Positions 1 through 64,000 of a DNA stretch of 64,000 nucleotides are shown piece after piece. The DNA is taken from the NCBI RefSeq assembly GCF_014696385.1, contig NZ_JACJQB010000012.1, positions 1 through 64,000 of the forward strand, given 5' to 3'. The stretch comes from Pseudanabaena mucicola FACHB-723. Lineage in GTDB: Bacteria; Cyanobacteriota; Cyanobacteriia; Pseudanabaenales; Pseudanabaenaceae. A program made the translations under genes and the position numbers. Every line of letters starts with the position of its first letter. Within the stretch, counting starts at the first letter, position 1. Below the pieces are notes generated by a model, which worked only from the letters and a program-made list of their open reading frames with translations, searched no databases and was not told where the DNA came from.

Positions 1-24
1 AGTGGCTCAATTAGTCTCACAGTA

Positions 25-74
25 ATTAGTTCGGATATGGTGATTCTTAGAATCTTCCCATTAGTTCGGATATG
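25..74. repeat. 15-nt direct repeat, period 35
   Basis: ATTAGTTCGGATATG occurs exactly at 25-39 and again at 60-74. Two identical copies 35 bp apart could be recombinase or transposase binding sites, or the end of an element lying to the left of the window. No transposase is visible, so the role is unknown. Confidence 0.5.
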
Positions 75-281
75 TGTAAATAATTCTGCATGGCTACTTA
101 ATTGTGCGATGTCTGTCAGGATACTTGAGTGATTTACTAGCAGCTTGGCGATCGCATTTCTGAGTTTCGAGTCAAAGCTCATAATTTAACGACTTGGTAA
201 CAGGCGGATATTTTGAGATGCCACAAATATTACAGCCAACATCTTCCAATAGCTGCATTCAGTCTTGTTAAAACCCAAAAC

Positions 282-326
282 CCAAGAAATGAGTTGTGGC
301 ACTTCGCGCCACAACTCATTTCTTGG
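282..326. repeat. perfect 19-bp hairpin
   Basis: Two perfect 19-bp arms enclose a 7-nt centre, ACTTCGC. It belongs to the set of gene-end hairpins with TTCGC/GCGAA centres found throughout the window. No T-run follows either arm. Confidence 0.8.
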
Positions 327-595
327 CTAGAAGCGATAGCAAAATCACTACAAGTTCCGTACAAGTTAATACCATCCAATGCAACTTTTCAGCATATTAA
401 TAATTACAAGTTGTCATATTCCCTTGAAATTGATGTAGAATCTCCCTCGTTCTCGTTACGCAAATTTTCAGAGCATCATCTTCAAGACCTCTAAAAGTAT
501 AGTTACAACGCTTTTATCCACTGCTTCTATGCATTGTCATATATATTTATGCGGCTCGTAGCTTGCTCTCAAACCCTTTACAGCGCAACGTTCCC

Positions 596-1534
596 ATGCA
601 AAAATTCATATCCTATTCCCGTAACTTATCCCGCCATCTCTTGCATGGGAGTTCCCCACGCAAAGCATTAAATTTGCTCAATAAGCGCCTATTATTACTA
701 TTTCTCTGTGGTGTTGCTAGTAGTATTGCGATCGCAACACCCACGGCACAGGCAAATCGTCTCGAAACCTTTGTCTATGACTTGACCGATAGCAAAATTG
801 AGTTTTCGCTAAAAAATGACATCGAGCCAAGGGGAACGGTCATTAGTAACCCTACCCGCATCGTGATTGATTTACCCGGTATCGTCTATCAGGGGCCAAC
901 GGTGCGGCGACGAGTGGGCAAGGGTGTGCAATCAGTAAGGGTTGGGCAAGTCGATGCCAATACTACGCGCATGGTGGTGGAGCTTTCGCCCGATGTCACC
1001 CTTAATCCTCAAGATTTGCGCCTCAAATCTCAGAAACCAGGACAATGGACAATGCAATTGCCGCAGAACATTGCTGCAATTGACCTCAATAGTATTTCCA
1101 CATTCATTATGCCCGTGTCAGATGCAACAATTAGCTCAGGTTTTGGATGGCGTGTGCATCCAATTACTGGAGAGAGGCGCTTACATAAGGGGGTAGACTT
1201 TGCTGCGCCAACAGGTACGCCTATTTTTGCGGCGGCTGATGGTGTTGTCACCGATGCAGGCTGGACAGATGGTGGCTATGGCAATATAGTCGAGTTGCGC
1301 CATGCCGATGGGACACTGACGCTCTATGCCCACACCAACCAAGTCTATGTCGCTAAGGGGCAGATGGTGCGGCAAGGGCAGCCAATTGCGGAGGTCGGAA
1401 CTACAGGACGCAGTACGGGGCCGCATCTCCATTTTGAGATTCAGCCCGATGGCAAAAATGCTGTTGACCCGATTGATTACTTGCAACTGCGTCAAGTCAC
1501 ATTAGATTTAGCTTCCAACAGTTTTAAAGATTAA
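596..1534 (+). CDS. M23 family murein peptidase with AMIN domain
   Basis: Predicted exported zinc endopeptidase (LytM/M23 fold) that cuts peptidoglycan cross-links, or a degenerate activator of amidases. A hydrophobic N-terminal segment (LLLLFLCGVASSIAIATPTAQA) looks like a signal peptide. An AMIN-like beta domain follows at about residues 50-145, which in this family binds peptidoglycan or targets proteins to the septum. The C-terminal M23 domain keeps HxxxD (LHKGVDFAAP), a later YAH and the HLHFE zinc motif, so the active site looks complete. The ATG at 596 is chosen. A TTG at 563 would add 11 residues ahead of the signal peptide. A GC-rich hairpin follows the stop. The family is clear; the exact bond cut is not. 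Confidence 0.9.
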   Translation: MQKFISYSRNLSRHLLHGSSPRKALNLLNKRLLLLFLCGVASSIAIATPTAQANRLETFVYDLTDSKIEFSLKNDIEPRGTVISNPTRIVIDLPGIVYQGPTVRRRVGKGVQSVRVGQVDANTTRMVVELSPDVTLNPQDLRLKSQKPGQWTMQLPQNIAAIDLNSISTFIMPVSDATISSGFGWRVHPITGERRLHKGVDFAAPTGTPIFAAADGVVTDAGWTDGGYGNIVELRHADGTLTLYAHTNQVYVAKGQMVRQGQPIAEVGTTGRSTGPHLHFEIQPDGKNAVDPIDYLQLRQVTLDLASNSFKD

Positions 1535-1546
1535 TCTTCAATTCAA

Positions 1547-1565
1547 GGCGGCGCGAAGCGCCGCC
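1547..1565. repeat. GGCGGCGC-GAA-GCGCCGCC hairpin
   Basis: Perfect 8-bp GC arms around a GAA loop, between the convergent M23 peptidase and Nudix genes. It is the minimal form of the recurring GCGC-GAA-GCGC core seen at several gene ends. No T-run follows, so simple intrinsic termination is uncertain. Confidence 0.75.
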
Positions 1566-1576
1566 AATGGTTTTAG

Positions 1577-2131
1577 TTATGGCAAAGCCTGAATTGCTAG
1601 ATAAAATGCGGTAATTGATTTGGCATCAAGACTCGTATCAGCACTTTGCGATCGCAATAAATTTTCGATTTCTTGCCGAGTCATCAGCACCACTTCGATC
1701 TCTTCATCTTCATCTTGGGCAGGTGGGTTTTCAAGCTTGGTCAAACCTTGAGCAAGATAGGCATGAATAATCTCATCGGAATAGCCCGGACAAATGTAAA
1801 ATCCACCAAGATATTGCCACTGACTGGCGCTATAGCCTGTTTCTTCTTCTATTTCGCGGCGAATGGTCAAGCCATGATCTTCGCCGACCTCTAAAGTACC
1901 CGCAGGAAATTCTAAGAGGTAGCGCTGAATCGCAAATCGATATTGCTTAACAAGAACAAATTTGCCATCGGCAGTAACGGGAACTGCCATTCCTGCCCCC
2001 GGATGCTTAATGTAAGAGTATTCACCCGTAATGCCATTGGGTAACTTAATGCGATCAACGTGAAATGAGAATTTGCTGCCCTGATAGCTAAGGCGATTTT
2101 GTAAAACTTGCGCCGAGGTAAGATCTGACAT
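1577..2131 (-). CDS. Nudix hydrolase, ADP-ribose pyrophosphatase type
   Basis: Cytosolic Nudix hydrolase of the ADP-ribose/NDP-sugar pyrophosphatase group. The Nudix box is complete and canonical: G-x5-E-x7-REIEEETGY (starting GTLEVGE). The flanks FPAG and GGFYICPGYSDE are typical of ADP-ribose pyrophosphatases. I place the start at the ATG at 2131 (MSDLTSAQ). The frame stays open to 2185, but the extra 18 codons are made by one arm of the hairpin at 2154-2202 and look non-coding. About 184 residues, normal for the family. It lies downstream of and codirectional with the decarboxylase gene. The substrate is inferred from the family. Confidence 0.88.
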   Translation of the reverse strand: MSDLTSAQVLQNRLSYQGSKFSFHVDRIKLPNGITGEYSYIKHPGAGMAVPVTADGKFVLVKQYRFAIQRYLLEFPAGTLEVGEDHGLTIRREIEEETGYSASQWQYLGGFYICPGYSDEIIHAYLAQGLTKLENPPAQDEDEEIEVVLMTRQEIENLLRSQSADTSLDAKSITAFYLAIQALP

Positions 2132-2153
2132 GAAATTTTTGCTAATAAATCTG

Positions 2154-2202
2154 TAAGTAGCTAGAAACCTATGCGCGTGAACCACAGGTTTCTAGCTACT
2201 TA
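2154..2202. repeat. 17-bp hairpin between decarboxylase and Nudix genes
   Basis: Perfect 17-bp arms with a 15-nt loop. The right arm contains the TAA stop (2200-2202) of the upstream decarboxylase gene, so the 3' end of that mRNA folds immediately. It separates two codirectional minus-strand genes. Confidence 0.8.
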
Positions 2203-3648
2203 TTGTCTCGTGTTCTTGACCACAAGAATCGTCTCCAGACTGGCATCACTAGCGCCATTAATTACTCCCCCTGATCGCAAAATTGCCTGTAATATTTCCA
2301 CAACTTCGATGGTGATTTCTTCACCAATGCACAGCAAGGGAATGCCGGGGGGGTAGGGACAGAGGGATTCAACACTGATATGTCCAATTGCTTGGTGTAG
2401 GGAAATGCGATCGCAATTAGCAAAATAGGCTTGACGCGGAGTCAATCGAGATTGGTGATGAATTGGGAAATTATCGAATTTATCTAATCCATAACTTGTA
2501 ATTACCTGCGACCTGTGACCAGCTGCCCTCTCCCTAGTCAATTGCTGAAATCCAGAAACAAGACGTTCTATATCAGTTTGAGTATTACCAATGCTCAAGC
2601 TAAATACTAATTGCGTCAGAGTAGGCATTTCCGCAATCACATTAAATTGCCGTAAATATTCATCTGCGGCAAAACCAGTTATCCCGAGCTGATTAATTAT
2701 CACCGTTAAGCGAGTTTCATCAAGGGTTGGCACTTCATGGGCGCTAAAGGTGCGGAGATTAGGGATTTTAGAGAATTGCGATCGCAATTCTCTTGCTAGT
2801 TGCCATGTTTTTGTTAAAAGCTGTTCGCCCTGCATTGCCATCTGTCGCCGCGCCACATCCAAAGAGAGCAACAGTAAAAAATTGGGACTGCTCGATCGCA
2901 ATATTTGCAAGGCGAGATCCACTTGTGCTGCATTAATGCGTTTGCCCTGTAAATGTAAGACTGAAGATTGGGTAAGGCTGCCTGCGACTTTGTGGGTTGA
3001 TTGCACCACTAGATCGGCTCCCGCTTGCAATGCGGACTGGGGCAGATCGGGATGAAAGCCTAAATGCGCTCCGTGGGCAGCATCGATGAGTAATGGCACA
3101 TCAAAAGCATGGGCGATCGCCGCCATCTTTGCCAGTTCACCACAAACGCCAAAATAGTTAGGACTGACCAGCATCACGGCTTTAGCATCAGGGTGCTGAC
3201 TCAGAAATAATTCTAGGGTGGCAGGACTCACTCCAAAATCTAAGTCAAACTCTGGCAAATATGTCGTCGGCAAATAAATTGGGGTTGCACCCGTCATCAC
3301 TAATCCTGCGATCGCAGATTTGTGACAATTACGTCCAATCAAAACCTTGTCACCTTCGCCACAGGTCGCCAAGAGCATTGCTTGAACACCACAGGTCGAG
3401 CCATTGGTCAGAAACCAACTGCGATCGCAATTATATGCCTCGGCAGCGAGGGCTTCGGCGGTGGCAATTGCCTCTTCGAGATCGGGCAGTTCTGGCAAAT
3501 CGAGCCGCAGGACATTTTTACCAATCAGTTCCAGCAGTTCCCGATCAATTCCCTGACCGCGCTTATGGCCGGGCATATAAAAAGGTGCGTCATCAATATC
3601 AAGGTATTGCTGGGCAAATTCTAAAAGTGGCGCTTGAGTTTGATCCAT
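2200..3648 (-). CDS. Orn/Lys/Arg decarboxylase family PLP enzyme
   Basis: PLP-dependent amino-acid decarboxylase of fold type I (Orn/Lys/Arg decarboxylase major domain). Visible marks are the N-terminal FYMPGHKRG motif, the NGSTCG segment, the DAAHGAH segment and the Schiff-base lysine context QSTHK. The C-terminal domain has a PYPPGIPLL motif as in this family. The start is taken at the ATG at 3648 (MDQTQAPLL), 8 nt after the queC stop. The frame runs on to 3750, but that part lies inside queC and looks spurious. About 482 residues, the shorter form common in cyanobacteria. The substrate (arginine, lysine or ornithine) cannot be decided here. A separate fold-type-III arginine decarboxylase sits at 48745. 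Confidence 0.88.
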   Translation of the reverse strand: MDQTQAPLLEFAQQYLDIDDAPFYMPGHKRGQGIDRELLELIGKNVLRLDLPELPDLEEAIATAEALAAEAYNCDRSWFLTNGSTCGVQAMLLATCGEGDKVLIGRNCHKSAIAGLVMTGATPIYLPTTYLPEFDLDFGVSPATLELFLSQHPDAKAVMLVSPNYFGVCGELAKMAAIAHAFDVPLLIDAAHGAHLGFHPDLPQSALQAGADLVVQSTHKVAGSLTQSSVLHLQGKRINAAQVDLALQILRSSSPNFLLLLSLDVARRQMAMQGEQLLTKTWQLARELRSQFSKIPNLRTFSAHEVPTLDETRLTVIINQLGITGFAADEYLRQFNVIAEMPTLTQLVFSLSIGNTQTDIERLVSGFQQLTRERAAGHRSQVITSYGLDKFDNFPIHHQSRLTPRQAYFANCDRISLHQAIGHISVESLCPYPPGIPLLCIGEEITIEVVEILQAILRSGGVINGASDASLETILVVKNTRQ

Positions 3649-3656
3649 GCCCAGTG

Positions 3657-4307
3657 CTAAGCAATTGCTGCCTCTAAAATAGCTTTGTCGCGAATGCGGC
3701 AAGAGTCGCACACACCGCAGGGGACTTCGCCGCCTTGATAGCATGACCATGTTAAATCAATTGGCACACCCAAACGCTGGGCGCGGCGTACAATGTCTAC
3801 CTTCGAGTCCATGACCAATGGAGCTATTAACTTGATCGCATTGCCCTCGATGCCGACCTTTGAGGATAGTGCCGCTAACTTTTGAAATGCTTCTAAATAT
3901 TCAGGACGACAATCAGGATAGCCTGAATAGTCCACCGCATTAATGCCTAAATAGATGGCTTCTGCCCCCTTCGATTCGGCAAGGGATAATGCGATCGCAA
4001 TAAATACCGTATTGCGTCCGGGAACATAGGTAATCGGGATCTCATCGGATTGGACACCAGCCGTCGGTACAGCAATATTCGCGTCGGTCAGTGCCGAGCC
4101 GCCCCACTGTGCCAAATTCACATCGACAATAAAGTGTTCTTTGATATTGAGGGCAGCCGCCACCTGTCGCGCCGCCAACAACTCACGTTCATGACGCTGA
4201 CCATAGCGAAAGGAGATGGCGATTGCCTCATATCCATCGGCAATTGATTGGGCAGCCGCAGTTGCGGAGTCGAGTCCGCCCGACAATAGAATGATCGCTT
4301 TTTTCAT
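3657..4307 (-). CDS. 7-cyano-7-deazaguanine synthase QueC
   Basis: Converts 7-carboxy-7-deazaguanine to preQ0 with ATP and ammonia, in the queuosine tRNA-modification pathway. The N-terminal PP-loop is SGGLDS at residues 9-14. The C-terminal zinc site is formed by Cys189 and the CGVCDSC cluster (Cys197, Cys200, Cys203). The length, 216 residues, is usual. The gene is followed 8 nt later by the PLP decarboxylase, so the two are probably cotranscribed. queE, the preceding pathway step, lies just downstream in coordinates but upstream in transcription, beyond two hairpins at 4360-4440. Confidence 0.96.
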
Positions 4308-4359
4308 AGTTTTTCTATTTTGTTTCTTTGTCTTTCTTCACGTCAGCTTGACGAAGGCT

Positions 4360-4400
4360 GAAAAATAGTAAAAATCGCTTCGCGATTTTTACTATTTTTC
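4360..4400. repeat. perfect 19-bp hairpin, TTC loop
   Basis: Arms of 19 bp (GAAAAATAGTAAAAATCGC and its complement) around a TTC triloop, between queE and queC. The AT-rich outer arm and GCGC-like inner core resemble other gene-end hairpins here. It lies next to a second, imperfect hairpin. Confidence 0.85.
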
Positions 4401-4440
4401 AAAGCTTTGAACCGCCCGCGTCGCGGGCGGTTTAAGCTTT
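4401..4440. repeat. imperfect hairpin with ACCGCCCGC core
   Basis: An inverted repeat with near-complementary arms around an ACCGCCCGC/GCGGGCGGT core, just after the queE stop. The same core recurs at 14750-14782 and 48652-48706, and in a decayed form at 51876-51906, so it is a shared sequence family and not only a shared shape. Confidence 0.75.
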
Positions 4441-4444
4441 GGTG

Positions 4445-5059
4445 CTAGCGAACGCCCAATAACTTGTGAGTTTGCATACTAATCCGCCAATCAGCATGAT
4501 GCAACACATACTGCATGACCAAATCTTTGCTGCTAGGAGTCTCCCATTCAGATTGTAAGTATTTGACGACATGGGCAGCCACTTGGGCGGCGTTCTGTTC
4601 TGCCCAGACTAAATCCGACTGTTCCTTCACAACAACCTTTAGTTCATGCACCTGTTCATAAATACTCGTATGGGGTGGTTTGAAGGTTTTGGGAGAAAAG
4701 GTCACCCAGTCAAAAGTGCCACTAAAGGGATGCGATCCTGATGTTTCTAAATGAACTCGTAATCCTTCTGCTTTTAGAGCTTGAGTTAACACTGTCAGGT
4801 CGTGCATTAATGGCTCACCCCCCGTAATCACCACCATCGCAGGTTTAGCATTTACCGCTTCTGTGACGAGATCTGCGATCGCAATTTGGGGATGATGTTT
4901 GGTACTCCAAGATATTTTGGTATCACACCAAGGACAGCTAACATCACAACCTGCGAGGCGAATAAAAAAAGCATTGCTGCCCATCCATGTACCTTCACCC
5001 TGCACAGAATGAAATGTTTCAACTATGGGCAAATGGTGAGAATGGTTGACTTGATCCAC
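4445..5059 (-). CDS. 7-carboxy-7-deazaguanine synthase QueE
   Basis: Radical-SAM enzyme making 7-carboxy-7-deazaguanine from 6-carboxytetrahydropterin for queuosine. The N-terminal substrate-binding segment (ETFHSVQGEGTWMG) is followed by the CxxxCxxC iron-sulfur motif at Cys38, Cys42 and Cys45. ITGGEPLMH and ETSG are further radical-SAM marks. The length, 204 residues, is typical. The gene is intact. A second, divergent copy of its codons 6-24 lies just upstream at 5098-5157, where a restriction-modification island begins. This suggests the locus was an integration or recombination point. Confidence 0.95.
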   Translation of the reverse strand: MDQVNHSHHLPIVETFHSVQGEGTWMGSNAFFIRLAGCDVSCPWCDTKISWSTKHHPQIAIADLVTEAVNAKPAMVVITGGEPLMHDLTVLTQALKAEGLRVHLETSGSHPFSGTFDWVTFSPKTFKPPHTSIYEQVHELKVVVKEQSDLVWAEQNAAQVAAHVVKYLQSEWETPSSKDLVMQYVLHHADWRISMQTHKLLGVR

Positions 5060-5097
5060 TACTAATTTCTTCCTTGGTGACGCGACCTGATATTACT

Positions 5098-5157
5098 CGT
5101 ACCTTCGCCCTGTACAGAATATAACGTTTCGACGATTGGCAAATGGTGGAATGAATG
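5098..5157 (-). pseudogene. queE 5' fragment (duplicated remnant)
   Basis: On the same strand as queE, this reads HSFHHLPIVETLYSVQGEGT, matching queE residues 6-24 (HSHHLPIVETFHSVQGEGT) with few changes. The nucleotide copies differ at scattered positions, so it is a diverged copy. Homology stops right after GEGT and nothing of the radical-SAM core follows. It is not a functional gene. The likeliest reading is a leftover from insertion of the adjoining methyltransferase cassette, or from allele replacement at queE. Confidence 0.8.
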
Positions 5158-5185
5158 AATTAAGATTGCTATACGATAATTATAT

Positions 5186-6214
5186 TTATCTGGTAGAAGC
5201 CAAAACTGGCATGATATGAAAATGTGAATTATAAGATTTTGTAATTGTAGATGTACTAACGGCATTATCAATAGATGATAATACTTCTTGAAAAAGATGC
5301 CACATTAATACAGGGGGAATCGCATTACCTATTTGTTTATAAGTTTGAAATTCGCTGACGGGAAAAATAAAGTTGTCAGGAAATGACTGTATTCGAGCAG
5401 CTTCTAATGGAGTAAAACGGCGATATATTTCTTTTTCTAAGTTTACAAGCAATACTGGATCTGTACCATTTAAACTAATTTTTGCTAAATGAGAGTTGAT
5501 TGTATTACAAGGTTTTTCTATATCCTGAATACGACCTTTATTAAAAGCCTTATTTGAATTTTTTAATCCTTGAACTGCCCGTTCAGAAAATATAAACCTT
5601 TTATCATAATCATCCTGTAAAACTAATTTCAACGGGATGAGTTTGTCAGAAGAAGTGGGAAATACAAACTCTACCTTTAAGTCTTTACGGAAGCCAACTA
5701 TGAAGACACGTTCTCTTTTTTGTGGAATTCCATAATTAGCAGCATTTAAAATTTTATAAAAGATGTTATACCCAGATTGTTCAAATTCTTTCAATATAGT
5801 TTCAAATATCTTACCTTTTTGAATATTAGTTAAACCTTTTACATTTTCAGCAATGAAAGCTAATGGTTGTTTATCTTTAAGAATTCTTCCCATTTCTAAA
5901 AATAATTGTCCCCTAGTATCATTTAATCCTTTTCTTTGTCCAATAATGCTGAAAGCTTGACATGGAAACCCACCTACTAAAACATCATGTTCTGGTATTT
6001 CTATCGATGAAATATCAGTAATACTTTTACAAATAAAGTTGTGTTTAAAATTTGCTTTGTATGTGTCAGCCGCAAAAACATCAATATCATTGGCTAATAC
6101 AATAGAGGTACGAAGACGTTTGTAGTGTTCTCCCAAAAATGAGAATCCTCCTAACAACCCTAAATCGCTACCGCCACAACCTGAAAACAAAGATACTATA
6201 CGAAGTTTTTTCAT
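5186..6214 (-). CDS. DNA (cytosine-5) methyltransferase, island copy 1
   Basis: m5C DNA methyltransferase of 342 residues. Motif I is FSGCGG (10-15). Motif IV is GGFPCQAFS with catalytic Cys85. Motif VI is ENV (123-125). Motif VIII is QKRERV, and motif X is QIGNAIPP near the C-terminus. It is the last gene of a three-gene minus-strand operon, starting 3 nt after the nuclease stop. The DNA is AT-rich and has no HIP1 octamer, unlike its surroundings, pointing to transfer. The C-terminal 20 or so residues after motif X run towards the queE remnant and may be altered by the junction. The target sequence cannot be read from the protein. Confidence 0.95.
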   Translation of the reverse strand: MKKLRIVSLFSGCGGSDLGLLGGFSFLGEHYKRLRTSIVLANDIDVFAADTYKANFKHNFICKSITDISSIEIPEHDVLVGGFPCQAFSIIGQRKGLNDTRGQLFLEMGRILKDKQPLAFIAENVKGLTNIQKGKIFETILKEFEQSGYNIFYKILNAANYGIPQKRERVFIVGFRKDLKVEFVFPTSSDKLIPLKLVLQDDYDKRFIFSERAVQGLKNSNKAFNKGRIQDIEKPCNTINSHLAKISLNGTDPVLLVNLEKEIYRRFTPLEAARIQSFPDNFIFPVSEFQTYKQIGNAIPPVLMWHLFQEVLSSIDNAVSTSTITKSYNSHFHIMPVLASTR

Positions 6215-6217
6215 ATC

Positions 6218-7669
6218 CTAAATGTTGATTTGGTCTTTAACAATTATCACCCCAGCTTCTTCTGTATAAGTAAGACGGTATTCAAGAGGTTGTAATCTGA
6301 TTTTTCCTTGCTCATGTTTCTGAAAAGGATTTTTAATTTCAAATACTGAAATTCTCTCTTTTGCTATGATAACTCGTGCAATATAATAACTATCTCCAAG
6401 TTGTTTTGCTGTATCCCAAGCATTAGAAGAAATACTAAAAAATGAAGTTGAGTTAAAATCTGGTGTAAAATTTCGTTTAGTTGTTTTGACTTCAATATAT
6501 TTCTTCAGTCCATTAGCAAATACAGACTGAATATCAAAACCTAAACTTGTATCATTAGATACTATTCTTACAAGCCCACTTAAATCAGGGCGCTCAGCAT
6601 TTACACGAAGCTTTTCAAGACTGTAAACGTAGGTTTCACCTTCATCACCGATCTGTTTAGTTGTTTGTTTAGTTTCTTCCTCATGCTTAACAATTTCTAA
6701 AATGTCTTCGGATATCTCATAACCAGTAGTAACACTTTGTATTTCACTATTTTCATCTATAATTTCAACGGTAGTCTGTGAGAAAGATGATAGTGTGGTT
6801 TTTAAAGCTGACTCTTCAACGAAGTCCGCATCAGCGTAGTAATCATCCCAATTTTCAAGTACATCTTTTATTTCGTCGCGCTCGACAACAGTACCTTGTT
6901 TGGCTATATCAAATTCATAGAAAAAGGTTTCATCATTGGCAATAAAATCTAGTGCATCTTTTTCATGGTCATTAAGAAAATATTTTTTGTTAAACTCAAT
7001 AAGCAAATTTGCTGCTACCATGAAGTTTAGAAAATCTCGTGCGTAACGAATTTCATCATTACTTCCACCACACAATATGCTTCTATTTCGTAGATCGAAA
7101 AATAAATTAATTCTTCTTTCTGGTGTTTCTTGTTCTACTGTTACTCGCTTATCATTAAAAACTAATTGAGCAACTTCTTTAGCTGTAATAGCAAATGATT
7201 TTCCGTTGCTTTTTTTGTTTCCTTCTCGAAGTAGTTTTATTAGATACTGAGCAGGCTTAAATTTAACTTCATTAGCAACATATTTTTCAATAAATTGAAT
7301 TTTGTTTATGCCATTTGGATATTGAAATTTATTGCAAACTGACTTAAAAAAACGAGGGGTATCTTGAGTCTGGACTAATAATAAAGTTCTATTACTGACT
7401 ATGACTTCATTATTCCGAAGTTTTGTAAGACCAAAAAGTCTTGTCATTTCAGTTCTCTGATTATCAATAGCCTTGTCGGCTAGGCTATCCGTACTCAATT
7501 GACGTAAATATGCGTTTATCTCCATTTTAAATTCAGCTTTAGGAGTGGTTCCCAATTGAACCATTTTACTTGCTAAAAGTAGCAATGTATCCTCAAGATC
7601 TTTATTGAACCTAGAACGAGGAAAATGCAATTCCAGCTTATATTCTTCTGGCGTTACATAATTATTCAT
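6218..7669 (-). CDS. probable restriction endonuclease with DUF3883-like nuclease domain
   Basis: A 483-residue protein between two cytosine methyltransferases, most simply the restriction enzyme of the system. The C-terminal part (about 345-475) resembles DUF3883: GFDIQSV, then YIEVKTT, then a SFFSISSNAWDTAKQ segment and a YYIARV strand. Asp379, Glu393 and Lys395 could form a PD-(D/E)xK site. I recognise no domain in the N-terminal 330 residues, which have charged helices and may hold the DNA-recognition part. The gaps to both neighbours are 2 and 3 nt, so the three genes form one transcript. The nuclease role is inferred from position and the D/ExK pattern. Confidence 0.75.
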   Translation of the reverse strand: MNNYVTPEEYKLELHFPRSRFNKDLEDTLLLLASKMVQLGTTPKAEFKMEINAYLRQLSTDSLADKAIDNQRTEMTRLFGLTKLRNNEVIVSNRTLLLVQTQDTPRFFKSVCNKFQYPNGINKIQFIEKYVANEVKFKPAQYLIKLLREGNKKSNGKSFAITAKEVAQLVFNDKRVTVEQETPERRINLFFDLRNRSILCGGSNDEIRYARDFLNFMVAANLLIEFNKKYFLNDHEKDALDFIANDETFFYEFDIAKQGTVVERDEIKDVLENWDDYYADADFVEESALKTTLSSFSQTTVEIIDENSEIQSVTTGYEISEDILEIVKHEEETKQTTKQIGDEGETYVYSLEKLRVNAERPDLSGLVRIVSNDTSLGFDIQSVFANGLKKYIEVKTTKRNFTPDFNSTSFFSISSNAWDTAKQLGDSYYIARVIIAKERISVFEIKNPFQKHEQGKIRLQPLEYRLTYTEEAGVIIVKDQINI

Positions 7670-7671
7670 AT

Positions 7672-8715
7672 CTAAATATACTCCAAAAGTTTTTTAGCAA
7701 TCACTTCGGCTAAAAGCGGTGGAACTGCATTGCCAACTTGTTTATATTGGCTGGTTTTGTTTCCAAAAAATATAAACGAATCAGGAAAAGACTGAAGTCT
7801 TGCACTTTCTCGAACTGTTGGAACTCGGTTATACACATAATGAAAATGATGTCTGTGACCAGTGTCAATAGTAAAACTTGGTTTTTTGCTATTTAAACGA
7901 GTCCAAGCAATATTTACTTTACGAGTTTCTCTCAAATCCAATGGTAAATCTTTATGATTTCCACCATCAGGAACTAGAGAGATAATACTTTTAGTTTTTT
8001 CAGAGTGTCTGGTGATTTGATGATTATAGATCCCTTTTGATTCTTTTCGCATCCATTTTTGATATTTTTCTGAAGGTTCTAAAAAGTATGGACTACCATC
8101 TTCAAGACTGTTTTCAGGCAAATCAGACAAAGCGTTATAGGAAGTAACTAATCGAGATGTATGAGGCTCTGGAAATTCAAATTTATTCCCATTCAATAGC
8201 CCAATAAAGAACACTCTTTTTCTAAACTGAGGGACACCATAATCTGCCGCATTTAATACTTTATAAGAAACTGTATACCCAATTTCATGAAACTCTTTTA
8301 ATAAAATATCCCTGAGTTCACCATTGAACAACCCTATTAATCCAGGCACATTTTCCATTACAAACGATCTAGGCTTTAATTCTGATAAAAGCCTTAAATA
8401 GGACAGAAACAATTTGTTTCTGGGATCTTCTTTTAGCCTATGACCAGACAAGGATACGCCTTGACAGGGGGGACCACCAATCAGAACATCTATTTCTTTA
8501 TTTTTAGTGTATTTTTTGATTTCAGTTTTACTTAATAAAGTAATATCACCACAGAGTGCTTGAGAATTCTTATGGTTCTTTCTAAAGGTTTCTAAAGCAT
8601 TAGGATCATGATCAATACCAAGCATTATTTCATATCCTGTGTTCATAAAGCCTAAAGATAAACCACCGCAGCCGCAAAACAAGTCTACAACTGTATTGTG
8701 TTTAATCATTTGCAT
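7672..8715 (-). CDS. DNA (cytosine-5) methyltransferase, island copy 2
   Basis: m5C methyltransferase of 347 residues and first gene of the island operon. Motif I is FCGCGG (13-18). Motif IV is GGPPCQGVS with catalytic Cys84. Motif VI is ENVPG, motif VIII is QFRKRV, and motif X is QVGNAVPP. It is clearly different from copy 1 in its recognition region, so it is not a recent duplicate. Two m5C enzymes around one nuclease is what is expected when an asymmetric target needs one enzyme per strand. The first ATG (8715) or the third codon (MIKHN) could be the start. Transcription would begin in the 8716-8781 gap. AT-rich and HIP1-free. Confidence 0.95.
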   Translation of the reverse strand: MQMIKHNTVVDLFCGCGGLSLGFMNTGYEIMLGIDHDPNALETFRKNHKNSQALCGDITLLSKTEIKKYTKNKEIDVLIGGPPCQGVSLSGHRLKEDPRNKLFLSYLRLLSELKPRSFVMENVPGLIGLFNGELRDILLKEFHEIGYTVSYKVLNAADYGVPQFRKRVFFIGLLNGNKFEFPEPHTSRLVTSYNALSDLPENSLEDGSPYFLEPSEKYQKWMRKESKGIYNHQITRHSEKTKSIISLVPDGGNHKDLPLDLRETRKVNIAWTRLNSKKPSFTIDTGHRHHFHYVYNRVPTVRESARLQSFPDSFIFFGNKTSQYKQVGNAVPPLLAEVIAKKLLEYI

Positions 8716-8781
8716 AATTAATATGATTTAAAAAAGAATAAAAAAAGAACGTCTAAATCAGGTGCATTTGACCTCACCAAA

Positions 8782-9213
8782 CTATATACCAGTAATACAT
8801 AAATCCGTAACATTACCCCTCAAAGCCTTGACTTCACTGCGTTTTACCTTGCTTTCAATGCGTCGATTTTGAGCGCTCCGCGATGGTTTGGTCGGTTTAC
8901 GCTTCGTCGGCACAATGGTCACACTTTTGACCAATGCTTGCAACCTCTGGAACGCATCCTCCCGATTTTGCTCTTGAGTGCGATGTTGTTGTGCCTTAAT
9001 TACAATAATTCCATCTTTGGTAATCCGCCGATCATTGAGATTCAATAAACGTTCTTTGTACAAAGGCGATAGAGATGAAGCATTAATATCAAAACGGAGG
9101 TGAATGGCTGTGGAGACTTTATTCACATTCTGCCCGCCTGCTCCCTGCGATCGGATGGCAGTAATACTAATTTCATCGATCGCAATGGATGTATATTTGG
9201 TAATTTCGAGCAT
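8782..9213 (-). CDS. ArfB-type ribosome-rescue peptidyl-tRNA hydrolase
   Basis: Release-factor-like protein of 143 residues that frees ribosomes stalled on truncated mRNA. The catalytic GGQ lies in SQGAGGQNVNKVST near residues 22-35. There are no codon-recognition domains, and the C-terminal tail is very basic (KRKPTKPSRSAQNRRIESKVKRSEVK), which in ArfB enters the empty mRNA channel. The length is typical. It lies just outside the AT-rich island and has normal base use, so it probably belongs to the ancestral chromosome. Confidence 0.93.
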   Translation of the reverse strand: MLEITKYTSIAIDEISITAIRSQGAGGQNVNKVSTAIHLRFDINASSLSPLYKERLLNLNDRRITKDGIIVIKAQQHRTQEQNREDAFQRLQALVKSVTIVPTKRKPTKPSRSAQNRRIESKVKRSEVKALRGNVTDLCITGI

Positions 9214-9257
9214 GTATATGGCAAAGGCTTATTTGCAGAGCTTCGTAAAGGTTTCCT

Positions 9258-10010
9258 TTAACAAAATAATAGATCTTCCTCAGTGCGATCGCTACTATTT
9301 ATTTGCTCAACCGATCCACCATAGGCATTCTGAATATTGGCGGTAGTCATCACTTGACGTGGCGTACCCATCGAGATTAATTGCCGATTAAGCAGTAATA
9401 ATTGATCGTAGCGATCGAGGGTATCGCCCCACTCGTGACAGCTAATCAATAAAGTTTTTCCTTCCTGCTTAAGCTGATTGTAAATATTCCACATCAAAGC
9501 CTCAGTCTTTTTATCAACTGCGGTCAATGGCTCATCTAATAGCAGGACATCCGCCTGTTGTGCCAAGGCTCTCGCCAAAAATACTCTCTGTTGTTGTCCA
9601 CCCGAAAGTTGTTTAATCGGGCGATCGCGTAATTCGGATAGTTCGACGCGCTCTAATACTTCTTGCACAATTTGTTTAGACTGACGACTAATTTTGCCAA
9701 ACCATCCAGTGTGCAAGGTTCGCGCCATCATCACTACATTCCACACGGTCACAGGATAGTCCCAATCAATTTGCGATCGCTGTGGCAAATAGGCAACTTT
9801 TTGGCGTTGTTGCTTGAGTGGTTTTTGGTGATAAAAAACCTGACCTTTTTGAGCAGGAATCAGATCGAGCATCGCCTTGAGTAAGGTGCTTTTGCCTGCG
9901 CCATTGGCTCCAATCAGTCCCACCAATGAGCCAGAGGGGATGCTAAAGGAAATATCCGAGAGCGCGGTGACTTCGCGATATTTCACCGATAGGTTCTGCA
10001 CTTCAAGCAT
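9258..10010 (-). CDS. metal ABC transporter ATP-binding protein (ZnuC/MntA type)
   Basis: ATPase subunit of a zinc/manganese-family ABC importer, 250 residues. Walker A is GANGAGKST (34-42), the signature is LSGGQQQR, Walker B is VLLLDEP, and the switch His is in ISCHEWGD. The YLPQR-IDWDYPVTVWNVV segment is typical of the Mn/Zn branch. No permease or binding protein lies beside it, so it is either an orphan or served by partners elsewhere. A 7-1-7 Zur/Fur-like palindrome sits 20 nt upstream (10031-10045), favouring zinc control. The metal is an inference. Confidence 0.88.
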   Translation of the reverse strand: MLEVQNLSVKYREVTALSDISFSIPSGSLVGLIGANGAGKSTLLKAMLDLIPAQKGQVFYHQKPLKQQRQKVAYLPQRSQIDWDYPVTVWNVVMMARTLHTGWFGKISRQSKQIVQEVLERVELSELRDRPIKQLSGGQQQRVFLARALAQQADVLLLDEPLTAVDKKTEALMWNIYNQLKQEGKTLLISCHEWGDTLDRYDQLLLLNRQLISMGTPRQVMTTANIQNAYGGSVEQINSSDRTEEDLLFC

Positions 10011-10030
10011 AGATGCTGATGCTCAAAAAA

Positions 10031-10045
10031 TGATAATCGTTTTCA
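10031..10045. promoter_or_regulatory. Zur/Fur-like operator
   Basis: TGATAATCGTTTTCA is a 7-1-7 imperfect palindrome (five of seven positions pair) resembling the cyanobacterial Zur consensus, TGATAAT-N-ATTATCA. It lies 20 nt upstream of the ABC ATPase start, where binding would block transcription. A Fur site is the alternative. Confidence 0.55.
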
Positions 10046-10077
10046 AAATTATACCCAAATATTTGCGTTTCCCCAAC

Positions 10078-10111
10078 AAAAAAAGATGGAGATATGCCTC
10101 CATCTTTTTTT
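10078..10111. terminator. 14-bp hairpin flanked by A and T tracts
   Basis: Arms of 14 bp (AAAAAAAGATGGAG and complement) with a 6-nt loop. The arms start and end in A7/T7 tracts, so the hairpin works as an intrinsic terminator on either strand. It separates the Hlip gene from the downstream ABC ATPase promoter. Confidence 0.75.
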
Positions 10112-10141
10112 GTATAGCTATAGCCACACAAGTTAAAACAT

Positions 10142-10192
10142 AAAACCAAAAGAGAGTTGCGGCGCGAAGCGCCGCAACTCTCTTTTGGTTTT
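10142..10192. repeat. perfect 24-bp hairpin with GCGC-GAA-GCGC core
   Basis: Two perfect 24-bp arms around a GAA triloop, ending in the TAA stop of the Hlip gene. The inner core GGCGC-GAA-GCGCC is the same as at 1547-1565, while the outer arms are unique to this site. One of the strongest secondary structures in the window. Confidence 0.9.
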
Positions 10193-10508
10193 ATTCGACG
10201 TTCTGAGTCGCTTTAACAGCGTAATAGCCGAGCAGAGTTGCCACCGTAAAGCCTGTGAAAAATAGGACAAACAATACACTAATGCCGCCAGTGATGCCAA
10301 CTTGAGCGAGAATACCTTTGCCAGTCAAGACTTCATTTGCGAAGCCAGCGACTAGACCAATCATTGCCATCCGACCATTCCAAGTCTCAGCAAAATTACT
10401 AAACCCAAATACACCTGCCCCTGTAGGATTTACATTAAGACCGACATTTTTAACGGTTTTAGAAGCTTCGTTATCGTTGTTTTGTGGTTTGGTTGGGGTT
10501 GATACCAT
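10191..10508 (-). CDS. high-light-inducible protein (Hlip/CAB-like), two-helix
   Basis: Thylakoid chlorophyll-binding stress protein of 105 residues. The Hlip motif FAETWNGRMAMIGLVAG holds the chlorophyll-ligand Glu and Asn and the helix-packing Arg. It is preceded by an acidic/polar N-terminal region of about 40 residues. A second hydrophobic helix (ISVLFVLFFTGFTVATLLGYYAV) follows, so it is longer than single-helix HliA types and closer to Lil-like two-helix forms. The stop codon sits in the 24-bp hairpin. An HLR1-like RpaB site lies 45 nt upstream, fitting high-light induction. Confidence 0.92.
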   Translation of the reverse strand: MVSTPTKPQNNDNEASKTVKNVGLNVNPTGAGVFGFSNFAETWNGRMAMIGLVAGFANEVLTGKGILAQVGITGGISVLFVLFFTGFTVATLLGYYAVKATQNVE

Positions 10509-10552
10509 GATTAATTCCTTTCCTACAGAAGATTTCTATCAGTTAACTAAAC

Positions 10553-10570
10553 TTTACATTTGTTTACAGC
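10553..10570 (-). promoter_or_regulatory. HLR1-like RpaB binding site
   Basis: TTTACATT-TG-TTTACAGC fits the HLR1 pattern of two (G/T)TTACA(T/A)(T/A) octamers separated by 2 nt. The first octamer is perfect; the second deviates only in its last two bases. It lies 45-62 nt upstream of the Hlip start and also upstream of the divergent kinase gene. RpaB, whose gene is at 53222, is known to bind such sites at hli promoters. Confidence 0.72.
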
Positions 10571-10594
10571 AAATGTAAATCTGCCATCAGAAAT

Positions 10595-12043
10595 ATGCCC
10601 TATTGCCTAAACCCTAGTTGCAGTCAACCCAACAATCCCCCCAAGGGAAAATTTTGCATGAGTTGCGGTAAGAGCTTACGACTCAAGGGACTGTATGAAG
10701 CAACGGCACTAATTGGACAGGGTGGCATGGGGCGAACCTTTCGGGCAAAGGATTGGGGGCGAATGGGGCAACCCTGCGCGATCAAACAATTTTTGCCGCA
10801 GTGGTCAGAGCCAGCCTTAATCAAAAAAGCGATCGCATTATTTGAACGAGAAGCAGAGCAATTGCAATTGTTGGGTTCGCATCCACAGATCCCCGAATTA
10901 ATTTCCTATTTTGAAGAGGATGGCTACCTCTATCTCGTACAAGAACTGATCGAGGGTGAAAATCTCTATGTGGAACTGCAATGTCAGGGCATCTTTAGCG
11001 AGGCAAAAATCTATCAACTACTCGAAAATCTTTTGCCTGTGCTGCAATTTATCCATGAACATCAAGTTATTCATCGAGATATTAAACCCGACAATATCAT
11101 TCGCCGTTCGGTATTGAATCCCCTATCTCAAGGCAGACATGGCGCTAGAGCGGAAGGAGATTTAGTGCTGGTGGATTTTGGAGCAGCCAAGGAAATTACC
11201 CATAATACGGCTGGTCGGACAGGTACATTAATTGGTAGTGCGGAATATATTGCCCCAGAGCAAGCAAGGGGAAAAGCGGTTACGCAAAGTGATCTATATA
11301 GTTTGGGTGTAACTTGTCTTTATCTCTTAACAGGAATTTCTCCCTTTGACCTATACGACGACAATAAAGATCGCTGGATTTGGCAAACTAAGCTGCAAAC
11401 TCCAATATCTGAGCATTTAACACAGGTTCTCAATCGTCTGATCGAACCTGCGATCGCAAATCGTTATGCTTCAGCCAAGGCTGTTCTTGAGGATTTACAA
11501 TCCAATCATCAAGGTACTAAAAGTCCAAAGAAACATCTTTCCTTAAATAATTCTCCTCAAATTGACGAATTAAGGGAAATTCTCAATTTAGGACAATGGC
11601 AAGCAGGCGATCTGCTGACCAATCAAATTATTTTGGATCTAGTTAAGAAAGAAAGAATTGCTCAATTAACGGTATCGGATATCGAGAAAATCCCCTGCGA
11701 AGTCTGGCTAGCGATCGATCAGTTATGGATGCAAGCCACTAATTGCCGCTTTGGGTGGACTGCCCAACAACAAATTTGGCAGAGTCTCAATGGTCGCTTG
11801 ATTTATCGCGAAGATACCTACTGGGAATTTGCCAAGGTCTATGAAAAGTTTGCCGATCGCGTTGGGTGGCGCAAATCTATATGGTTTAATCTGCCGTTTT
11901 TGCCCAAGGTTTGGCGTAAATATGAAAACCTCACCTTTGCGATCGCCGCGCCGCAGGGACATTTACCAAGTTTGTTTTTTTGGGAAGGATTTAACCTCGT
12001 TGATAGTGTGTTCTATCGCTTAGAAATTTGTCGCAAAAAATAG
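10595..12043 (+). CDS. Ser/Thr protein kinase with zinc ribbon and C-terminal GUN4 domain
   Basis: 482-residue fusion. The N-terminus has a four-Cys zinc ribbon (Cys4, Cys9, Cys21, Cys24). A complete Hanks-type kinase follows: glycine loop IGQGGMGRTF, Lys in CAIKQF, VIHRDIKPDN, LVDFGAA and YIAPEQARG. The last 150 residues (from about 325) match the GUN4 fold, with WQAGDLLTNQ, a DQLWMQATNCRFGW-type segment and FWEGFNLVDSVFYRLE. GUN4 proteins bind porphyrins and stimulate magnesium chelatase, so the fusion may sense tetrapyrroles and signal by phosphorylation. That role is inference. It is divergent from the Hlip gene across an HLR1-like site. No transmembrane segment is evident. Confidence 0.92.
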   Translation: MPYCLNPSCSQPNNPPKGKFCMSCGKSLRLKGLYEATALIGQGGMGRTFRAKDWGRMGQPCAIKQFLPQWSEPALIKKAIALFEREAEQLQLLGSHPQIPELISYFEEDGYLYLVQELIEGENLYVELQCQGIFSEAKIYQLLENLLPVLQFIHEHQVIHRDIKPDNIIRRSVLNPLSQGRHGARAEGDLVLVDFGAAKEITHNTAGRTGTLIGSAEYIAPEQARGKAVTQSDLYSLGVTCLYLLTGISPFDLYDDNKDRWIWQTKLQTPISEHLTQVLNRLIEPAIANRYASAKAVLEDLQSNHQGTKSPKKHLSLNNSPQIDELREILNLGQWQAGDLLTNQIILDLVKKERIAQLTVSDIEKIPCEVWLAIDQLWMQATNCRFGWTAQQQIWQSLNGRLIYREDTYWEFAKVYEKFADRVGWRKSIWFNLPFLPKVWRKYENLTFAIAAPQGHLPSLFFWEGFNLVDSVFYRLEICRKK

Positions 12044-12045
12044 AG

Positions 12046-13662
12046 CTAGCTTGAGACCATACTCAAAGCCACTGCTTCCGCCACCTTGATGCCATCAATT
12101 CCCGCCGACAGAATACCACCTGCATAGCCAGCCCCCTCTCCCGCAGGAAAAAGCCCCTCGACATTGAGACTCTGGTACTTGTCATTGCGCTTAATCCGAA
12201 TTGGTGAAGAAGTGCGCGTCTCCACACCCGTCAACATCGCATCATCCATCGCGAATCCCTTGATTTGTCTATTAAAAGCAGGTAGTGCTTCTCGAATGGC
12301 TGCGATCGCAAAATCAGGTAAACTCTCGCTCAAATCGCACAAATGCACGTCAGGGGCATAGGATGGCGTGACCATCCCCAGATGATTGGAAGGACGATTA
12401 GCAAGAAAATCTCCCACCAGTTGCCCCGGAGCTGCATAGGTTCCGCCGCCCAACTCAAAGGCACGCGACTCTAAGCGGCGCTGAAAATCAATACCCGCAA
12501 GGGGATGTCCGGGATAGTCTGCGGGAGTAATACCCACGACAATGCCGCTATTGGCATTACGCTCATTGCGAGAATATTGACTCATGCCATTAGTAACTAC
12601 ACGGCCCACTTCTGAGGTTGCCGCCACTACTAAACCTCCGGGACACATGCAAAAGCTATAAACAGAACGTCCATTTTGACAATGATGCACCAACTTATAA
12701 TCGGCAGCACCCAAAATTCTATGTCCTGCGTAATTACCAAATCTTGCCTGATCGATCAGCGCTTGGGGATGTTCAATCCGAAAGCCAATCGAAAAGGGTT
12801 TTGCCTCAATATATACACCGCGATCGTAAAGCATTTGGAAGGTGTCACGAGCGCTATGACCAACCGCCAACACAATATGACTGCTTTCTAAATATTCTCC
12901 ACTTGCCAGCGTCACCCCTTTGACCTTGCCCTCCTGAATCTGAATATCTTCAACACGACTTTGAAAACGAATCTCGCCACCAAGGGATTCAATGGTGGCG
13001 CGAATGCTCTGGACAATGCCCACTAATTTGAAAGTACCAATATGGGGCTTATTGATGTAGAGAATTTCGGGAGATGCTCCCGCCTTGACAAATTCCGTCA
13101 GCACCTTGCGTCCATAGTGTTGGGGATCTTTGACTTGGCTATAGAGCTTCCCATCCGAAAAAGTCCCCGCACCGCCTTCCCCAAATTGAGCATTGGATTC
13201 AGGATTAAAATCGGCTCTCTTTTTCCAAAAGTTAAAGGTGTCCGCCGTGCGATCGCGAACTGCCTTACCGCGTTCTAAAATAATCGGTCGAAATCCCATC
13301 TGTGCAAGCATTAGCCCTGCAAACATTCCTGCTGGCCCCATACCAATCACAATGGGGCGCGTACCTGTGACATTACCAAAACCTTGCGGAGCTTTTGCCA
13401 CATACTTATAGCTGGTGTCAGGGGTGGGCAACACATGGGGATCTTTTTGGAAGCGATCGCAAAGCTGCGGTTCTAGGGTTGTTTCCACATCGACAATGTA
13501 AACCAGATAAATATCTGTTTTCTTTCGTGCATCATAACTACGCTTAAAAATTGCATAGCTGATTAGTTCTTCTGGCTTAATTTGCAGTTTTTTGAGAATG
13601 GCAGCTTTGAGGTCATCTTCTTGATGATCGAGAGGTAGTTTAATTTCGGTAATTCGTAACAT
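12046..13662 (-). CDS. FAD-dependent dehydrogenase (COG2509 type)
   Basis: 538-residue flavoprotein of a widely conserved but poorly characterised family. The FAD-binding dinucleotide motif is IGMGPAGMFAGLMLAQMG near residues 106-123. A short N-terminal ferredoxin-like segment precedes it. Family-typical pieces are NAQFGEGGAGTFSDGKLY, the GHSARDTF segment and the C-terminal GEGAGYAGGILSAGIDG. Tail-to-tail with the kinase gene, 2 nt apart. Substrate and pathway are unknown. Confidence 0.85.
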   Translation of the reverse strand: MLRITEIKLPLDHQEDDLKAAILKKLQIKPEELISYAIFKRSYDARKKTDIYLVYIVDVETTLEPQLCDRFQKDPHVLPTPDTSYKYVAKAPQGFGNVTGTRPIVIGMGPAGMFAGLMLAQMGFRPIILERGKAVRDRTADTFNFWKKRADFNPESNAQFGEGGAGTFSDGKLYSQVKDPQHYGRKVLTEFVKAGASPEILYINKPHIGTFKLVGIVQSIRATIESLGGEIRFQSRVEDIQIQEGKVKGVTLASGEYLESSHIVLAVGHSARDTFQMLYDRGVYIEAKPFSIGFRIEHPQALIDQARFGNYAGHRILGAADYKLVHHCQNGRSVYSFCMCPGGLVVAATSEVGRVVTNGMSQYSRNERNANSGIVVGITPADYPGHPLAGIDFQRRLESRAFELGGGTYAAPGQLVGDFLANRPSNHLGMVTPSYAPDVHLCDLSESLPDFAIAAIREALPAFNRQIKGFAMDDAMLTGVETRTSSPIRIKRNDKYQSLNVEGLFPAGEGAGYAGGILSAGIDGIKVAEAVALSMVSS

Positions 13663-13700
13663 AGAGCCAACGGATTTAACTTAAATTTTGAGATGTTTCG

Positions 13701-14195
13701 TCATGATTGAGTAGGCAAAATTCTACTCGCAGCACCAGCCAGCGAAGTACCGCACCAAGGGCAGACTAGGGAAATTTTTTCGTAGGTGGAAATCTTGGCG
13801 CATTTGAAATTTGGACATTGCAAGCCGTAGACCTGCTTGGCAATATGTTGGGTTGCCATTGGTGCAGGGTCGTGAGGTGCATTTATCATGATTTGGGTAA
13901 CTTGCAAAATCTGCTGCCCCAAGGCGATCGCACTATTTTGGTTTAGCTGACTTTCCCCCTGTATTAACTGTTTGCCATCGACGATGGGAGGGTTAGACTC
14001 GCGCATATTTCGCACCCAAAAGCTTTGTTTCTGAGGATCAAAGTAAATCAGCACATGTAAGCCTGAAACCGTGGGATGTGTCAAAACCAAGTCACATCGA
14101 GCGGGATCGCGCCCGAGTTTTGCCATCATTGACTCACTTATTTTATAAGTTCTTGCAATGCCCGATTCCGTCCAAGCTATTGTCAGTTCCGACAT
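13701..14195 (-). CDS. FHA-domain protein with C-terminal zinc ribbon
   Basis: About 164 residues from the ATG at 14195 (MSELTIAW). The upstream extension to 14264 has no domain value and is rejected. The FHA domain (about 10-95) shows the conserved GRDP, the THPTVSGLHV loop that binds phosphothreonine, and a late N residue. The C-terminus has two CxxC-like pairs (CPNFKC and CPWCG) forming a zinc ribbon. FHA proteins read Ser/Thr phosphorylation, so the nearby Hanks-type kinase at 10595 could be a partner. That link is inference. Confidence 0.87.
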   Translation of the reverse strand: MSELTIAWTESGIARTYKISESMMAKLGRDPARCDLVLTHPTVSGLHVLIYFDPQKQSFWVRNMRESNPPIVDGKQLIQGESQLNQNSAIALGQQILQVTQIMINAPHDPAPMATQHIAKQVYGLQCPNFKCAKISTYEKISLVCPWCGTSLAGAASRILPTQS

Positions 14196-14318
14196 AATCG
14201 CTCTTAACATACTGCTGCATTCCAAATATAGCTGAGGTTTAGCCCCTTGCAACTGCGATCGCAACGGCGATATGATCTGACCTAGTTCTGTTCATTACAT
14301 TTCCAACCATCAAATCCC

Positions 14319-14741
14319 ATGACTCCGACTTTACTTGGACGGTGGCAAACTCGAATTTTGCTGTTTGGAACTATGGGCATCCTCGCCACTATCCCCTTCA
14401 GTCTGAGTGGTGAAAGTCGCTATTTTCTAGTATTAATTGCGATCGCAGTTTTAGGATGTCTTTGGGATATCGCCTACAATCAACTCCAAAAATTTCGCTG
14501 GGATCATGACTGGCCAGCTTCTTTACAACTAGCCGCAGGTATTTGGGAAGCATTTTTCTTCTATTTTCCGTTTCGCTTACTGATCAACCAAGCCTTCAAA
14601 CCAGATTGGTTCAGCAACCTTCCCTTCGATAAATTTTTACTGCACTATGCCTCAGTGTGGCTGATTGTATTTATAGCTTCCCAGTCGATCATGCGGATTA
14701 TTTTTCCCCGTTGGCGATTTCATGGCGGCGAATGGCTCTGA
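14319..14741 (+). CDS. conserved membrane protein, unknown function
   Basis: 140 residues with about four hydrophobic helices (ILLFGTMGILATIPFSL, YFLVLIAIAVLGCLWDIAY, IWEAFFFYFPFRLLI and LLHYASVWLIVFIASQSI). I recognise no named family, although it looks like a cyanobacterial conserved protein. It is followed by a decayed ACCGCCCGC-type hairpin and another membrane protein gene in the same direction, so the two may form an operon. Confidence 0.7.
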   Translation: MTPTLLGRWQTRILLFGTMGILATIPFSLSGESRYFLVLIAIAVLGCLWDIAYNQLQKFRWDHDWPASLQLAAGIWEAFFFYFPFRLLINQAFKPDWFSNLPFDKFLLHYASVWLIVFIASQSIMRIIFPRWRFHGGEWL

Positions 14742-14749
14742 ACCTAGAA

Positions 14750-14782
14750 GCTTGTGCTAACCGCATAGCGGGCGGTACAAGC
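14750..14782. repeat. imperfect hairpin, GCGGGCGGT family
   Basis: GCTTGT ... ATA ... ACAAGC arms, with the right side GCGGGCGGTACAAGC matching the hairpin family at 48652. The left arm has drifted (GCTAACCGC in place of ACCGCCCGC), so this looks like a decaying copy. Confidence 0.65.
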
Positions 14783-14834
14783 CGTCTTTGTAGTACGATG
14801 ATTGCAAATATCTGGTCAGAAAATTTTTGTTTTT

Positions 14835-15425
14835 ATGGATGCAACCCTTATCCGTCAGCTTGTGTGGCTAGACTATCGCTTAGCCCTACTATTTGTTGTT
14901 CTCATCCCCTTTGGGTTGTTGTGCTGGGCATTACGCATCAATGATGAGGCAATTAAGCGATCGCTACTTGTCTATTGGCGGGTGGCAAGTTTGCTATTAA
15001 TCACGATCTACTTAGCAATTGGCAGTCTGGGCGTAGCTTTTGTCTCAGGAATTGTGGCGATGGTTTTAATCGCGCTTTCCCTCTGGTTTTGGCAAGACCT
15101 TAACGAAGATATTGCCGCATCTCGCACCAAACTTCAACCAATTTATTTGGGATGGCGATGGGCAGTCACCGTTTATTGCTCTCTGAGTGCAATTTTTAGA
15201 CTGCTATTTGCGAACTGTGCCTTTGTAAGTGTCGAGCAGCTTAGTGATATTTGCAAAATTTGGTTTGAGCCACCCCTCAGTTTCAGCAGTATCTTGCATA
15301 GTAATGTACCCGTGGAAAACTTGGCATTTTTTGGTGCTGTTGGGGGCATTGTTTATGTTTTGTACCTATTTGTTTTTCTTGCCTTTAGCCTCCCGAAAAC
15401 TGGCAGAATCGCATTTCGTGACTAG
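14835..15425 (+). CDS. DUF3177-like membrane protein
   Basis: About 196 residues from the ATG at 14835 (MDATLIRQLVWLDYRLA). Four or five hydrophobic helices are visible, with a WR-SLLLITIYLAIGSLG segment that I associate with the cyanobacterial DUF3177 family. The family assignment is from memory and moderate. Function is unknown. Codirectional with the preceding membrane protein; the 3' end runs into a GCGC-AAA-GCGC hairpin. Confidence 0.65.
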   Translation: MDATLIRQLVWLDYRLALLFVVLIPFGLLCWALRINDEAIKRSLLVYWRVASLLLITIYLAIGSLGVAFVSGIVAMVLIALSLWFWQDLNEDIAASRTKLQPIYLGWRWAVTVYCSLSAIFRLLFANCAFVSVEQLSDICKIWFEPPLSFSSILHSNVPVENLAFFGAVGGIVYVLYLFVFLAFSLPKTGRIAFRD

Positions 15426-15433
15426 CTCTCGCA

Positions 15434-15458
15434 AGTTGTGGCGCAAAGCGCCGCAACT
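15434..15458. repeat. GGCGC-AAA-GCGCC hairpin
   Basis: Arms of 11 bp with one G-T wobble around an AAA loop, between the DUF3177-like gene and the convergent NAD kinase. It ends just before the NAD kinase stop. Confidence 0.75.
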
Positions 15459-15459
15459 C

Positions 15460-16386
15460 TCATCGATATTGATTGGGATAGCTTACCCTTGCCCCTGCCC
15501 ACAACAACTTTTGCCGCAGGGCTTGGTAATAGGAATATTCTTCACGCAAGACAATAAACTGAGCCTGACAGTCTGACATTTGGATATCCACACGCTGGCC
15601 CGGAAAGATTGAAGTAGCAATTACGCCGTCTGTCCAGAGTTTTAAGCTGAAATCATCCGTTGACAATGGCCAAATACTTACGGTTAGCTTAGGAGGAATC
15701 ACGATTGCCCGACTTGATAGACTTAAGGGACAAATTGGCGTAATTGCGATCGCATGCATTCCTGAATGCACAATTGGGCCATTCGCCGCCACTGTGTAAG
15801 AAGTCGAGCCAGTGGGGGTCGCCACAATCAAACCATCACCATGGTATTGATCCACCACTTCCCCATCTATTTCTAACTCTAATGATGCTGTTACCATGCG
15901 ATCGGGAGATGCGGGCTTCACACACATCTCATTCAGACAGAGAAAAGGCCCCGTGGGTTGCCCCAATCTGCCGCCCAATCCCTCATCAACAGTAACGACC
16001 TTAGCCTCTAGCATCATGCGCCGCTCGATCGCAAATCGATCCGCGAAAAGGCGCTCCCAAATTTCAATGGTATTTTCACATTCCTCAATAGAATGCGTCA
16101 AAAATCCTAGATGACCTCCTACATTAATCGCCAAAATAGGAATTTCTAGTTTCGCCAAATACCTTGCGGCTCCCAAGGTTGCCCCATCACCACCTAACAC
16201 AACTGCTAAGTCAATATCTTGATGCATTGACTCTAAAAATACAGGATAGGGATTGTCCGTTGCCCCCGTAGGGCCGATTAAAACCTTGACTCCTAAAGCT
16301 TCTAACTCATGACTGCATCGCTCTGCCCATGCTTTACCAACTTGACTACCCGACTTGTAGGCGATAATTGCTTTATTAATCTTCAC
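15460..16386 (-). CDS. NAD kinase
   Basis: Phosphorylates NAD to NADP, 308 residues. The GGDG nucleotide motif is present (VVLGGDGATLGAAR, with Ala where Thr is usual), as is the NEMCVKP region (NE-D type). The DGLIVATPTGSTSYTVAANGPIVH signature is complete. Cyanobacteria often have two NAD kinases; which one this is cannot be told. It is a single minus-strand gene with 245 nt of AT-rich upstream DNA, shared with the divergent coiled-coil gene. Confidence 0.94.
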   Translation of the reverse strand: MKINKAIIAYKSGSQVGKAWAERCSHELEALGVKVLIGPTGATDNPYPVFLESMHQDIDLAVVLGGDGATLGAARYLAKLEIPILAINVGGHLGFLTHSIEECENTIEIWERLFADRFAIERRMMLEAKVVTVDEGLGGRLGQPTGPFLCLNEMCVKPASPDRMVTASLELEIDGEVVDQYHGDGLIVATPTGSTSYTVAANGPIVHSGMHAIAITPICPLSLSSRAIVIPPKLTVSIWPLSTDDFSLKLWTDGVIATSIFPGQRVDIQMSDCQAQFIVLREEYSYYQALRQKLLWAGARVSYPNQYR

Positions 16387-16631
16387 AGATATTTCTCAAC
16401 TTGGCACTACATGGTGACAATATATTGTTGACTTTAGCGGAATCTCTTCAAATAAAAGGCTTGATTTACTATTTTCTAAAGTTATTGATGAATAAAATTT
16501 GCGCTAAACCTTGCTAATTGTCGGCTAATTGTTAGGATTTTTTAGCAATTGATGAAAATTAATAGTACAAACAACAAATTTTTAAGATAAAATTTGACAC
16601 TAGGTAAAATTCTTGGTGTGAAGGGTAAGTC

Positions 16632-17774
16632 ATGAGTCAAGCTGGATTTGGCGATTCATCATCACAAGAGAGCATTGAGCCTTCAATGCCAGAGCCGCAA
16701 ACTCCACTTCAGAGTGTATCTGTAAACGTACTCGGTGAGCCAACAACTCTGTTTAATGCCCTGCCACGTCAGGCTTTAGAGCAAGAGTTACAGTTCTGTA
16801 ATGAGCGAACTCAGCAAGCACAGGTTTTATTAAGACAAGCCCAAGAACAGTTGCAACTGTCTCAGCTTGTCATCCAAAGACAGGAAACTCTCACCCAAAC
16901 TTTGCAGTCACGCATTGATCAGTTAGAGCGTGAATTGCAGGATGTGCATACTAACTGCGATGAGTTACGCAATCGCCTCAAACGTCAACAGCATCATACT
17001 TCTCAACTAAAAGCTGCCCTTGAGCGTTGTCTCGACACCTCCACACCCGCCAATAATGAAATGGCAACCTCAGCGCTAGAGTCTTGGTCAGTTGCCAAGT
17101 TGGCTGACGAAAAAATTACTCCCGTTCAATCTAATAACGACGCGCAAATGCAGAATGTCGTCAAGATTGCGCCTGTATATCAGTCCTCTGAACAATTAAC
17201 CGAACAACTAACTGCTCAGTTAACTAGTCAAGAGCAATCGATTAATAATGTCCGCATTAGTGAAGATTCTGCTAATGCAGAGTCGCCACCTGAATCAGAG
17301 AGCGGATCAGCATCGTCAGAATCATCAATCCCTACAAAAGTTCAGCCGATTTCGCCGTTGATCATGCGCCCCCATAAGGCTTATCAAGGTTCACCGATCA
17401 CAGGTTTAAATTTACCGCCACTGCAATCAGCTACCCCAATTGTTGCAGAGCCTGTTCCAGATTCATTGTTTCCCCGATATACTCAATCCGTATCAGAGCG
17501 ACCAGAGCCACCAAATACTCAACCTAGAGAAACTGATGCTTCAATTTCTCCTAGCTCAGGATTGACTAATTCCTCAATGGTATCTACGGTGGCAACCCCT
17601 AAATTTATGCAGTCTTTGTATGGCAATGCCAAGACTAGCGATAACAAAACGAGCGACAATTTGGATAGGGATGAGACAGATCAGGTTGCGATCGCAAATG
17701 CTAGTCCCCGTAAAGCCGTAAATTCTTTGGCGGCTGTGCAACTGCCTCAGTTTCCTCCTTTGCCGCGCCGATGA
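16632..17774 (+). CDS. coiled-coil, proline/serine-rich protein upstream of ruvA
   Basis: 380 residues. A Gln-rich coiled coil occupies about residues 45-140 (LEQELQFCNERTQQAQVLLRQ and onward). The rest is low-complexity, rich in Ser, Pro, Gln and Thr, and ends in a Pro-rich FPPLPRR. The stop overlaps the ruvA start by 4 nt (ATGA), so translation is probably coupled. No enzymatic domain is recognised. Similar proteins occur before ruvA in cyanobacteria as far as I recall. Function unknown. Confidence 0.75.
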   Translation: MSQAGFGDSSSQESIEPSMPEPQTPLQSVSVNVLGEPTTLFNALPRQALEQELQFCNERTQQAQVLLRQAQEQLQLSQLVIQRQETLTQTLQSRIDQLERELQDVHTNCDELRNRLKRQQHHTSQLKAALERCLDTSTPANNEMATSALESWSVAKLADEKITPVQSNNDAQMQNVVKIAPVYQSSEQLTEQLTAQLTSQEQSINNVRISEDSANAESPPESESGSASSESSIPTKVQPISPLIMRPHKAYQGSPITGLNLPPLQSATPIVAEPVPDSLFPRYTQSVSERPEPPNTQPRETDASISPSSGLTNSSMVSTVATPKFMQSLYGNAKTSDNKTSDNLDRDETDQVAIANASPRKAVNSLAAVQLPQFPPLPRR

Positions 17775-18415
17775 TTGGTTTTTTGCGTGGTGCAATTGCC
17801 GCTTGTAAGGCTGCCGACAGTTCTCGAAAAAGTACACCCTCCTATTGGCTCACCCTTGATGTGCAGGGTATTGGTTACGATATTCAAATTACGGCTAGCA
17901 CTGCCAATAAATTGCCAGCCGTAGGTGCAGAAACGCAAATATTTACGCATTTGATTGTGCGTGAAGATCAGATGTCTTTATATGGCTTCCCCACCTTGGC
18001 TGAGCGAGAATTATTTCGCCAACTCATTAGTGTGTCGGGCATTGGTACGCAAGTGGGGTTGGCTTTATTAAATAGTTTAGGTATCCAAGATTTAGTTAAG
18101 GCAATCGTTTCAGGCAATACAAGGGTATTGAGCTTAACCCCAGGGGTCGGCACAAAAACCGCCGAAAGACTAGCTTTAGAATTAAAAACCAAGTTGGCTG
18201 ATGGTCGGTTGGCGCAGGTTGGCACAGTTAGCGCCGTAGGCAATCTTTTGAGTGTGGCACTACAGGAAGAATTAGAAATGACTTTGTTGGCGTTAGGCTA
18301 TACACCTTCAGAAATTAGTAGCGCTCTCACTGCGATCGCAAGTTTGCCAATTTTAGCGAAAACCCAAGATATTGAAGCTTGGATCAAAGAAGCAATCGCA
18401 TGGCTATCTCGATAA
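17771..18415 (+). CDS. Holliday junction branch migration protein RuvA
   Basis: DNA-binding subunit of the RuvAB motor that moves Holliday junctions. The N-terminal OB fold starts MIGFLRG. Two helix-hairpin-helix motifs are visible (FRQLISVSGIGTQVGLALL and LSLTPGVGTKTAERLALELK). The C-terminal domain III (LLALGYTPSEISSAL) contacts RuvB. The length, 214 residues, is normal with a slightly enlarged OB loop (KAADSSRKSTPS). Starts within the stop of the coiled-coil gene. A perfect 13-bp TTC-loop hairpin follows the stop by 5 nt. Confidence 0.96.
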   Translation: MIGFLRGAIAACKAADSSRKSTPSYWLTLDVQGIGYDIQITASTANKLPAVGAETQIFTHLIVREDQMSLYGFPTLAERELFRQLISVSGIGTQVGLALLNSLGIQDLVKAIVSGNTRVLSLTPGVGTKTAERLALELKTKLADGRLAQVGTVSAVGNLLSVALQEELEMTLLALGYTPSEISSALTAIASLPILAKTQDIEAWIKEAIAWLSR

Positions 18416-18420
18416 TCCCT

Positions 18421-18449
18421 ATTGTTGCAGCGCTTCGCGCTGCAACAAT
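18421..18449. repeat. 13-bp hairpin with GCGC-TTC-GCGC core
   Basis: ATTGTTGCAGCGC and its exact complement around a TTC loop, immediately after ruvA. It is the complement orientation of the GCGC-GAA-GCGC core seen elsewhere. Confidence 0.85.
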
Positions 18450-18518
18450 AATTTTGGGAAGGGAGTAGTGATCTTAAGTCTATATAAGCATTTATACGGG
18501 GCAGAGCAAGCTTGATTT

Positions 18519-18550
18519 AACATAGAATTTGCGATCGCAAATTCTATGTT
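18519..18550. promoter_or_regulatory. perfect 32-nt palindrome centred on HIP1
   Basis: AACATAGAATTTGCGA and its exact complement meet with no loop. The centre is the HIP1 octamer GCGATCGC. It ends 34 nt before the first gene of the oxidase operon. It could be an operator, a cruciform or a leader hairpin. Confidence 0.6.
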
Positions 18551-18557
18551 GTTAAGT

Positions 18558-18583
18558 ATTGACAAATAACATTGACAAATAAC
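18558..18583 (+). promoter_or_regulatory. tandem 13-nt repeat at the oxidase operon start
   Basis: ATTGACAAATAAC is exactly repeated twice, head to tail, ending 1 nt before the ATG at 18585. It occupies the place of a Shine-Dalgarno site, and no GGAG-type sequence is present. It could bind a regulator or be the result of a recent duplication. Confidence 0.6.
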
Positions 18584-18584
18584 T

Positions 18585-19085
18585 ATGTTGGAATCTCTTC
18601 CACCGTTAAACGACCATAATTTACCCTATCCAGACACAATTCATCCGATTGTGGTGCATTTCGTGATTGCGATGGTTCTTTTTGCCGTAGTATGCGATGC
18701 GATCGGCTACTTCACTCGTAATTTCCGCCTATACGAAGTCAGTTGGTGGAATTTGTTTTTTGCCACTATTTCGATTTTTATCGCGATTATTTTTGGACAA
18801 ATTGAAGCAGGGCTTGCTGAACCCTATGCGGGTGTCGCATCAACTTTAAACTTACATACCATCATCGGTTGGTCACTTTCAGGCATCATTGCCGCGATTA
18901 CAGGATGGCGATATGTGCTGCGTATACGCGATCCTCAATATTTGCCCCTCTCGTTTCTTGGTGCGGGTGTCGTTTTAACAGCGATAGTTCTCTTCCAAAT
19001 CTATCTTGGTGATTTGCTGGTGTGGGTGTATGGACTGCATACAGTGCCAGTTGTTGAAGCTTTAAAGGAGTCAGGCTTAAAATGA
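18585..19085 (+). CDS. DUF2231 membrane protein 1 of oxidase operon
   Basis: 166 residues with four hydrophobic helices and the N-terminal HPIVVHFVIAM motif typical of DUF2231, whose conserved histidines could hold heme or metal. First gene of a five-gene tight cluster leading into oxidase subunits. The second DUF2231 gene overlaps its stop by 4 nt. DUF2231 genes occur with alternative oxidase operons in cyanobacteria; a role in quinol or heme handling is inference. There is no Shine-Dalgarno at the start, which lies just after a tandem 13-nt repeat. Confidence 0.82.
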   Translation: MLESLPPLNDHNLPYPDTIHPIVVHFVIAMVLFAVVCDAIGYFTRNFRLYEVSWWNLFFATISIFIAIIFGQIEAGLAEPYAGVASTLNLHTIIGWSLSGIIAAITGWRYVLRIRDPQYLPLSFLGAGVVLTAIVLFQIYLGDLLVWVYGLHTVPVVEALKESGLK

Positions 19086-19681
19086 ATCCAGATTTAATTA
19101 CTCAACTAGGTAGTCAAATCGGCGCAAATGGTTTGCCCTACGTTGTGCCGATCCATCCCAACCTTGTGCATATGACCCTTGGTTTGTTTATCGTTGCGAT
19201 CGGATTTGATATTGTTGGTGTCTTTTTTGTCATCGAAAAGCCCCTCTTTAAATTTCTGGCGATCCCCGCCGCCCGCTCCAACTTTTTTGACGTGGGTTGG
19301 TACAACATGATCGCCGCATCGGTGATTACCTTTTTTACGGTGGCGGCAGGTTTCTACGAAATCCTTCTCGCTACCCCCGACCCCAATGTCAAAAGTGCTT
19401 GGGGTTTGCAAGCTATGGAAACGATGATCTGGCATGGTGTGGGTGGGGTTTTATTACTAGCACTGATTGTCGGCATGACAATATGGAGAGGATTTCAGCG
19501 TTTTCTATGGCGCAAGGATATGGCGCAGCAGGTGCAATGGAGTTATTTGCTGACGGGATTATTTATATTCGTGATCATGTTTGCCCACGGCACTTTAGGC
19601 GCACAGCTTGCCTCTGAATTTGGTGTACACATCACTGCCGATCGCCTGTTACGCATGGGTCAAGATCTTAATTCGCTATAG
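19082..19681 (+). CDS. DUF2231 membrane protein 2 of oxidase operon
   Basis: 199 residues, with four to five hydrophobic helices and a VPIHPNLVHMTLGLF motif matching the HPxxVH of its neighbour. It is longer, with an inserted EKPLFKFLAIPAARSNFFD region. It has diverged strongly from the first copy, so the pair is probably a heterodimer kept together and not a recent duplication. Translationally coupled to the first gene (ATGA overlap) and 8 nt from subunit II. Confidence 0.82.
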   Translation: MNPDLITQLGSQIGANGLPYVVPIHPNLVHMTLGLFIVAIGFDIVGVFFVIEKPLFKFLAIPAARSNFFDVGWYNMIAASVITFFTVAAGFYEILLATPDPNVKSAWGLQAMETMIWHGVGGVLLLALIVGMTIWRGFQRFLWRKDMAQQVQWSYLLTGLFIFVIMFAHGTLGAQLASEFGVHITADRLLRMGQDLNSL

Positions 19682-19689
19682 GAATAACC

Positions 19690-20595
19690 ATGAAATTTCG
19701 CACAATTTTAACCTTAGGTGGAATTGCGATCGCGATCGCATTCATCAGTCTCTGGATGGGACAAGCCGCCTATACATGGTTCCCGCCCCAAGCTTCGGCA
19801 GAATCAATATTAGTTGATAACCTATTTAGCTTTTTGGTGACATTAGGAACCTTTATTTTTCTGGGTGTCGTTGGCACTGTGACCTATTCCATCTTGTTTC
19901 AACGTGCCGAGAAATATGACTATAGTGATGGTCCTCACATTGAGGGAAATGTCAAATTAGAGATCATCTGGACAGCGATTCCCCTTGCCTTGGTGATTTG
20001 GATCGCGGCTTATAGCTATCAAATCTATGATCAAATGTCGATTTTAGGGCCAATGCATCATTCGCACCATGGAGCGATGATGGCGGCGGCTGATGCGTCT
20101 GAAATTAGCGATTCTAAAACCGCAGAAGTTGAAAAAATCCAAGTCCTAGCGCGGCAATGGTCATGGGAATTTCGTTATGGCAATGGAACATCCAATGTCA
20201 GCAGTACAGAATTACATTTACCCAACAATCGCAGAATTAAGCTTGTCCTCCATTCCGAAGATGTGCTGCATGGCTTGTTTATTCCTGCCTTTCGCGTAAA
20301 GCAAGATGTAATTCCGGGGCATGATATTGATTTTGAATTTACGCCTATTCTTGAAGGCAAATATCGCTTGCGGGATTCTGAATATAGCGGTACTTATTTT
20401 GCATCTATGCAAACCGATGTGGTGGTGGAATCGCCCGAAGCCTATCAGAAATGGTTAGCGGATGCTGCTAGTACCACTCCTGTCGCGGCTTACAATCCTG
20501 CGGCTAGTGAATATGCCAAACGCGCCAATGCGAATAATTGGGCAACGGTTATCCCTGCGGCTCCGCCTGTAGTGAATTATTCAAGTTCTAATTAA
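19690..20595 (+). CDS. heme-copper oxidase subunit II, CuA ligands lost (ARTO type)
   Basis: 301 residues. An N-terminal lipobox-free hydrophobic segment, two transmembrane helices (about 45-70 and 90-110) and a cupredoxin domain (about 150-250). His194 (DVLHGLFIPAFRVKQD) is retained, but the CuA loop reads DSEYSGTYFASM at 229-240. Both cysteines (Asp229, Ser233) and the second histidine (Phe237) are replaced; only Met240 remains. The protein therefore cannot hold CuA, as known for the cyanobacterial alternative respiratory terminal oxidase, which is thought to take electrons from quinol. A His-rich stretch (HHSHHG, 123-128) lies before the cupredoxin domain. Confidence 0.92.
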   Translation: MKFRTILTLGGIAIAIAFISLWMGQAAYTWFPPQASAESILVDNLFSFLVTLGTFIFLGVVGTVTYSILFQRAEKYDYSDGPHIEGNVKLEIIWTAIPLALVIWIAAYSYQIYDQMSILGPMHHSHHGAMMAAADASEISDSKTAEVEKIQVLARQWSWEFRYGNGTSNVSSTELHLPNNRRIKLVLHSEDVLHGLFIPAFRVKQDVIPGHDIDFEFTPILEGKYRLRDSEYSGTYFASMQTDVVVESPEAYQKWLADAASTTPVAAYNPAASEYAKRANANNWATVIPAAPPVVNYSSSN

Positions 20596-20614
20596 ATTTC
20601 TTAATTTATAAATC

Positions 20615-22291
20615 ATGGCAAATATCTCTACTGATGCGATCGCTGATACTCGTCCCCCAGAGAAACCCGAAGACTGGCGGCGATTTTTTGGATTTAGTAC
20701 CGATCATAAAGTGATTGGGATTCAGTACATTGTTACTTCCTTTTTCTTTTTTCTCATTGGTGGTGTTCTCGCGATGGTGATAAGGGGCGAACTGATTACC
20801 CCTGAATCGGATCTCGTCGATCGCGCTGTGTATAACTCAATGTTCACGATGCACGGCACGATCATGCTGTTTCTCTGGACATTTCCCGTACTTTTAGGAA
20901 TATCCAATTACTTAGTGCCATTGATGATCGGCGCTCGTGATATGGCTTTCCCAAAGTTAAATGCTGTTGCCTTTTGGATGGTTCCTGTATTTGGAGTAAT
21001 CCTGATGGCAAGCTTCTTTGTGCCTGGGGGATCTTCGCAATCGGGCTGGTGGGCTTATCCTCCTGTAAGTTTGCAAAATCCTACGGGAAATATTGTTAAT
21101 GGTCAGTTCCTGTGGTTAGTTGCAGTCGCTATTTCGGGTGTAGCTTCGATTATGGGTGCGATTAACTTCGTGACTACCATTTTCCGAATGAGGACTACGG
21201 GCATGACTTGGTTCAAAATGCCTGTGTTTGTCTGGACAGTCCTTGCCGCGCAAATCATTCAGCTAATTGGATTGCCAGCCCTCACCGCAGGAGCCGTGAT
21301 GCTCTTGTCTGACTTGACCTTTGGGACGAGCTTTTTCGATCCCGCTAAAGGCGGCGATCCCGTTCTCTTTCAACATTTTTTCTGGTTCTATTCCCATCCT
21401 GCGGTCTATGTGATTGCTTTGCCAGTGTTTGGGATTTTCTCCGAGATTTTCCCTGTCTATGCGCGTAAGCCTCTCTTTGGTTACAAAGTCGTGGCGGTGT
21501 CTTCCTTAATCATTACAGGATTAAGTGGCATTGTCTGGGTGCATCATATGTTTGCCAGTGGCACGCCTAGCTGGATGCGGATGCTCTTTATGGCGACGAC
21601 AATGTTGATTTCTGTACCGACAGGGATCAAGGTTTTCGCTTGGGTAGCGACGATCTGGGGCGGCAAAATCAAGCTAACTACGGCGATGCTATTTGGCTTA
21701 GGTGCGATGGTAATGTTTGTATTCGCTGGAATTACAGGCATCATGCTGGCTTCTGTTCCCGTTGATATTCATGTGAATAATACTTACTTTGTGGTCGGAC
21801 ATTTCCATTATGTAATTTACGGCGCAGTGGTAATGGGAATCTACGCAGCGCTGTATCATTGGTTCCCCAAAATGACAGGCAGAATGTATTCCGAAGGTTT
21901 AGGAAAGCTCCATTTCATCCTTACCTTTATCGGTACAAATGCCTGTTTCTTTCCGATGCATCCCCTTGGTTTGCAAGGAATGCCCCGTCGCGTTGCCTCC
22001 TACGATCCAGAGTTTGCTTTCTGGAATGTGATTGCTAGTTTAGGCGGATTTCTCTTAGGAGTATCGACATTACCATTCTTGCTTAACATGATTGGCTCTT
22101 GGGTACAGGGAGACAAAGCTCCCAAAAATCCTTGGCGGGCGATCGGTTTGGAATGGCTAGTTTCTTCGCCGCCATCCCATGAGAACTTTGAAGAGTTACC
22201 GATTGTAATTTCGGAACCCTACGGCTATGGCAAAGATGAACCCTTAGTTTCTAATCCTGATAAGTTGGAGATAAATCATGCAACCAGTTGA
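20615..22291 (+). CDS. heme-copper oxidase subunit I (CtaD-like, ARTO)
   Basis: Catalytic subunit, 558 residues and about 12 helices. The low-spin heme His lies in TMHGTIMLFLW. CuB and high-spin ligands lie in FYSHPAVYVIALP, WVHHMFASG and VGHFHYV. The HPAVY context includes the His-Tyr pair with the right spacing (HPxVY). It reduces oxygen to water in the membrane. Lies 19 nt after subunit II and overlaps subunit III by 14 nt, so it is one transcript. With the CuA-less subunit II this is probably a quinol oxidase. Confidence 0.95.
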   Translation: MANISTDAIADTRPPEKPEDWRRFFGFSTDHKVIGIQYIVTSFFFFLIGGVLAMVIRGELITPESDLVDRAVYNSMFTMHGTIMLFLWTFPVLLGISNYLVPLMIGARDMAFPKLNAVAFWMVPVFGVILMASFFVPGGSSQSGWWAYPPVSLQNPTGNIVNGQFLWLVAVAISGVASIMGAINFVTTIFRMRTTGMTWFKMPVFVWTVLAAQIIQLIGLPALTAGAVMLLSDLTFGTSFFDPAKGGDPVLFQHFFWFYSHPAVYVIALPVFGIFSEIFPVYARKPLFGYKVVAVSSLIITGLSGIVWVHHMFASGTPSWMRMLFMATTMLISVPTGIKVFAWVATIWGGKIKLTTAMLFGLGAMVMFVFAGITGIMLASVPVDIHVNNTYFVVGHFHYVIYGAVVMGIYAALYHWFPKMTGRMYSEGLGKLHFILTFIGTNACFFPMHPLGLQGMPRRVASYDPEFAFWNVIASLGGFLLGVSTLPFLLNMIGSWVQGDKAPKNPWRAIGLEWLVSSPPSHENFEELPIVISEPYGYGKDEPLVSNPDKLEINHATS

Positions 22292-22892
22292 TACTTCTAT
22301 TGGTGACAATCCCATTCTGGAAGTTACCCACGAATCTGTCCATAGTGAGCATCCCGATAATCGGCTATTTGGCTTTGTCGTCTTCCTCCTTTCCGAAAGC
22401 GTCATCTTCTTGAGCTTTTTTACTGCCTACATTGTCTATAAAACTACCGCCCTCAATTGGCTTCCTGATGGTGTCACTGGGCTAGAAATTCGCGAACCTG
22501 CAATTAACACTGTGATTTTGGTTTCCAGCAGTTTCACCATCTACATCGCTGAGAAATTTCTCCATAAAAAGCAACTGTGGGGATTTCGCGCCTTTTGGCT
22601 CCTAACGATCGCTATGGGTAGTTACTTCCTCTATGGTCAAGCCGTGGAATGGAGTGGTTTAGCCTTTGGCTTCGGGGATGGCGTGTTTGGTGGTAGTTTC
22701 TATTTGCTGACGGGCTTTCATGGTCTACACGTTTTAACAGGTGTGCTGTTGCAGCTAATCATGTTGGTGCGATCGTTCTTTCCCAATGAATATGACAAGG
22801 GTTTATACGGCATTGAGGCAACTTCGCTATTTTGGCACTTTGTTGATGTGATTTGGATTGCATTGTTTACGCTGATTTATGTCTGGCAATAG
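22278..22892 (+). CDS. heme-copper oxidase subunit III (CtaE-like, ARTO)
   Basis: 204 residues, five to six hydrophobic helices, with family marks FFTAYIVYK, LTGFHGLHVLTGVLLQ and the C-terminal SLFWHFVDVIWIALFTLIYVW. The start overlaps the end of subunit I by 14 nt, indicating coupled translation. A 16-bp TTC-loop hairpin directly follows its stop and separates it from the GMC flavoprotein gene. Confidence 0.93.
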   Translation: MQPVDTSIGDNPILEVTHESVHSEHPDNRLFGFVVFLLSESVIFLSFFTAYIVYKTTALNWLPDGVTGLEIREPAINTVILVSSSFTIYIAEKFLHKKQLWGFRAFWLLTIAMGSYFLYGQAVEWSGLAFGFGDGVFGGSFYLLTGFHGLHVLTGVLLQLIMLVRSFFPNEYDKGLYGIEATSLFWHFVDVIWIALFTLIYVWQ

Positions 22893-22925
22893 TTTGTAGA
22901 TAGTGCTTCGCACCATCTACAAACT
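22891..22925. repeat. 16-bp hairpin, TTC loop
   Basis: AGTTTGTAGATAGTGC pairs with its complement apart from one wobble, with a TTC loop, beginning at the subunit III stop. It may attenuate or process the transcript before the GMC gene. Confidence 0.8.
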
Positions 22926-22948
22926 TCAAATATATGAGGGAAAATCCA

Positions 22949-24460
22949 ATGATTATTGATGACAATTATTACGATGTGATTATTGTGGGGACTGGTGCGG
23001 GGGGAGGAACTCTTGCCTATAAACTCGCTTCTACAGGCAAGAAAATCCTGATTCTGGAACGTGGTGATTTTATGCCTCTCGAAGAACAGAATCGCAGCAA
23101 TATCGATATCTTTCAGCGCGATCGCTATCATGCTCCTGAACAATGGTACGACCACACAGGCGAGCCATTTTCACCGCAAACTAACTATGCGATCGGGGGC
23201 AATACCAAAATCTATGGCTCGGCTCTCTTGCGGCGGCGCGAAAAGGACTTTGAGGCAGTCACTCATCAAGCGGGAATTTCCCCAGAATGGTGCGTGAAGT
23301 ATGACGAATTTGAGCCTTATTACACCGAAGCGGAAAATCTCTATAAGGTGCATGGCGAGACAAATTCCGATAGCACCGAACCAACTCACAGCACTGATTA
23401 TCCCTATGCTGCGGTGAGTCATGAACCTGAAATTCAGAAAATCTATGAGGCGATCGCAAATCAAGGTTTGCATCCATCGACAATTCCCCTCGGCTTGACC
23501 CGTAAAGAGGATGACCCCACTAGCGACTCTGAAGAAAGTTGCCTCGTCCCTTCCTTGAAGTCTGCCAATGTCACCTTAAAAACCCAAGCCAAAGTAATCA
23601 GTCTCCATACCAATCCATCGGGGCGATCGGTAAAGGGAGTAGAAGCGGAAGTGGGCGGACAGTCCTATCTCTTTTTAGGTGATATCGTTGTGCTTGCCTG
23701 TGGCGCAATCAATTCGGCGGCGTTACTGTTGCGATCGGCAAATGATTCCCATCCCAAAGGACTTGCCAATAGCTCCGATCAAGTGGGGCGGAACTTGATG
23801 AAAAGCCTGTTGTCATCCGTAGTTCAACTCAGCACGAAGCCCAATAATGGCTCCTTCCAAAAATCGATTTATGTAAATGATTTCTATTGGGGTGATGCGG
23901 ATTTTCCCTATCCAATGGGACATATTCAGAACTCTGGCGGACTACTCACCGACATCATTTTTGCGGAATCGCCACCTGTATTCTCTATTGTTGCCAAGCT
24001 CATGCCTAACTTCGGACTGAAGCAGTTAGCCACTCATTCCATCGGTTGGTGGGCGCAAACGGAGGATCTGCCAGACTCAAATAATCGGGTGCGTTGGGAA
24101 AACAACAAAATCCATATCGATTACAATCCCAACAATACGGAAGCCCACGATCGCCTAATTTATCGGTGGACTGATGTTTTAAAAAATATCGAGAAGTCCC
24201 TAGCTGGCTTCCGTACTGGTTTCATGCATCCCCGTTCTGAGTCGCCGTTGCAAGTGGTCGCCAATCAATGCGGAACCTGTCGCTTTGGTGATGATCCTCT
24301 AACTTCCGTTTTAGATCGCGATTGCCGCGCCCACGATCTCGATAATCTCTACGTTGTAGATGGCAGTTTCTTTCCATCTAATGCGGCGGTGAGTCCTGCT
24401 TTGACGATTATTGCTAATGCTCTAAGAGTAGGCGATCGGTTAATTGAAAGATTGAGATAA
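22949..24460 (+). CDS. GMC-family FAD oxidoreductase linked to the oxidase operon
   Basis: About 503 residues. The FAD dinucleotide motif is IIVGTGAGGGTLAYKLA at the N-terminus, and the C-terminal GMC signature runs from NQCGTCRFGDDP to NLYVVDGSFFP and NAAVSPALTI. In many members the first of these begins with His, here Asn. No signal peptide. I choose the ATG at 22949 because GAGGG lies 8 nt upstream; an ATG at 22934 is possible. Located 56 nt after the oxidase genes on the same strand. It may feed electrons from an alcohol or sugar acid to quinone, but the substrate is unknown. Confidence 0.85.
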   Translation: MIIDDNYYDVIIVGTGAGGGTLAYKLASTGKKILILERGDFMPLEEQNRSNIDIFQRDRYHAPEQWYDHTGEPFSPQTNYAIGGNTKIYGSALLRRREKDFEAVTHQAGISPEWCVKYDEFEPYYTEAENLYKVHGETNSDSTEPTHSTDYPYAAVSHEPEIQKIYEAIANQGLHPSTIPLGLTRKEDDPTSDSEESCLVPSLKSANVTLKTQAKVISLHTNPSGRSVKGVEAEVGGQSYLFLGDIVVLACGAINSAALLLRSANDSHPKGLANSSDQVGRNLMKSLLSSVVQLSTKPNNGSFQKSIYVNDFYWGDADFPYPMGHIQNSGGLLTDIIFAESPPVFSIVAKLMPNFGLKQLATHSIGWWAQTEDLPDSNNRVRWENNKIHIDYNPNNTEAHDRLIYRWTDVLKNIEKSLAGFRTGFMHPRSESPLQVVANQCGTCRFGDDPLTSVLDRDCRAHDLDNLYVVDGSFFPSNAAVSPALTIIANALRVGDRLIERLR

Positions 24461-24489
24461 TTACATATCTCGCTTAATTTCATAGTATA

Positions 24490-24516
24490 GGGTGTTTGAG
24501 ATGATTCTAAATACCC
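24490..24516. repeat. 8-bp hairpin after the GMC gene
   Basis: GGGTGTTT and AAATACCC pair (one G-T wobble) around an 11-nt loop, between the GMC gene and the restriction gene. A weak terminator at best, as no T-run follows. Confidence 0.35.
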
Positions 24517-24570
24517 TTACTTAGAGCAAATTCAAAACAAAACACAAGCATTACATAGAGGATTTTCATC

Positions 24571-25269
24571 TTGACCTTCAATATAGACTTAGCTAGACAA
24601 GTTGCTTTAGCTTACAGTAGTAATAATTCTGAGAAGAGTCTTATAGAATCTTTCTCTCAAGTGTGTAACTTTCTCGCAGATAACCCAGATCGTATTTCAT
24701 GGAGAAGCAAGAAGAATATTCCATCTGTTGAAACTCAAGCTGGATTGAAAATATTAGCAGAGCGTTATTTTTCTGCTTATAACAAATCAGATTTTCCTGC
24801 TGTGCCTAGAACCGTTCCTGATGAAATGGTTAGTATTGTTATGCAGGAAGCTTATGGATATAGTGTAGAACAGTGTGAACAAACTAAGATTGATCATCAG
24901 CACTCAATGTGTGCAGAAAATTGTGTTGGCGCACTTTTAGAAAGATATCTTGATTCTGTTCTTCGCGATCATAACTGGCATTGGTGTTGTGGAGATTTTG
25001 TTAAAGCAATTGACTTTGTAAGCAAGACTGATGATTGTAAATGGCTTGCCTTACAGATTAAAAATAGAGATAATTCTGAAAACTCTTCAAGTAGTGCGAT
25101 TAGAAGTGGAACGGAAATCGAGAAATGGTTCAGATCGTTTTCAAAAACAGGAAAAACTAACTGGAACAATTTGCCAAAACTAATGCAAGGTTACAACCTC
25201 AGTGAACAAGGGTTTGTTGACTTTGTTAAAAGTTATTTGAGAGAACAAAAGATTAATCAAAATCAATAG
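24571..25269 (+). CDS. SinI-like type II restriction endonuclease
   Basis: 232 residues with a TTG start preceded by AGAGG at about 9 nt. The segment LLERYLDS followed by WHWCCGDFVKAIDF, then LQIKNRDNSENSSSSAIR and EIEKWFRSF, matches what I know of the SinI/Eco47I-type restriction enzymes. These are about 230 residues and cut at GGWCC. Convergent with a cytosine methyltransferase whose stop is 2 nt away, a standard type II layout. AT-rich and HIP1-free, so probably acquired. The family call comes from recalled motifs and the GGWCC specificity is inferred. Confidence 0.8.
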   Translation: MTFNIDLARQVALAYSSNNSEKSLIESFSQVCNFLADNPDRISWRSKKNIPSVETQAGLKILAERYFSAYNKSDFPAVPRTVPDEMVSIVMQEAYGYSVEQCEQTKIDHQHSMCAENCVGALLERYLDSVLRDHNWHWCCGDFVKAIDFVSKTDDCKWLALQIKNRDNSENSSSSAIRSGTEIEKWFRSFSKTGKTNWNNLPKLMQGYNLSEQGFVDFVKSYLREQKINQNQ

Positions 25270-25271
25270 TT

Positions 25272-26687
25272 TTAAAAGAGAGACATTTGATTTAAATTCT
25301 TTTTATCTGAAAGCGAAATATTATTAAAGTTAACGAACCATTCTGTATCACTCGTATTTTTGTAGCGTGAATAGGAGAAATTTAAATTAGTTTGAATAGA
25401 TTCTTCATGTAAAAGTTTAAATATTAATACTCCAATTGCACGTCCAAGACTGGCAGGAACAGCATTTCCAACTTGTTTGTATTGTTCAATAAGGGGCCCA
25501 GCTAATTGCCAATTATCAGAAAATTCTTGAATACGTTTATATTCTTCAATAGATAAAGGTCTATCTTCTTCAGGATGAGCTAAATCAGTCGCAGGCATAG
25601 CTGGATGAGTGACTAAAGTAGGGGATGGTTTATCCCATGCAAGTCTGCGTAAAAAACCTGTTTTTCCACCTCCAGCATAGTAAGACTTTCCTAATGCTTC
25701 TTTCTGTAAATCTTCTGGCAAAGACTTCCAATTTTGTCCTTCATTAAGCATCCTGTAATACTTTAAGCGCTTCTCTGGAAATGTCAAATGATGATGATTA
25801 GTAAGTCCTCTAGTTGCTTGTCTAAATGTCTTCCATTTTTTAAGTCCATTTTCTCCATACTCAGAATGTGTAGGCACTAAAAATGGTGGTTTATCTCCAT
25901 TACGAGAGCAAATTATAACAACACGTTCTCTGCACTGAGGAGTCCCAAAATTCGCCGCATTGTAGAGATTAAATGAAAAACCATATCCATTTTTTTTGAT
26001 AATACTAATAACAAAATTTAGAGCACCACCAGGTAATTCATCTAGGCTCAGGTCAGGAAAATCAGAACCTCTCATTTCATGAGGTCGATGTTGCATTGGA
26101 CAAGATAATAGTCCACGAACATTTTCAATCACTAAATATTTGGGTCTTATGTCTAACGCAAGATTCAGGTAAGTCAAAAAGGCGTTGCCACGATAATCGT
26201 TAAACCCATTTCGCTTTCCTGCTGTGCTAAATGCCTGGCAAGGTGGACCGCCAACAATCAAATCAACGTCATCACTGCGGGTAAGCCCAGCATATGAGAG
26301 AACCTCATCTGCTGAATACTTGTTAATATCCCCAATTAAAGCAATATTAGGCTTATTCAGAGCAATCGTTTGACGACAGTATTGATCAACTTCACAAGCC
26401 AATCTGATATCAAAACCAACTTCTTCAAGTCCTTGATCTAATCCCATTGCACCAGAGAAAAAGCTCAAAGCTATCGGCTTATTCTTTCTAACAGAATATG
26501 ATCTATGGTCTTCCGCAAGATGGTGAGCAGTCATAAGACCATACTGAGATAAGCTTTTGGGATTAATCAACCAAGTGTTACCTGCTTTTTCTGCATCAAT
26601 AACGCCCTCCCGACATAAAGTTCGCACACGTTGTTCACTTACATTTAAGTTTGTAGCTGCTTCTTTTATTGTTTGGTAGGTACGCAT
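25272..26687 (-). CDS. DNA (cytosine-5) methyltransferase with N-terminal HTH
   Basis: 471 residues from the ATG at 26687 ([11 protein letters not shown]). Residues 1-45 form a helix-turn-helix of excisionase/MerR type ([22 protein letters not shown]). The methyltransferase follows: motif [12 protein letters not shown], motif [11 protein letters not shown] with catalytic Cys150, ENVRG, QCRERV, and QVGNAVPAS near the end. The length and target-recognition context ([14 protein letters not shown]) fit M.SinI-like enzymes that methylate GGWCC. The fused HTH probably represses its own gene: a 9-bp inverted repeat flanks the start. A longer start at 26750 would begin in the promoter and is rejected. 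Confidence 0.93.
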
Positions 26688-26722
26688 TGTGAATTTCTTT
26701 TGCGAAACTTGTGATGCGTACC
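26679..26722. promoter_or_regulatory. inverted-repeat operator at the methyltransferase start
   Basis: GGTACGCAT (26679-26687, containing the start codon) and ATGCGTACC (26714-26722) are exact complements spaced by 26 nt. The outer half-site abuts a possible minus-strand -10 element, TAAAAT (26723-26728), 16 nt from TTGCAA (26745-26750). The position fits autorepression by the HTH of the methyltransferase. Confidence 0.6.
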
Positions 26723-26804
26723 ATTTTATATTAAAAATGAAATCTTGCAAGACTTAATTAGTTTATGACAATGATGCTTTTAGCTGAGAAAGGGAATGTG
26801 AGTG

Positions 26805-26930
26805 GTTGGGGCGATCGCGTTTTTGAGTGATTGATTGGGCGATCGCGTTTTTGTAAGTGGCGGGGCGATCGCGTTTTTGTGGGGGATTTGGCGATCGCGT
26901 TTTTGGGGTGGGGATTGAGCGATCGCTTGA
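26805..26930. repeat. iterated HIP1 repeats
   Basis: Five GCGATCGC octamers in about 120 nt. Four lie in a longer unit, GGCGATCGCGTTTTTG, separated by G/T-rich spacers. A 73-codon minus-strand frame (26763-26984) across it is a repeat artefact. The stretch lies between the methyltransferase promoter and hicA. Confidence 0.85.
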
Positions 26931-26975
26931 CACAGTATTAATATTGATACTAGTATTTGCTATAAACCTAACCTT

Positions 26976-27230
26976 ATGGCACAAGTAGAAAAAATAGTTG
27001 CTCAGCTAAAAAGGAATTCTCAAAATGTTAACTTCACTGATTTAGTAAAAGTTTGCAATCATTACTTTGGAGAGCCTCGACAGCAAGGGACAAGTCATTG
27101 TGTCTACAAAACACCTTGGCAAGGCGACCCTCGCGTTAATATTCAAGAAAAGAATGGCAAAGCCAAAGTGTACCAAGTCAAACAAGTATTAGCAGCGATC
27201 GAAAAAATTGAGGGAATGAAAGATGATTAA
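26976..27230 (+). CDS. HicA-like toxin (mRNA interferase)
   Basis: 84 residues. The pattern is a double-stranded-RNA-binding-like HicA fold: N-terminal helix, DLVKVCNHYFGEP, then GTSHCVYKTPW with the histidine that is catalytic in HicA, then VYQVKQVLAAIEKI. It is longer than the shortest HicA proteins but within range. It overlaps the next gene by 8 nt, the usual toxin-first HicAB order. Located in the accessory block beside the SinI-like system. Confidence 0.8.
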   Translation: MAQVEKIVAQLKRNSQNVNFTDLVKVCNHYFGEPRQQGTSHCVYKTPWQGDPRVNIQEKNGKAKVYQVKQVLAAIEKIEGMKDD

Positions 27231-27549
27231 CCATGAACACTACAGCTATAAAATCACTTGGTCAGTCGAAGATCAAGAATTCGCAGGATTATGTGCAGAG
27301 TTCCCTAGTTTGTCCTACCTTCATGAAAATCGCTCCGATGCACTAGAAGGTATTACAAACTTAGTCAAAGATGTGGTAACAGATATGGAATCAAATGGAG
27401 AAAAAATCCCAGAACCAATAGCTGAAAAAGTCTATAGCGGTAAGCTTCAAGTTCGCATTCCTCCATCTCTTCATCGCAGATTAGCAATGGAGGCCGCAGA
27501 AGAAAACGTTAGCTTAAATCGCTATATGAGTCAAAAACTTGCAGGTTGA
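27223..27549 (+). CDS. HicB-like antitoxin
   Basis: 108 residues. The N-terminal half has the partial RNase-H-like HicB fold (YKITWSVEDQEFAGLCAEFPSLSYL with DALEGI). The C-terminal half is a ribbon-helix-helix (GKLQVRIPPSLHRRLAMEAAEENVSLNRYMSQKL) that would bind the operator. The overlap with hicA means coupled expression. It probably represses the pair's own promoter near 26940-26975. Confidence 0.85.
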   Translation: MINHEHYSYKITWSVEDQEFAGLCAEFPSLSYLHENRSDALEGITNLVKDVVTDMESNGEKIPEPIAEKVYSGKLQVRIPPSLHRRLAMEAAEENVSLNRYMSQKLAG

Positions 27550-27574
27550 TATTTTTTGTTTTGTATTAGTGGAT

Positions 27575-27655
27575 GGTTGGGCGATCGCATTTTTGTGAGG
27601 GGGATGATTGGGCGATCGTGTTTTTTGTGGATGGTTGGGCGATCGCCTCTAAGGG
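27575..27655. repeat. second HIP1-repeat cluster
   Basis: Three copies of a TTGGGCGATCGC-type unit followed by T-runs, one mutated to GCGATCGTG, directly after hicB. They share the pattern GGGCGATCGC-(A/G)TTTTTG with the cluster at 26805 and a pair near 28180-28212. Confidence 0.75.
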
Positions 27656-27905
27656 AAAAACTTGTAAATATCCTTACGGTGCAAAAATCTTACAAAAATT
27701 ACTTCATTCTCCAACACTTCTATCCCTACCCTGTAATCACCTAAGCGAATGCGATAAAAACTATCATATCCCTGCATCTTTTTTAGATTATTGATTTCCC
27801 CCACAGATTCAGCTTGCTTACAGGACAAAATCACCTGCTTCAACCGTTACGATCCTTGACTAACTTCAAGTCTTTCTCAAATCTAGACTCAAACCTAACA
27901 TTCAT
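27649..27905 (-). pseudogene. RelE/ParE-type toxin, frameshifted
   Basis: The toxin begins at the ATG at 27903-27905, overlapping the antitoxin stop by 4 nt, and reads MNVRFESRFEKDLKLVKDRNG before a TGA at 27840-27842. The rest continues in another frame from 27843: LKQVILSCKQ, then KKMQGYDSFYRIRLGDYRVG and the C-terminal FVRFLHRKDIYKFFP. In intact relatives about five residues separate KDK/KDR from VKQVI; here only two do. A small out-of-frame deletion is therefore likely. Both halves are well conserved, so the break is probably recent. The toxin should be inactive unless frameshifting occurs. Confidence 0.8.
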
Positions 27906-28129
27906 GCAATATCACCATCTAGAAGCGCAAAGATATTCTCTTCAGGAACAAACTCATTTTTTCTACCCTCAGCGATCGCATTCCCTAAACCCACCTCTTC
28001 TAAAGCATCTTGAAATATTTCCGCAAAAAGCTCTTTTCTAGTCTTAATCAAATCAATTAAGATTTCAGTAAGCATTTCTCTTGTCTTCTCATCGTCAAGG
28101 AGTATTTGCATATTCAAACTCTCAATCAT
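27902..28129 (-). CDS. antitoxin of the broken RelE-type module
   Basis: 75 residues (or 69 from the ATG at 28111, MQILLDDEKT). Mostly helical and acidic: KTREMLTEILIDLIKTRKELFAEIFQDALEEVGL. It ends VPEENIFALLDGDIA, a tail that would wrap around a toxin. Its TGA overlaps the toxin ATG (ATGA), the standard antitoxin-toxin coupling. It remains intact although the toxin reading frame is broken. Family assignment rests on position and composition. Confidence 0.7.
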   Translation of the reverse strand: MIESLNMQILLDDEKTREMLTEILIDLIKTRKELFAEIFQDALEEVGLGNAIAEGRKNEFVPEENIFALLDGDIA

Positions 28130-28412
28130 AAACCAAGTTTACATAATTCTAACTCAATAACATCAAACACCTTGTGGCGATCGCATTTTTTGTCGTTGGT
28201 TGGGCGATCGCCTAAAACATGTTCAGCCTAAATACAGACAAATAAAAATTAATTAATGTAACTAATGTTGTTGATCAAGATAGTGCGACTGCGATCGCAG
28301 TTTGAATCAAATTTGTGAGTCAGCTATCACTGAACGCAAAGTTAAATAATAATTTTGCGATCGCGCATTTTTCCCATGGCTTTCAAATTCTCGATAATCC
28401 ATATTTAGTTAC
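28130..28412. other. intergenic region with scattered HIP1 sites
   Basis: About 280 nt with four GCGATCGC-type octamers, including two in the repeated GGGCGATCGC/ATTTTTTG context at 28176-28212. I see no gene or RNA structure. It closes the accessory block before the alpha/beta hydrolase. Confidence 0.6.
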
Positions 28413-29168
28413 TTACTGCAAAAAGGAATGAATTAGTTGAGCAGTCTCATCTGGATGGCTATAAGAAAATCCATGAGCAGCATCTACAATAGTTTCTAAT
28501 TTAGAATTCGGAATTTTGCTAACCAGTGTATTACTATTTGCAGAAGGGATAGCTATATCTTTATCTCCCGTAATTATCAGTGTGTGGGCTGTAATGTTGG
28601 GTAGTGTGTCACAAGTGTTATGAGTTGTAAGAGCTTGAAGCTGACGTTGTAAGGCTTCATTCTGGCTATGAAATGGAATTGTTTCCTTTAGAAGTTGTTC
28701 CAGTTCTAGATGATGATCTTGAATGAATATGGGTGTAAATAGTAACGGTAAAAGATCTCCAGTTATCAATCCACTGATATCTCCAAATTCACTACACTCA
28801 CCACCTGCAAATGTACACCCAAGAATGAGTTTATCCAGTTTTTTAGGGTGCTTTAAAGCAAATTGCTGAGCGATTGCACCACCCATACTGACACCAAATA
28901 CATGAGCTTTGTTGATATTCAAAGCTTCTAAAAGTCCTGCGGCATCATCTGCCATATTCACAATATCGTAGGAGCTAGCAGATTGGCTAGTTAGCCCTGC
29001 ATCGCGGTTATCAAACAAGATCAGTTGATAGTGCTGAGCAAGTAAATCGGTAAATTTCTTACTCCAATCAAGAAGGCTAAAGCTCAGACCCATAATCATC
29101 AGCAATGGTGAACCACTACCTTGGATTTGATAGTTGACATTAATATCACCAACAGTAATTTTGGACAT
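28413..29168 (-). CDS. alpha/beta-fold hydrolase
   Basis: 251 residues. The nucleophile elbow is GVSMGG, the oxyanion region is MIMGLSFSLLDW, and the acid and base are in ITGDKDIAIP and DAAHGFSYSHP. This resembles the 3-oxoadipate enol-lactonase/esterase group, but the substrate cannot be assigned. No signal peptide. A stand-alone gene after the accessory block. Confidence 0.85.
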   Translation of the reverse strand: MSKITVGDINVNYQIQGSGSPLLMIMGLSFSLLDWSKKFTDLLAQHYQLILFDNRDAGLTSQSASSYDIVNMADDAAGLLEALNINKAHVFGVSMGGAIAQQFALKHPKKLDKLILGCTFAGGECSEFGDISGLITGDLLPLLFTPIFIQDHHLELEQLLKETIPFHSQNEALQRQLQALTTHNTCDTLPNITAHTLIITGDKDIAIPSANSNTLVSKIPNSKLETIVDAAHGFSYSHPDETAQLIHSFLQ

Positions 29169-29284
29169 ATGTTTATTGGGTACTTATTGTTTAGACGTAG
29201 ATATTTTTAGAATACACAGACTTTTGAGGGAAAGGGTGACACGATATAGAATAGAGTATTTCCCATTTCTGTTAGAAAATTCTT

Positions 29285-29320
29285 TCTTCAAACACTGGTT
29301 TACTCTTCAAACACTAGTTT
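29285..29320. repeat. 17-nt tandem repeat, period 19
   Basis: TCTTCAAACACTGGTTT and TCTTCAAACACTAGTTT, one mismatch, 62 nt before the methyltransferase-like gene at 29382. The second unit is followed by AAGTGTT, which can pair with AACACT. Possible regulatory site for the divergent pair of genes. Confidence 0.5.
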
Positions 29321-29381
29321 TCTAAGTGTTGTTATTGCGATACTTGACACCTTAGCAAGTTATATATATCTATAAACTTTT

Positions 29382-30080
29382 ATGAATAAATCTTTTACTT
29401 CTCAAGCGGATGAATGGACAGAAGCTATTGCCCAAGTCCAAAAACGCTACGATCGCGAATATCGTAATGAAGCCTTTGACTTGCCAGCAGAAGTGGAATC
29501 CATGCCCCTATTTCGAGAATGGGTTAGTCATTCCCTATCTAGCAAAATTGCCTCCCCCTTTTGGGAATTAGCCCAGTTTCAAAAAAATCAGCGTTGCCTA
29601 GATATTGGTTGTGGAGTTAGCTTTTTGATTTATCCTTGGCGCGATTGGGAAGTTTACTTTTATGGTCAGGAAATTAGTTTTGTGGCGAAAGATGCTCTCA
29701 ATTCAAGGGGTTCACAACTTAACTCTAAACTCTTTAAAGGCGTACAACTAGGTTCAGCTCATCAACTCAACAGCTACGAAAATGGATTTTTTGATCGCGT
29801 CATTGCCACAGGCTTTAGCTGCTACTATCCCCTCGATTATTTGAAAATATTTTTCCGTGAAGCCAAACGAGTTTTAAAGCCAAACGGCATCTTGATTTTT
29901 GATGTGATCTCCCCTGACCTAGAGCTTGCCGAAAATTGGGCAATTCTAGAGATGTACTTGGGTGTGGAGGTGTTTTTTACACCCCTAGCAGAAATTACAG
30001 AACTGATTCAGTCCATGGGTGGCAAAGTCACTGCTCAAAAAGACGGATCACTATTTCGGATGTATCGCGTTCAGTGGTAG
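29382..30080 (+). CDS. SAM-dependent methyltransferase (class I)
   Basis: 232 residues. Motif I is RCLDIGCGVSFLIYPW, the second acidic strand is YFYGQEISF, and FDRVIATGFSCYYPLDYL with EAKRVLKPNGILIFDVI are the typical later motifs. Substrate unknown. The N-terminal 60 residues include a YDREYRNEAFDLP segment likely to be lid or recognition. Next gene is 31 nt away on the same strand. Confidence 0.85.
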   Translation: MNKSFTSQADEWTEAIAQVQKRYDREYRNEAFDLPAEVESMPLFREWVSHSLSSKIASPFWELAQFQKNQRCLDIGCGVSFLIYPWRDWEVYFYGQEISFVAKDALNSRGSQLNSKLFKGVQLGSAHQLNSYENGFFDRVIATGFSCYYPLDYLKIFFREAKRVLKPNGILIFDVISPDLELAENWAILEMYLGVEVFFTPLAEITELIQSMGGKVTAQKDGSLFRMYRVQW

Positions 30081-30111
30081 TTTGATGTCATCAAACTAGA
30101 TGGATTAACTC

Positions 30112-30399
30112 ATGTCCGATAATTCTCAAACAACAGGTGCAGATGCAATTGATATTGCGATCGCAAAAGGGATTGACTTTGATGGCTCACCCATTGATCC
30201 CAAAAAGCTCGACCTTTACAGTAGTGTCATGGCACTGGAGGCAGGTCGTCAACGTAGTGGCGTAACTAACACCATGCGATCGCGCATTGTCCGTATTGGC
30301 GCAAAGCACATTCCTCAAGACGAGCTAAACCAAAAGTTAATCGACGCAGGATTTGCCCCACTTAAAGATAAAGACATTGCTTATTTTTACAATAAGTAG
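30112..30399 (+). CDS. small conserved cyanobacterial protein (DUF4090-like)
   Basis: 95 residues, no membrane segment. It begins MSDNSQTTGADAIDIAIAKG and carries GIDFDGSPI and a highly regular segment GAKHIPQDELNQKLIDAGFAPLK. I associate this with the cyanobacterial family DUF4090, from memory. Function unknown. It follows the methyltransferase gene by 31 nt and ends before a 19-bp hairpin. Confidence 0.7.
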   Translation: MSDNSQTTGADAIDIAIAKGIDFDGSPIDPKKLDLYSSVMALEAGRQRSGVTNTMRSRIVRIGAKHIPQDELNQKLIDAGFAPLKDKDIAYFYNK

Positions 30400-30407
30400 C
30401 CAGAAAT

Positions 30408-30448
30408 AAGAAGTGAATGGCGGTGCTTCGCGCCGCCACTCACTTCTT
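30408..30448. repeat. 19-bp hairpin with GCGG core, TTC loop
   Basis: AAGAAGTGAATGGCGGTGC and its near-complement (two mismatched or wobble positions) around a TTC loop, 9 nt after the stop of the small conserved gene. A T-rich run follows, so it may terminate that transcript. Confidence 0.8.
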
Positions 30449-30539
30449 GTTTTTTGTGTCGAGCTAAATCTACAGCCTTTTGGCGTATTTTAGGCAAGAT
30501 CTGGGCATAATTAATATATATGCAACCTTGCAAATCACT

Positions 30540-31064
30540 ATGTTTAAGTATTGGCAAACCATTCCCAAAACCCTACTTACCGCGCTGTTTGTAACAGGGC
30601 TAGTCGGTTCGGTTGGCTTAGTGACCTTGAGCAAAAACAATGATGCGGTTGCCCAAAATTCTACACGTCCCCTCAATTCCCGCGAACGTGCCATCGAAAG
30701 ACTAAAGCGATCAGGTCAGCGTTGGATTGAAATTCGCCTGCGAAGTCAACGCCTACTAGCATGGGAAGGCAACCGACTCGTATATGCCGTCATTGTTTCG
30801 ACAGGAAAAGGTTCAACCCCTACCCCAATGGGTGTCTTTGCCGTCCAGACTAAATATCCTGTTGCGAGTATGGAAGGTGATGACTACTATGTGCCAGATG
30901 TGCCTAATGTGATGTACTACAGTGGCAATTACGCGATTCATGGGGCATATTGGCACAACAGCTTTGGTATTCCTGTGAGTCATGGCTGTACGAATGTTGC
31001 CCCAGACCATGCCGCATGGCTATATCGATGGGCTTCGGTCGGTACGCCTGTGGTCGTTAACTAA
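30540..31064 (+). CDS. L,D-transpeptidase (YkuD domain)
   Basis: About 174 residues from the ATG at 30540 (MFKYWQTIPK). Signal-peptide-like segment TLLTALFVTGLVGSVGLV. The YkuD domain has the catalytic HGAYWHNSFGIPVSHGCTN motif with Cys nucleophile and both His. It makes 3-3 peptidoglycan cross-links or anchors proteins in the periplasm. It is a short protein with the catalytic domain only. A 20-residue extension upstream is rejected as it precedes the signal peptide. Followed by 180 nt of psaE upstream region. Confidence 0.92.
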   Translation: MFKYWQTIPKTLLTALFVTGLVGSVGLVTLSKNNDAVAQNSTRPLNSRERAIERLKRSGQRWIEIRLRSQRLLAWEGNRLVYAVIVSTGKGSTPTPMGVFAVQTKYPVASMEGDDYYVPDVPNVMYYSGNYAIHGAYWHNSFGIPVSHGCTNVAPDHAAWLYRWASVGTPVVVN

Positions 31065-31192
31065 AAGCCCACATGCCTTAGAACTATGCGAGAAGCGGCG
31101 CAAAGCATCACCACTCTTGATTGAATTTCATAAAACTTAACGAGCTAGAAATAGACAGAGGCGATCGCCTCACAGTAACCTAGAGACGGTAT

Positions 31193-31221
31193 CTGTAATC
31201 ATTTTATTTTTCACATTACAG
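31193..31221. promoter_or_regulatory. inverted CTGTAAT/ATTACAG upstream of psaE
   Basis: CTGTAAT (31193-31199) and ATTACAG (31215-31221) face each other 24 nt before psaE. Each contains the TTACA/TGTAA core of RpaB half-sites, but in inverted and not direct order, so it is not a canonical HLR1. A TATTTTT stretch lies between. Confidence 0.45.
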
Positions 31222-31244
31222 TCTTTAAGAATAAGGATAAACCT

Positions 31245-31436
31245 ATGGCAGTTCAACGCGGTTCTAAGGTTCGTATTTTGCGTAAAGAATCCTACTGGTA
31301 TCGTGAAGTCGGTACTGTAGCTTCTGTTGACAAGAGCGGCATCATCTACCCAGTGATCGTTCGTTTCGACAGCGTAAACTACTCCAACGTCGCAACTAAC
31401 AATTTTGCGATCGATGAAGTCGAAGAAGTCGCCTAG
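31245..31436 (+). CDS. photosystem I subunit IV PsaE
   Basis: 63 residues, SH3-like stromal subunit of photosystem I that helps ferredoxin docking. [26 protein letters not shown] and [16 protein letters not shown] are family hallmarks. Monocistronic: its own upstream region and a perfect 20-bp terminator 13 nt after the stop. Likely light-regulated; an inverted TTACA pair is upstream. Confidence 0.98.
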
Positions 31437-31449
31437 ATTCTTCTCGCTT

Positions 31450-31492
31450 AAAAAAGGTACAATCTTTGCGTAGCAAAGATTGTACCTTTTTT
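31450..31492 (+). terminator. psaE terminator, perfect 20-bp stem
   Basis: Two perfect 20-bp arms, beginning AAAAAAGG and ending CCTTTTTT, around a GTA loop. The T-run makes it a strong intrinsic terminator. It ends only 8 nt before the mutM start codon. Confidence 0.93.
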
Positions 31493-31500
31493 AGTAAGTA

Positions 31501-32391
31501 ATGCCCGAATTACCAGAAGTTGAGACAGTTCGTATTGGTTTAAATCAAAACACCTTGGGGTGGCAGATTGAAGGTGGCGAAGTTTTGTTGCCCCGTGCGA
31601 TCGCCTATCCCGATCACCCTGAAGCTTTTTTGGCGGCGATGCTCGGTCAAGAGTTTACAGAATGGCAACGACGGGGAAAATATTTGATTGCGAGTTTGTC
31701 TAAGGGGCATAAATTAGGCGTACATTTGCGAATGACGGGTAGCTTGCTCTGGTGCGATCGCCATGAACCTGTCGGCAAGCATACGCGAGTACGTCTGTTT
31801 GTTAAAGAGAAAACATCCTCAAAAAAGCAAAAAACTAGCCATCCTAAAGAACTGAGATTTGATGATCAGCGCACCTTTGGCAAAGTTTGGTGGGTTCCTT
31901 CCGATCAACCCACTGAATCTGTAATTACGGGATTACAAAAGTTAGGTTTAGAGCCATTTGATCCTGAGTTTACGCCAGCGCATTTGTCCACGAAACTCAG
32001 CCGCTCTGGTCGCCCGATTAAAACCGTACTACTCGATCAAGAAATCGTTGCGGGCATTGGCAATATTTACGCCGATGAGTCACTATTCCTCAGCAAAATT
32101 CATCCTCAGCTTCCTGCCAATAGCTTAACTTCAGCACAGGTCGAAGCTCTGCATCAAGCAATTATTCGCGCCCTCAGTGATGGTATTGCCAAGGGTGGAA
32201 CTACCTTCAGTTCCTTTCAAAATATTGCAGGAATTAAGGGTAACTATATTGATACTGCTTGGGTATTTAGGCGTACAGGGCAACCATGTAACATCTGCGG
32301 GACTACCATTATACGCATCAAACTTGGCGGACGTTCGACGCATTTTTGTCCACAATGTCAATCTGCGATCGCAAAGGATGGGAAAAACTAG
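31501..32391 (+). CDS. formamidopyrimidine-DNA glycosylase MutM (Fpg)
   Basis: Base-excision repair enzyme removing 8-oxoguanine, 296 residues. The N-terminal catalytic MPELPEVETVR gives Pro1/Glu2 after Met removal. The H2TH region is ILLDQEIVAGIGNIYADE-like (VLLDQEIVAGIGNIYADE). The C-terminal zinc finger has CNICG and CPQCQ. A KTSSKKQKTSHPK insertion near residue 105 is unusual and basic. The start lies 8 nt after the psaE terminator, leaving no room for a promoter or a normal Shine-Dalgarno, so it is either expressed by read-through or leaderless. Confidence 0.95.
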   Translation: MPELPEVETVRIGLNQNTLGWQIEGGEVLLPRAIAYPDHPEAFLAAMLGQEFTEWQRRGKYLIASLSKGHKLGVHLRMTGSLLWCDRHEPVGKHTRVRLFVKEKTSSKKQKTSHPKELRFDDQRTFGKVWWVPSDQPTESVITGLQKLGLEPFDPEFTPAHLSTKLSRSGRPIKTVLLDQEIVAGIGNIYADESLFLSKIHPQLPANSLTSAQVEALHQAIIRALSDGIAKGGTTFSSFQNIAGIKGNYIDTAWVFRRTGQPCNICGTTIIRIKLGGRSTHFCPQCQSAIAKDGKN

Positions 32392-32397
32392 ATATCT

Positions 32398-32916
32398 TTA
32401 TGACAACACCTTAATATAAAGCGTCCAATTGCAAGGCTGACGAAGTTCACCATACTTACCTTGTAAAATTTGCCAAACTACTTCCCTCGTCCAGAAAAAT
32501 GACACTACTAACGTATGGTCTGGTGGCACATCGATACCTGCATAGAGACTTGGTTTTGCCCCTGTAATCGAAACCAGTTTGGTTGATCCTTTGACTTCTA
32601 CTACGGCTGGATAAGGCTCACCACCAATCAAGTATTTCTTAGGGACAACAAACAGCGCGTAGACGTGATGCTGTCCTAACCAAGGTTCAATGATGATTTT
32701 TCGCGGATGGGATTTATAAATTTGGGTGTTATTGACTGTGTGCAGTGAATTAGAACACACAACATCGGCATTGTCTGGGCTGGTAGATGCTTGATTAGTA
32801 GATATAATTTGCCACGCAAGCCAAGATATCCACAAAACAGGAATCGCGATTAAAACTACAGCTAATTGGAACAATTTCCTAAACACTCCCTGATGTGATT
32901 TGTTCGGTGTTCCCAT
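32398..32916 (-). CDS. membrane-anchored protein, unknown
   Basis: 172 residues with one N-terminal hydrophobic segment (LFQLAVVLIAIPVLWISWLAWQII), then a soluble domain with two isolated cysteines. The soluble part is beta-rich (HVYALFVVPKKYL, AVVEVKGSTKLVSITG, DHTLVVSFFW). No family recognised. It follows the carboxypeptidase gene on the same strand by 10 nt, so it may share its cell-envelope operon. Confidence 0.6.
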   Translation of the reverse strand: MGTPNKSHQGVFRKLFQLAVVLIAIPVLWISWLAWQIISTNQASTSPDNADVVCSNSLHTVNNTQIYKSHPRKIIIEPWLGQHHVYALFVVPKKYLIGGEPYPAVVEVKGSTKLVSITGAKPSLYAGIDVPPDHTLVVSFFWTREVVWQILQGKYGELRQPCNWTLYIKVLS

Positions 32917-32926
32917 GGCTTGTATC

Positions 32927-34399
32927 TCATGGACAGGGGGCGAGGCGGGTTAGTAAAACTGCGATCGCATCAGCATATTGGCGGAGGTCTGTTGATGGCA
33001 AATTGCTGTTGTTGATCATGATGCTAAAGGTAACTTCATTATAGTTAGGGGGCTGGACATATCCTGACAGGGAAATTGCACCTGTTAATGTCCCTGTTTT
33101 CGCTTGGAGAATAGTTTGGGCGGCGGTATCTTTAAAGCGATTGGTCAATGTGCCATCGATGCCTGCAATTGGTAGAGATTTACGAAAAGCTTGGTCGCGG
33201 GCTGAGGTTTGCAAGAGCTGGGAAATAGCTCGAGGGGTGGCGAGGTTGCGGCGCGATAAACCTGATCCATCGACTAGAGACACATTGGCAACCTTGGCTG
33301 TTTGTAAATATTGATTGACAGTAGCGAGTCCATTAACGAGGTTATCGTTACTTGTCGTTTTTGCTGGCATACTGCGATCGCCCAAGGCTCTTAGTAATAG
33401 TTCAGCATAAAGGTTATCGCTGTCCTTGTTGGTGGTGGCCACAATCGCTGAGAGAGGTGCAGAAACTGCGATCGCAAGTTCTTGATTGAGAATAGGCGGC
33501 TCAATAGATTGAGCTTTAGTAACAGGAGAAATTTGAATGCCTTGGGCAACTAATTCGCGACGTAATAGGCGCAAAAAATTATCTTTGGGGTTAGGCATGG
33601 CAACGCCACCGAGTCTGAGTTCGGCATCAATGGGCATCTGACCTGTAATCCTGAGTATTTTTTGTTCGCCAACTCTAGTTACTGTTAAGTCATATTCACC
33701 CCCCGCCGCAACGGTTTGCGATTGATTATCAATTTCCCAATCATTCGCCAAGCTCGGATCGGCAATGTCCCAATTAAATTTGACTGGCTCACCGATTTTA
33801 GTCGGCAGAATTGACCAATATAGGGAATTACCATCGATCGTAAAGGGAGATGCGATCGCCGCATAATATTCCTGTAAGTCTTGCCATTCCCAACTGCCCA
33901 CCAGCTCATTGCCTTGCATAGATGTTATGCCCCAAATGCCGCCGTTGATGCGTTTCACCCCCCGATCCTTGAGCTGAGTTACCAAGGATTTTAATCCTGT
34001 CGCTGATTGAAAACTGGGATCGCCAGATACAGACAACCACAACCCATTTTCTAGTGTGCCATCGGTCGTTGGCACTGTTGAAGACATTAACCGAGTCGCA
34101 AAGCGATAGTCTGCCCCAAGTTTTTTGAGGGCGATCGCCGTGGTAAATAGCTTGGTGCTAGAAGCAGGAATAAAATAGCGATCGCCATCGAGATTGACTA
34201 ATACTTCTTGCGATGGACTAGCTTGCACAAATACGCCCACCCTTGCCGTCTGCAATGCTGGTACATCGGTGATTTTGGTGATTTCTGATTGCAGTTGACT
34301 AGGACAAATTTTAGGTGCATTCGCCTTGGCGAGGCTGGGAATAAACCAAGGTAAGCAAAAAATTGCGATCGCAGATAACCGACACCATCGATAGGGCAT
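32927..34399 (-). CDS. D-alanyl-D-alanine carboxypeptidase/endopeptidase (S13, PBP4/DacB type)
   Basis: 490 residues, exported (N-terminal FCLPWFIPSLAKA). Penicillin-binding motifs: SxxK in PASSTKLFTTA, SxN in SDNLYAELLLR, KTG in AKTGTLTGA. Large insertion between motifs as in class C PBPs. It trims pentapeptides or cuts cross-bridges. The start overlaps the preceding NagZ-type gene by 1 nt (TAATG), so the two cell-wall enzymes are translationally coupled. Confidence 0.93.
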   Translation of the reverse strand: MPYRWCRLSAIAIFCLPWFIPSLAKANAPKICPSQLQSEITKITDVPALQTARVGVFVQASPSQEVLVNLDGDRYFIPASSTKLFTTAIALKKLGADYRFATRLMSSTVPTTDGTLENGLWLSVSGDPSFQSATGLKSLVTQLKDRGVKRINGGIWGITSMQGNELVGSWEWQDLQEYYAAIASPFTIDGNSLYWSILPTKIGEPVKFNWDIADPSLANDWEIDNQSQTVAAGGEYDLTVTRVGEQKILRITGQMPIDAELRLGGVAMPNPKDNFLRLLRRELVAQGIQISPVTKAQSIEPPILNQELAIAVSAPLSAIVATTNKDSDNLYAELLLRALGDRSMPAKTTSNDNLVNGLATVNQYLQTAKVANVSLVDGSGLSRRNLATPRAISQLLQTSARDQAFRKSLPIAGIDGTLTNRFKDTAAQTILQAKTGTLTGAISLSGYVQPPNYNEVTFSIMINNSNLPSTDLRQYADAIAVLLTRLAPCP

Positions 34400-35979
34400 T
34401 ATACAAATCCTAATTTTTGGAGAACAGCGGTTTGGGCGGTAGGCTGTTGGCTATAGGCAAAGCCCCAAGGTAAATCCGTTGGCAGCAGTGGTAATAAATT
34501 GTCCAATGTGTAGGGACTGCCATAGACCACCACCGCTTGCAACTGATTCTGGATGCGTAACTCCTTAATCAATTGACGGATCTTTTGATGAAGATTGGTT
34601 TTGCCACGGAAGGGATTGCCACGACTAAAAATCTGTAAGCAAACTTGGGTATAGCGATCGCAGCGCAAACTGGTTAAAGTTTCCGCATCCACAACCATCC
34701 GCGCATAATTATGGGCTTTGGGCAAAGTCACTGCGGGCGATCGCAAATTTAAAAATTCGGAACAGGTCAAGGGGTCATCAACAATCAATAAATTAAGATA
34801 CTGACTTGCTTTATTAGGGGCAGAATTTGGGACAGATTCTTGAGGTGAGGTTAAATTTGCGATCGCAGAATAGACACTAGTGGCATCGGTGGCAATCGCC
34901 TTGGCAATCTTTAAATTTGCCGAGTTACCCAACTTCGATAAATTGGGCGGGATGCCACAAACCTTTTGTTTAGCTTTCCAAATTCTTTGCACCGATTGAC
35001 GAATGCGATCGCGACTGATTTCTCCCATTTCCACCGCCGTACAAATTGCGTGAATAGTGGCGATCGGATCAACGGGCATTAATAAAATATCGGCTCCCGC
35101 CTTTACTGCTTGCACCGCAATCGCAGCAGGACTATCCAGATCCGCCACCCCTGACATAATCAGCGCATCGGTGGTAATAATGCCATCAAAGCCCAATTCC
35201 TTTCGCAAAATATCAGTGAGAATATGCGGCGACAATGTGGCAATATTTTTAGGATCTAGCGCTGGCGCGAGCATATGGGCGCTCATGATCGTGTCTACCC
35301 CTGCTGCGATCGCATTCACAAAGGGCATAAACTCAACACTTTCAAACCTTTGGCGATTATGGAGCAAAGTTGGCGTTTGCAAATGTGAATCTACAGCCGT
35401 ATCACCATGACCGGGGAAATGTTTAGCTGTGGTTAACACGGGATACTGTTTAGCGCCTGCAATAAATCCTCTTGTGCCGCCCATCACTTCACCAGCAGTG
35501 ACCCCAAATGCGCGTACATTAATTACGGGGTTTTCGGGATTATTGTTGATATCGACAACTGGCGCAAGTACCCAGTTAATGCCAATCGCCAAGGCTTCTT
35601 CGGCAGTGATCTGTCCCATCGCCTCCGCATAGTCTAGGGACACATCCTGCAAAGCCATCGGCGGCGGGAACCATGTTGCACCGCTAAATCGCTGCCCCAC
35701 ACCTTCTTCAATATCCGCCGCAACCAACAGAGGTATTTTTGCCCATGACTGCATTTGCTGAGTTTTGAGAGCGATTTCGGGCGCACTTCCCCCCAACAAA
35801 ATCACACCGCCCACACCGTAATTGCTGAGCAAATTATACAAATCTGCCCTTGCCAATTCCCACTCTGGGTATTGAATCTGATGGTCGTAGAGCATTCCGC
35901 AAGTACGCACAACCAGCATCTGGGAGACTTGCTCCACAAGGCTAAGGCTATCAATATCAGGTAGTTGAATCGGCGGCAT
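34399..35979 (-). CDS. glycoside hydrolase family 3 beta-N-acetylhexosaminidase (NagZ type)
   Basis: 526 residues, GH3. The family signature LTTAKHFPGHGDTAVDSH contains the His/Asp pair of bacterial NagZ, and FDGIITTDALIMSGVA contains the catalytic Asp nucleophile. An extra C-terminal domain (after about residue 350, with IVDDPLTCSEF and VVYGSPYTLDNL) is longer than in E. coli NagZ. It probably cleaves N-acetylglucosamine from muropeptides. No signal peptide visible, so cytosolic recycling is likely. Coupled to the downstream carboxypeptidase. Confidence 0.88.
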   Translation of the reverse strand: MPPIQLPDIDSLSLVEQVSQMLVVRTCGMLYDHQIQYPEWELARADLYNLLSNYGVGGVILLGGSAPEIALKTQQMQSWAKIPLLVAADIEEGVGQRFSGATWFPPPMALQDVSLDYAEAMGQITAEEALAIGINWVLAPVVDINNNPENPVINVRAFGVTAGEVMGGTRGFIAGAKQYPVLTTAKHFPGHGDTAVDSHLQTPTLLHNRQRFESVEFMPFVNAIAAGVDTIMSAHMLAPALDPKNIATLSPHILTDILRKELGFDGIITTDALIMSGVADLDSPAAIAVQAVKAGADILLMPVDPIATIHAICTAVEMGEISRDRIRQSVQRIWKAKQKVCGIPPNLSKLGNSANLKIAKAIATDATSVYSAIANLTSPQESVPNSAPNKASQYLNLLIVDDPLTCSEFLNLRSPAVTLPKAHNYARMVVDAETLTSLRCDRYTQVCLQIFSRGNPFRGKTNLHQKIRQLIKELRIQNQLQAVVVYGSPYTLDNLLPLLPTDLPWGFAYSQQPTAQTAVLQKLGFV

Positions 35980-35999
35980 GATCAGGTAAAAAAATAGCT

Positions 36000-36596
36000 T
36001 TAGAAATCTAACCCAAAGTCTTTGCGGGTCATTGGTTGCGGCACTTGTAAGCCTTCACCACCAATATATTCTAGGGGTTTACCTTCAACAGACAGATATA
36101 CTTTTGCGTCAGGTTCTAGGCTAGTGGCGGTGTATAGCACCTGAATTATGCGTCCCTGCATCGAGGCAGAGCCGCCACCCTTAGTGAAGTCGTTGGATAG
36201 GTCAATCCGAATTTCTTGCCCCTTGGTAACGGCACTCAATACCTTAGTATTGGCAGGAATCGCACTATAAAGCTCTGGTTCAGGAGGGTTTTCCGAAATT
36301 AAGGTATTGATGACAGAGGTGATCGCCGCATCGTTATTTTTTGCCTTGACCGCGATCGGTACAGCTACTAATTTATTTTGCTTCGACTCAATCCAATAGA
36401 CTGCTAACTGACCATCTACGGCTCTCTCGGCTGGTGGCGATTGAGTAACTTGATTGATCGAAGTCGGGTTTGGGCTGACAGGATTAGGCGAATTGCTGAA
36501 ATTACCATTGACCAGCACTGCTGCACCAGAACCACCGACAACTGCAACAGCCAACAATCCTAACCAAGTACCTTTATTTAAAACAGGAATTTTCAT
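36000..36596 (-). CDS. GerMN-domain protein
   Basis: 198 residues with an N-terminal membrane anchor (GLLAVAVVGGSGAAVLVNG), a Pro/Ser/Asn-rich linker and a GerMN domain: ITSVINTLI, IPANTKVLSAVTKGQEIRIDLSNDF and RIIQVLYTATSL. In cyanobacteria such proteins are envelope-associated; in Bacillus GerM acts on germination and cell wall. Lies next to the NagZ/DacB-type genes on the same strand, fitting a wall-related role, which is inference. Confidence 0.85.
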   Translation of the reverse strand: MKIPVLNKGTWLGLLAVAVVGGSGAAVLVNGNFSNSPNPVSPNPTSINQVTQSPPAERAVDGQLAVYWIESKQNKLVAVPIAVKAKNNDAAITSVINTLISENPPEPELYSAIPANTKVLSAVTKGQEIRIDLSNDFTKGGGSASMQGRIIQVLYTATSLEPDAKVYLSVEGKPLEYIGGEGLQVPQPMTRKDFGLDF

Positions 36597-36704
36597 AATT
36601 TCGCTCCTCCAACTGTGACTAAGTTAGCCTGACACCTTTGACGTAAACAATCATAAGTTAGCTCCCCAATCTATTTTATCGTAGTGTTAACCATTTATTT
36701 TTCA

Positions 36705-39700
36705 TTAAGTCCGCGCATGAGTTAGCACTCGCACCAAATCTTCAGAGCGGATCGGCTTGCCAATATGATCATTCATACCTGCTTCATGACACTTTTTAAT
36801 ATCTTCTGGCATCACATTAGCAGTCATCGCCACAATCTGTGGTTGCGGATTAATTTTGTGATCTTGACGAATCAATCTAGCGGCAGTGATACCGTCCATC
36901 TCAGGCATTTGTAGATCCATTAGCAATAGATCGTAATTTTGATTTGATAACTTCCTTAATGCTTCTAGACCGTTAGCAGCAATATCGGCTAGATATCCCA
37001 GTTTTTTTAAATATAATGATGCAATTCTTTGATTTACTTCGTTATCTTCAACGATCAAGATTTTAAGGGGAAATTGATCCGCCAACAAAATTTGCGGTTC
37101 TAATGGTGCGGCTCCATCCACATCGGAGGATGGCACTTTAGTCGCGGACTGATTGGGGAGAGAAATTGTGAAGTAGAAGCTAGCACCTTGGGATTGGGAG
37201 TCAGTGGTTATGTTCCAGTCAAGGGGAGCTTCACCACCAATATGCCCTTTACTCTCGACCCATAATTTTCCGCCCATGAGCTGCACCAAGCATTTACAAA
37301 TTGCTAGCCCCAGCCCTGTACCGCCATATTTACGACTAATGGAAGCGTCGGCTTGGGCAAAGGGGGTAAATAGCATCTGAATGCGATCGCAATCGATGCC
37401 AATGCCCGTATCTTTGACTTTAAAGATTAGTTGCATATCTCCCTGAGCAGATTGCCGACGATTCACCTCCAACTGCACTGCCCCTTGCTTCGTAAATTTA
37501 ATGGCGTTACTAATCAGATTAATCAGAATTTGATTAATTCTGGCAATGTCACCAACGATGATTTTGGGAACATCATTTGCGATCGCAAAATTTAGGGTGT
37601 TTTGCTGACTAGCTGCTTGCGGACTGAGCATCTGATACACCGATCTCGTCGCCTCAACTAGTACAAACGGGCGCGACTCTAGCTCTAGCTTGCCTGCCTC
37701 AATTTTAGAAAAGTCAAGAATGTCATTAATTACCGATAGCAAGATATCGCCACTGTCGCGAATTGTCTGCACATAGTCCTGTTGTTCTTCGGTGAGCGGT
37801 GTCAATGAGAGCAATTCCGCCATCCCCAACACTCCATTCATCGGCGTGCGGATTTCATGGCTCATATTTGCTAGAAACTCACTCTTGGCTCTAGTCGCTG
37901 CTTCCGCATCTTCCTTTGCCTTTTCTAAGGCAATTTCTGCCTGTTTGCGTTCGGTAATGTTACGGGCAATTTGAATAACCCGATCCTTCGCAATTGGCGA
38001 AATCGTCGCAGCAAACCAAATATCTTCACCATCAATTTCTAGGCAATAATCGCAACTGACAATCTTGTAATCAGCTAAAGCAGTCTGAATGGTCGATGCA
38101 ATAATGCCAGCCGCAGGTTGAGGTAGCTCTTGATCAATGGGTTGGCTGAGAATATGCTCAGGTTTACCAATTAAATAGTCAAAGGCAGTGGGGACAATTT
38201 TGAGACACTTACCCTCATGGTCACGGACTAGCACCATGTCAGACATGGCGGCAAATAGAGCATTCTGTTCTAAATAGGCTTCACGCAACTTGGATTCACT
38301 TTCGATCAAATCCAGTTCCGCTTGCTTGCGTTGGGTGATTTCTTGAATATATCCATGCCAGAGGACACTGCCATCGGGTTCACGCTGTGGCGTGGCATGT
38401 CCCGCGACCCAGATTGTCCTACCGTCAGCAAATTTTACTCGATATTCACACAGCCATATATGCAAATTTTCTGCGGATTCATGGATACTTTGGATAACTC
38501 GATCGAGATCATCGGGATGGAGCCTGTCCAGCACTGGATTCGCATCCTCGTAGACCTCTTCAGGCAAAAAACCATAAACGTCATATATGCCGTGACTAGC
38601 ATAGGAGAAATGGGGACTGCCATCGGGGCGCAGTCGATATTGATAGATAAATCCGGGAACATTGAGAGATATTTGCTCTAGCCTTTGATCGGCTTCTATT
38701 TGGGAAGTAATATCACGAACGATAACTAGGGCTTCTTGATCATTAATGGCAGCAATGCGAACTTCTTCATGGGCGACTCTACCTGACTTCATTAATTGAT
38801 GTTTGTAGACTTGAAGTTCCTTGGTAGTAATTGCTTTTTCGATCGCTTGGAGTTGTTTTTGCAGCAGTTCAGGGGGTAATACTTCCGATAGATGCTGGTT
38901 AATCTTGGCGAATTTATTACCTTCAATGCTAGAGGTATTGATTATGCTTAGGCATAATCCGTCACGACGCACGCATAATAAGAGGTCAGGCAAAGCTTCA
39001 ATGATGGCGGATTGTCTGGCTTCACTAGCTTGTAGTGCCGACTCCATATTTTTGCGATCGCTAATATCGACATGAGTACCAATAAATCGCAGTGGTTCGT
39101 CATCACTAGTCCAACTAACAACCTGCCCACGATCTAAAATCCACTTATAGTTACCATCCTTGCACTTCAGGCGATGCTCTGAGAGATAGCGGGGGATTTC
39201 TCCGCGCAGGTGTTTATGCACCTCCGCATAGACTTGCTCTCGATCATTTGGATGGATGCGTTGATCCCATTCGCTGACATTATTGATAATCTCGTCATCG
39301 GCAAAGCCCAACATCGACTTCCATTGCGGCGAGAAGAAAACTTCGTTAGTCTGTACATTCCAGTCCCAGATGCCATCACCACTACCTTCGATCGCAAATT
39401 GCTGACGTTCTTCATTAACTTTGATTTGCTGCTCTATTTGCTTGCGGTTAGTAATATCTTCAAAAATGTACATCCTGCCCAAATAGCAATCATGACCATC
39501 ACGAATTTGGCTCGAAAAGCGACGAATCACCCGATTATCATTGAAAGCGATTTCATCTTCAACTACAGTACGATTTGCTTCACTTTGCAGTGGTTTGCAT
39601 GATTCGACGAAGGTAGGTAAGTCGGCAATCAGAGGAATGCAGTCGGGGATAATATCGTTGTTTTTGAGTTCCCCATTGTAAATTTGGGCTTCTAAATGTT

Positions 39701-40439
39701 CAAGCCCCCAAATCTCACAAAAACGATGATTACAATAAATAATTTCGTCAGTACGATTATCGACCACTAGAAATCCTAATGGTGAGCCATCAGACATGAT
39801 GGGAAGCAAGGACTCTTTCCAGAACATGTCTGACTGAGCAAGTTTTGGTGATATGGTTTCTGTGGTGATGTCCGAGTTAGTCTGTAGATTCTGTGTATAT
39901 TGGCTTTCTGTACGCAGGGCGATGCCTATTTGCGTAGCAATATTCTGAAGGATGCCAATTTCGTAGGCTTGCCAATTTCGTGGACGATCGCATTGGTGGG
40001 CAATGATCAATCCGAATAAATGGGCTGATGGCTGTGAGCCGATTAAGATGGGGATGATCAGATTAGCTCTTACTTGGATCTGTGCCAAAAAGTTGGCATA
40101 GCATGACTCTAGAGAACTAGTCCGCGTATCTGAAATGACACTGCATTTGCCAGTTTGGTAAATATTAGCCCCATTTTTAGCAAAGCATGGGTCGCTAATT
40201 GGTTCTCCCAGTATTGATTTACAATCGCCACTAACTGACTCTGCGGTAACTGCGCCATCGTTCTCTGGCAAAAATTGATAGATCAAAACGCGATCACATT
40301 GCAATAGTAATCTTGTCTGCTGAACAGTAACGTTCAACAGATCAACAAGATTCGTAGAATTATGAATCTGTACAGATATTTCTGTAAGGCGATCCAAAAT
40401 CCCCTCTAGGCAAATTTCGGTACTATCGCTGGAGACCAT
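36705..40439 (-). CDS. hybrid sensor histidine kinase (GAF-multi-PAS-HisKA-HATPase-REC)
   Basis: 1244 residues, soluble. An N-terminal GAF (about 10-185, [18 protein letters not shown]) has the CDR...YQF pattern of phytochrome-like GAFs but no obvious chromophore cysteine in the usual place. About five PAS/PAC units follow (near 215-830; several with WDW or YCNHRF patterns and the DITNRKQ-type PAC ends). The HisKA His lies in [15 protein letters not shown] (about 870). The ATPase has [15 protein letters not shown] and GGTGLGLA. The C-terminal receiver has [10 protein letters not shown] and [12 protein letters not shown] with the phospho-Asp. The HPt relay partner is not adjacent; one exists at 51345. 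Confidence 0.95.
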
Positions 40440-40544
40440 GGCAAAATATTTTAAGATTTTTCTGTTTATTCCCCTCTTATCAATATTACCTTAGAGAGCA
40501 TTCGGTCAAAGTAAAAGCACTGTGTAAACTTAATAATTACCCCA

Positions 40545-41195
40545 CTAATTGCTACTTTCTTGAAGAGCAATCTTCATAAACTGTTCGACTTTTGATAAAT
40601 CTTTGTCCCCTGCGGAACGTTCGACCCCACTAGATACGTCTACACCACTTGGGCATACCATGGCGATCGCCTCAGCAACATTATCGGGAGATAGTCCCCC
40701 CGCGAGCCACCAGTCACAACTTGGCTGAAACTCGCGCAACATCTGCCAATCTAAGGTTTTGCCAGTGCCTCCCGCCATGTGTGGATCATAGGCATCCAGC
40801 AAAACCACGTCCACCACATCGCCAAAAAGTTGAGCCACAGCAAGCCCCGCTTGATTTTTAACTCGCAGGGCTTTAATCAACTTAACTTGAGGTTTGATGT
40901 GAGCTAGCTGCGATCGCAATTGTTGGCAAAACTCTGGTGACTCATTTCCATGCAGTTGCACAGCATTTAGCCCTGCCTGCTCCACGGTTTGGCAAATTTC
41001 CGCCATACTGGCATCGAGAAACACACCGACAAGATCAAGGTTTGCGTCTAGACTGGAAGTGATTTTTGCGATCGCCATTGCTTCGATATATCGTGGTGAT
41101 GAAGATACACAAATAAACCCCAGTGCGTTTGCCCCTATTTGGGCGATTGACTGAGCTTGCTCAAGTTTCGTAATTCCACAGATTTTGATATACAT
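40545..41195 (-). CDS. phosphoribosylanthranilate isomerase TrpF
   Basis: Tryptophan biosynthesis step 3, 216 residues from the ATG at 41195 (MYIKICGIT). The catalytic Cys is in KICG. LVGVF, AVQLHGNES, LLDAYDPHMAGGTGKTLDW and LAGGLSPDNVAEA are characteristic. An upstream ATG at 41225 adds ten Cys-rich residues not seen in the family and overlaps the divergent gene, so it is rejected. The start codons of the two divergent genes are only about 28 nt apart. Confidence 0.95.
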   Translation of the reverse strand: MYIKICGITKLEQAQSIAQIGANALGFICVSSSPRYIEAMAIAKITSSLDANLDLVGVFLDASMAEICQTVEQAGLNAVQLHGNESPEFCQQLRSQLAHIKPQVKLIKALRVKNQAGLAVAQLFGDVVDVVLLDAYDPHMAGGTGKTLDWQMLREFQPSCDWWLAGGLSPDNVAEAIAMVCPSGVDVSSGVERSAGDKDLSKVEQFMKIALQESSN

Positions 41196-41223
41196 ACACA
41201 AGCACTCACAAGCACTAATTTCC

Positions 41224-41922
41224 ATGACCGATTATCCATCCTACCCAAATCCTATGCCCCCTCAACAACCAATAAATCAAACCCTAGGTGAGAAATTGGT
41301 GACTAAAGTCTCCACAGGCTCAGCAATAATCATGGCAATTGCGATCGCCTGTTGCACCCCCTCATTGCCAGCACGCGCATCTTTGTTTGATGGCCCCGTC
41401 GATCGCTTGCCGTCAATCCAGCGTAATTCGCTTCGTAATGGTCAATCGGTAGTCACAGGCGAAAAAGGAAAATATGTAGCAAGGGTACTGATTACAGCGT
41501 CTCCTGATGTGGTTTGGAAGGTTTTGACAGATTATGGCAATCTCTCGAAATTCATTCCCAACATGAAATCGAGCAAGGTGATTGAATCCCGTGGCAATCG
41601 TAAAATCATTGAACAGGTTGACGCTCGCCAAGTCTTTTTAGTTTCTGTAGTTTCGCGCACCAAGTTAGCAGTCCAAGAGACCGATCGCAAACAAATTGAT
41701 TTCCGATTGCTCGATGGCGATCTTGCCAAAATGGAAGGCTACTGGAAAATGGAACTTGTTTCGACAGTGCCACGCCGCCCACCAACACAAGTATTGATTA
41801 CTTACACAGTCAATGCTCAGCCCAAAGGCTCTGTACCTACCGAAGCTTTCTATACAATCTTTAAAGAAGCTTTAGATGACACCTTGCAAGCCATTAAAAA
41901 AGAAGTTAAAAGGAGAACATAG
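41224..41922 (+). CDS. SRPBCC/START-like cyclase-dehydrase family protein
   Basis: 232 residues from the ATG at 41224 (MTDYPSYPNPM). A hydrophobic signal-like stretch (AIIMAIAIACCTPSLPARA) is followed by a helix-grip domain: VARVLITASPDVVWKVLTDYGNLSKFIPNM is the hallmark of the COQ10/polyketide cyclase group that binds hydrophobic ligands. Probably exported or lumenal. Ligand unknown. It ends just before a perfect 22-bp hairpin. Confidence 0.82.
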   Translation: MTDYPSYPNPMPPQQPINQTLGEKLVTKVSTGSAIIMAIAIACCTPSLPARASLFDGPVDRLPSIQRNSLRNGQSVVTGEKGKYVARVLITASPDVVWKVLTDYGNLSKFIPNMKSSKVIESRGNRKIIEQVDARQVFLVSVVSRTKLAVQETDRKQIDFRLLDGDLAKMEGYWKMELVSTVPRRPPTQVLITYTVNAQPKGSVPTEAFYTIFKEALDDTLQAIKKEVKRRT

Positions 41923-41923
41923 A

Positions 41924-41970
41924 TAGAAAGTATGAAGTATCACACAGCGTGTGATACTTCATACTTTCTA
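41924..41970. repeat. perfect 22-bp hairpin, AGC loop
   Basis: TAGAAAGTATGAAGTATCACAC and its exact complement around AGC, beginning 2 nt after the SRPBCC gene stop. A short T-rich run follows. It also lies 40 nt before ligA. Confidence 0.88.
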
Positions 41971-41991
41971 TTGAGTTTTTGAGTAGAGTAA

Positions 41992-44031
<2,040 letters not shown>

Positions 44032-44050
44032 GACTTACGCAAATTTCTGT

Positions 44051-44078
44051 GTAGTGGCAATTCATGAATTGCCACTAC
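44051..44078. repeat. perfect 28-nt palindrome
   Basis: GTAGTGGCAATTCA meets its exact complement with no loop, between the convergent ligA and ITPase genes. It probably serves as a two-way 3'-end structure. Confidence 0.8.
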
Positions 44079-44088
44079 TACGGACAAA

Positions 44089-44688
44089 TTAGGAATGTAA
44101 AACCTGTGCTAACTTGTCGTGCAGCAAGGTCAGCGCATTGGCGCGATGACTGATTTTCGCCTTGATGTCGGCGGGAATTTCGCCAAAGGTTTGCTGAAGC
44201 TCTGGCACAAAGAAAATAGGATCATAACCAAAACCGCCCTGCCCAAGCGGTGCATCGGCGATCTCGCCCTTGCAAACACCAACTGCATCCGCCACAATTT
44301 TGCCATCGGGTGAGGCAATTGCGATCGCACAGACAAACTGGGCTTCACGGTTAGGCTGATCTTGCAATTCTGATAACACCCGATTAATGCGATCGCAATC
44401 TGTATCCGCATACCTTGCCGACAGTACCCCTGGCGCACCATTGAGGGCAAATACTTCTAAACCTGAGTCGTCAGCAATTGCCCACTCTTGAGTGGCGATC
44501 GCCACTTGAGAAGCCTTGAGATGGGCATTGGCAATAAAAGTTGTCCCAGTTTCTTCGACATCAATGTGGTCAGGTTTGGGCATCAAGGTTACACCCAAAT
44601 CCGCCAAATAAGCCCGAAATTCTTTGATTTTGCCAGCATTACCGCTAGCGATTACTAATTTCTTTAGTTGAATTGATAGATCAGACAT
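44089..44688 (-). CDS. XTP/dITP diphosphatase (RdgB/HAM1)
   Basis: Cleans ITP, dITP and XTP from the nucleotide pool; 199 residues. The N-terminal LVIASGNAGKIKEF, the central ADDSGLEV and GAPGVLSARYA, and C-terminal GFGYDPIFFVPE and SHRANAL are family marks. Convergent with ligA across a perfect palindrome. Confidence 0.95.
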   Translation of the reverse strand: MSDLSIQLKKLVIASGNAGKIKEFRAYLADLGVTLMPKPDHIDVEETGTTFIANAHLKASQVAIATQEWAIADDSGLEVFALNGAPGVLSARYADTDCDRINRVLSELQDQPNREAQFVCAIAIASPDGKIVADAVGVCKGEIADAPLGQGGFGYDPIFFVPELQQTFGEIPADIKAKISHRANALTLLHDKLAQVLHS

Positions 44689-44782
44689 TGATTAAACCGT
44701 GCGTTATAAACAATAAAATATAGGGCTTTTAAACTTTTCTTAAACTTATTCGCAAATGAGAGCGATCGCAATCTTTGTCTCC

Positions 44783-45952
44783 CTAAGCCTTTTGCGCCAA
44801 ACATGCCAGTAAAGCTTGAATTTGTTCCTTGGTATGGGTTGCCATTAAGGTAATTCTAATTCTGGCGGTTGGCACAGTCGGCGGACGAATCGCAGGAGCA
44901 AAAATACCATGATCGCGCAAATGTTTTGCGATATGCATCGTTTCAGGAATATCACCTACTGCGATCGCAATAATTGGTGAATCAAAGGCAATTGCCGACA
45001 TGCCTAAATTCTGCAATCCCTGTTTTACCATTGCCACATTTTGCCAAAGTTGCTGACGGCGCTCATGATCAGACTTGACAATTGTTACCGCCGTCATCGC
45101 CGCCCCCGTATCCGCAGGCGATAAACCCGTTGTATAAATCCAAGTCGCCGCCCGATTGCGTAAGTAGTCAATTAACTTCGCCGAACCTGCCACATAGCCG
45201 CCCAAACTTCCTAACGCCTTACTCAACGTTCCCACTTGAATTAAATCCTGCTGAATTCCCAGAGCATTGGTCAAACCACCACCGCGATCGCCAAATATGC
45301 CCGTACCATGGGCTTCATCCACTAGCACCATACATTCATAGGTTGCCGCCAAATCCATAATTGCTTGTAACGGCGCAAGGTCGCCATCCATACTAAACAC
45401 ACTATCCGTCGTAATCAGACAACGACGATAATTGCCGCGATGTTGTTTTAACTTAGTCGCCAGATCATCGAGATCCACATGGCGATAATCGATCGCTGTT
45501 GCCCCGCTCATCAATGCGCCTTTTTTCAAACAAGAGTGATTGTATTCATCACCTAAAATTAAATCGCGTTGCCCTGCAATCGCTGAAATTGTCCCTAAAT
45601 TGGCGAGATAACCTGAGCTAAACACCAAAGCTGCTTCCGTATTTTTAAGATCAGCGATCGCAGTTTCTAGCTCTTCATGCAGAGCTAAATGACCCGTTAC
45701 CAATCGTGAGCCTGTCGAGCCAGTGCCATACCTTTCGGTAGCGGCGATGGCAGCATCAATCAAGCGGCGATCCCCCGCTAGTCCCAGATAATTATTGCTA
45801 GCAAACATCAACATTTCGCGTCCATCAATATTTGCGATCGCACCTGCTTTGCTACTCACAGTTTGCGTAGAGCGATACCAGTTTGCTTTGTGAATTGAGT
45901 CAAGCGAGCGATCAATCCAGTCATAGGGAGTAGATATGGGTTTAGCCTTCAC
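44783..45952 (-). CDS. 8-amino-7-oxononanoate synthase BioF
   Basis: PLP enzyme of biotin biosynthesis, 389 residues, oxoamine synthase family. [10 protein letters not shown] and [10 protein letters not shown] are N-terminal marks. The PLP-lysine is in [12 protein letters not shown], and DEAHGTG contacts the cofactor. Alternative family members (KBL, ALAS) are less likely because of the length and the LSPADTGA context. No other bio gene in the window. Confidence 0.92.
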
Positions 45953-46025
45953 ACTTCTTTACAAATCAGTTTAAAATTAAATAATATCAATTCTCATTTA
46001 TACCGCTATTATCTAGGTTTCAAAA

Positions 46026-46913
46026 ATGACCGTTGCATATCCCCGTAAACTTCGTGGACAACTAAGCGCCCAAGACATCCTTAATCAAGTGGTTCGTCAA
46101 CGTGAGATTCATATGGTGACACTCAATCGTTACCGTTTCAATGAACAACGTAGCTGTAAAGATTTAACTGATCTAATCGAAAAACTTGATGGCAATCCCC
46201 GTGACCTGATCAAGGATCTTTCCCATCACATTGCCGATGAAGCTCGTCATGCGCTCTGGCTGACTGACTTGCTTTACGAACTCGGTGAAGATATTGGTAC
46301 TCCTCCCGGAACTTCCTACATCGATGAGTTTGAGCGATTCATTAGCCATGACACAATTACCACCGCAGAAGATGGCATCATCGAATCCCTCGCCGCCATC
46401 AATGTCACCGAAAAGCGTGGTTGTGAATATTTTGCCGCCCATATTCGCGCACTTGATAAAGCTGAACAAACCACAGAAAACATCAAGATTCGCGATACCA
46501 TTGCTAAAATCTTACCTGAAGAAGTAGAACATGTGCGCTGGGGTAATCGCAAGCTTGCAGAAATTGGGAAACAGAGTGAAGCTCTACATGCCAAGGTCGA
46601 AACCGCTAAGCGCAAGTATGCCGCTATTGAGCAAGCAGCCTATGAGTCGGGAATGGATGTGCTTGCGGGTGCAGAGGTACGTCGGGTCGAGAACCTGATG
46701 AAGATTGCTGATACGATGCCGCTTTGGCAACGTCCCCAATATTTGATGGATCAACTTCCTCAGACTTTGTTCTCTCCCGAATTGCAAAAGACTCGTATTG
46801 ATTTAGTCAAGAAAGCTTGGGAAAAGGATCCTTCTAATTTTGTGGAGAAATTTATCCCCATGTTCTTTAGTGGCAATCTAAAAGATACCGCAAATAAGGC
46901 AGGCAAATATTAG
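46026..46913 (+). CDS. ferritin-like diiron-type protein, cyanobacterial
   Basis: 295 residues. Two ferritin-like half-motifs are visible: an E in QREIHMV and then DEARHALWLTDLLYEL, and later EKRGCEYF and EEVEHVRWGNRKL. These Glu and ExxH residues would bind two metals. Mostly helical, no signal peptide. The C-terminal 100 residues are an extra helical region (EQAAYESGMDVLAGAEVRRVENLM). Function unknown; oxidase or hydroxylase activity is possible. Ends before a perfect 19-bp hairpin. Confidence 0.8.
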   Translation: MTVAYPRKLRGQLSAQDILNQVVRQREIHMVTLNRYRFNEQRSCKDLTDLIEKLDGNPRDLIKDLSHHIADEARHALWLTDLLYELGEDIGTPPGTSYIDEFERFISHDTITTAEDGIIESLAAINVTEKRGCEYFAAHIRALDKAEQTTENIKIRDTIAKILPEEVEHVRWGNRKLAEIGKQSEALHAKVETAKRKYAAIEQAAYESGMDVLAGAEVRRVENLMKIADTMPLWQRPQYLMDQLPQTLFSPELQKTRIDLVKKAWEKDPSNFVEKFIPMFFSGNLKDTANKAGKY

Positions 46914-46919
46914 CCTTAC

Positions 46920-46960
46920 TAAAGAGCAAGTGCCGCGCTCTGCGCGGCACTTGCTCTTTA
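46920..46960. terminator. perfect 19-bp hairpin between convergent genes
   Basis: TAAAGAGCAAGTGCCGCGC and its exact complement around TCT. It follows the ferritin-like gene and contains the TAA stop of the converging minus-strand gene. A bidirectional 3'-end structure. Confidence 0.85.
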
Positions 46961-47593
46961 TCTCAACAGAGATTCTAATTCTTTCAATAGTAAAATTTGT
47001 TCTTGGCGATTGGCTTCCAGACGACTTAAAATCACAGCAGTTCGCTTCTGTTTATTAGTTCCTAATCCTTCTTGATTTCCTTGCTGATTCATCTGATTAG
47101 GTTTCGTTATGGCTGCGCCAAGATTAGTAATGATGGTGAAGGGATAGGTCAATATCAATAGCCAGAATTTTTTAGTGATATCGGCGATTGCGCCTAATAG
47201 CCCTGAAACAAATACCAGTAACAGCATTGATATCCCAAAACTCTGCAAAGGATGGTTAACTATCCAAATCAATTGCGGATGATGATTAATCCAATTATTT
47301 AAAGGTGCATTAACTGAAGCCTTGATCCCTTCAGCTAGGGTTTGATTAAGAACGTCAATTTTTTGGGAAATACCACCAATCGAGCTGTCAGCCGCTTTAG
47401 TCAAATTTGTTTTGGTCGTTTCTGTGACCTGACGCAAACCATCAAGGGAATGAGCCGTATTATCTAAAACCACATTTTTCGCTTGCTGGGCATTTTGACT
47501 AACCGCATTGAGAGCAGCATCAATATTTGTACTCACAAAGCCCTTGGCTGTTTGAAATTTGTTGACAAGGTTTTCTGGAAGAGAAATAGGCAT
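46958..47593 (-). CDS. membrane protein with amphipathic N-terminus, unknown
   Basis: 211 residues. The first 100 are helical and Ala/Gln/Asn/Thr-rich (AALNAVSQNAQQAKNVVLDNTAH), resembling apolipoprotein- or LEA-like repeats. Then come two hydrophobic segments (FGISMLLLVFVSGLLGAIA and FWLLILTYPFTIITNLGAAI) and a charged C-terminal helix. I recognise no family. Possibly a membrane-associated stress protein, but this is only composition. Confidence 0.6.
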   Translation of the reverse strand: MPISLPENLVNKFQTAKGFVSTNIDAALNAVSQNAQQAKNVVLDNTAHSLDGLRQVTETTKTNLTKAADSSIGGISQKIDVLNQTLAEGIKASVNAPLNNWINHHPQLIWIVNHPLQSFGISMLLLVFVSGLLGAIADITKKFWLLILTYPFTIITNLGAAITKPNQMNQQGNQEGLGTNKQKRTAVILSRLEANRQEQILLLKELESLLR

Positions 47594-47657
47594 AGATAAA
47601 AAATTAAGAGATAGTGCTGTAACTAAGTTAAAACACTATCTCCCATAAATACAAACG

Positions 47658-47681
47658 AAAGCGGCGCGAAGTGCCGCCTTT
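47658..47681. repeat. GCGGCGC-GAA-GTGCCGC hairpin
   Basis: An imperfect member of the GCGC-GAA core family between two codirectional minus-strand genes, 20 nt after the SIMPL gene stop. Confidence 0.7.
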
Positions 47682-47700
47682 ATTTATTTGGGTTAGTCAA

Positions 47701-48429
47701 TTAGTAGGTAATTTGCAAGGTTACGGAAGCATTGACCTTCTGCTCACCTCCTAAAATTGGCACAGCATCAGCCGAAGACTTAGCCAGCATTTCAGCGCGA
47801 GGCTGAGGCACTGGATAGGAGATTCCTGAATCACTGATCTGAATAGTCTTAATCGACTTTTGAGTCAAGCCTAGCGCCCTAAGAACCGTATTAGCTTGAG
47901 CTTGGGCATCTTGAACAGCATCACGCAGCGCAAATTGCTTCGCTTCATCGAGCATCGTATCTGTTGCCACAAAACTAAGCTGCTCAATTTGATTTGCTCC
48001 TGCGGCAACTGCGGCATCAAGGGTTGCCCCAGCTTTGTCGATCGCCACTAAAAAGCTGACACTGGTTTGTCCTGTAAAGCCTTCTTGGGTTTGGCGATTA
48101 TTTTCATAAACATACTTGGGACTAAGTTGGATTGTTGTGGTCTGGAGCTTCTCGACACCTAGCTGTTGCAGTTTGGTCACGATGCTATTTGCCTGACGGG
48201 CTACCTCCGCTTGGGTTGCGATCGCAGTTTTCCCCTCAGCCGTCACCCCCAACTGAATTCTTGCCTTCGTTGTTTTCACTGCTCTTTCCCCACGCCCCGT
48301 CACCGTTAGCACCCGCTCATTAGCTTGGTTACTAATGGTTGATTCCTGTGCTTTTGCCGATGGTGCGATCACCGCTACCGAGGGGATGCAAAAAGCTAGA
48401 CTGAGAATAAATGTCGTTATATGGCGCAT
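47701..48429 (-). CDS. SIMPL-domain (DUF541) exported protein
   Basis: 242 residues. Signal peptide FILSLAFCIPSVAVIAPSAKA. The SIMPL/DUF541 domain has VLTVTGRGERAVKTTKARIQLGVTAEG near the start and a VSFLVAIDKAG region. The C-terminus repeats the beta pattern. These are periplasmic or outer-membrane-associated proteins related to BP26/OMP28; role unknown. Divergent from speA across 315 nt. Confidence 0.88.
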   Translation of the reverse strand: MRHITTFILSLAFCIPSVAVIAPSAKAQESTISNQANERVLTVTGRGERAVKTTKARIQLGVTAEGKTAIATQAEVARQANSIVTKLQQLGVEKLQTTTIQLSPKYVYENNRQTQEGFTGQTSVSFLVAIDKAGATLDAAVAAGANQIEQLSFVATDTMLDEAKQFALRDAVQDAQAQANTVLRALGLTQKSIKTIQISDSGISYPVPQPRAEMLAKSSADAVPILGGEQKVNASVTLQITY

Positions 48430-48744
48430 ATATTTAAATTCCTATGAATTTCTATTTCATGATATTTTTGTCTGTACTATTTTTGAAGATATCACCGAAA
48501 TACTACAGAATCGATTCCAGTTACACTTTCGGCAACAACCCATCAAGGATGTTCCCAAATTCTAAATATCTGGGTGTAAACTTTCAACTTGTTCAAATCG
48601 ATCTGGACTATTTCCCAAATTAGCCACTACATTAGTATCTGATGATTAATTTAATTGAGCAGATTTGTACCGCCCGCGTAGCGGGCGGTACAAATCTGCT
48701 CAATTAGTCATTTAAAATTCGTAAGGTTTATTAGGATTGACAAG
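48430..48744. other. intergenic region upstream of speA
   Basis: 315 nt without a gene. The main content is the 55-nt perfect hairpin at 48652-48706, 38 nt before the speA start. The rest is AT-rich. I see no clear -10/-35 pair or tRNA. Confidence 0.6.
48652..48706. repeat. perfect 26-bp hairpin in the speA leader
   Basis: Two perfect 26-bp arms around a GTA loop, with the ACCGCCCGC/GCGGGCGGT core. It lies in the likely 5' untranslated region of speA and not at a 3' end, unlike most others. It could act as a transcription attenuator or an mRNA stabiliser. Confidence 0.88.
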
Positions 48745-50670
48745 ATGTTGCAAGAGATTCAGTTACCTGTGGTTGCGGATACTAAAAAATGGTTGATCCA
48801 AGATAGTGAGTCACTCTATCGGATTAATGGTTGGGGTGAGCCTTATTTTAGTATTAACGAAGCAGGTCATGTGACTGTCTCGCCGCAGGGCGATCGCGGT
48901 GGCTGCATTGACCTCTTCGAGTTGGTCAACGATCTCAAGCAACGAGGATTGCGACTGCCAATTTTAGTCAGGTTTTCCGATATCTTGGCAGATCGCATCG
49001 AGCGCCTCAATGCCACCTTTGCTAGAGCGATCGCCCGCTACAACTACAACGGTGTTTATAAAGGTGTATTTCCAGTCAAAGTCAACCAACAGCGTCAACT
49101 AGTAGAAGAAATTGCCAAGTTTGGTAAACCATTTCAGTTTGGACTAGAGGCAGGTTCTAAGCCCGAATTACTGATTGCCCTATCAACCCTCCGCACTCCC
49201 GGCGCTTTACTAATCTGCAATGGCTACAAAGATGCTGAGTATATTGAAACGGCACTACTAGCGAGAAAGCTTGGTCAAAATACAATTATTGTGATCGAGC
49301 AATTGGAAGAAGTGGAAATGATCATCCGCGCTGCCACCAAGTTAGGCATTGCACCTGTGGTTGGGGTGAGAGCAAAACTTAGTGCTAAGGGTATCGGTCA
49401 TTGGGAAGACTCTACAGGAGATCGCGCGAAGTTCGGCTTGAGCATGTGGGAAATTCTCGAAACCGTTGAGCAGTTGGAAGCGGCAAACATGTTGGAATCT
49501 CTCAAGTTGCTCCACTTTCATATCGGCTCACAGATTAGTAATATCAGTACGATTAAAGATGCTCTCAGAGAAGCGGGACAAATCTATGTGCAGCTTGTAT
49601 CCATGGGCGCACCGATGGGACATTTAGATGTTGGCGGTGGTTTGGGGGTTGACTACGATGGTTCTAAAACCAACTTCTATGCTTCCAAAAACTACAGTAT
49701 GCAGAACTATGCTTACGACATTGTGGCAGCCATTAAAGATGCTTGTACGGAAAAAAATATTCCTGTACCTACCCTCACCAGTGAGAGTGGGCGGGCGATT
49801 GCGTCCCATCAGTCCGTACTTGTATTCGACGTAATGGGGATTAGCGGTATACCCAATCAAGCAATTCCTCCATTACAAGATGATGAACATATTATTGTTC
49901 GCAATCTCTTTGAAACCTTAGAGAACATCAATGAAAATAACTATCAAGAGATTTATCATGATGCCGTGCAGTTTAACCAAGAAGCGATCAGTCTATTTTC
50001 CTTTGGCTACTTGACGCTCAAGCAACGCGCTCGCATTGAACGTCTGTTTTGGGAATGTTGCGATCGCATTCTCAAAGTAACTCGCAAACTTAACTATGTG
50101 CCTGATGATCTTGAAGACCTTGAAAAGTCAATGGCATTGACCTATTACTGCAATTTCTCAGTATTTCAGTCTGCTCCCGACAGTTGGGCTATTGATCAAT
50201 TGTTCCCGATCATGCCGATCCATCGTCTCAACGAAGAACCCAGTTGTCGCGGTACGATCGCCGATTTAACCTGTGATAGCGATGGCAAGATCGATCGCTT
50301 TATCGACCTCCGTGACGTAAAGTCTGTTCTAGAACTACATCCTTTCATTGCCGAAGAACCTTACTATCTCGCCCTCTTTCTTGGTGGCGCATATCAAGAA
50401 ATTCTTGGCGATTTACACAATCTCTTCGGTGATACCGATGCCGTCCATATCCACGCAACCCCAACGGGCTACAAAGTGGAACATGTGATTAAAGGCGACT
50501 CGATGACTGAGGTATTAGCCTATGTGCAGTACAACCGTGAGTCTATGCTCGAAAATATCCGTCAAGAAACCGAACGGGCATTGCAAGAAAAGCAAATCAC
50601 CCTTGAGGAGGCAAGACTATTCTTGCAAAAGTATGAGCATTGCCTCAATGGTTATACATACCTAAGCTAA
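48745..50670 (+). CDS. biosynthetic arginine decarboxylase SpeA
   Basis: Fold-type-III PLP enzyme making agmatine, the first step of polyamine synthesis; 641 residues. The PLP lysine is Lys112 in VFPVKVNQQR. GLEAGSKPEL, GIGHWEDSTGDRAKFGL, LHFHIGSQ and LDVGGGLGVDYDGS are characteristic. Complete. Different fold and ancestry from the decarboxylase at 2200. Preceded by a 26-bp hairpin and followed by a perfect 20-bp one. Confidence 0.96.
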   Translation: MLQEIQLPVVADTKKWLIQDSESLYRINGWGEPYFSINEAGHVTVSPQGDRGGCIDLFELVNDLKQRGLRLPILVRFSDILADRIERLNATFARAIARYNYNGVYKGVFPVKVNQQRQLVEEIAKFGKPFQFGLEAGSKPELLIALSTLRTPGALLICNGYKDAEYIETALLARKLGQNTIIVIEQLEEVEMIIRAATKLGIAPVVGVRAKLSAKGIGHWEDSTGDRAKFGLSMWEILETVEQLEAANMLESLKLLHFHIGSQISNISTIKDALREAGQIYVQLVSMGAPMGHLDVGGGLGVDYDGSKTNFYASKNYSMQNYAYDIVAAIKDACTEKNIPVPTLTSESGRAIASHQSVLVFDVMGISGIPNQAIPPLQDDEHIIVRNLFETLENINENNYQEIYHDAVQFNQEAISLFSFGYLTLKQRARIERLFWECCDRILKVTRKLNYVPDDLEDLEKSMALTYYCNFSVFQSAPDSWAIDQLFPIMPIHRLNEEPSCRGTIADLTCDSDGKIDRFIDLRDVKSVLELHPFIAEEPYYLALFLGGAYQEILGDLHNLFGDTDAVHIHATPTGYKVEHVIKGDSMTEVLAYVQYNRESMLENIRQETERALQEKQITLEEARLFLQKYEHCLNGYTYLS

Positions 50671-50702
50671 TTACAGCGCTTGGCGCTGACTTAAAAATCA
50701 GA

Positions 50703-50745
50703 AAAACTTTTGAAAGCAGCGCTTTGCGCTGCTTTCAAAAGTTTT
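50703..50745. repeat. perfect 20-bp hairpin with GCGC-TTT-GCGC core
   Basis: AAAACTTTTGAAAGCAGCGC and its exact complement around TTT, between the convergent speA and the gene at 50773. The A/T ends allow termination in both directions. Confidence 0.88.
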
Positions 50746-50772
50746 GTACTAATTCAAGCCTCAACAAGCTTG

Positions 50773-51144
50773 TTATTTTTTAATACTGAGCTGCTGATTT
50801 AGCGATCTCAATTCTTGCAAAATTTCTTTTAAGAGCCGATTCGTTTCATTTTGAGTAGGTTCTTGCACCTGAATTGTCACTTGCTTGATCTTCAGAACAT
50901 CCCGTGCAAATCTTGACACCTCCGTCGGGTGAAACAGCAAAGGATCGCGGTCACTCTGCCGTAATTCAGGATTCAGCTTAGATGGATCATAGGGCAGATT
51001 TAATAACCCCTGATCAGGATCGGTGTTGGCATAGCGGTAAACAGATGCACGCGATCGCCCCAAAGCCTTTTGAATTGCCTCCACATCCATTAATTCATAG
51101 ATATGTTCAGAAGAAATTTCAGAATTAAACGAAGGATGAGCCAT
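50773..51144 (-). CDS. possible HTH DNA-binding protein
   Basis: 123 residues. Residues 15-45 (YELMDVEAIQKALGRSRASVYRYANTD) look like a helix-turn-helix of resolvase/MerR-like type. The C-terminus is a short coiled coil (NETNRLLKEILQELRSLNQQL). A cyanobacterial conserved protein with no named family that I recognise. A transcription-factor role is inference. Confidence 0.65.
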   Translation of the reverse strand: MAHPSFNSEISSEHIYELMDVEAIQKALGRSRASVYRYANTDPDQGLLNLPYDPSKLNPELRQSDRDPLLFHPTEVSRFARDVLKIKQVTIQVQEPTQNETNRLLKEILQELRSLNQQLSIKK

Positions 51145-51280
51145 AAAAATGAGCCAACTGGTCTTGTATGCTAATCTCGATAATTATAGTCTCATTAAGA
51201 GTCTAATCGTCTTAAAGATTGGGCAATCTAAAACATTTAATAGAAGGCATTAAGTAGCTAGGTATAATTAAAATCCAGAT

Positions 51281-51323
51281 CTAAAGCATGTGACGCACGC
51301 GCAGCGTGCGTCACATGCTTTAG
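51281..51323. repeat. perfect 20-bp hairpin, GCA loop
   Basis: CTAAAGCATGTGACGCACGC and its exact complement around GCA, just downstream of the HPt gene. The centre CGC-GCA-GCG keeps the GC-rich triloop pattern. Confidence 0.87.
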
Positions 51324-51344
51324 GATGACTTACCATTAAATTTT

Positions 51345-51707
51345 CTAAGCAGACAAAGCTACCACTTTCTCCGAGACAAATTGTTCAACATCCTTCATCT
51401 GGGCTTGAATATCCTCAAGTAAGCCCAAAATTGGCTCAAAATTTTGACTAGATGCCAAGTTTTCCATTTTTACGGCTAGTGGTTGCACTCTCAATGCACC
51501 AACATTCGCACTTGCCCCTTTAATATGGTGAGCCTCAGCCATAATACCCATCTGATCCTGATTGCTAATTAGCACTTGGATCGTGGCGATTCTCTGAAGA
51601 GTATCTTCAACATAAACCTGTAAAACTTCAATTTCAAATTCTATATCTCCCTCTGATATCTGATTAAGGTGTTTTACATCTATAGGAGATTGAAACTGCT
51701 GATTCAT
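51345..51707 (-). CDS. stand-alone HPt phosphotransfer protein
   Basis: 120 residues, a single Hpt four-helix domain. The phospho-His is His60 in AEAHHIKGASANVGA (HxxKGxS pattern). No other domain. It can relay phosphate between a hybrid kinase and a response regulator. The hybrid kinase at 36705 lacks its own HPt, so a link is possible, but they are 11 kb apart. Confidence 0.9.
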   Translation of the reverse strand: MNQQFQSPIDVKHLNQISEGDIEFEIEVLQVYVEDTLQRIATIQVLISNQDQMGIMAEAHHIKGASANVGALRVQPLAVKMENLASSQNFEPILGLLEDIQAQMKDVEQFVSEKVVALSA

Positions 51708-51982
51708 AGGGCTTGATGTTCACACAGCATTTGTGGACGACTAATATCTTACTCGTTATCTGGAGTATCTTAATATCAATGCTAGTATAGAGACTCAATG
51801 TAAAGATTTGCAAAGACATTTTTTCTCCCTAAAATTAATATAAATAATTCAGCATAGTTGAAAACTATAGTCAGGGCTTGTAGCACCTGTAGCGGGCGGC
51901 ACAAGCTTATAGATTTTAGGTTTAGTGATGCTGAACTACCTAGCAACCAATACTTTTAAACACAAGACGAGTCATATCGACC
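51708..51982. other. intergenic region upstream of the ArsA-type gene
   Basis: 275 nt, AT-rich, with a decayed ACCGCCCGC-type hairpin at 51876-51906 and no gene visible. Confidence 0.5.
51876..51906. repeat. decayed GCGGGCGG hairpin
   Basis: GCTTGT and ACAAGC outer arms with AGCGGGCGGC on the right but AGCACCTGT on the left. Fourth, most degraded member of the ACCGCCCGC core family. Confidence 0.55.
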
Positions 51983-53164
51983 ATGCGTATCATTTTAATG
52001 ACAGGAAAAGGCGGAGTTGGTAAAACCTCCGTGGCAGCAGCAACAGGCTTGCGCTGTGCTGAATTGGGCTATAAAACACTAGTCTTGAGTACCGATCCTG
52101 CCCACTCCCTTGCCGATAGCTTCATGGTTGAGCTAGGACATGATCCTAAAGAAGTTCGTCCAAATCTTTGGGGCGCAGAACTAGATGCACTCCGCGAGCT
52201 AGAGGGAAACTGGGGGGCAGTTAAACGCTACATTAGCGAAGTGTTGCAAGCCAGAGGTCTAGAGGGCGTTCAAGCTGAAGAATTAGCAATTTTACCGGGG
52301 ATGGATGAGATTTTTGGGCTAGTGCGTGTCAAGCGCCACTATGACGAAAAAGAATTTGATGTTTTGGTCATTGACTCAGCGCCCACAGGTACTGCTCTGC
52401 GCCTATTGTCACTTCCTGAGGTTGCAGGATGGTACATGCGGAAATTTTATAAGCCATTGCAGGGGATGGCGCAGGTTCTCAGCCCAGTATTTGAGCCAAT
52501 TTTTAAGCGCGTTACAGGCTTCTCTTTGCCCAACAAAGAGGTAATGGATGCACCCTATGAGTTCTATGAAGAATTAGAAGCTCTCGAAAAAATCCTCACC
52601 GACAACACCACTACGAGTGTCCGCCTAGTCACCAATCCAGAAAAAATGGTGATTAATGAATCCCTACGGGCGCATTCCTATCTCAGTCTCTACAATGTGG
52701 CAACTGACATGGTGATCGCCAATCGGATTATTCCTGAAGAAGTTCAAGATCCCTTCTTTAAAGCTTGGAAAGATAATCAAAAGCAATATTGCGAGCAAAT
52801 CTACCGCGATTTCCACCCTCTCCCCATCAAACAGATTCCACTCTATGCCGAAGAAATGTGTGGAATCGAAGCATTAGAACGCCTCAAAGTCACCTTGTTT
52901 GGGGACGAAGATCCCTCGCAAGTCTATTACAAGGAAAATACGATGCGGGTGGTTGAGGAAAACAAACAATATCGTCTGGAGTTATATCTTCCCGGAGTTC
53001 CCAAAGAAAAGATTGAACTCACTAAAACTGGGGATGAGTTAAATATTCGTATCGGCAATCACCGCCGTAATTTGGTTTTACCCCAAGCGTTATCAGTGTT
53101 GCAAACCTCTGGCGCAAAAATGGAAGACGACTATTTAAAGATTCGTTTTTCGACCCCTGTTTAA
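51983..53164 (+). CDS. ArsA/GET3-type ATPase with HSP20-like C-terminal domain
   Basis: 393 residues. Deviant Walker [11 protein letters not shown] (7-16), the switch [13 protein letters not shown] and the switch [15 protein letters not shown] are complete. There is a single ATPase half, as in GET3/TRC40 and cyanobacterial ArsA-like proteins. The C-terminal 80 residues ([28 protein letters not shown]) are an HSP20/alpha-crystallin-like domain found in bacterial members. Likely cytosolic targeting or chaperone function, not arsenite export (no ArsB nearby). Confidence 0.92.
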
Positions 53165-53177
53165 ACCACTAACCCAA

Positions 53178-53212
53178 AAGAAAAAAGCGTCGCATTGCGA
53201 CGCTTTTTTCTT
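53178..53212. terminator. bidirectional 16-bp terminator between ArsA-type and rpaB genes
   Basis: AAGAAAAAAGCGTCGC and its exact complement around ATT, with A6 and T6 tracts at the arm ends. It serves both converging genes. Confidence 0.9.
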
Positions 53213-53221
53213 GTTTGGGAA

Positions 53222-53959
53222 CTAAGCCTGTTTAGCTTCAGTACCATCAATAATGCGCTGGAACAAATAGCCCGTCCCTCTGGCTGTCAAGATTAACTCA
53301 GGATTACTAGGATCTTCTTCAAGCTTGGCACGTAAGCGGGAAATGTGAACATCAACAACACGAGTATCCACATGGCGCTCAGGTGTATATCCCCAAACCT
53401 CTTGCAAAATTTCTGCCCTTGAGAAAGCTTCACCCGATCGCCCAACTAATAGCTCTAACAGGCTAAATTCCATGCCCGTCAGGCGAATCCGCTCATCAGA
53501 CTTATAGACTTGACGTTTATTGGTATCAATCTTGATCGTGTTGATATGAATCACGCCAGAACTGGGGATTCCCGATGTGCCATTGCGATCAAAACGGCGC
53601 AATACTGAACGAATCCGTGCTTCTAATTCTTTTGGGGAAAAAGGTTTAACAACGTAATCATCTGCACCAAGTTCCAAGCCTGTGATGCGATCAGCAACAT
53701 CGCCCAAAGCCGTAAGCATAATGATGGGAATATCAGATTCTTTGCGAAGCTCTTGACATACCCCGTAACCATCGAGCTTTGGCATCATTACGTCAAGAAC
53801 AACCAAGTCAGGGTTTTCTTGATGAAAAACTTCGATCGCTTCTTCTCCATCTGCGGCGGTGACGACCTCGTAACCAATCATCGACAAACGTGTCTCCAGA
53901 ATCCGACGAATACTTGCTTCGTCGTCTACAACTAGGATTTTTTCCTTATGGTTTTCCAA
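53222..53959 (-). CDS. OmpR-family response regulator RpaB
   Basis: 245 residues. Receiver with Asp12-Asp13 and phospho-Asp56 (VLDVMMP), the KPFSPKELEARIRSVLRR switch, and a winged-helix DNA-binding domain (TGMEFSLLELLVGRSGEAFSRAEILQEVWGY...RHVDTRVVDVHISRLRAKLE). The sequence fits cyanobacterial RpaB (ycf27), which binds HLR1 sites and controls hli, photosystem I and other light-responsive genes. The window holds likely targets (Hlip at 10191 with HLR1, psaE). Several TTACA boxes lie in its own upstream region. Confidence 0.95.
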   Translation of the reverse strand: MENHKEKILVVDDEASIRRILETRLSMIGYEVVTAADGEEAIEVFHQENPDLVVLDVMMPKLDGYGVCQELRKESDIPIIMLTALGDVADRITGLELGADDYVVKPFSPKELEARIRSVLRRFDRNGTSGIPSSGVIHINTIKIDTNKRQVYKSDERIRLTGMEFSLLELLVGRSGEAFSRAEILQEVWGYTPERHVDTRVVDVHISRLRAKLEEDPSNPELILTARGTGYLFQRIIDGTEAKQA

Positions 53960-53964
53960 GCCAG

Positions 53965-54060
53965 TTTACACTCCACTATGTTGCTAGCTGCAATTTCAGT
54001 AAAATTTTACAACTTTACATATTTATTCAACTAAGTTTACAAGAAATGGGTCGTTACAAT
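53965..54060. promoter_or_regulatory. cluster of five RpaB-like half-sites upstream of rpaB
   Basis: TTTACA at 53965-53970, 54006-54011, 54014-54019 and 54036-54041, and GTTACAAT at 54053-54060, all in the same orientation. The spacings (8 to 41 nt) are not the canonical 10 of HLR1. The cluster suggests RpaB autoregulation. Confidence 0.45.
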
Positions 54061-54203
54061 CCGAAAACTAAACTTAAAGTTTCATAATCAACTTTACCTA
54101 GAACATGAGGCGCTTTGCGATGATCCAAAATTAAAACCCAAGAATCGACTGCACCGCCAATCGCTTCTTGGACTTGGGTTGGTACTAGCTCACTCTTGCT
54201 TTG
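54054..54203 (-). pseudogene. small coding-like fragment upstream of rpaB
   Basis: Minus-strand frame of 49 codons ending in TAA (54054-54056) and preceded by TAG at 54204-54206. It reads protein-like sequence such as VPTQVQEAIGGAVDSWVLIL and HVLGKVDYETLSLVFGL, with no ATG, GTG or TTG in its first half. It could be a degraded small gene, a gene with a non-standard start, or a frameshifted remnant. I do not recognise the family. It lies codirectionally upstream of rpaB. Confidence 0.4.
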
Positions 54204-54286
54204 CTATATTTGTGATCTTGGCGAGGTGATTAAGATAAAATTAGAGTCAAGTAGATTAAGTTTTATGCGATAAGGATGTTTTGATC

Positions 54287-54460
54287 ATGACTGAACCAAC
54301 TCAATTTCCACAGGCAACTGATCCTAAAATGGGATTCAACACCTATGCAGAACGTCTCAATGGGCGGGCAGCGATGATTGGATTTATTATTGCGATCGCA
54401 ATTGAGTTTGTCACGCATAAGGGTTTGTTGGCATGGCTAGGTTTAATTGATATAAGCTAG
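54287..54460 (+). CDS. single-helix high-light-inducible protein (Hlip)
   Basis: 57 residues. The sequence MGFNTYAERLNGRAAMIGF holds the Hlip motif ExxNGRxAMxGF, followed by IIAIAIEFVTHKGLLAWLGL. The chlorophyll-ligand Glu and Asn are in place. A one-helix stress protein of the thylakoid, typical of HliA/ScpB. Its ATG at 54287 follows GGATG-rich sequence. The stop is 63 nt before the lspA start. It is divergent from rpaB, a regulator of such genes. Confidence 0.93.
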   Translation: MTEPTQFPQATDPKMGFNTYAERLNGRAAMIGFIIAIAIEFVTHKGLLAWLGLIDIS

Positions 54461-54523
54461 TTGCAAATACAGGGTGGTTTATCCACCTACTTTTTAGTTA
54501 GCTTTGTAGTGCATTTTTTATCT

Positions 54524-55006
54524 ATGAGATCTGGCAAAATCGGGAACTCTCTCTACTGGATTGCGGCAATGTTGGGATTAGTTCTCGATCAAGCCTCCAA
54601 ATATCTGGTTGTGCAATACCTCAAGGAAGTGAAATCAATCCCCTTGATTGATGGGGTGTTTCATCTTACCTATGCCACCAACACAGGAGCAGCCTTTAGT
54701 CTATTTAGTGGTCAAATTGATTGGCTCAAGTGGATATCCATGATTGTGAGTCTAGGGTTGATTGCTTTTGGTATCTTTGCTAAAAATCTAACCCGATGGG
54801 AACAAGTCGGCTATGGTTGCATTTTGGCAGGAGCCGCAGGCAATGGCATCGATCGATTTGTCGCTGGCTATGTGGTTGACTTCATTGATATCAGAATCAT
54901 TAGATTTGCGATTTTTAATATTGCCGATGTGTCAATTAACGTTGGTTTGGCTTGTTTAGTCATCGCCGTAGTGTTTATGTCTAAGCAAACTAAGCCTAAG
55001 CACTAG
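54524..55006 (+). CDS. lipoprotein signal peptidase LspA
   Basis: About 160 residues from the ATG at 54524 (MRSGKIGNSLYW). Four helices; the catalytic aspartates are in NGIDRF and FNIADVSIN. The NTGAAFSLF motif is characteristic. It cleaves prolipoprotein signal peptides in the inner membrane. A TTG start at 54461 would add 21 hydrophobic residues and immediately abut the Hlip stop. The ATG is preferred but its Shine-Dalgarno is weak. Confidence 0.92.
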   Translation: MRSGKIGNSLYWIAAMLGLVLDQASKYLVVQYLKEVKSIPLIDGVFHLTYATNTGAAFSLFSGQIDWLKWISMIVSLGLIAFGIFAKNLTRWEQVGYGCILAGAAGNGIDRFVAGYVVDFIDIRIIRFAIFNIADVSINVGLACLVIAVVFMSKQTKPKH

Positions 55007-55092
55007 TATCTTCGCGTGCAATTCCCAAAAAAAACTCAAACTAGAGTTTATTTTTAAATTATTTATTAAGTTATCTACAGAGACTTAGCAAC

Positions 55093-55734
55093 ATGGCAAA
55101 TTCCCCAAAAATCGTAGTCGTCACCAATGGCAAAGGGGGGGTCGGCAAAACCACAACTGCGATCGCACTGGCGGGCATCTTGGCTCAAGAAGTAAAGGTA
55201 TTAGTCGTTGATGCTGATGTGCAGGGGAGTTTGTCTTGGTGGGTCGGGCGTAGCGACAAGGGTATGGGCTTTGATATTGCCAAAGAAATTGATCCTACCC
55301 ATCTCAAAAAATTACCAAAGCTCAGCAGTTACGATCTAGTATTGGTAGATACGCCACCCGCATTACATTCCCATGCCCTCGCGACTGTTGTTGCGATCGC
55401 AGATTATTTGGTTTTGCCAAGTCCACCTGCACCCATGGATTTAACCGCTCTAATTGATACTGTCAAAAGTACCGTTCGCCCTGCCCAAGTCCCCCATCGA
55501 GTGCTTCTGACCCGTGTTGATCCACGATGCCTCAACGAAGCTCTGGAAGCTCAAAATACTTTACAAGAAGTGGGAGTGCCTGTTTTTCATGCCTTTGTGA
55601 GGGGATACAAAGCCCATGAACGGGCTGCCCTAGAAGGAAAACTCGTCACTCAATGGAAAGGTAAAAATGCCAGAGAAGCTGAAGCTGACTATCGGCGGGT
55701 AGTGGATGAACTGAGGAGAGATATTTTGAGATAA
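55093..55734 (+). CDS. ParA/MinD-family ATPase
   Basis: 213 residues. Walker [13 protein letters not shown] with the signature Lys14 and catalytic Lys19, switch I DADVQGSLSWW and switch II LVDTPPALHS. A short, stand-alone ParA that lacks an HTH. It is followed 60 nt later by a coiled-coil protein ending in a Trp-containing tail, an arrangement like the carboxysome-positioning McdA-McdB pair or another cargo-positioning system. ParB is absent here. The cargo is not determined. Confidence 0.88.
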   Translation: MANSPKIVVVTNGKGGVGKTTTAIALAGILAQEVKVLVVDADVQGSLSWWVGRSDKGMGFDIAKEIDPTHLKKLPKLSSYDLVLVDTPPALHSHALATVVAIADYLVLPSPPAPMDLTALIDTVKSTVRPAQVPHRVLLTRVDPRCLNEALEAQNTLQEVGVPVFHAFVRGYKAHERAALEGKLVTQWKGKNAREAEADYRRVVDELRRDILR

Positions 55735-55794
55735 AAATTCCTGCCCTAATTTCACTAAAAATCCAAACAACCTTTACAAATAACCTTTAAAAAG

Positions 55795-56475
55795 ATGTCA
55801 ACTAAAAAGAAAGTCGGAATTTCAGATCTACTGCGTGATGAAGTTCATAAAGATGCGGATACCGCCGTTAGTAAACAGCCATCAGCCGACTCTTCAGAGC
55901 AAACGATTGAAGTTACCGCAGAAACCGTTAACGATGGGCTGATTAACAAGCCTGCTAGTCGTCCGACTCCTGCCATTCAAGCATCTACCAAGGTGGATGA
56001 TCGTACCCAAGCCCAAATTAAGGATCTAGAACTCTCTCTCTCTCAAGCACAACAAAGAGAGAAAGAACTGTTGCAAACCGTGGCAGATTTGGAAAAAGAT
56101 TTGAAATTCAGCCAAACTAATGTTGAGCTTTTACAAAAGTCTTTAGCCGCAATTGAAAGTCTCAAAAATGAATTAGATCAACAACTTGTGGAAGTTAAAC
56201 GCGATAATCTTCGCCTTGCCGAAGCCAATATTCAACTATCAGAGGAAGTTAAGTCTCTCGAATCTGCCAAAGAGGTAGCGCCGCCGCCATTGATTGAGCC
56301 AGTTAATTCTTCTCAGTTAGTATCGCAAAGTCCGCAAAACAATCGCGCAACTCCACGCAAGCAACCCGTCGAGCAGCCTTATCCCCATCGCGATCGCAAT
56401 CCTTATCACCGCCCCACAGGTTCTAATGAGCAATTGCAGCGCATTAATAATAAAAATATTGGCTGGATGGATTAA
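55795..56475 (+). CDS. coiled-coil partner of the ParA-type ATPase (McdB-like candidate)
   Basis: 226 residues. A basic N-terminal patch (MSTKKKVGISDLLRDEV), an acidic/disordered part, a long Gln/Leu coiled coil at about 66-155 (QIKDLELSLSQAQQREKELL...), then a Pro/Gln/Arg-rich tail ending NNKNIGWMD. A charged N-terminus, central coiled coil and conserved Trp at the very C-terminus are the described features of McdB. The ATPase just upstream has an intact signature lysine, as in type 2 McdA. The match is by architecture only; another ParA adaptor is possible. Confidence 0.5.
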   Translation: MSTKKKVGISDLLRDEVHKDADTAVSKQPSADSSEQTIEVTAETVNDGLINKPASRPTPAIQASTKVDDRTQAQIKDLELSLSQAQQREKELLQTVADLEKDLKFSQTNVELLQKSLAAIESLKNELDQQLVEVKRDNLRLAEANIQLSEEVKSLESAKEVAPPPLIEPVNSSQLVSQSPQNNRATPRKQPVEQPYPHRDRNPYHRPTGSNEQLQRINNKNIGWMD

Positions 56476-56512
56476 TCACTATAGAAACAAGCCGCGCGAA
56501 GATCGGCTTTTT

Positions 56513-57469
56513 CTATAAAGGTACAAATCCCGCACTCGTCACTAGCTCCTGACCGCGCGGCGATAGCGCAAAATCAATAAACTCCTTCACCGCAGGGCTA
56601 ACTTGTTGATTCACAGCTAGGGTAATCATCCGACTAATTGGGTAAGAGCCACTTCTAATCGCATTCATGTCTGTTGGTGCAACTCCATTTACAGGCACAA
56701 TCCTCACTATTTCCTGTCCTACTGCCTGCGACACTGTGGTGTAACTAATGCCATCGTTGCCAAGTCTTTGCAAAATGGGCGTGGTTTCATCTTGCGGCCA
56801 TGTGATGAAATTGTTGCCATCTGACGCAAAGGCTTCATCAAGTAAAACCACACTCTGAAAAAGGCTCTGAGTACCACTGGCATTAGCTCGGTTGATCACC
56901 TTAATGGGGATATTTGCACCGCCGACCTGTGACCAGTTAGTGATTTTGCCTTGATAAATATCTTTGAGTTGTGCCATCGAGAGGCTGCCCTTAAAGGGGT
57001 TATTCACGCCGATGATGATCGCTAGTGCATCACGGGCAATAGGAATAGCACGGATACCTTGGTTTACCTCATCGGCATTTAGCGATCGCGAATTTGCCGC
57101 AATCAAAACTTGACGACTAATTAAAGACTTAATACCTTGATTGCTCCCGTTTGGTCTACCATCGGGGACTCCATAGGTCGTCGGAATCGTCGGATTTTGT
57201 TGAGAATATGCAATTTGTAACTGTTTGATCAGCCGCACCATCGTTACACTGCCATCCATCGTAATTACCTTAGGATTCGGCAATGAGACATCAATATCCT
57301 GTATTGAGCTATTCGTCATTGGTGCGATCGTCGCCACCGTATTGCTGCCCGTTTGAGGATTGCCGACATTCTTCGATTGCGAAAATAATAAGTATCCACC
57401 ACCAGCAATGGCAGAAGTCACTAGAAGACTCAATCCTAAAACCAAACTCTCGTTGCCAGACTTTGCCAT
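56513..57469 (-). CDS. PstS-like phosphate-type substrate-binding protein
   Basis: 318 residues with an N-terminal hydrophobic anchor (VLGLSLLVTSAIAGGGYLLF), no lipobox Cys seen. Periplasmic binding fold: VITMDGSVTMVRLIKQLQIAY, then SRQVLIAANSRS, GVNNPFKGSLSMAQLKDIYQGKITNWSQVGG, the RANASGTQSLFQSVVL ligand loop and C-terminal FIDFALSPRGQELVTSAGFVPL. Resembles the PBP_like_2 phosphate-binding family. No pst permease nearby. Confidence 0.87.
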   Translation of the reverse strand: MAKSGNESLVLGLSLLVTSAIAGGGYLLFSQSKNVGNPQTGSNTVATIAPMTNSSIQDIDVSLPNPKVITMDGSVTMVRLIKQLQIAYSQQNPTIPTTYGVPDGRPNGSNQGIKSLISRQVLIAANSRSLNADEVNQGIRAIPIARDALAIIIGVNNPFKGSLSMAQLKDIYQGKITNWSQVGGANIPIKVINRANASGTQSLFQSVVLLDEAFASDGNNFITWPQDETTPILQRLGNDGISYTTVSQAVGQEIVRIVPVNGVAPTDMNAIRSGSYPISRMITLAVNQQVSPAVKEFIDFALSPRGQELVTSAGFVPL

Positions 57470-57719
57470 ATTAATTACTACTCGGTAATGCTGAAAAATA
57501 TAACTTTTTTCTTATCTTCGTATTATAAAAATTGCAAATAAAACGTAACATTACACTAAACGATAGATATATAGGTTAGACTATTAGCCGTAAGGTAAAA
57601 GTATTTATCGGTTGTAGCAATTGTTTTCTGTACTGACAGTTTTTTTCTGTTTCATCGTGACAAGCTTCTCTCCGACATCTCTATCTCTACATACTCATTG
57701 AATTCTTGGAGAAAGCATA
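57470..57719. other. 250-nt leader region upstream of the RRM gene
   Basis: AT-rich with no gene. Cyanobacterial RRM genes of this type (rbp) are often cold-regulated through long 5' untranslated regions, and this stretch is long enough. A Shine-Dalgarno-like GGAGAAAG lies at 57709-57716. No defined structure is claimed. Confidence 0.4.
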
Positions 57720-58052
57720 ATGTCTATTTACGTTGGTAACTTGTCCTATGAAGTTACTCAAGACCACCTAAAGCCTGTATTTGAAGATTACGGCAAGGTC
57801 ACTCGTGTTCATTTCCCTACCGATCGCGAAACTGGTCGCGCTCGTGGCTTTGCATTCGTGGAAATGAGTGCTGATGCTGAAGAAGATGCTGCCATCACTG
57901 CACTAGACGGTGCGGAATGGATGGGTCGCGTCCTCAAGGTTAACAAGGCTAAGCCTCGTGAGAACAATGATTCTTTCGGTGGTGGTAACAGAGGAGGCGG
58001 CGGTGGTCGCGGCGGTTACAACAAGTCTGGTGGCGGCGGCGGTCGTTACTAA
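57720..58052 (+). CDS. glycine-rich RNA-binding protein (RRM, Rbp type)
   Basis: 110 residues. One RRM with RNP2 IYVGNL (3-8) and RNP1 RGFAFVEM; then a Gly/Arg-rich tail (GGGNRGGGGGRGG) typical of cyanobacterial Rbp proteins. Thought to bind mRNAs and, in some strains, target photosystem messages to thylakoids or help cold growth. Followed by two tandem hairpins. Confidence 0.95.
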   Translation: MSIYVGNLSYEVTQDHLKPVFEDYGKVTRVHFPTDRETGRARGFAFVEMSADAEEDAAITALDGAEWMGRVLKVNKAKPRENNDSFGGGNRGGGGGRGGYNKSGGGGGRY

Positions 58053-58061
58053 GTCCTGAAG

Positions 58062-58090
58062 AAAAAGGCTGTGCTAAGCACAGCCTTTTT
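58062..58090 (+). terminator. 13-bp terminator after the RRM gene
   Basis: AAAAAGGCTGTGC and its exact complement around TAA, ending in TTTTT. A good intrinsic terminator. Confidence 0.9.
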
Positions 58091-58097
58091 ACTTTCT

Positions 58098-58122
58098 AGA
58101 GAGGGTGCTAAGCACTCTCTCT
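58098..58122 (+). terminator. second tandem hairpin with T-run
   Basis: AGAGAGGGTGC and GCACTCTCTCT pair with one mismatch around TAA, followed by ATTTTTTT. The same TGC-TAA-GCA loop as the first hairpin 8 nt before. Confidence 0.8.
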
Positions 58123-58165
58123 ATTTTTTTGGTATGCTGAAACGAAATATGCGGATTTGTTTTGC

Positions 58166-59908
58166 ATGGATTTATTGCAGCCATTAGGTATTGTCGTTCA
58201 GGGATCTTTAAGCGATGGCTTAGAAGTTCGACTCAATGGCGAAATTTCCGTCGAAGATATGCGCGTCGGTAAATTTTTGGTAGTTCATGGTCGGCATACG
58301 CGATTTTTTTGTATTCTGACTGATGTGACTCTTGGGACGGCTAGCCCTCGCATTTTGATGAATCCACCCGATCCTGAGAATACTTTTTTAACGGAGATTT
58401 TGGCAGGTACAGGAACGTTCGGAACAATTAACCTCACCCCGATGTTAATGTTTGTGCCTTCTAATCCCCTTGATTTATTAACCTATCACGCCGCAATTAG
58501 CAATGGAGATCGTCTCAAGAAGAACAAGCGTAAAAAAAATACCACTTACGAAGTTGTCGAAGCAACAGGTGACTTTCAACTTTTGCCAGTGAAGACAATT
58601 CCCAGTCATTTCTCACAGGTATTTGATGCGACTGAGCGTGATTTTCGGATTGTATTTGGGTGGGAAGATGATCCCCATAAGCGCAATTTTGCGATCGGGC
58701 AGCCCATTGATATGCCTGTGCCAATTTGTTTAGATCTCGATCGCTTTGTGGAGAGGAGTAACGGGGTATTTGGTAAATCGGGGACAGGGAAATCTTTTTT
58801 AACTCGCCTATTACTGTCGGGAATCATCCGTAAGCAAGCGGCGGTAAATCTAATTTTTGATATGCATTCTGAATATGGGTGGGAAGCGGCGACAGAAGGA
58901 AAAAAATTTAGCACTGTCAAAGGGCTAAGGCAGCTATTCCCTGCTCAGGTGCAGATTTATACCCTTGATCCTGATTCCACTAAGCGGCGTGGTGTACGCG
59001 ATGCACAGGAACTTTATATCAGCTATGACCAAATTGATGTCGAAGATTTGATGCTGATTCGTGATGAGTTAAATCTTTCGGAAGCCAGTTTAGAAAACGC
59101 GATTATTCTACGGAATGAATTTGGTAAAAATTGGATTTCGCGATTATTAGCAATGACTAATTCCGAAATTCAAGAATTTTGTGAGCAGAAGATGGGGAGT
59201 AAATCCTCAATCATGGCTCTCCAACGTAAATTGACCCGCCTTGATGATCTCAAATATTTACGTCCCACCTGTCCCGAAAATTATATTAAGCGGATTCTGG
59301 ACTCAATTGCGGCGGGTAAACATATTGTGATCGAGTTCGGATCACAATCCAATTTGCTCTCCTATATGTTGGCGACCAATATCATTACTAGACGGATTCA
59401 TCATTCCTATGTGCAGCAAGCTGAAAAGTTTTTGCAGACTAAAAATATTAGCGATCGCCCCCAGCAATTAACAATTACGATCGAAGAAGCCCATCGATTT
59501 CTGGCTCCGAATACGGCTAGACAGACTATTTTTGGGACGATCGCCCGTGAAATGCGGAAATATTTTGTAACTTTGCTAATTGTTGATCAGCGACCGTCGG
59601 GAATTGATAATGAAGTGATGTCGCAAATTGGTACGAGAATTACGGCTTTGCTCAATGATGAGAAAGATATTGATGCAATTTTTACAGGTGTAGCTGGTAG
59701 TGGTAATTTGCGAACAATTTTGTCGAAATTAGATTCTAAGCAACAGGCGTTAGTATTAGGTCATGCCGTACCTATGCCCGTGGTTGTCCAAACTCGCCCC
59801 TATGATGAGACTTTCTATCGCGAGATCGGCGAAGTCCCTTGGGAAGAGATTTCGACCCCAGAGGTTTTGCGGGTTGCCGAAGCTGCTAAAGCAGATTTAG
59901 GATTTTAA
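58166..59908 (+). CDS. HerA-like ATPase (HAS-barrel, DUF87)
   Basis: About 580 residues from the ATG at 58166 (MDLLQPLG). The N-terminal HAS-barrel domain (1-150) is followed by a RecA/FtsK-like ATPase: Walker A GKSGTGKS (203-210), Walker B-like LTITIEEAHRF, and an arginine finger region QIGTRIT. HerA proteins form hexameric DNA translocases, usually with NurA nuclease. No nurA adjoins it here. The closest use is DNA repair or defence, not shown by the sequence. Confidence 0.88.
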   Translation: MDLLQPLGIVVQGSLSDGLEVRLNGEISVEDMRVGKFLVVHGRHTRFFCILTDVTLGTASPRILMNPPDPENTFLTEILAGTGTFGTINLTPMLMFVPSNPLDLLTYHAAISNGDRLKKNKRKKNTTYEVVEATGDFQLLPVKTIPSHFSQVFDATERDFRIVFGWEDDPHKRNFAIGQPIDMPVPICLDLDRFVERSNGVFGKSGTGKSFLTRLLLSGIIRKQAAVNLIFDMHSEYGWEAATEGKKFSTVKGLRQLFPAQVQIYTLDPDSTKRRGVRDAQELYISYDQIDVEDLMLIRDELNLSEASLENAIILRNEFGKNWISRLLAMTNSEIQEFCEQKMGSKSSIMALQRKLTRLDDLKYLRPTCPENYIKRILDSIAAGKHIVIEFGSQSNLLSYMLATNIITRRIHHSYVQQAEKFLQTKNISDRPQQLTITIEEAHRFLAPNTARQTIFGTIAREMRKYFVTLLIVDQRPSGIDNEVMSQIGTRITALLNDEKDIDAIFTGVAGSGNLRTILSKLDSKQQALVLGHAVPMPVVVQTRPYDETFYREIGEVPWEEISTPEVLRVAEAAKADLGF

Positions 59909-59910
59909 TC

Positions 59911-59945
59911 ACAATAGATGTGGCGCTCAGAGCCACATCTATTGT
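59911..59945. repeat. 14-bp hairpin after the HerA-like gene
   Basis: ACAATAGATGTGGC and its exact complement around GCTCAGA. It lies 3 nt after the HerA-like stop and ends 24 nt before the Uma2 gene. Confidence 0.8.
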
Positions 59946-59968
59946 CTAAACAATCAGGAGGTTAAACA

Positions 59969-60568
59969 ATGACTAGTGTTGTGATTGAAAAATCCCAAGA
60001 ACAAGCTGATCCTAATTTAGGGGGAATTCCCAAACTAACCCTAGATGAGTTTTTGAGCTTGCCAGAAAATGATGAAAGTTATGAACTAGTTGATGGAGAG
60101 GCGATTAAGAAAGTGTCACCAAAATTTTTTCATTCTTCTTTGACGACTGTATTTTGGGTTGAACTTTCAGCGTGGAGTGATGGACATGGGCGGGTAAGAG
60201 TGGAATGGTCAGTAGTTTTGAAACGACGGGGTAAAGATTGGGTTCCTGTGCCTGATTTACTTTATGTTTCCCATACTCGCCTTGCAGCAGATTGGCGTGA
60301 GGATGCCCCTTGTCCTGTATTACCAGAGTTAGTGATCGAGATTGTTTCGCCCGATCAAACCTTTAATCAGTTAGCTCAAAAAGCAACCGATTATTTGAAT
60401 GCAGGTGTGGAGCGGGTCTGGGTAGTTTATCCGCCAATGCGAAGTATTACCGTATTTTTTGGCGATCGCCCACCTGAGACTTATCGCGGTGAAAGCTTAT
60501 TAACAGATGAACTATTCCCAAATTTGGCAGTTACATCAGAGCAGTTTTTTATCAAGGCAGGAATTTAA
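59969..60568 (+). CDS. Uma2-family (DUF820) putative endonuclease
   Basis: 199 residues with the PD-(D/E)xK-like DUF820 fold: DEFLSLPENDESYELVDGEAIK, then VPVPDLLYVS, and LPELVIEIVSPDQT with the acidic cluster. The family is greatly expanded in cyanobacteria; the biochemical role is not established. Preceded by AGGAGG, a strong Shine-Dalgarno at 59956-59961. Overlaps tail-to-tail by 4 nt with the dihydrouridine synthase gene. Confidence 0.9.
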   Translation: MTSVVIEKSQEQADPNLGGIPKLTLDEFLSLPENDESYELVDGEAIKKVSPKFFHSSLTTVFWVELSAWSDGHGRVRVEWSVVLKRRGKDWVPVPDLLYVSHTRLAADWREDAPCPVLPELVIEIVSPDQTFNQLAQKATDYLNAGVERVWVVYPPMRSITVFFGDRPPETYRGESLLTDELFPNLAVTSEQFFIKAGI

Positions 60569-61647
60569 TCATCGGATTCGCAACTAGGACGAGCTACTAA
60601 GTTTTCGTAAGGCTCGATCGCAAAATGGGCATCGGGATTAGTTAACAAAATGCGATCGCATAAATCAAAAAGTTCTTGCTTAGATTGGACTAAGCGCATT
60701 CCTGCTAAAAACTTGCCCTCTGGATCGATGCCTGTCCCAATAAAGTTCAAGAATTTTTTGAGACTATTCACATGGGATTTTTCCCTGAGCGTATCTTGAT
60801 AAGTAATCGTGAATAGATGTTGAATATAATTATGCACATCGGCAAGGGTAATCACTTGTACAGGTTTTCCTGCAATGCGATCGCGAATTTGTTGAAAAAT
60901 CCAAGGATTGCGAATTGCAGATCTTCCAATCATCACCCCTGCTGCGCCTGTTTCTTGTAAAACCTGTTCCGCTTTGAGATAGGAAGTAATATTGCCATTT
61001 GCCAACACGGGACAATTGACGGTCTGCACGGCACGACGGATCAAGTCATAATGCACTTCGCCACGATATAACTCTTTGACAGTGCGACCATGTAAACTTA
61101 GCAGATCAATTTGATATTGATTGATTAATTGCAATAGCTTGTCAAAATGCTCAATTGAGTCAAAACCTACGCGCATTTTCACGGTGAAAAGTCCCGAAAT
61201 TTGCGATCGCAAAGCATCAAAAATCCGCTCGATAGTTTCAGGTTCGCGCAGTAATCCACCGCCAACATTTTTACGATAAACTCGCGGCGCAGGACAGCCA
61301 AGATTAAGATCAATTCCTGCGATCGGATATTTGGTAAGTTGCTGAGCAATTCGCAACATATCAGGGATGCTTTCACCAATTAGTTGGGCAAATACGGGTC
61401 TTCCTGTCGTATTACAGGTAATTGATTTGAGAATTTTTTTATCTAAATTAGAATTAGCATAGACCCGAAAATATTCGGTCACATAATAATCGGGACAGCC
61501 ATATTCGCCGAGCATTTGCATAAAGGCAAGATCGGTAATGTCTTGCATGGGTGCGAGTGCTGTCAGTGGTTGCCCAGATAAAATTGGTGGTGGTAATAAC
61601 TGCAAACTCAAAGTGGTGTTTGGATATAGTTTTATGGTTGTTGACAA
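60565..61647 (-). CDS. tRNA-dihydrouridine synthase (Dus family)
   Basis: FMN enzyme reducing uridine in tRNA, 360 residues. ALAPMQDITDLAF starts the TIM barrel. GIDLNLGCPAPRVYRKNVGG contains the family region with the first Cys; the usual catalytic Cys two turns later is not obvious. VKMRVGFDS and LLSLHGRTVKELYRG follow, then NGNITSY and GVMIGRSAIRNPWIF bind FMN. Closest to the DusC/DusB-like group; position specificity unknown. Its start overlaps the DUF29 gene end by 16 nt. Confidence 0.9.
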   Translation of the reverse strand: MSTTIKLYPNTTLSLQLLPPPILSGQPLTALAPMQDITDLAFMQMLGEYGCPDYYVTEYFRVYANSNLDKKILKSITCNTTGRPVFAQLIGESIPDMLRIAQQLTKYPIAGIDLNLGCPAPRVYRKNVGGGLLREPETIERIFDALRSQISGLFTVKMRVGFDSIEHFDKLLQLINQYQIDLLSLHGRTVKELYRGEVHYDLIRRAVQTVNCPVLANGNITSYLKAEQVLQETGAAGVMIGRSAIRNPWIFQQIRDRIAGKPVQVITLADVHNYIQHLFTITYQDTLREKSHVNSLKKFLNFIGTGIDPEGKFLAGMRLVQSKQELFDLCDRILLTNPDAHFAIEPYENLVARPSCESDD

Positions 61648-62138
61648 GTAGGTAGAAATGCATCTATCAAAACTTGCTCAATCAGGTAGGGGCAAATATC
61701 TGGAAATATATCTAATCCTGTTTCCCTTTCAGCGCTAACGACAGCTAACTGATAGGCATCATCAAAAACATCAGCTATTGCCGCCTTCAGACTGGGATTT
61801 TGCTTGAGATGCTTTTGTAACCGTAATCTTTGTTCTTTAATCGTTAATTGCCAACTCCGCGATCGCTTACTAGGTTGAAACTGCCACTTCAAAAGGTGCA
61901 TCAATAAAATTTCTAAACGGCTTTCCAACTCCCGCCTTTCAGCACGCCCCATGTCTTCTATTTCTTCGGCTAAATGTTGAATATCAATTAATTGCAGTTG
62001 TCCAGTTCTGAGCAACCGAGACTGCTCCTGTGTCCAAGCATAAAAATCATGATCGTAATCATGCTCATCGCGGTCGGACTGATTAGGATCTGTAGGATTT
62101 GTACCATGGGGAGATAACGGCTTGGTTGCGATCGCCAT
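61632..62138 (-). CDS. DUF29 family protein
   Basis: 168 residues, helical. The segment DFYAWTQEQSRLLRTGQLQLIDIQHLAEEIEDMGRAERRELESRL and LLMHLLKWQFQP are family hallmarks. Function unknown; DUF29 is multicopy in cyanobacteria. The gene precedes and overlaps the dus gene by 16 nt. Confidence 0.88.
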   Translation of the reverse strand: MAIATKPLSPHGTNPTDPNQSDRDEHDYDHDFYAWTQEQSRLLRTGQLQLIDIQHLAEEIEDMGRAERRELESRLEILLMHLLKWQFQPSKRSRSWQLTIKEQRLRLQKHLKQNPSLKAAIADVFDDAYQLAVVSAERETGLDIFPDICPYLIEQVLIDAFLPTCQQP

Positions 62139-62190
62139 AGGTCTACACTAGCTAAGGTATAAATAAATTAACATATTAACCTTCATCCCC

Positions 62191-62832
62191 ATGAGCGATT
62201 GCCCCACTCCCTACAACAGTAAAAATACTCATAGTTCTAAGTCATCTTCCGTTAACTATGAACAGGGATCGCTCTTTAGTGAAGGAATGCAGCGTACTTC
62301 ACGACTTTATGATAGTGGTGAGAAGTATCAAATGGGAAGTCAATCTTTGCAGAACTGGAAAAATGCGATCGCAAAGTATCAGAATTCCGTCACCACAATG
62401 ATCCCCGTTCAAACCTCCCTATTTGATTTACCCAACAATCACTGCGATCCCCATGCAATTAATCCATTTGCACTACCCCTGCACCCTGCGGAGTTCTACC
62501 GTTTACCCAGCGATGATCGTGGTGATGCCTGTTTATACTTTGTGATCGATCTCACACATCCATCACAGCCACCCGTGTTACTGTATGTAGGTGAGACATG
62601 TAGTTCTCATCAAAGATGGAAAGGAACTCATGACTGTAAACGTTATCTGCTGAACTATCGAGAACTGCATATCACCCACAATATCCCGACCCAAGTTGTC
62701 ATGACCTTCTGGTGGGACGCTCCTGCCGCAACTCGCACTAGGCAAAAACTAGAGAAAATCCTCATCGAGAAATGGCGGTCACCATTTAATAAAGAGAACT
62801 GGAGCTTTTGGGGAACTCCTTTCGTCAACTAG
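62191..62832 (+). CDS. GIY-YIG-like nuclease-domain protein
   Basis: 213 residues. A 100-residue N-terminal part without a known domain (Ser/Asn-rich, with QTSLFDLP) is followed by a GIY-YIG-like domain: CLYFVIDLT (GIY position), LLYVGETCSSHQRWKG (YIG position with Gly-Glu-T), and a later LEKILIEKWRSPFNKENW with the usual Glu and Asn. The Arg of the active site may be in QRWKG. The role, DNA repair or element-borne, is unknown. Confidence 0.75.
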   Translation: MSDCPTPYNSKNTHSSKSSSVNYEQGSLFSEGMQRTSRLYDSGEKYQMGSQSLQNWKNAIAKYQNSVTTMIPVQTSLFDLPNNHCDPHAINPFALPLHPAEFYRLPSDDRGDACLYFVIDLTHPSQPPVLLYVGETCSSHQRWKGTHDCKRYLLNYRELHITHNIPTQVVMTFWWDAPAATRTRQKLEKILIEKWRSPFNKENWSFWGTPFVN

Positions 62833-62939
62833 ATCATCTAGAGCATCGACAAACCCTTTTATATTCACCTATAGGCAAAGTCTCAAGATATCTTGAACAT
62901 GTTCCTTTGCGCCACACACAATTACTAAGGACTAAATTA

Positions 62940-63137
62940 ATGTCTCAACAAAACCCTAACTCTAACTACGATGTCAATGAACTATGGTTCGTCAAATTTT
63001 TTGTGGGTAGCATGGTCTCAATCACTGTATTGACGGTAATCTTGTCATTCTTACCATCACCATCGGGCTTGAGAAATTCACCTCAAAATAAGACCGTATT
63101 ATTACTCAAACAACATCATTCACCAGCTTTTAGCTAG
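62940..63137 (+). CDS. small single-pass membrane protein
   Basis: 65 residues from the ATG at 62940 (MSQQNPNSNYDVNELWFVKFF). One hydrophobic helix (GSMVSITVLTVILSFLPSP), then a polar tail ending LLKQHHSPAFS. The frame is open from 62808, but the earlier part overlaps the GIY-YIG gene and looks spurious. No family recognised. Confidence 0.5.
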   Translation: MSQQNPNSNYDVNELWFVKFFVGSMVSITVLTVILSFLPSPSGLRNSPQNKTVLLLKQHHSPAFS

Positions 63138-63141
63138 TTGG

Positions 63142-64000
63142 CTATTGTCGTACTTTCAAGAAGACAGACTCAGTTTGAGCTGCAAGCCTATCCCATGCAA
63201 AGCGATCCCTTAGTTCCGATTGAGCATTATTTACTAAGGTTTGGGCATAGTCACGATTTTGTAAAACCTCAATAATTCCATTCGCTAAAGAATCTGCATC
63301 ATTTACCCTTGTGACGATTCCTGTGATTTGGTGACGCACTACCTCTGGCAACCCTCCTGCATCGGAAACAACGAGGGGAATTTTGGCGGCAAAGCTCTCA
63401 AGGGCAACAATGCCAAAAGGCTCATAGAGGCTGGGGAAAACAGCACAATCAGCAACTTTTTGAAATTTCCAAAAATCTGTATCCGCCATGAAGCCAGTAA
63501 ATTGAACTTTGTGGTAGATACCCAGATCCCAAGCTTGACGCTGTAGCAAAATCGAATAGGCATCCCCAGTACCAATGATGACTAGACGTACTTTGTCGTT
63601 CATCGCACTGATAATTTTGGGCATTGCATTGAGCAAAATGTAAATGCCTTTTTCATAGGTGATTCGCCCCACAAAATATATAAGCGCTTCATCGGGTGGC
63701 GCGTACTTTGCCCTTAAACTTGCCTCATCCTCATCCTGCTCAGACTTAATGTGCTTCCACCGCTCCTCACTCAGACCGTTATAAACTACATCAATCTTTT
63801 CGGCGGCACAGCCAAAAACCCTTTGCAACTCTTCGCGCATATATTCAGAGCAAACAATTACGCGCTGGGCGGATTGGGTTAAGTTAATCTCTTTTTGATG
63901 AATATGTCTTTGCGTATCGTTGTGAATACCATTGCAACGCCCATGCTCTGTGGCATGAATGGTGGCGATGAGGGGAATCGAAAACTCGTTAGTCAATGCG
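63142..64000 (-). CDS. glycosyltransferase family 4 (GT-B), 5' end outside window
   Basis: At least 284 residues, the C-terminal two thirds of the enzyme; the frame stays open past the right edge. VYNGLSEERW, LIYFVGRITYEKGIYILL, VQFTGFMAD and the C-terminal FPSLYEPFGIVALESFAAKIPLVVSDAGGLPEVV (with the EPFG and E-x7-E signature) fit GT4 enzymes such as glycogen-synthase- or sucrose-type transferases. RVIVCSEYMREEL is also typical. The sugar substrate is not assigned. Confidence 0.87.
   Translation of the reverse strand, partial: ALTNEFSIPLIATIHATEHGRCNGIHNDTQRHIHQKEINLTQSAQRVIVCSEYMREELQRVFGCAAEKIDVVYNGLSEERWKHIKSEQDEDEASLRAKYAPPDEALIYFVGRITYEKGIYILLNAMPKIISAMNDKVRLVIIGTGDAYSILLQRQAWDLGIYHKVQFTGFMADTDFWKFQKVADCAVFPSLYEPFGIVALESFAAKIPLVVSDAGGLPEVVRHQITGIVTRVNDADSLANGIIEVLQNRDYAQTLVNNAQSELRDRFAWDRLAAQTESVFLKVRQ

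Follow-up and report, generated by a model that had tools for sequence, protein, structure and literature searches.

Loop inversion and arm matching in the gene-end hairpins of Pseudanabaena, probably by template switching

Hairpins with long arms and very short loops form a real population that is characteristic of the genus Pseudanabaena, and between sister genomes their loops are found exactly inverted far too often for point mutation to account for it. Observed directly are this frequent and exact inversion, paired changes in the stems, strand symmetry, and a position at gene ends; the explanation that we consider probable is that template switching during replication flips the loops and re-copies the arms, with the palindromes retained mainly at gene ends. 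The window, by which we mean the whole 64-kb stretch of DNA analyzed, comprises positions 1 to 64,000 of contig NZ_JACJQB010000012.1 of Pseudanabaena mucicola FACHB-723.

Counting arms no shorter than 10 bp and loops of 3 to 8 nt, we found 19 perfect inverted repeats in the window, 12 of them with triloops, compared with 7 such repeats in total (0.7 on average, with a longest arm of 12 bp) in ten Markov-2 shuffles of the window. All nine hairpins named in a preliminary description of the sequence lie where it placed them. Its arm lengths (19, 19, 24, 20, 22, 19, 26, 20, and 20 bp) are close to the perfect arms that we measured (19, 20, 26, 21, 23, 19, 26, 20, and 20 bp), several of which are 1 to 2 bp longer, and the 3-nt loop that it reported for most hairpins is present in eight of the nine, the hairpin at 282-326 having a loop of 7 nt. 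Hairpins of the window, none of them assigned to a strand, include the following.

282..326: perfect hairpin, arm 19 bp, loop 7 nt, within a 93-aa ORF that is possibly no gene
4359..4401: perfect hairpin, arm 20 bp, triloop TTC, intergenic in a codirectional gap
4410..4432: hairpin, arm 10 bp, triloop, the second one in the gap of 4359..4401
10076..10113: perfect hairpin, arm 16 bp, loop 6 nt
10140..10194: perfect hairpin, arm 26 bp, triloop GAA, belonging to the ...GAGAGTTGCGGCGC family
18420..18450: perfect hairpin, arm 14 bp, triloop TTC
31449..31493: perfect hairpin, arm 21 bp, triloop GTA
41923..41971: perfect hairpin, arm 23 bp, triloop AGC, immediately 3' of a stop codon
46920..46960: perfect hairpin, arm 19 bp, triloop TCT, in a convergent gene gap
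48652..48706: perfect hairpin, arm 26 bp, triloop GTA, in a divergent gene gap
50703..50745: perfect hairpin, arm 20 bp, triloop TTT, in a convergent gap downstream of speA
51281..51323: perfect hairpin, arm 20 bp, triloop GCA, resembling the repeated CTAAAACCTGTGGCGCACGC arms
53178..53212: perfect hairpin, arm 16 bp, triloop ATT, in a convergent gene gap
58062..58090: perfect hairpin, arm 13 bp, triloop TAA
59911..59945: perfect hairpin, arm 14 bp, loop 7 nt

RNA energies of 13 window hairpins range from -18 to -47 kcal/mol. Scanning the window against Rfam gave no match at the gathering score, and a tRNA scan of the window found none. The window also contains two palindromes centered on GCGATCGC, the cyanobacterial HIP1 octamer, at 2770-2793 (inside a gene) and 18519-18550, as well as the fully palindromic GTAGTGGCAATTCATGAATTGCCACTAC at 44051-44078, near relatives of whose sequence lie by genes in other Pseudanabaena.

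The same population extends through the genome and the genus, of which 26 genomes were searched. A 464-kb sample of the window's own genome (the window plus 400 kb) contains 133 hairpins whose arms reach 10 bp or more, against 3 in one Markov-3 shuffle of equal length. When arms of at least 13 bp and loops of 3 to 5 nt are required, seven Pseudanabaena samples hold 198 to 345 hairpins per Mb, compared with 24 per Mb in other cyanobacterial loci and 19 in non-cyanobacterial loci, and one shuffle of each sample contained none of this class. Of the two outcomes that would have counted against the preliminary description neither appeared, as there is no single family and the density is far above that of the other sampled genomes. 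The palindromes are strand-symmetric, with arms of mostly 13 to 26 bp and a triloop closed by C-G: among own-genome triloops on arms of at least 12 bp, the closure is C-NNN-G in 68 of 71 and G-NNN-C in none, and across 2.0 Mb of the genus it is C-NNN-G in 461 of 477. Loops are A/T-rich, and AAA, GAA, GTA, TAA, and AAT (taken as unordered strand pairs) account for 369 of the 477 triloops in the 2.0 Mb; C-GNA-G triloops form very stable DNA hairpins.

Hairpins of this kind concentrate between genes. Across 2.0 Mb of the genus, counting arms of at least 12 bp with few mismatches, their density per kb is 4.97 in convergent, 2.66 in codirectional, and 1.30 in divergent gaps, compared with 0.014 in coding sequence, and the nearest upstream stop codon to a hairpin in our sample of the window's genome lies at a median distance of 11 nt (n = 102). 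We paired orthologous gene ends whose gaps span 40 nt or more, and in 104 of these 336 pairs, which overlap and hence are not independent, both members have hairpins with unrelated arms, whereas shuffling of partners predicts 89.3 (p = 0.001). Downstream of speA, a perfect hairpin (arm of at least 8 bp) occurs within 170 nt in 21 of 26 genomes of the genus, with arms that are mostly different, and together these recurrences indicate that gene ends favor some hairpin irrespective of its sequence.

Comparisons between strains rest on orthologous gene ends and on the pair G006 and G007, since genomes of 91% identity gave few aligned blocks. (Around ligA, G015:C1:3103001-3503000 and G025:C2:163001-563000, from 91%-identical genomes, share 49 kb of aligned blocks in strongly scrambled gene order.) The key evidence comes from this one pair, of which G006 is a draft and seemingly a metagenome-assembled genome; the two align over 269,468 columns with 0.641% mismatch, with five genes 99.5% shared. 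Either or both contain 122 hairpins with arms of at least 9 bp, and in 115 of these the loop is not self-complementary. Sixty-nine of the 115 are identical between the genomes, 25 carry the exact reverse complement of the loop (21 on identical arms and 4 with a single alteration in the stem), and the remainder show other differences; outside the 25, at least three of eight rearranged hairpins also show a reversed loop, and a plain one-base loop change with nothing else was seen in a single hairpin. Inversion affects 24 of 76 hairpins with arms of at least 13 bp and loops of 3 to 5 nt, as opposed to none of 27 with arms of 9 to 12 bp (p = 0.0003), while the 1 of 12 among those with arms of at least 13 bp and loops of 6 to 8 nt is not a significant difference alone (p = 0.17). 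Corrected for double flips, 24 in 76 corresponds to 0.50 inversions per hairpin, or about 78 per substitution per site. Hairpin loops contain 30 of the 72 runs of three adjacent mismatches in this alignment and make up 249 of its 269,159 triplets, an enrichment of 771-fold.

Inversion extends to hairpins whose arms are unique and to more distant relatives. Where the 13-nt core of the arm is unique in 360 kb of G007, 17 loops are inverted, 20 the same, and 5 otherwise changed; where the core is repeated, the numbers are 8, 21, and 1. Flips are at least as frequent on unique arms as on repeated ones, and exchange with another copy is therefore unnecessary. Across 21 genome pairs of greater divergence, orthologous hairpins that share the same arms have 19 inverted, 14 identical, and 8 otherwise changed loops, and 19 of 41 is near the 50% expected at saturation. 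The stem after ligA, of 25 to 27 bp, has the loop TCA in G022 and G015 and TGA in G025, all three being near-complete assemblies of 1 to 9 contigs. These inversions were seen in sister genomes and not in the window's own genome: its speA protein is 91 to 95% identical to those of other Pseudanabaena, and at the DNA level its nearest relatives are about 82% (speA) and 78% (ligA) identical, which is too distant to reveal recent events in its own hairpins.

As a control, four gene-end hairpins of Escherichia coli K-12 (arms of 12 to 14 bp, loops of 4 to 6 nt) were searched with reversed loops in about 5,200 to 5,400 genomes each, a small set that is not matched in loop size to the Pseudanabaena triloops and whose hairpins may face stronger selection. 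One inversion was confirmed in 21,354 genome-sites, a count that an inverted loop with several further changes could escape (one further genome is one mismatch off the inverted form): the yccU-hspQ hairpin has its 6-nt loop exactly inverted in PapM-32-1 (L360), the sole such genome among about 5,230 matched at that site. Loop inversion thus takes place in E. coli, and either it is infrequent or selection removes the inverted forms.

Orthologous stems, where they differ, differ in pairs. We counted 42 compensated pair changes, which are clustered in few hairpins and come from genome pairs that share branches and are perhaps not all orthologous; transitions number 24 and transversions 18, the latter including 12 swaps like C-G to G-C. 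Passage through G-U pairs should yield nearly pure transitions, but this ratio is indistinguishable from that of background substitutions in the same alignments (32575:20114; p = 0.53), which supports correction of one arm from the other. At the 0.64% divergence of G006 and G007, there is one double change from A-T to G-C, and single stem changes occur as well. This small sample of compensated changes argues for correction, alongside possible selection on the RNA. The comparison of orthologous intergenic regions in sister strains that the preliminary description suggested yielded both paired arm changes and loop inversions, and the templated correction during replication that it proposed is supported by the 25 inversions in 115 loops and the background-like substitution ratio.

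Under the probable reading, template switching, replication would meet a long palindrome and the polymerase would switch template at the hairpin, copy across the loop from the opposite strand, and then switch back. The switch back would leave the loop turned round and part of one arm overwritten by the complement of the other, such that a single event could accomplish both loop flip and arm repair. A mutation in one arm would be lost or would spread to the other arm as well, leaving a perfectly paired stem whose sequence drifts. We advance more tentatively, and rate as rather doubtful, the stronger proposal that an unusually high rate of template switching in Pseudanabaena maintains hundreds of gene-end hairpins by mutation and not by selection, with loops flipping about 78 times for each base change and the hairpins acting as two-way transcript ends. 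SbcD, a subunit of the hairpin nuclease, and the large subunit of ExoVII are encoded in every Pseudanabaena genome surveyed for them (6 of 6 for SbcD, 5 of 5 for ExoVII), and loss of either was rejected as the cause. A second SbcD-like metallophosphoesterase is encoded beside RNase HII (G000:C1:324731-325897, equivalent to L099:4731-5897), and, among the matches listed, each of the 6 Pseudanabaena checked has a second SbcD-like copy above the cut-off.

The gene-end hairpins seem likely to act as terminators or at RNA ends, and in a phylum without Rho they may serve as bidirectional transcription ends or as protectors of RNA 3' ends. That they are simply ordinary intrinsic terminators, with RNA-level selection alone keeping the stems paired and changes passing through G-U intermediates, is nevertheless unlikely. 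A stable hairpin just past the stop codon, as expected of an intrinsic terminator, is what we find, and the greatest density in convergent gaps, the recurrence of unrelated-arm hairpins at orthologous (although non-independent) gene ends, and 5' arms rich in purine and A all fit such a role. So do the unpaired positions: on the sense strand of codirectional gaps, G-U outnumbers A-C by 42 to 24 (p = 0.036), compared with 19:20 in convergent and 17:17 in divergent gaps, an excess that favors some RNA-level selection. The other explanation offered in the preliminary description, selection for an RNA role, is weakly favored by the position at gene ends, the recurrence of 104 against 89.3, and this G-U excess. 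A canonical terminator, however, would be asymmetric, and the 197 near-stop and 170 other codirectional hairpins lack any asymmetry toward a sense-strand 3' U-tract: codirectional gaps have on average 2.77 T in the 8 nt 3' of the hairpin and 2.75 A in the 8 nt 5' of it, which rules out canonical U-tract terminators and bears out the earlier remark that several hairpins lack a T-run, in that T on the sense strand is in no excess over mirrored A. T-rich arm ends are present but are matched by mirrored A-rich starts, which is what arm copying would produce. Loops in codirectional gaps, oriented by the upstream gene, are likewise balanced (126 purine-rich and 130 pyrimidine-rich; TTT 36 and AAA 36; GAA 25 and TTC 25), and among those no more than 40 nt from a stop codon TAA outnumbers TTA by 13 to 4 (p = 0.049, uncorrected for many tests). 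Terminators alone also leave unexplained the exact loop inversions, the transversions and pair swaps as frequent as in the background, and the hairpins of divergent gaps, which contain no gene end yet are nearly 100 times as dense as those in coding sequence.

Copying of the palindromes themselves must also be weighed, as must error in the assemblies and recombination. Had a mobile or copied superfamily of palindromes, like REP elements or MITEs, seeded the genus, perfect pairing would reflect recent copying instead of correction, an account that we find improbable as a general one. In its favor, 34 of the 118 hairpins sampled from the window's genome have relatives that share at least 85% identity over the 12 to 16 nt beside the loop, against 0 to 2 of 118 with shuffled arms (in the window, 3 of 16 have one); the CTAAAACCTGTGGCGCACGC arms recur six times in 400 kb outside the window; and the core GGCGCNNNGCGCC has 94 to 794 sites per genome in 25 of 25 Pseudanabaena genomes, 0 to 4 in nine genomes from other genera of the family, and bursts of 112 to 241 in five scattered cyanobacteria (G042, G045, G122, G191, and G250) where controls mostly have 0 to 8. 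The burst in G250 is an isolated one, three congeneric genomes having 0 to 1 sites. At one orthologous site, after gene g58, the hairpin of G010 is wholly absent from G018, and this absence, together with family membership, implies that copying or insertion contributes; insertion of copied palindromes may have seeded some sites, and others may have been born by copying of one existing arm, for which only one or two half-sites (G022/G015 and G010/G018) were seen. Most arms, however, have no relative in the sample, and a single dispersed family behind all of them is ruled out, relatives being confined to the 34 of 118. The claims of the preliminary description that the arms are unrelated and that one element was not simply copied hold for most hairpins, whose arms share little but GC beside the loop, and fail for these 34, with the hairpin-less site a further exception to the last. 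Neither of the REP end tags GTAG and CGTC was seen by eye within 8 nt on either side of 13 window hairpins, and copying does not flip a loop in place between unique arms. The three cleanest cases of apparently empty sites, between G025 and G015, are not orthologous: they are paralogs of a larger MITE-like repeat, inside which one of the hairpin families sits. This repeat starts at approximately AACGTCAGTTCGGGTTAAGC (e.g., in G025:C2 near 262.4, 325.2, and 443.1 kb) and contains one or two internal triloop hairpins; in both G025 and G015, some copies have the first hairpin and others lack it. A word that does not span an arm together with its loop leaves a bidirected k-mer graph ambiguous, and assemblers or sequencing might thus misorient a loop between identical arms, particularly in G006, a draft; we regard such an artifact as very improbable, since ordinary reads span hairpins this short, inverted loops also distinguish the near-complete assemblies G022, G015, and G025, and flips are found in 11 of 26 hairpins with arms of 13 to 16 bp and 5 of 26 with arms of at least 21 bp (p = 0.13), the reverse of what word ambiguity would lead one to expect. 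Inversion by a site-specific recombinase would account for its being frequent, reversible, and exact, but it is scarcely credible given that the arms vary by site and hold no shared recombinase site, with little in common except GC beside the loop, and a 3-nt spacer is, to our knowledge, unlike the substrates of known invertases.

Plastids are descendants of cyanobacteria, and the Pseudanabaena loops represent a bacterial counterpart of the "flip-flop" inversions of plastids. In 20 Lauraceae plastomes, such inversions are reported at eleven sites, in some cases on short stems (one listed stem has 9 bp), and they resemble ours as repeated, homoplastic loop flips at hairpins in largely noncoding DNA, but eleven sites contrast with hundreds of hairpins per Mb in Pseudanabaena (PMC6824564). 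Template switching has been reported to invert spacers in yeast genes, with ten cases in coding genes and only with arms above 9 bp (PMC8604942), and to underlie 69 loop-inversion clusters in the histories of rRNA genes (PMC8794818). This template-switch, or quasipalindrome, mutagenesis shares with the Pseudanabaena hairpins the exact inversion of short spacers, homogenization of arms, reversibility, and a requirement for longer arms; as these reports describe it, such inversion is rare in yeast and rRNA, whereas 24 of 76 Pseudanabaena hairpins (arms of at least 13 bp, loops of 3 to 5 nt) are flipped at 0.64% divergence (PMC8604942, PMC8794818). A study that surveyed perfect inverted repeats across 118,019 genomes reports that near terminators the spacers show excess polymorphism and the arms are conserved, with 4-nt spacers the commonest in bacteria, and its main text contains neither "Cyanobacteri" nor "Pseudanabaena" (PMC13155455). 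Bacterial intrinsic terminators, like our hairpins, lie just past stop codons, but the Pseudanabaena hairpins have no U-tract asymmetry and a 3-nt, C-G-closed loop in place of the 4-nt spacer of the survey. Loop inversion could produce the excess spacer polymorphism that was surveyed. REP and BIME palindromes of the GTAG and CGTC superfamilies, present in some cyanobacteria, are also short, extragenic, and many-copied, the Pseudanabaena hairpins differing in their longer perfect stems and mostly unique arms (PMC3733652). Cyanobacteria lack Rho, and in Synechococcus elongatus only 22% of transcription units are reported to end like intrinsic terminators; hairpins could mark transcript ends there as in Pseudanabaena, a genus that the account in PMC13289151 does not cover (PMC13289151). 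A search of the open literature found no earlier report that loops of gene-end hairpins are so widely inverted in bacteria; the process is known in kind, and what seems new, as far as this search reaches, is its scale in the hairpins of Pseudanabaena.

It has long been asked how extended RNA stems keep their pairing while the two arms evolve, and the answer offered by template switching has rested mostly on rare, scattered events. Pseudanabaena provides hundreds of natural hairpins in which a flipped loop is a clean mark, countable by comparing near-identical strains. A cluster of substitutions in a hairpin loop may reflect one inversion, a caution relevant to the excess polymorphism reported for terminator loops.

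Palindromes also occur inside a gene. In 12 of 25 loci of the genus, the ligA ORF contains an internal palindrome of 12 to 16 bp at a spot of variable length (e.g., L105:2174-2208), and the ligA of the window (42010-44031) has none. The loop of this palindrome, which when oriented reads GAA, TTC, AAA, or TTT, alters the codons, giving, for example, Ala-Lys versus Ala-Ser.
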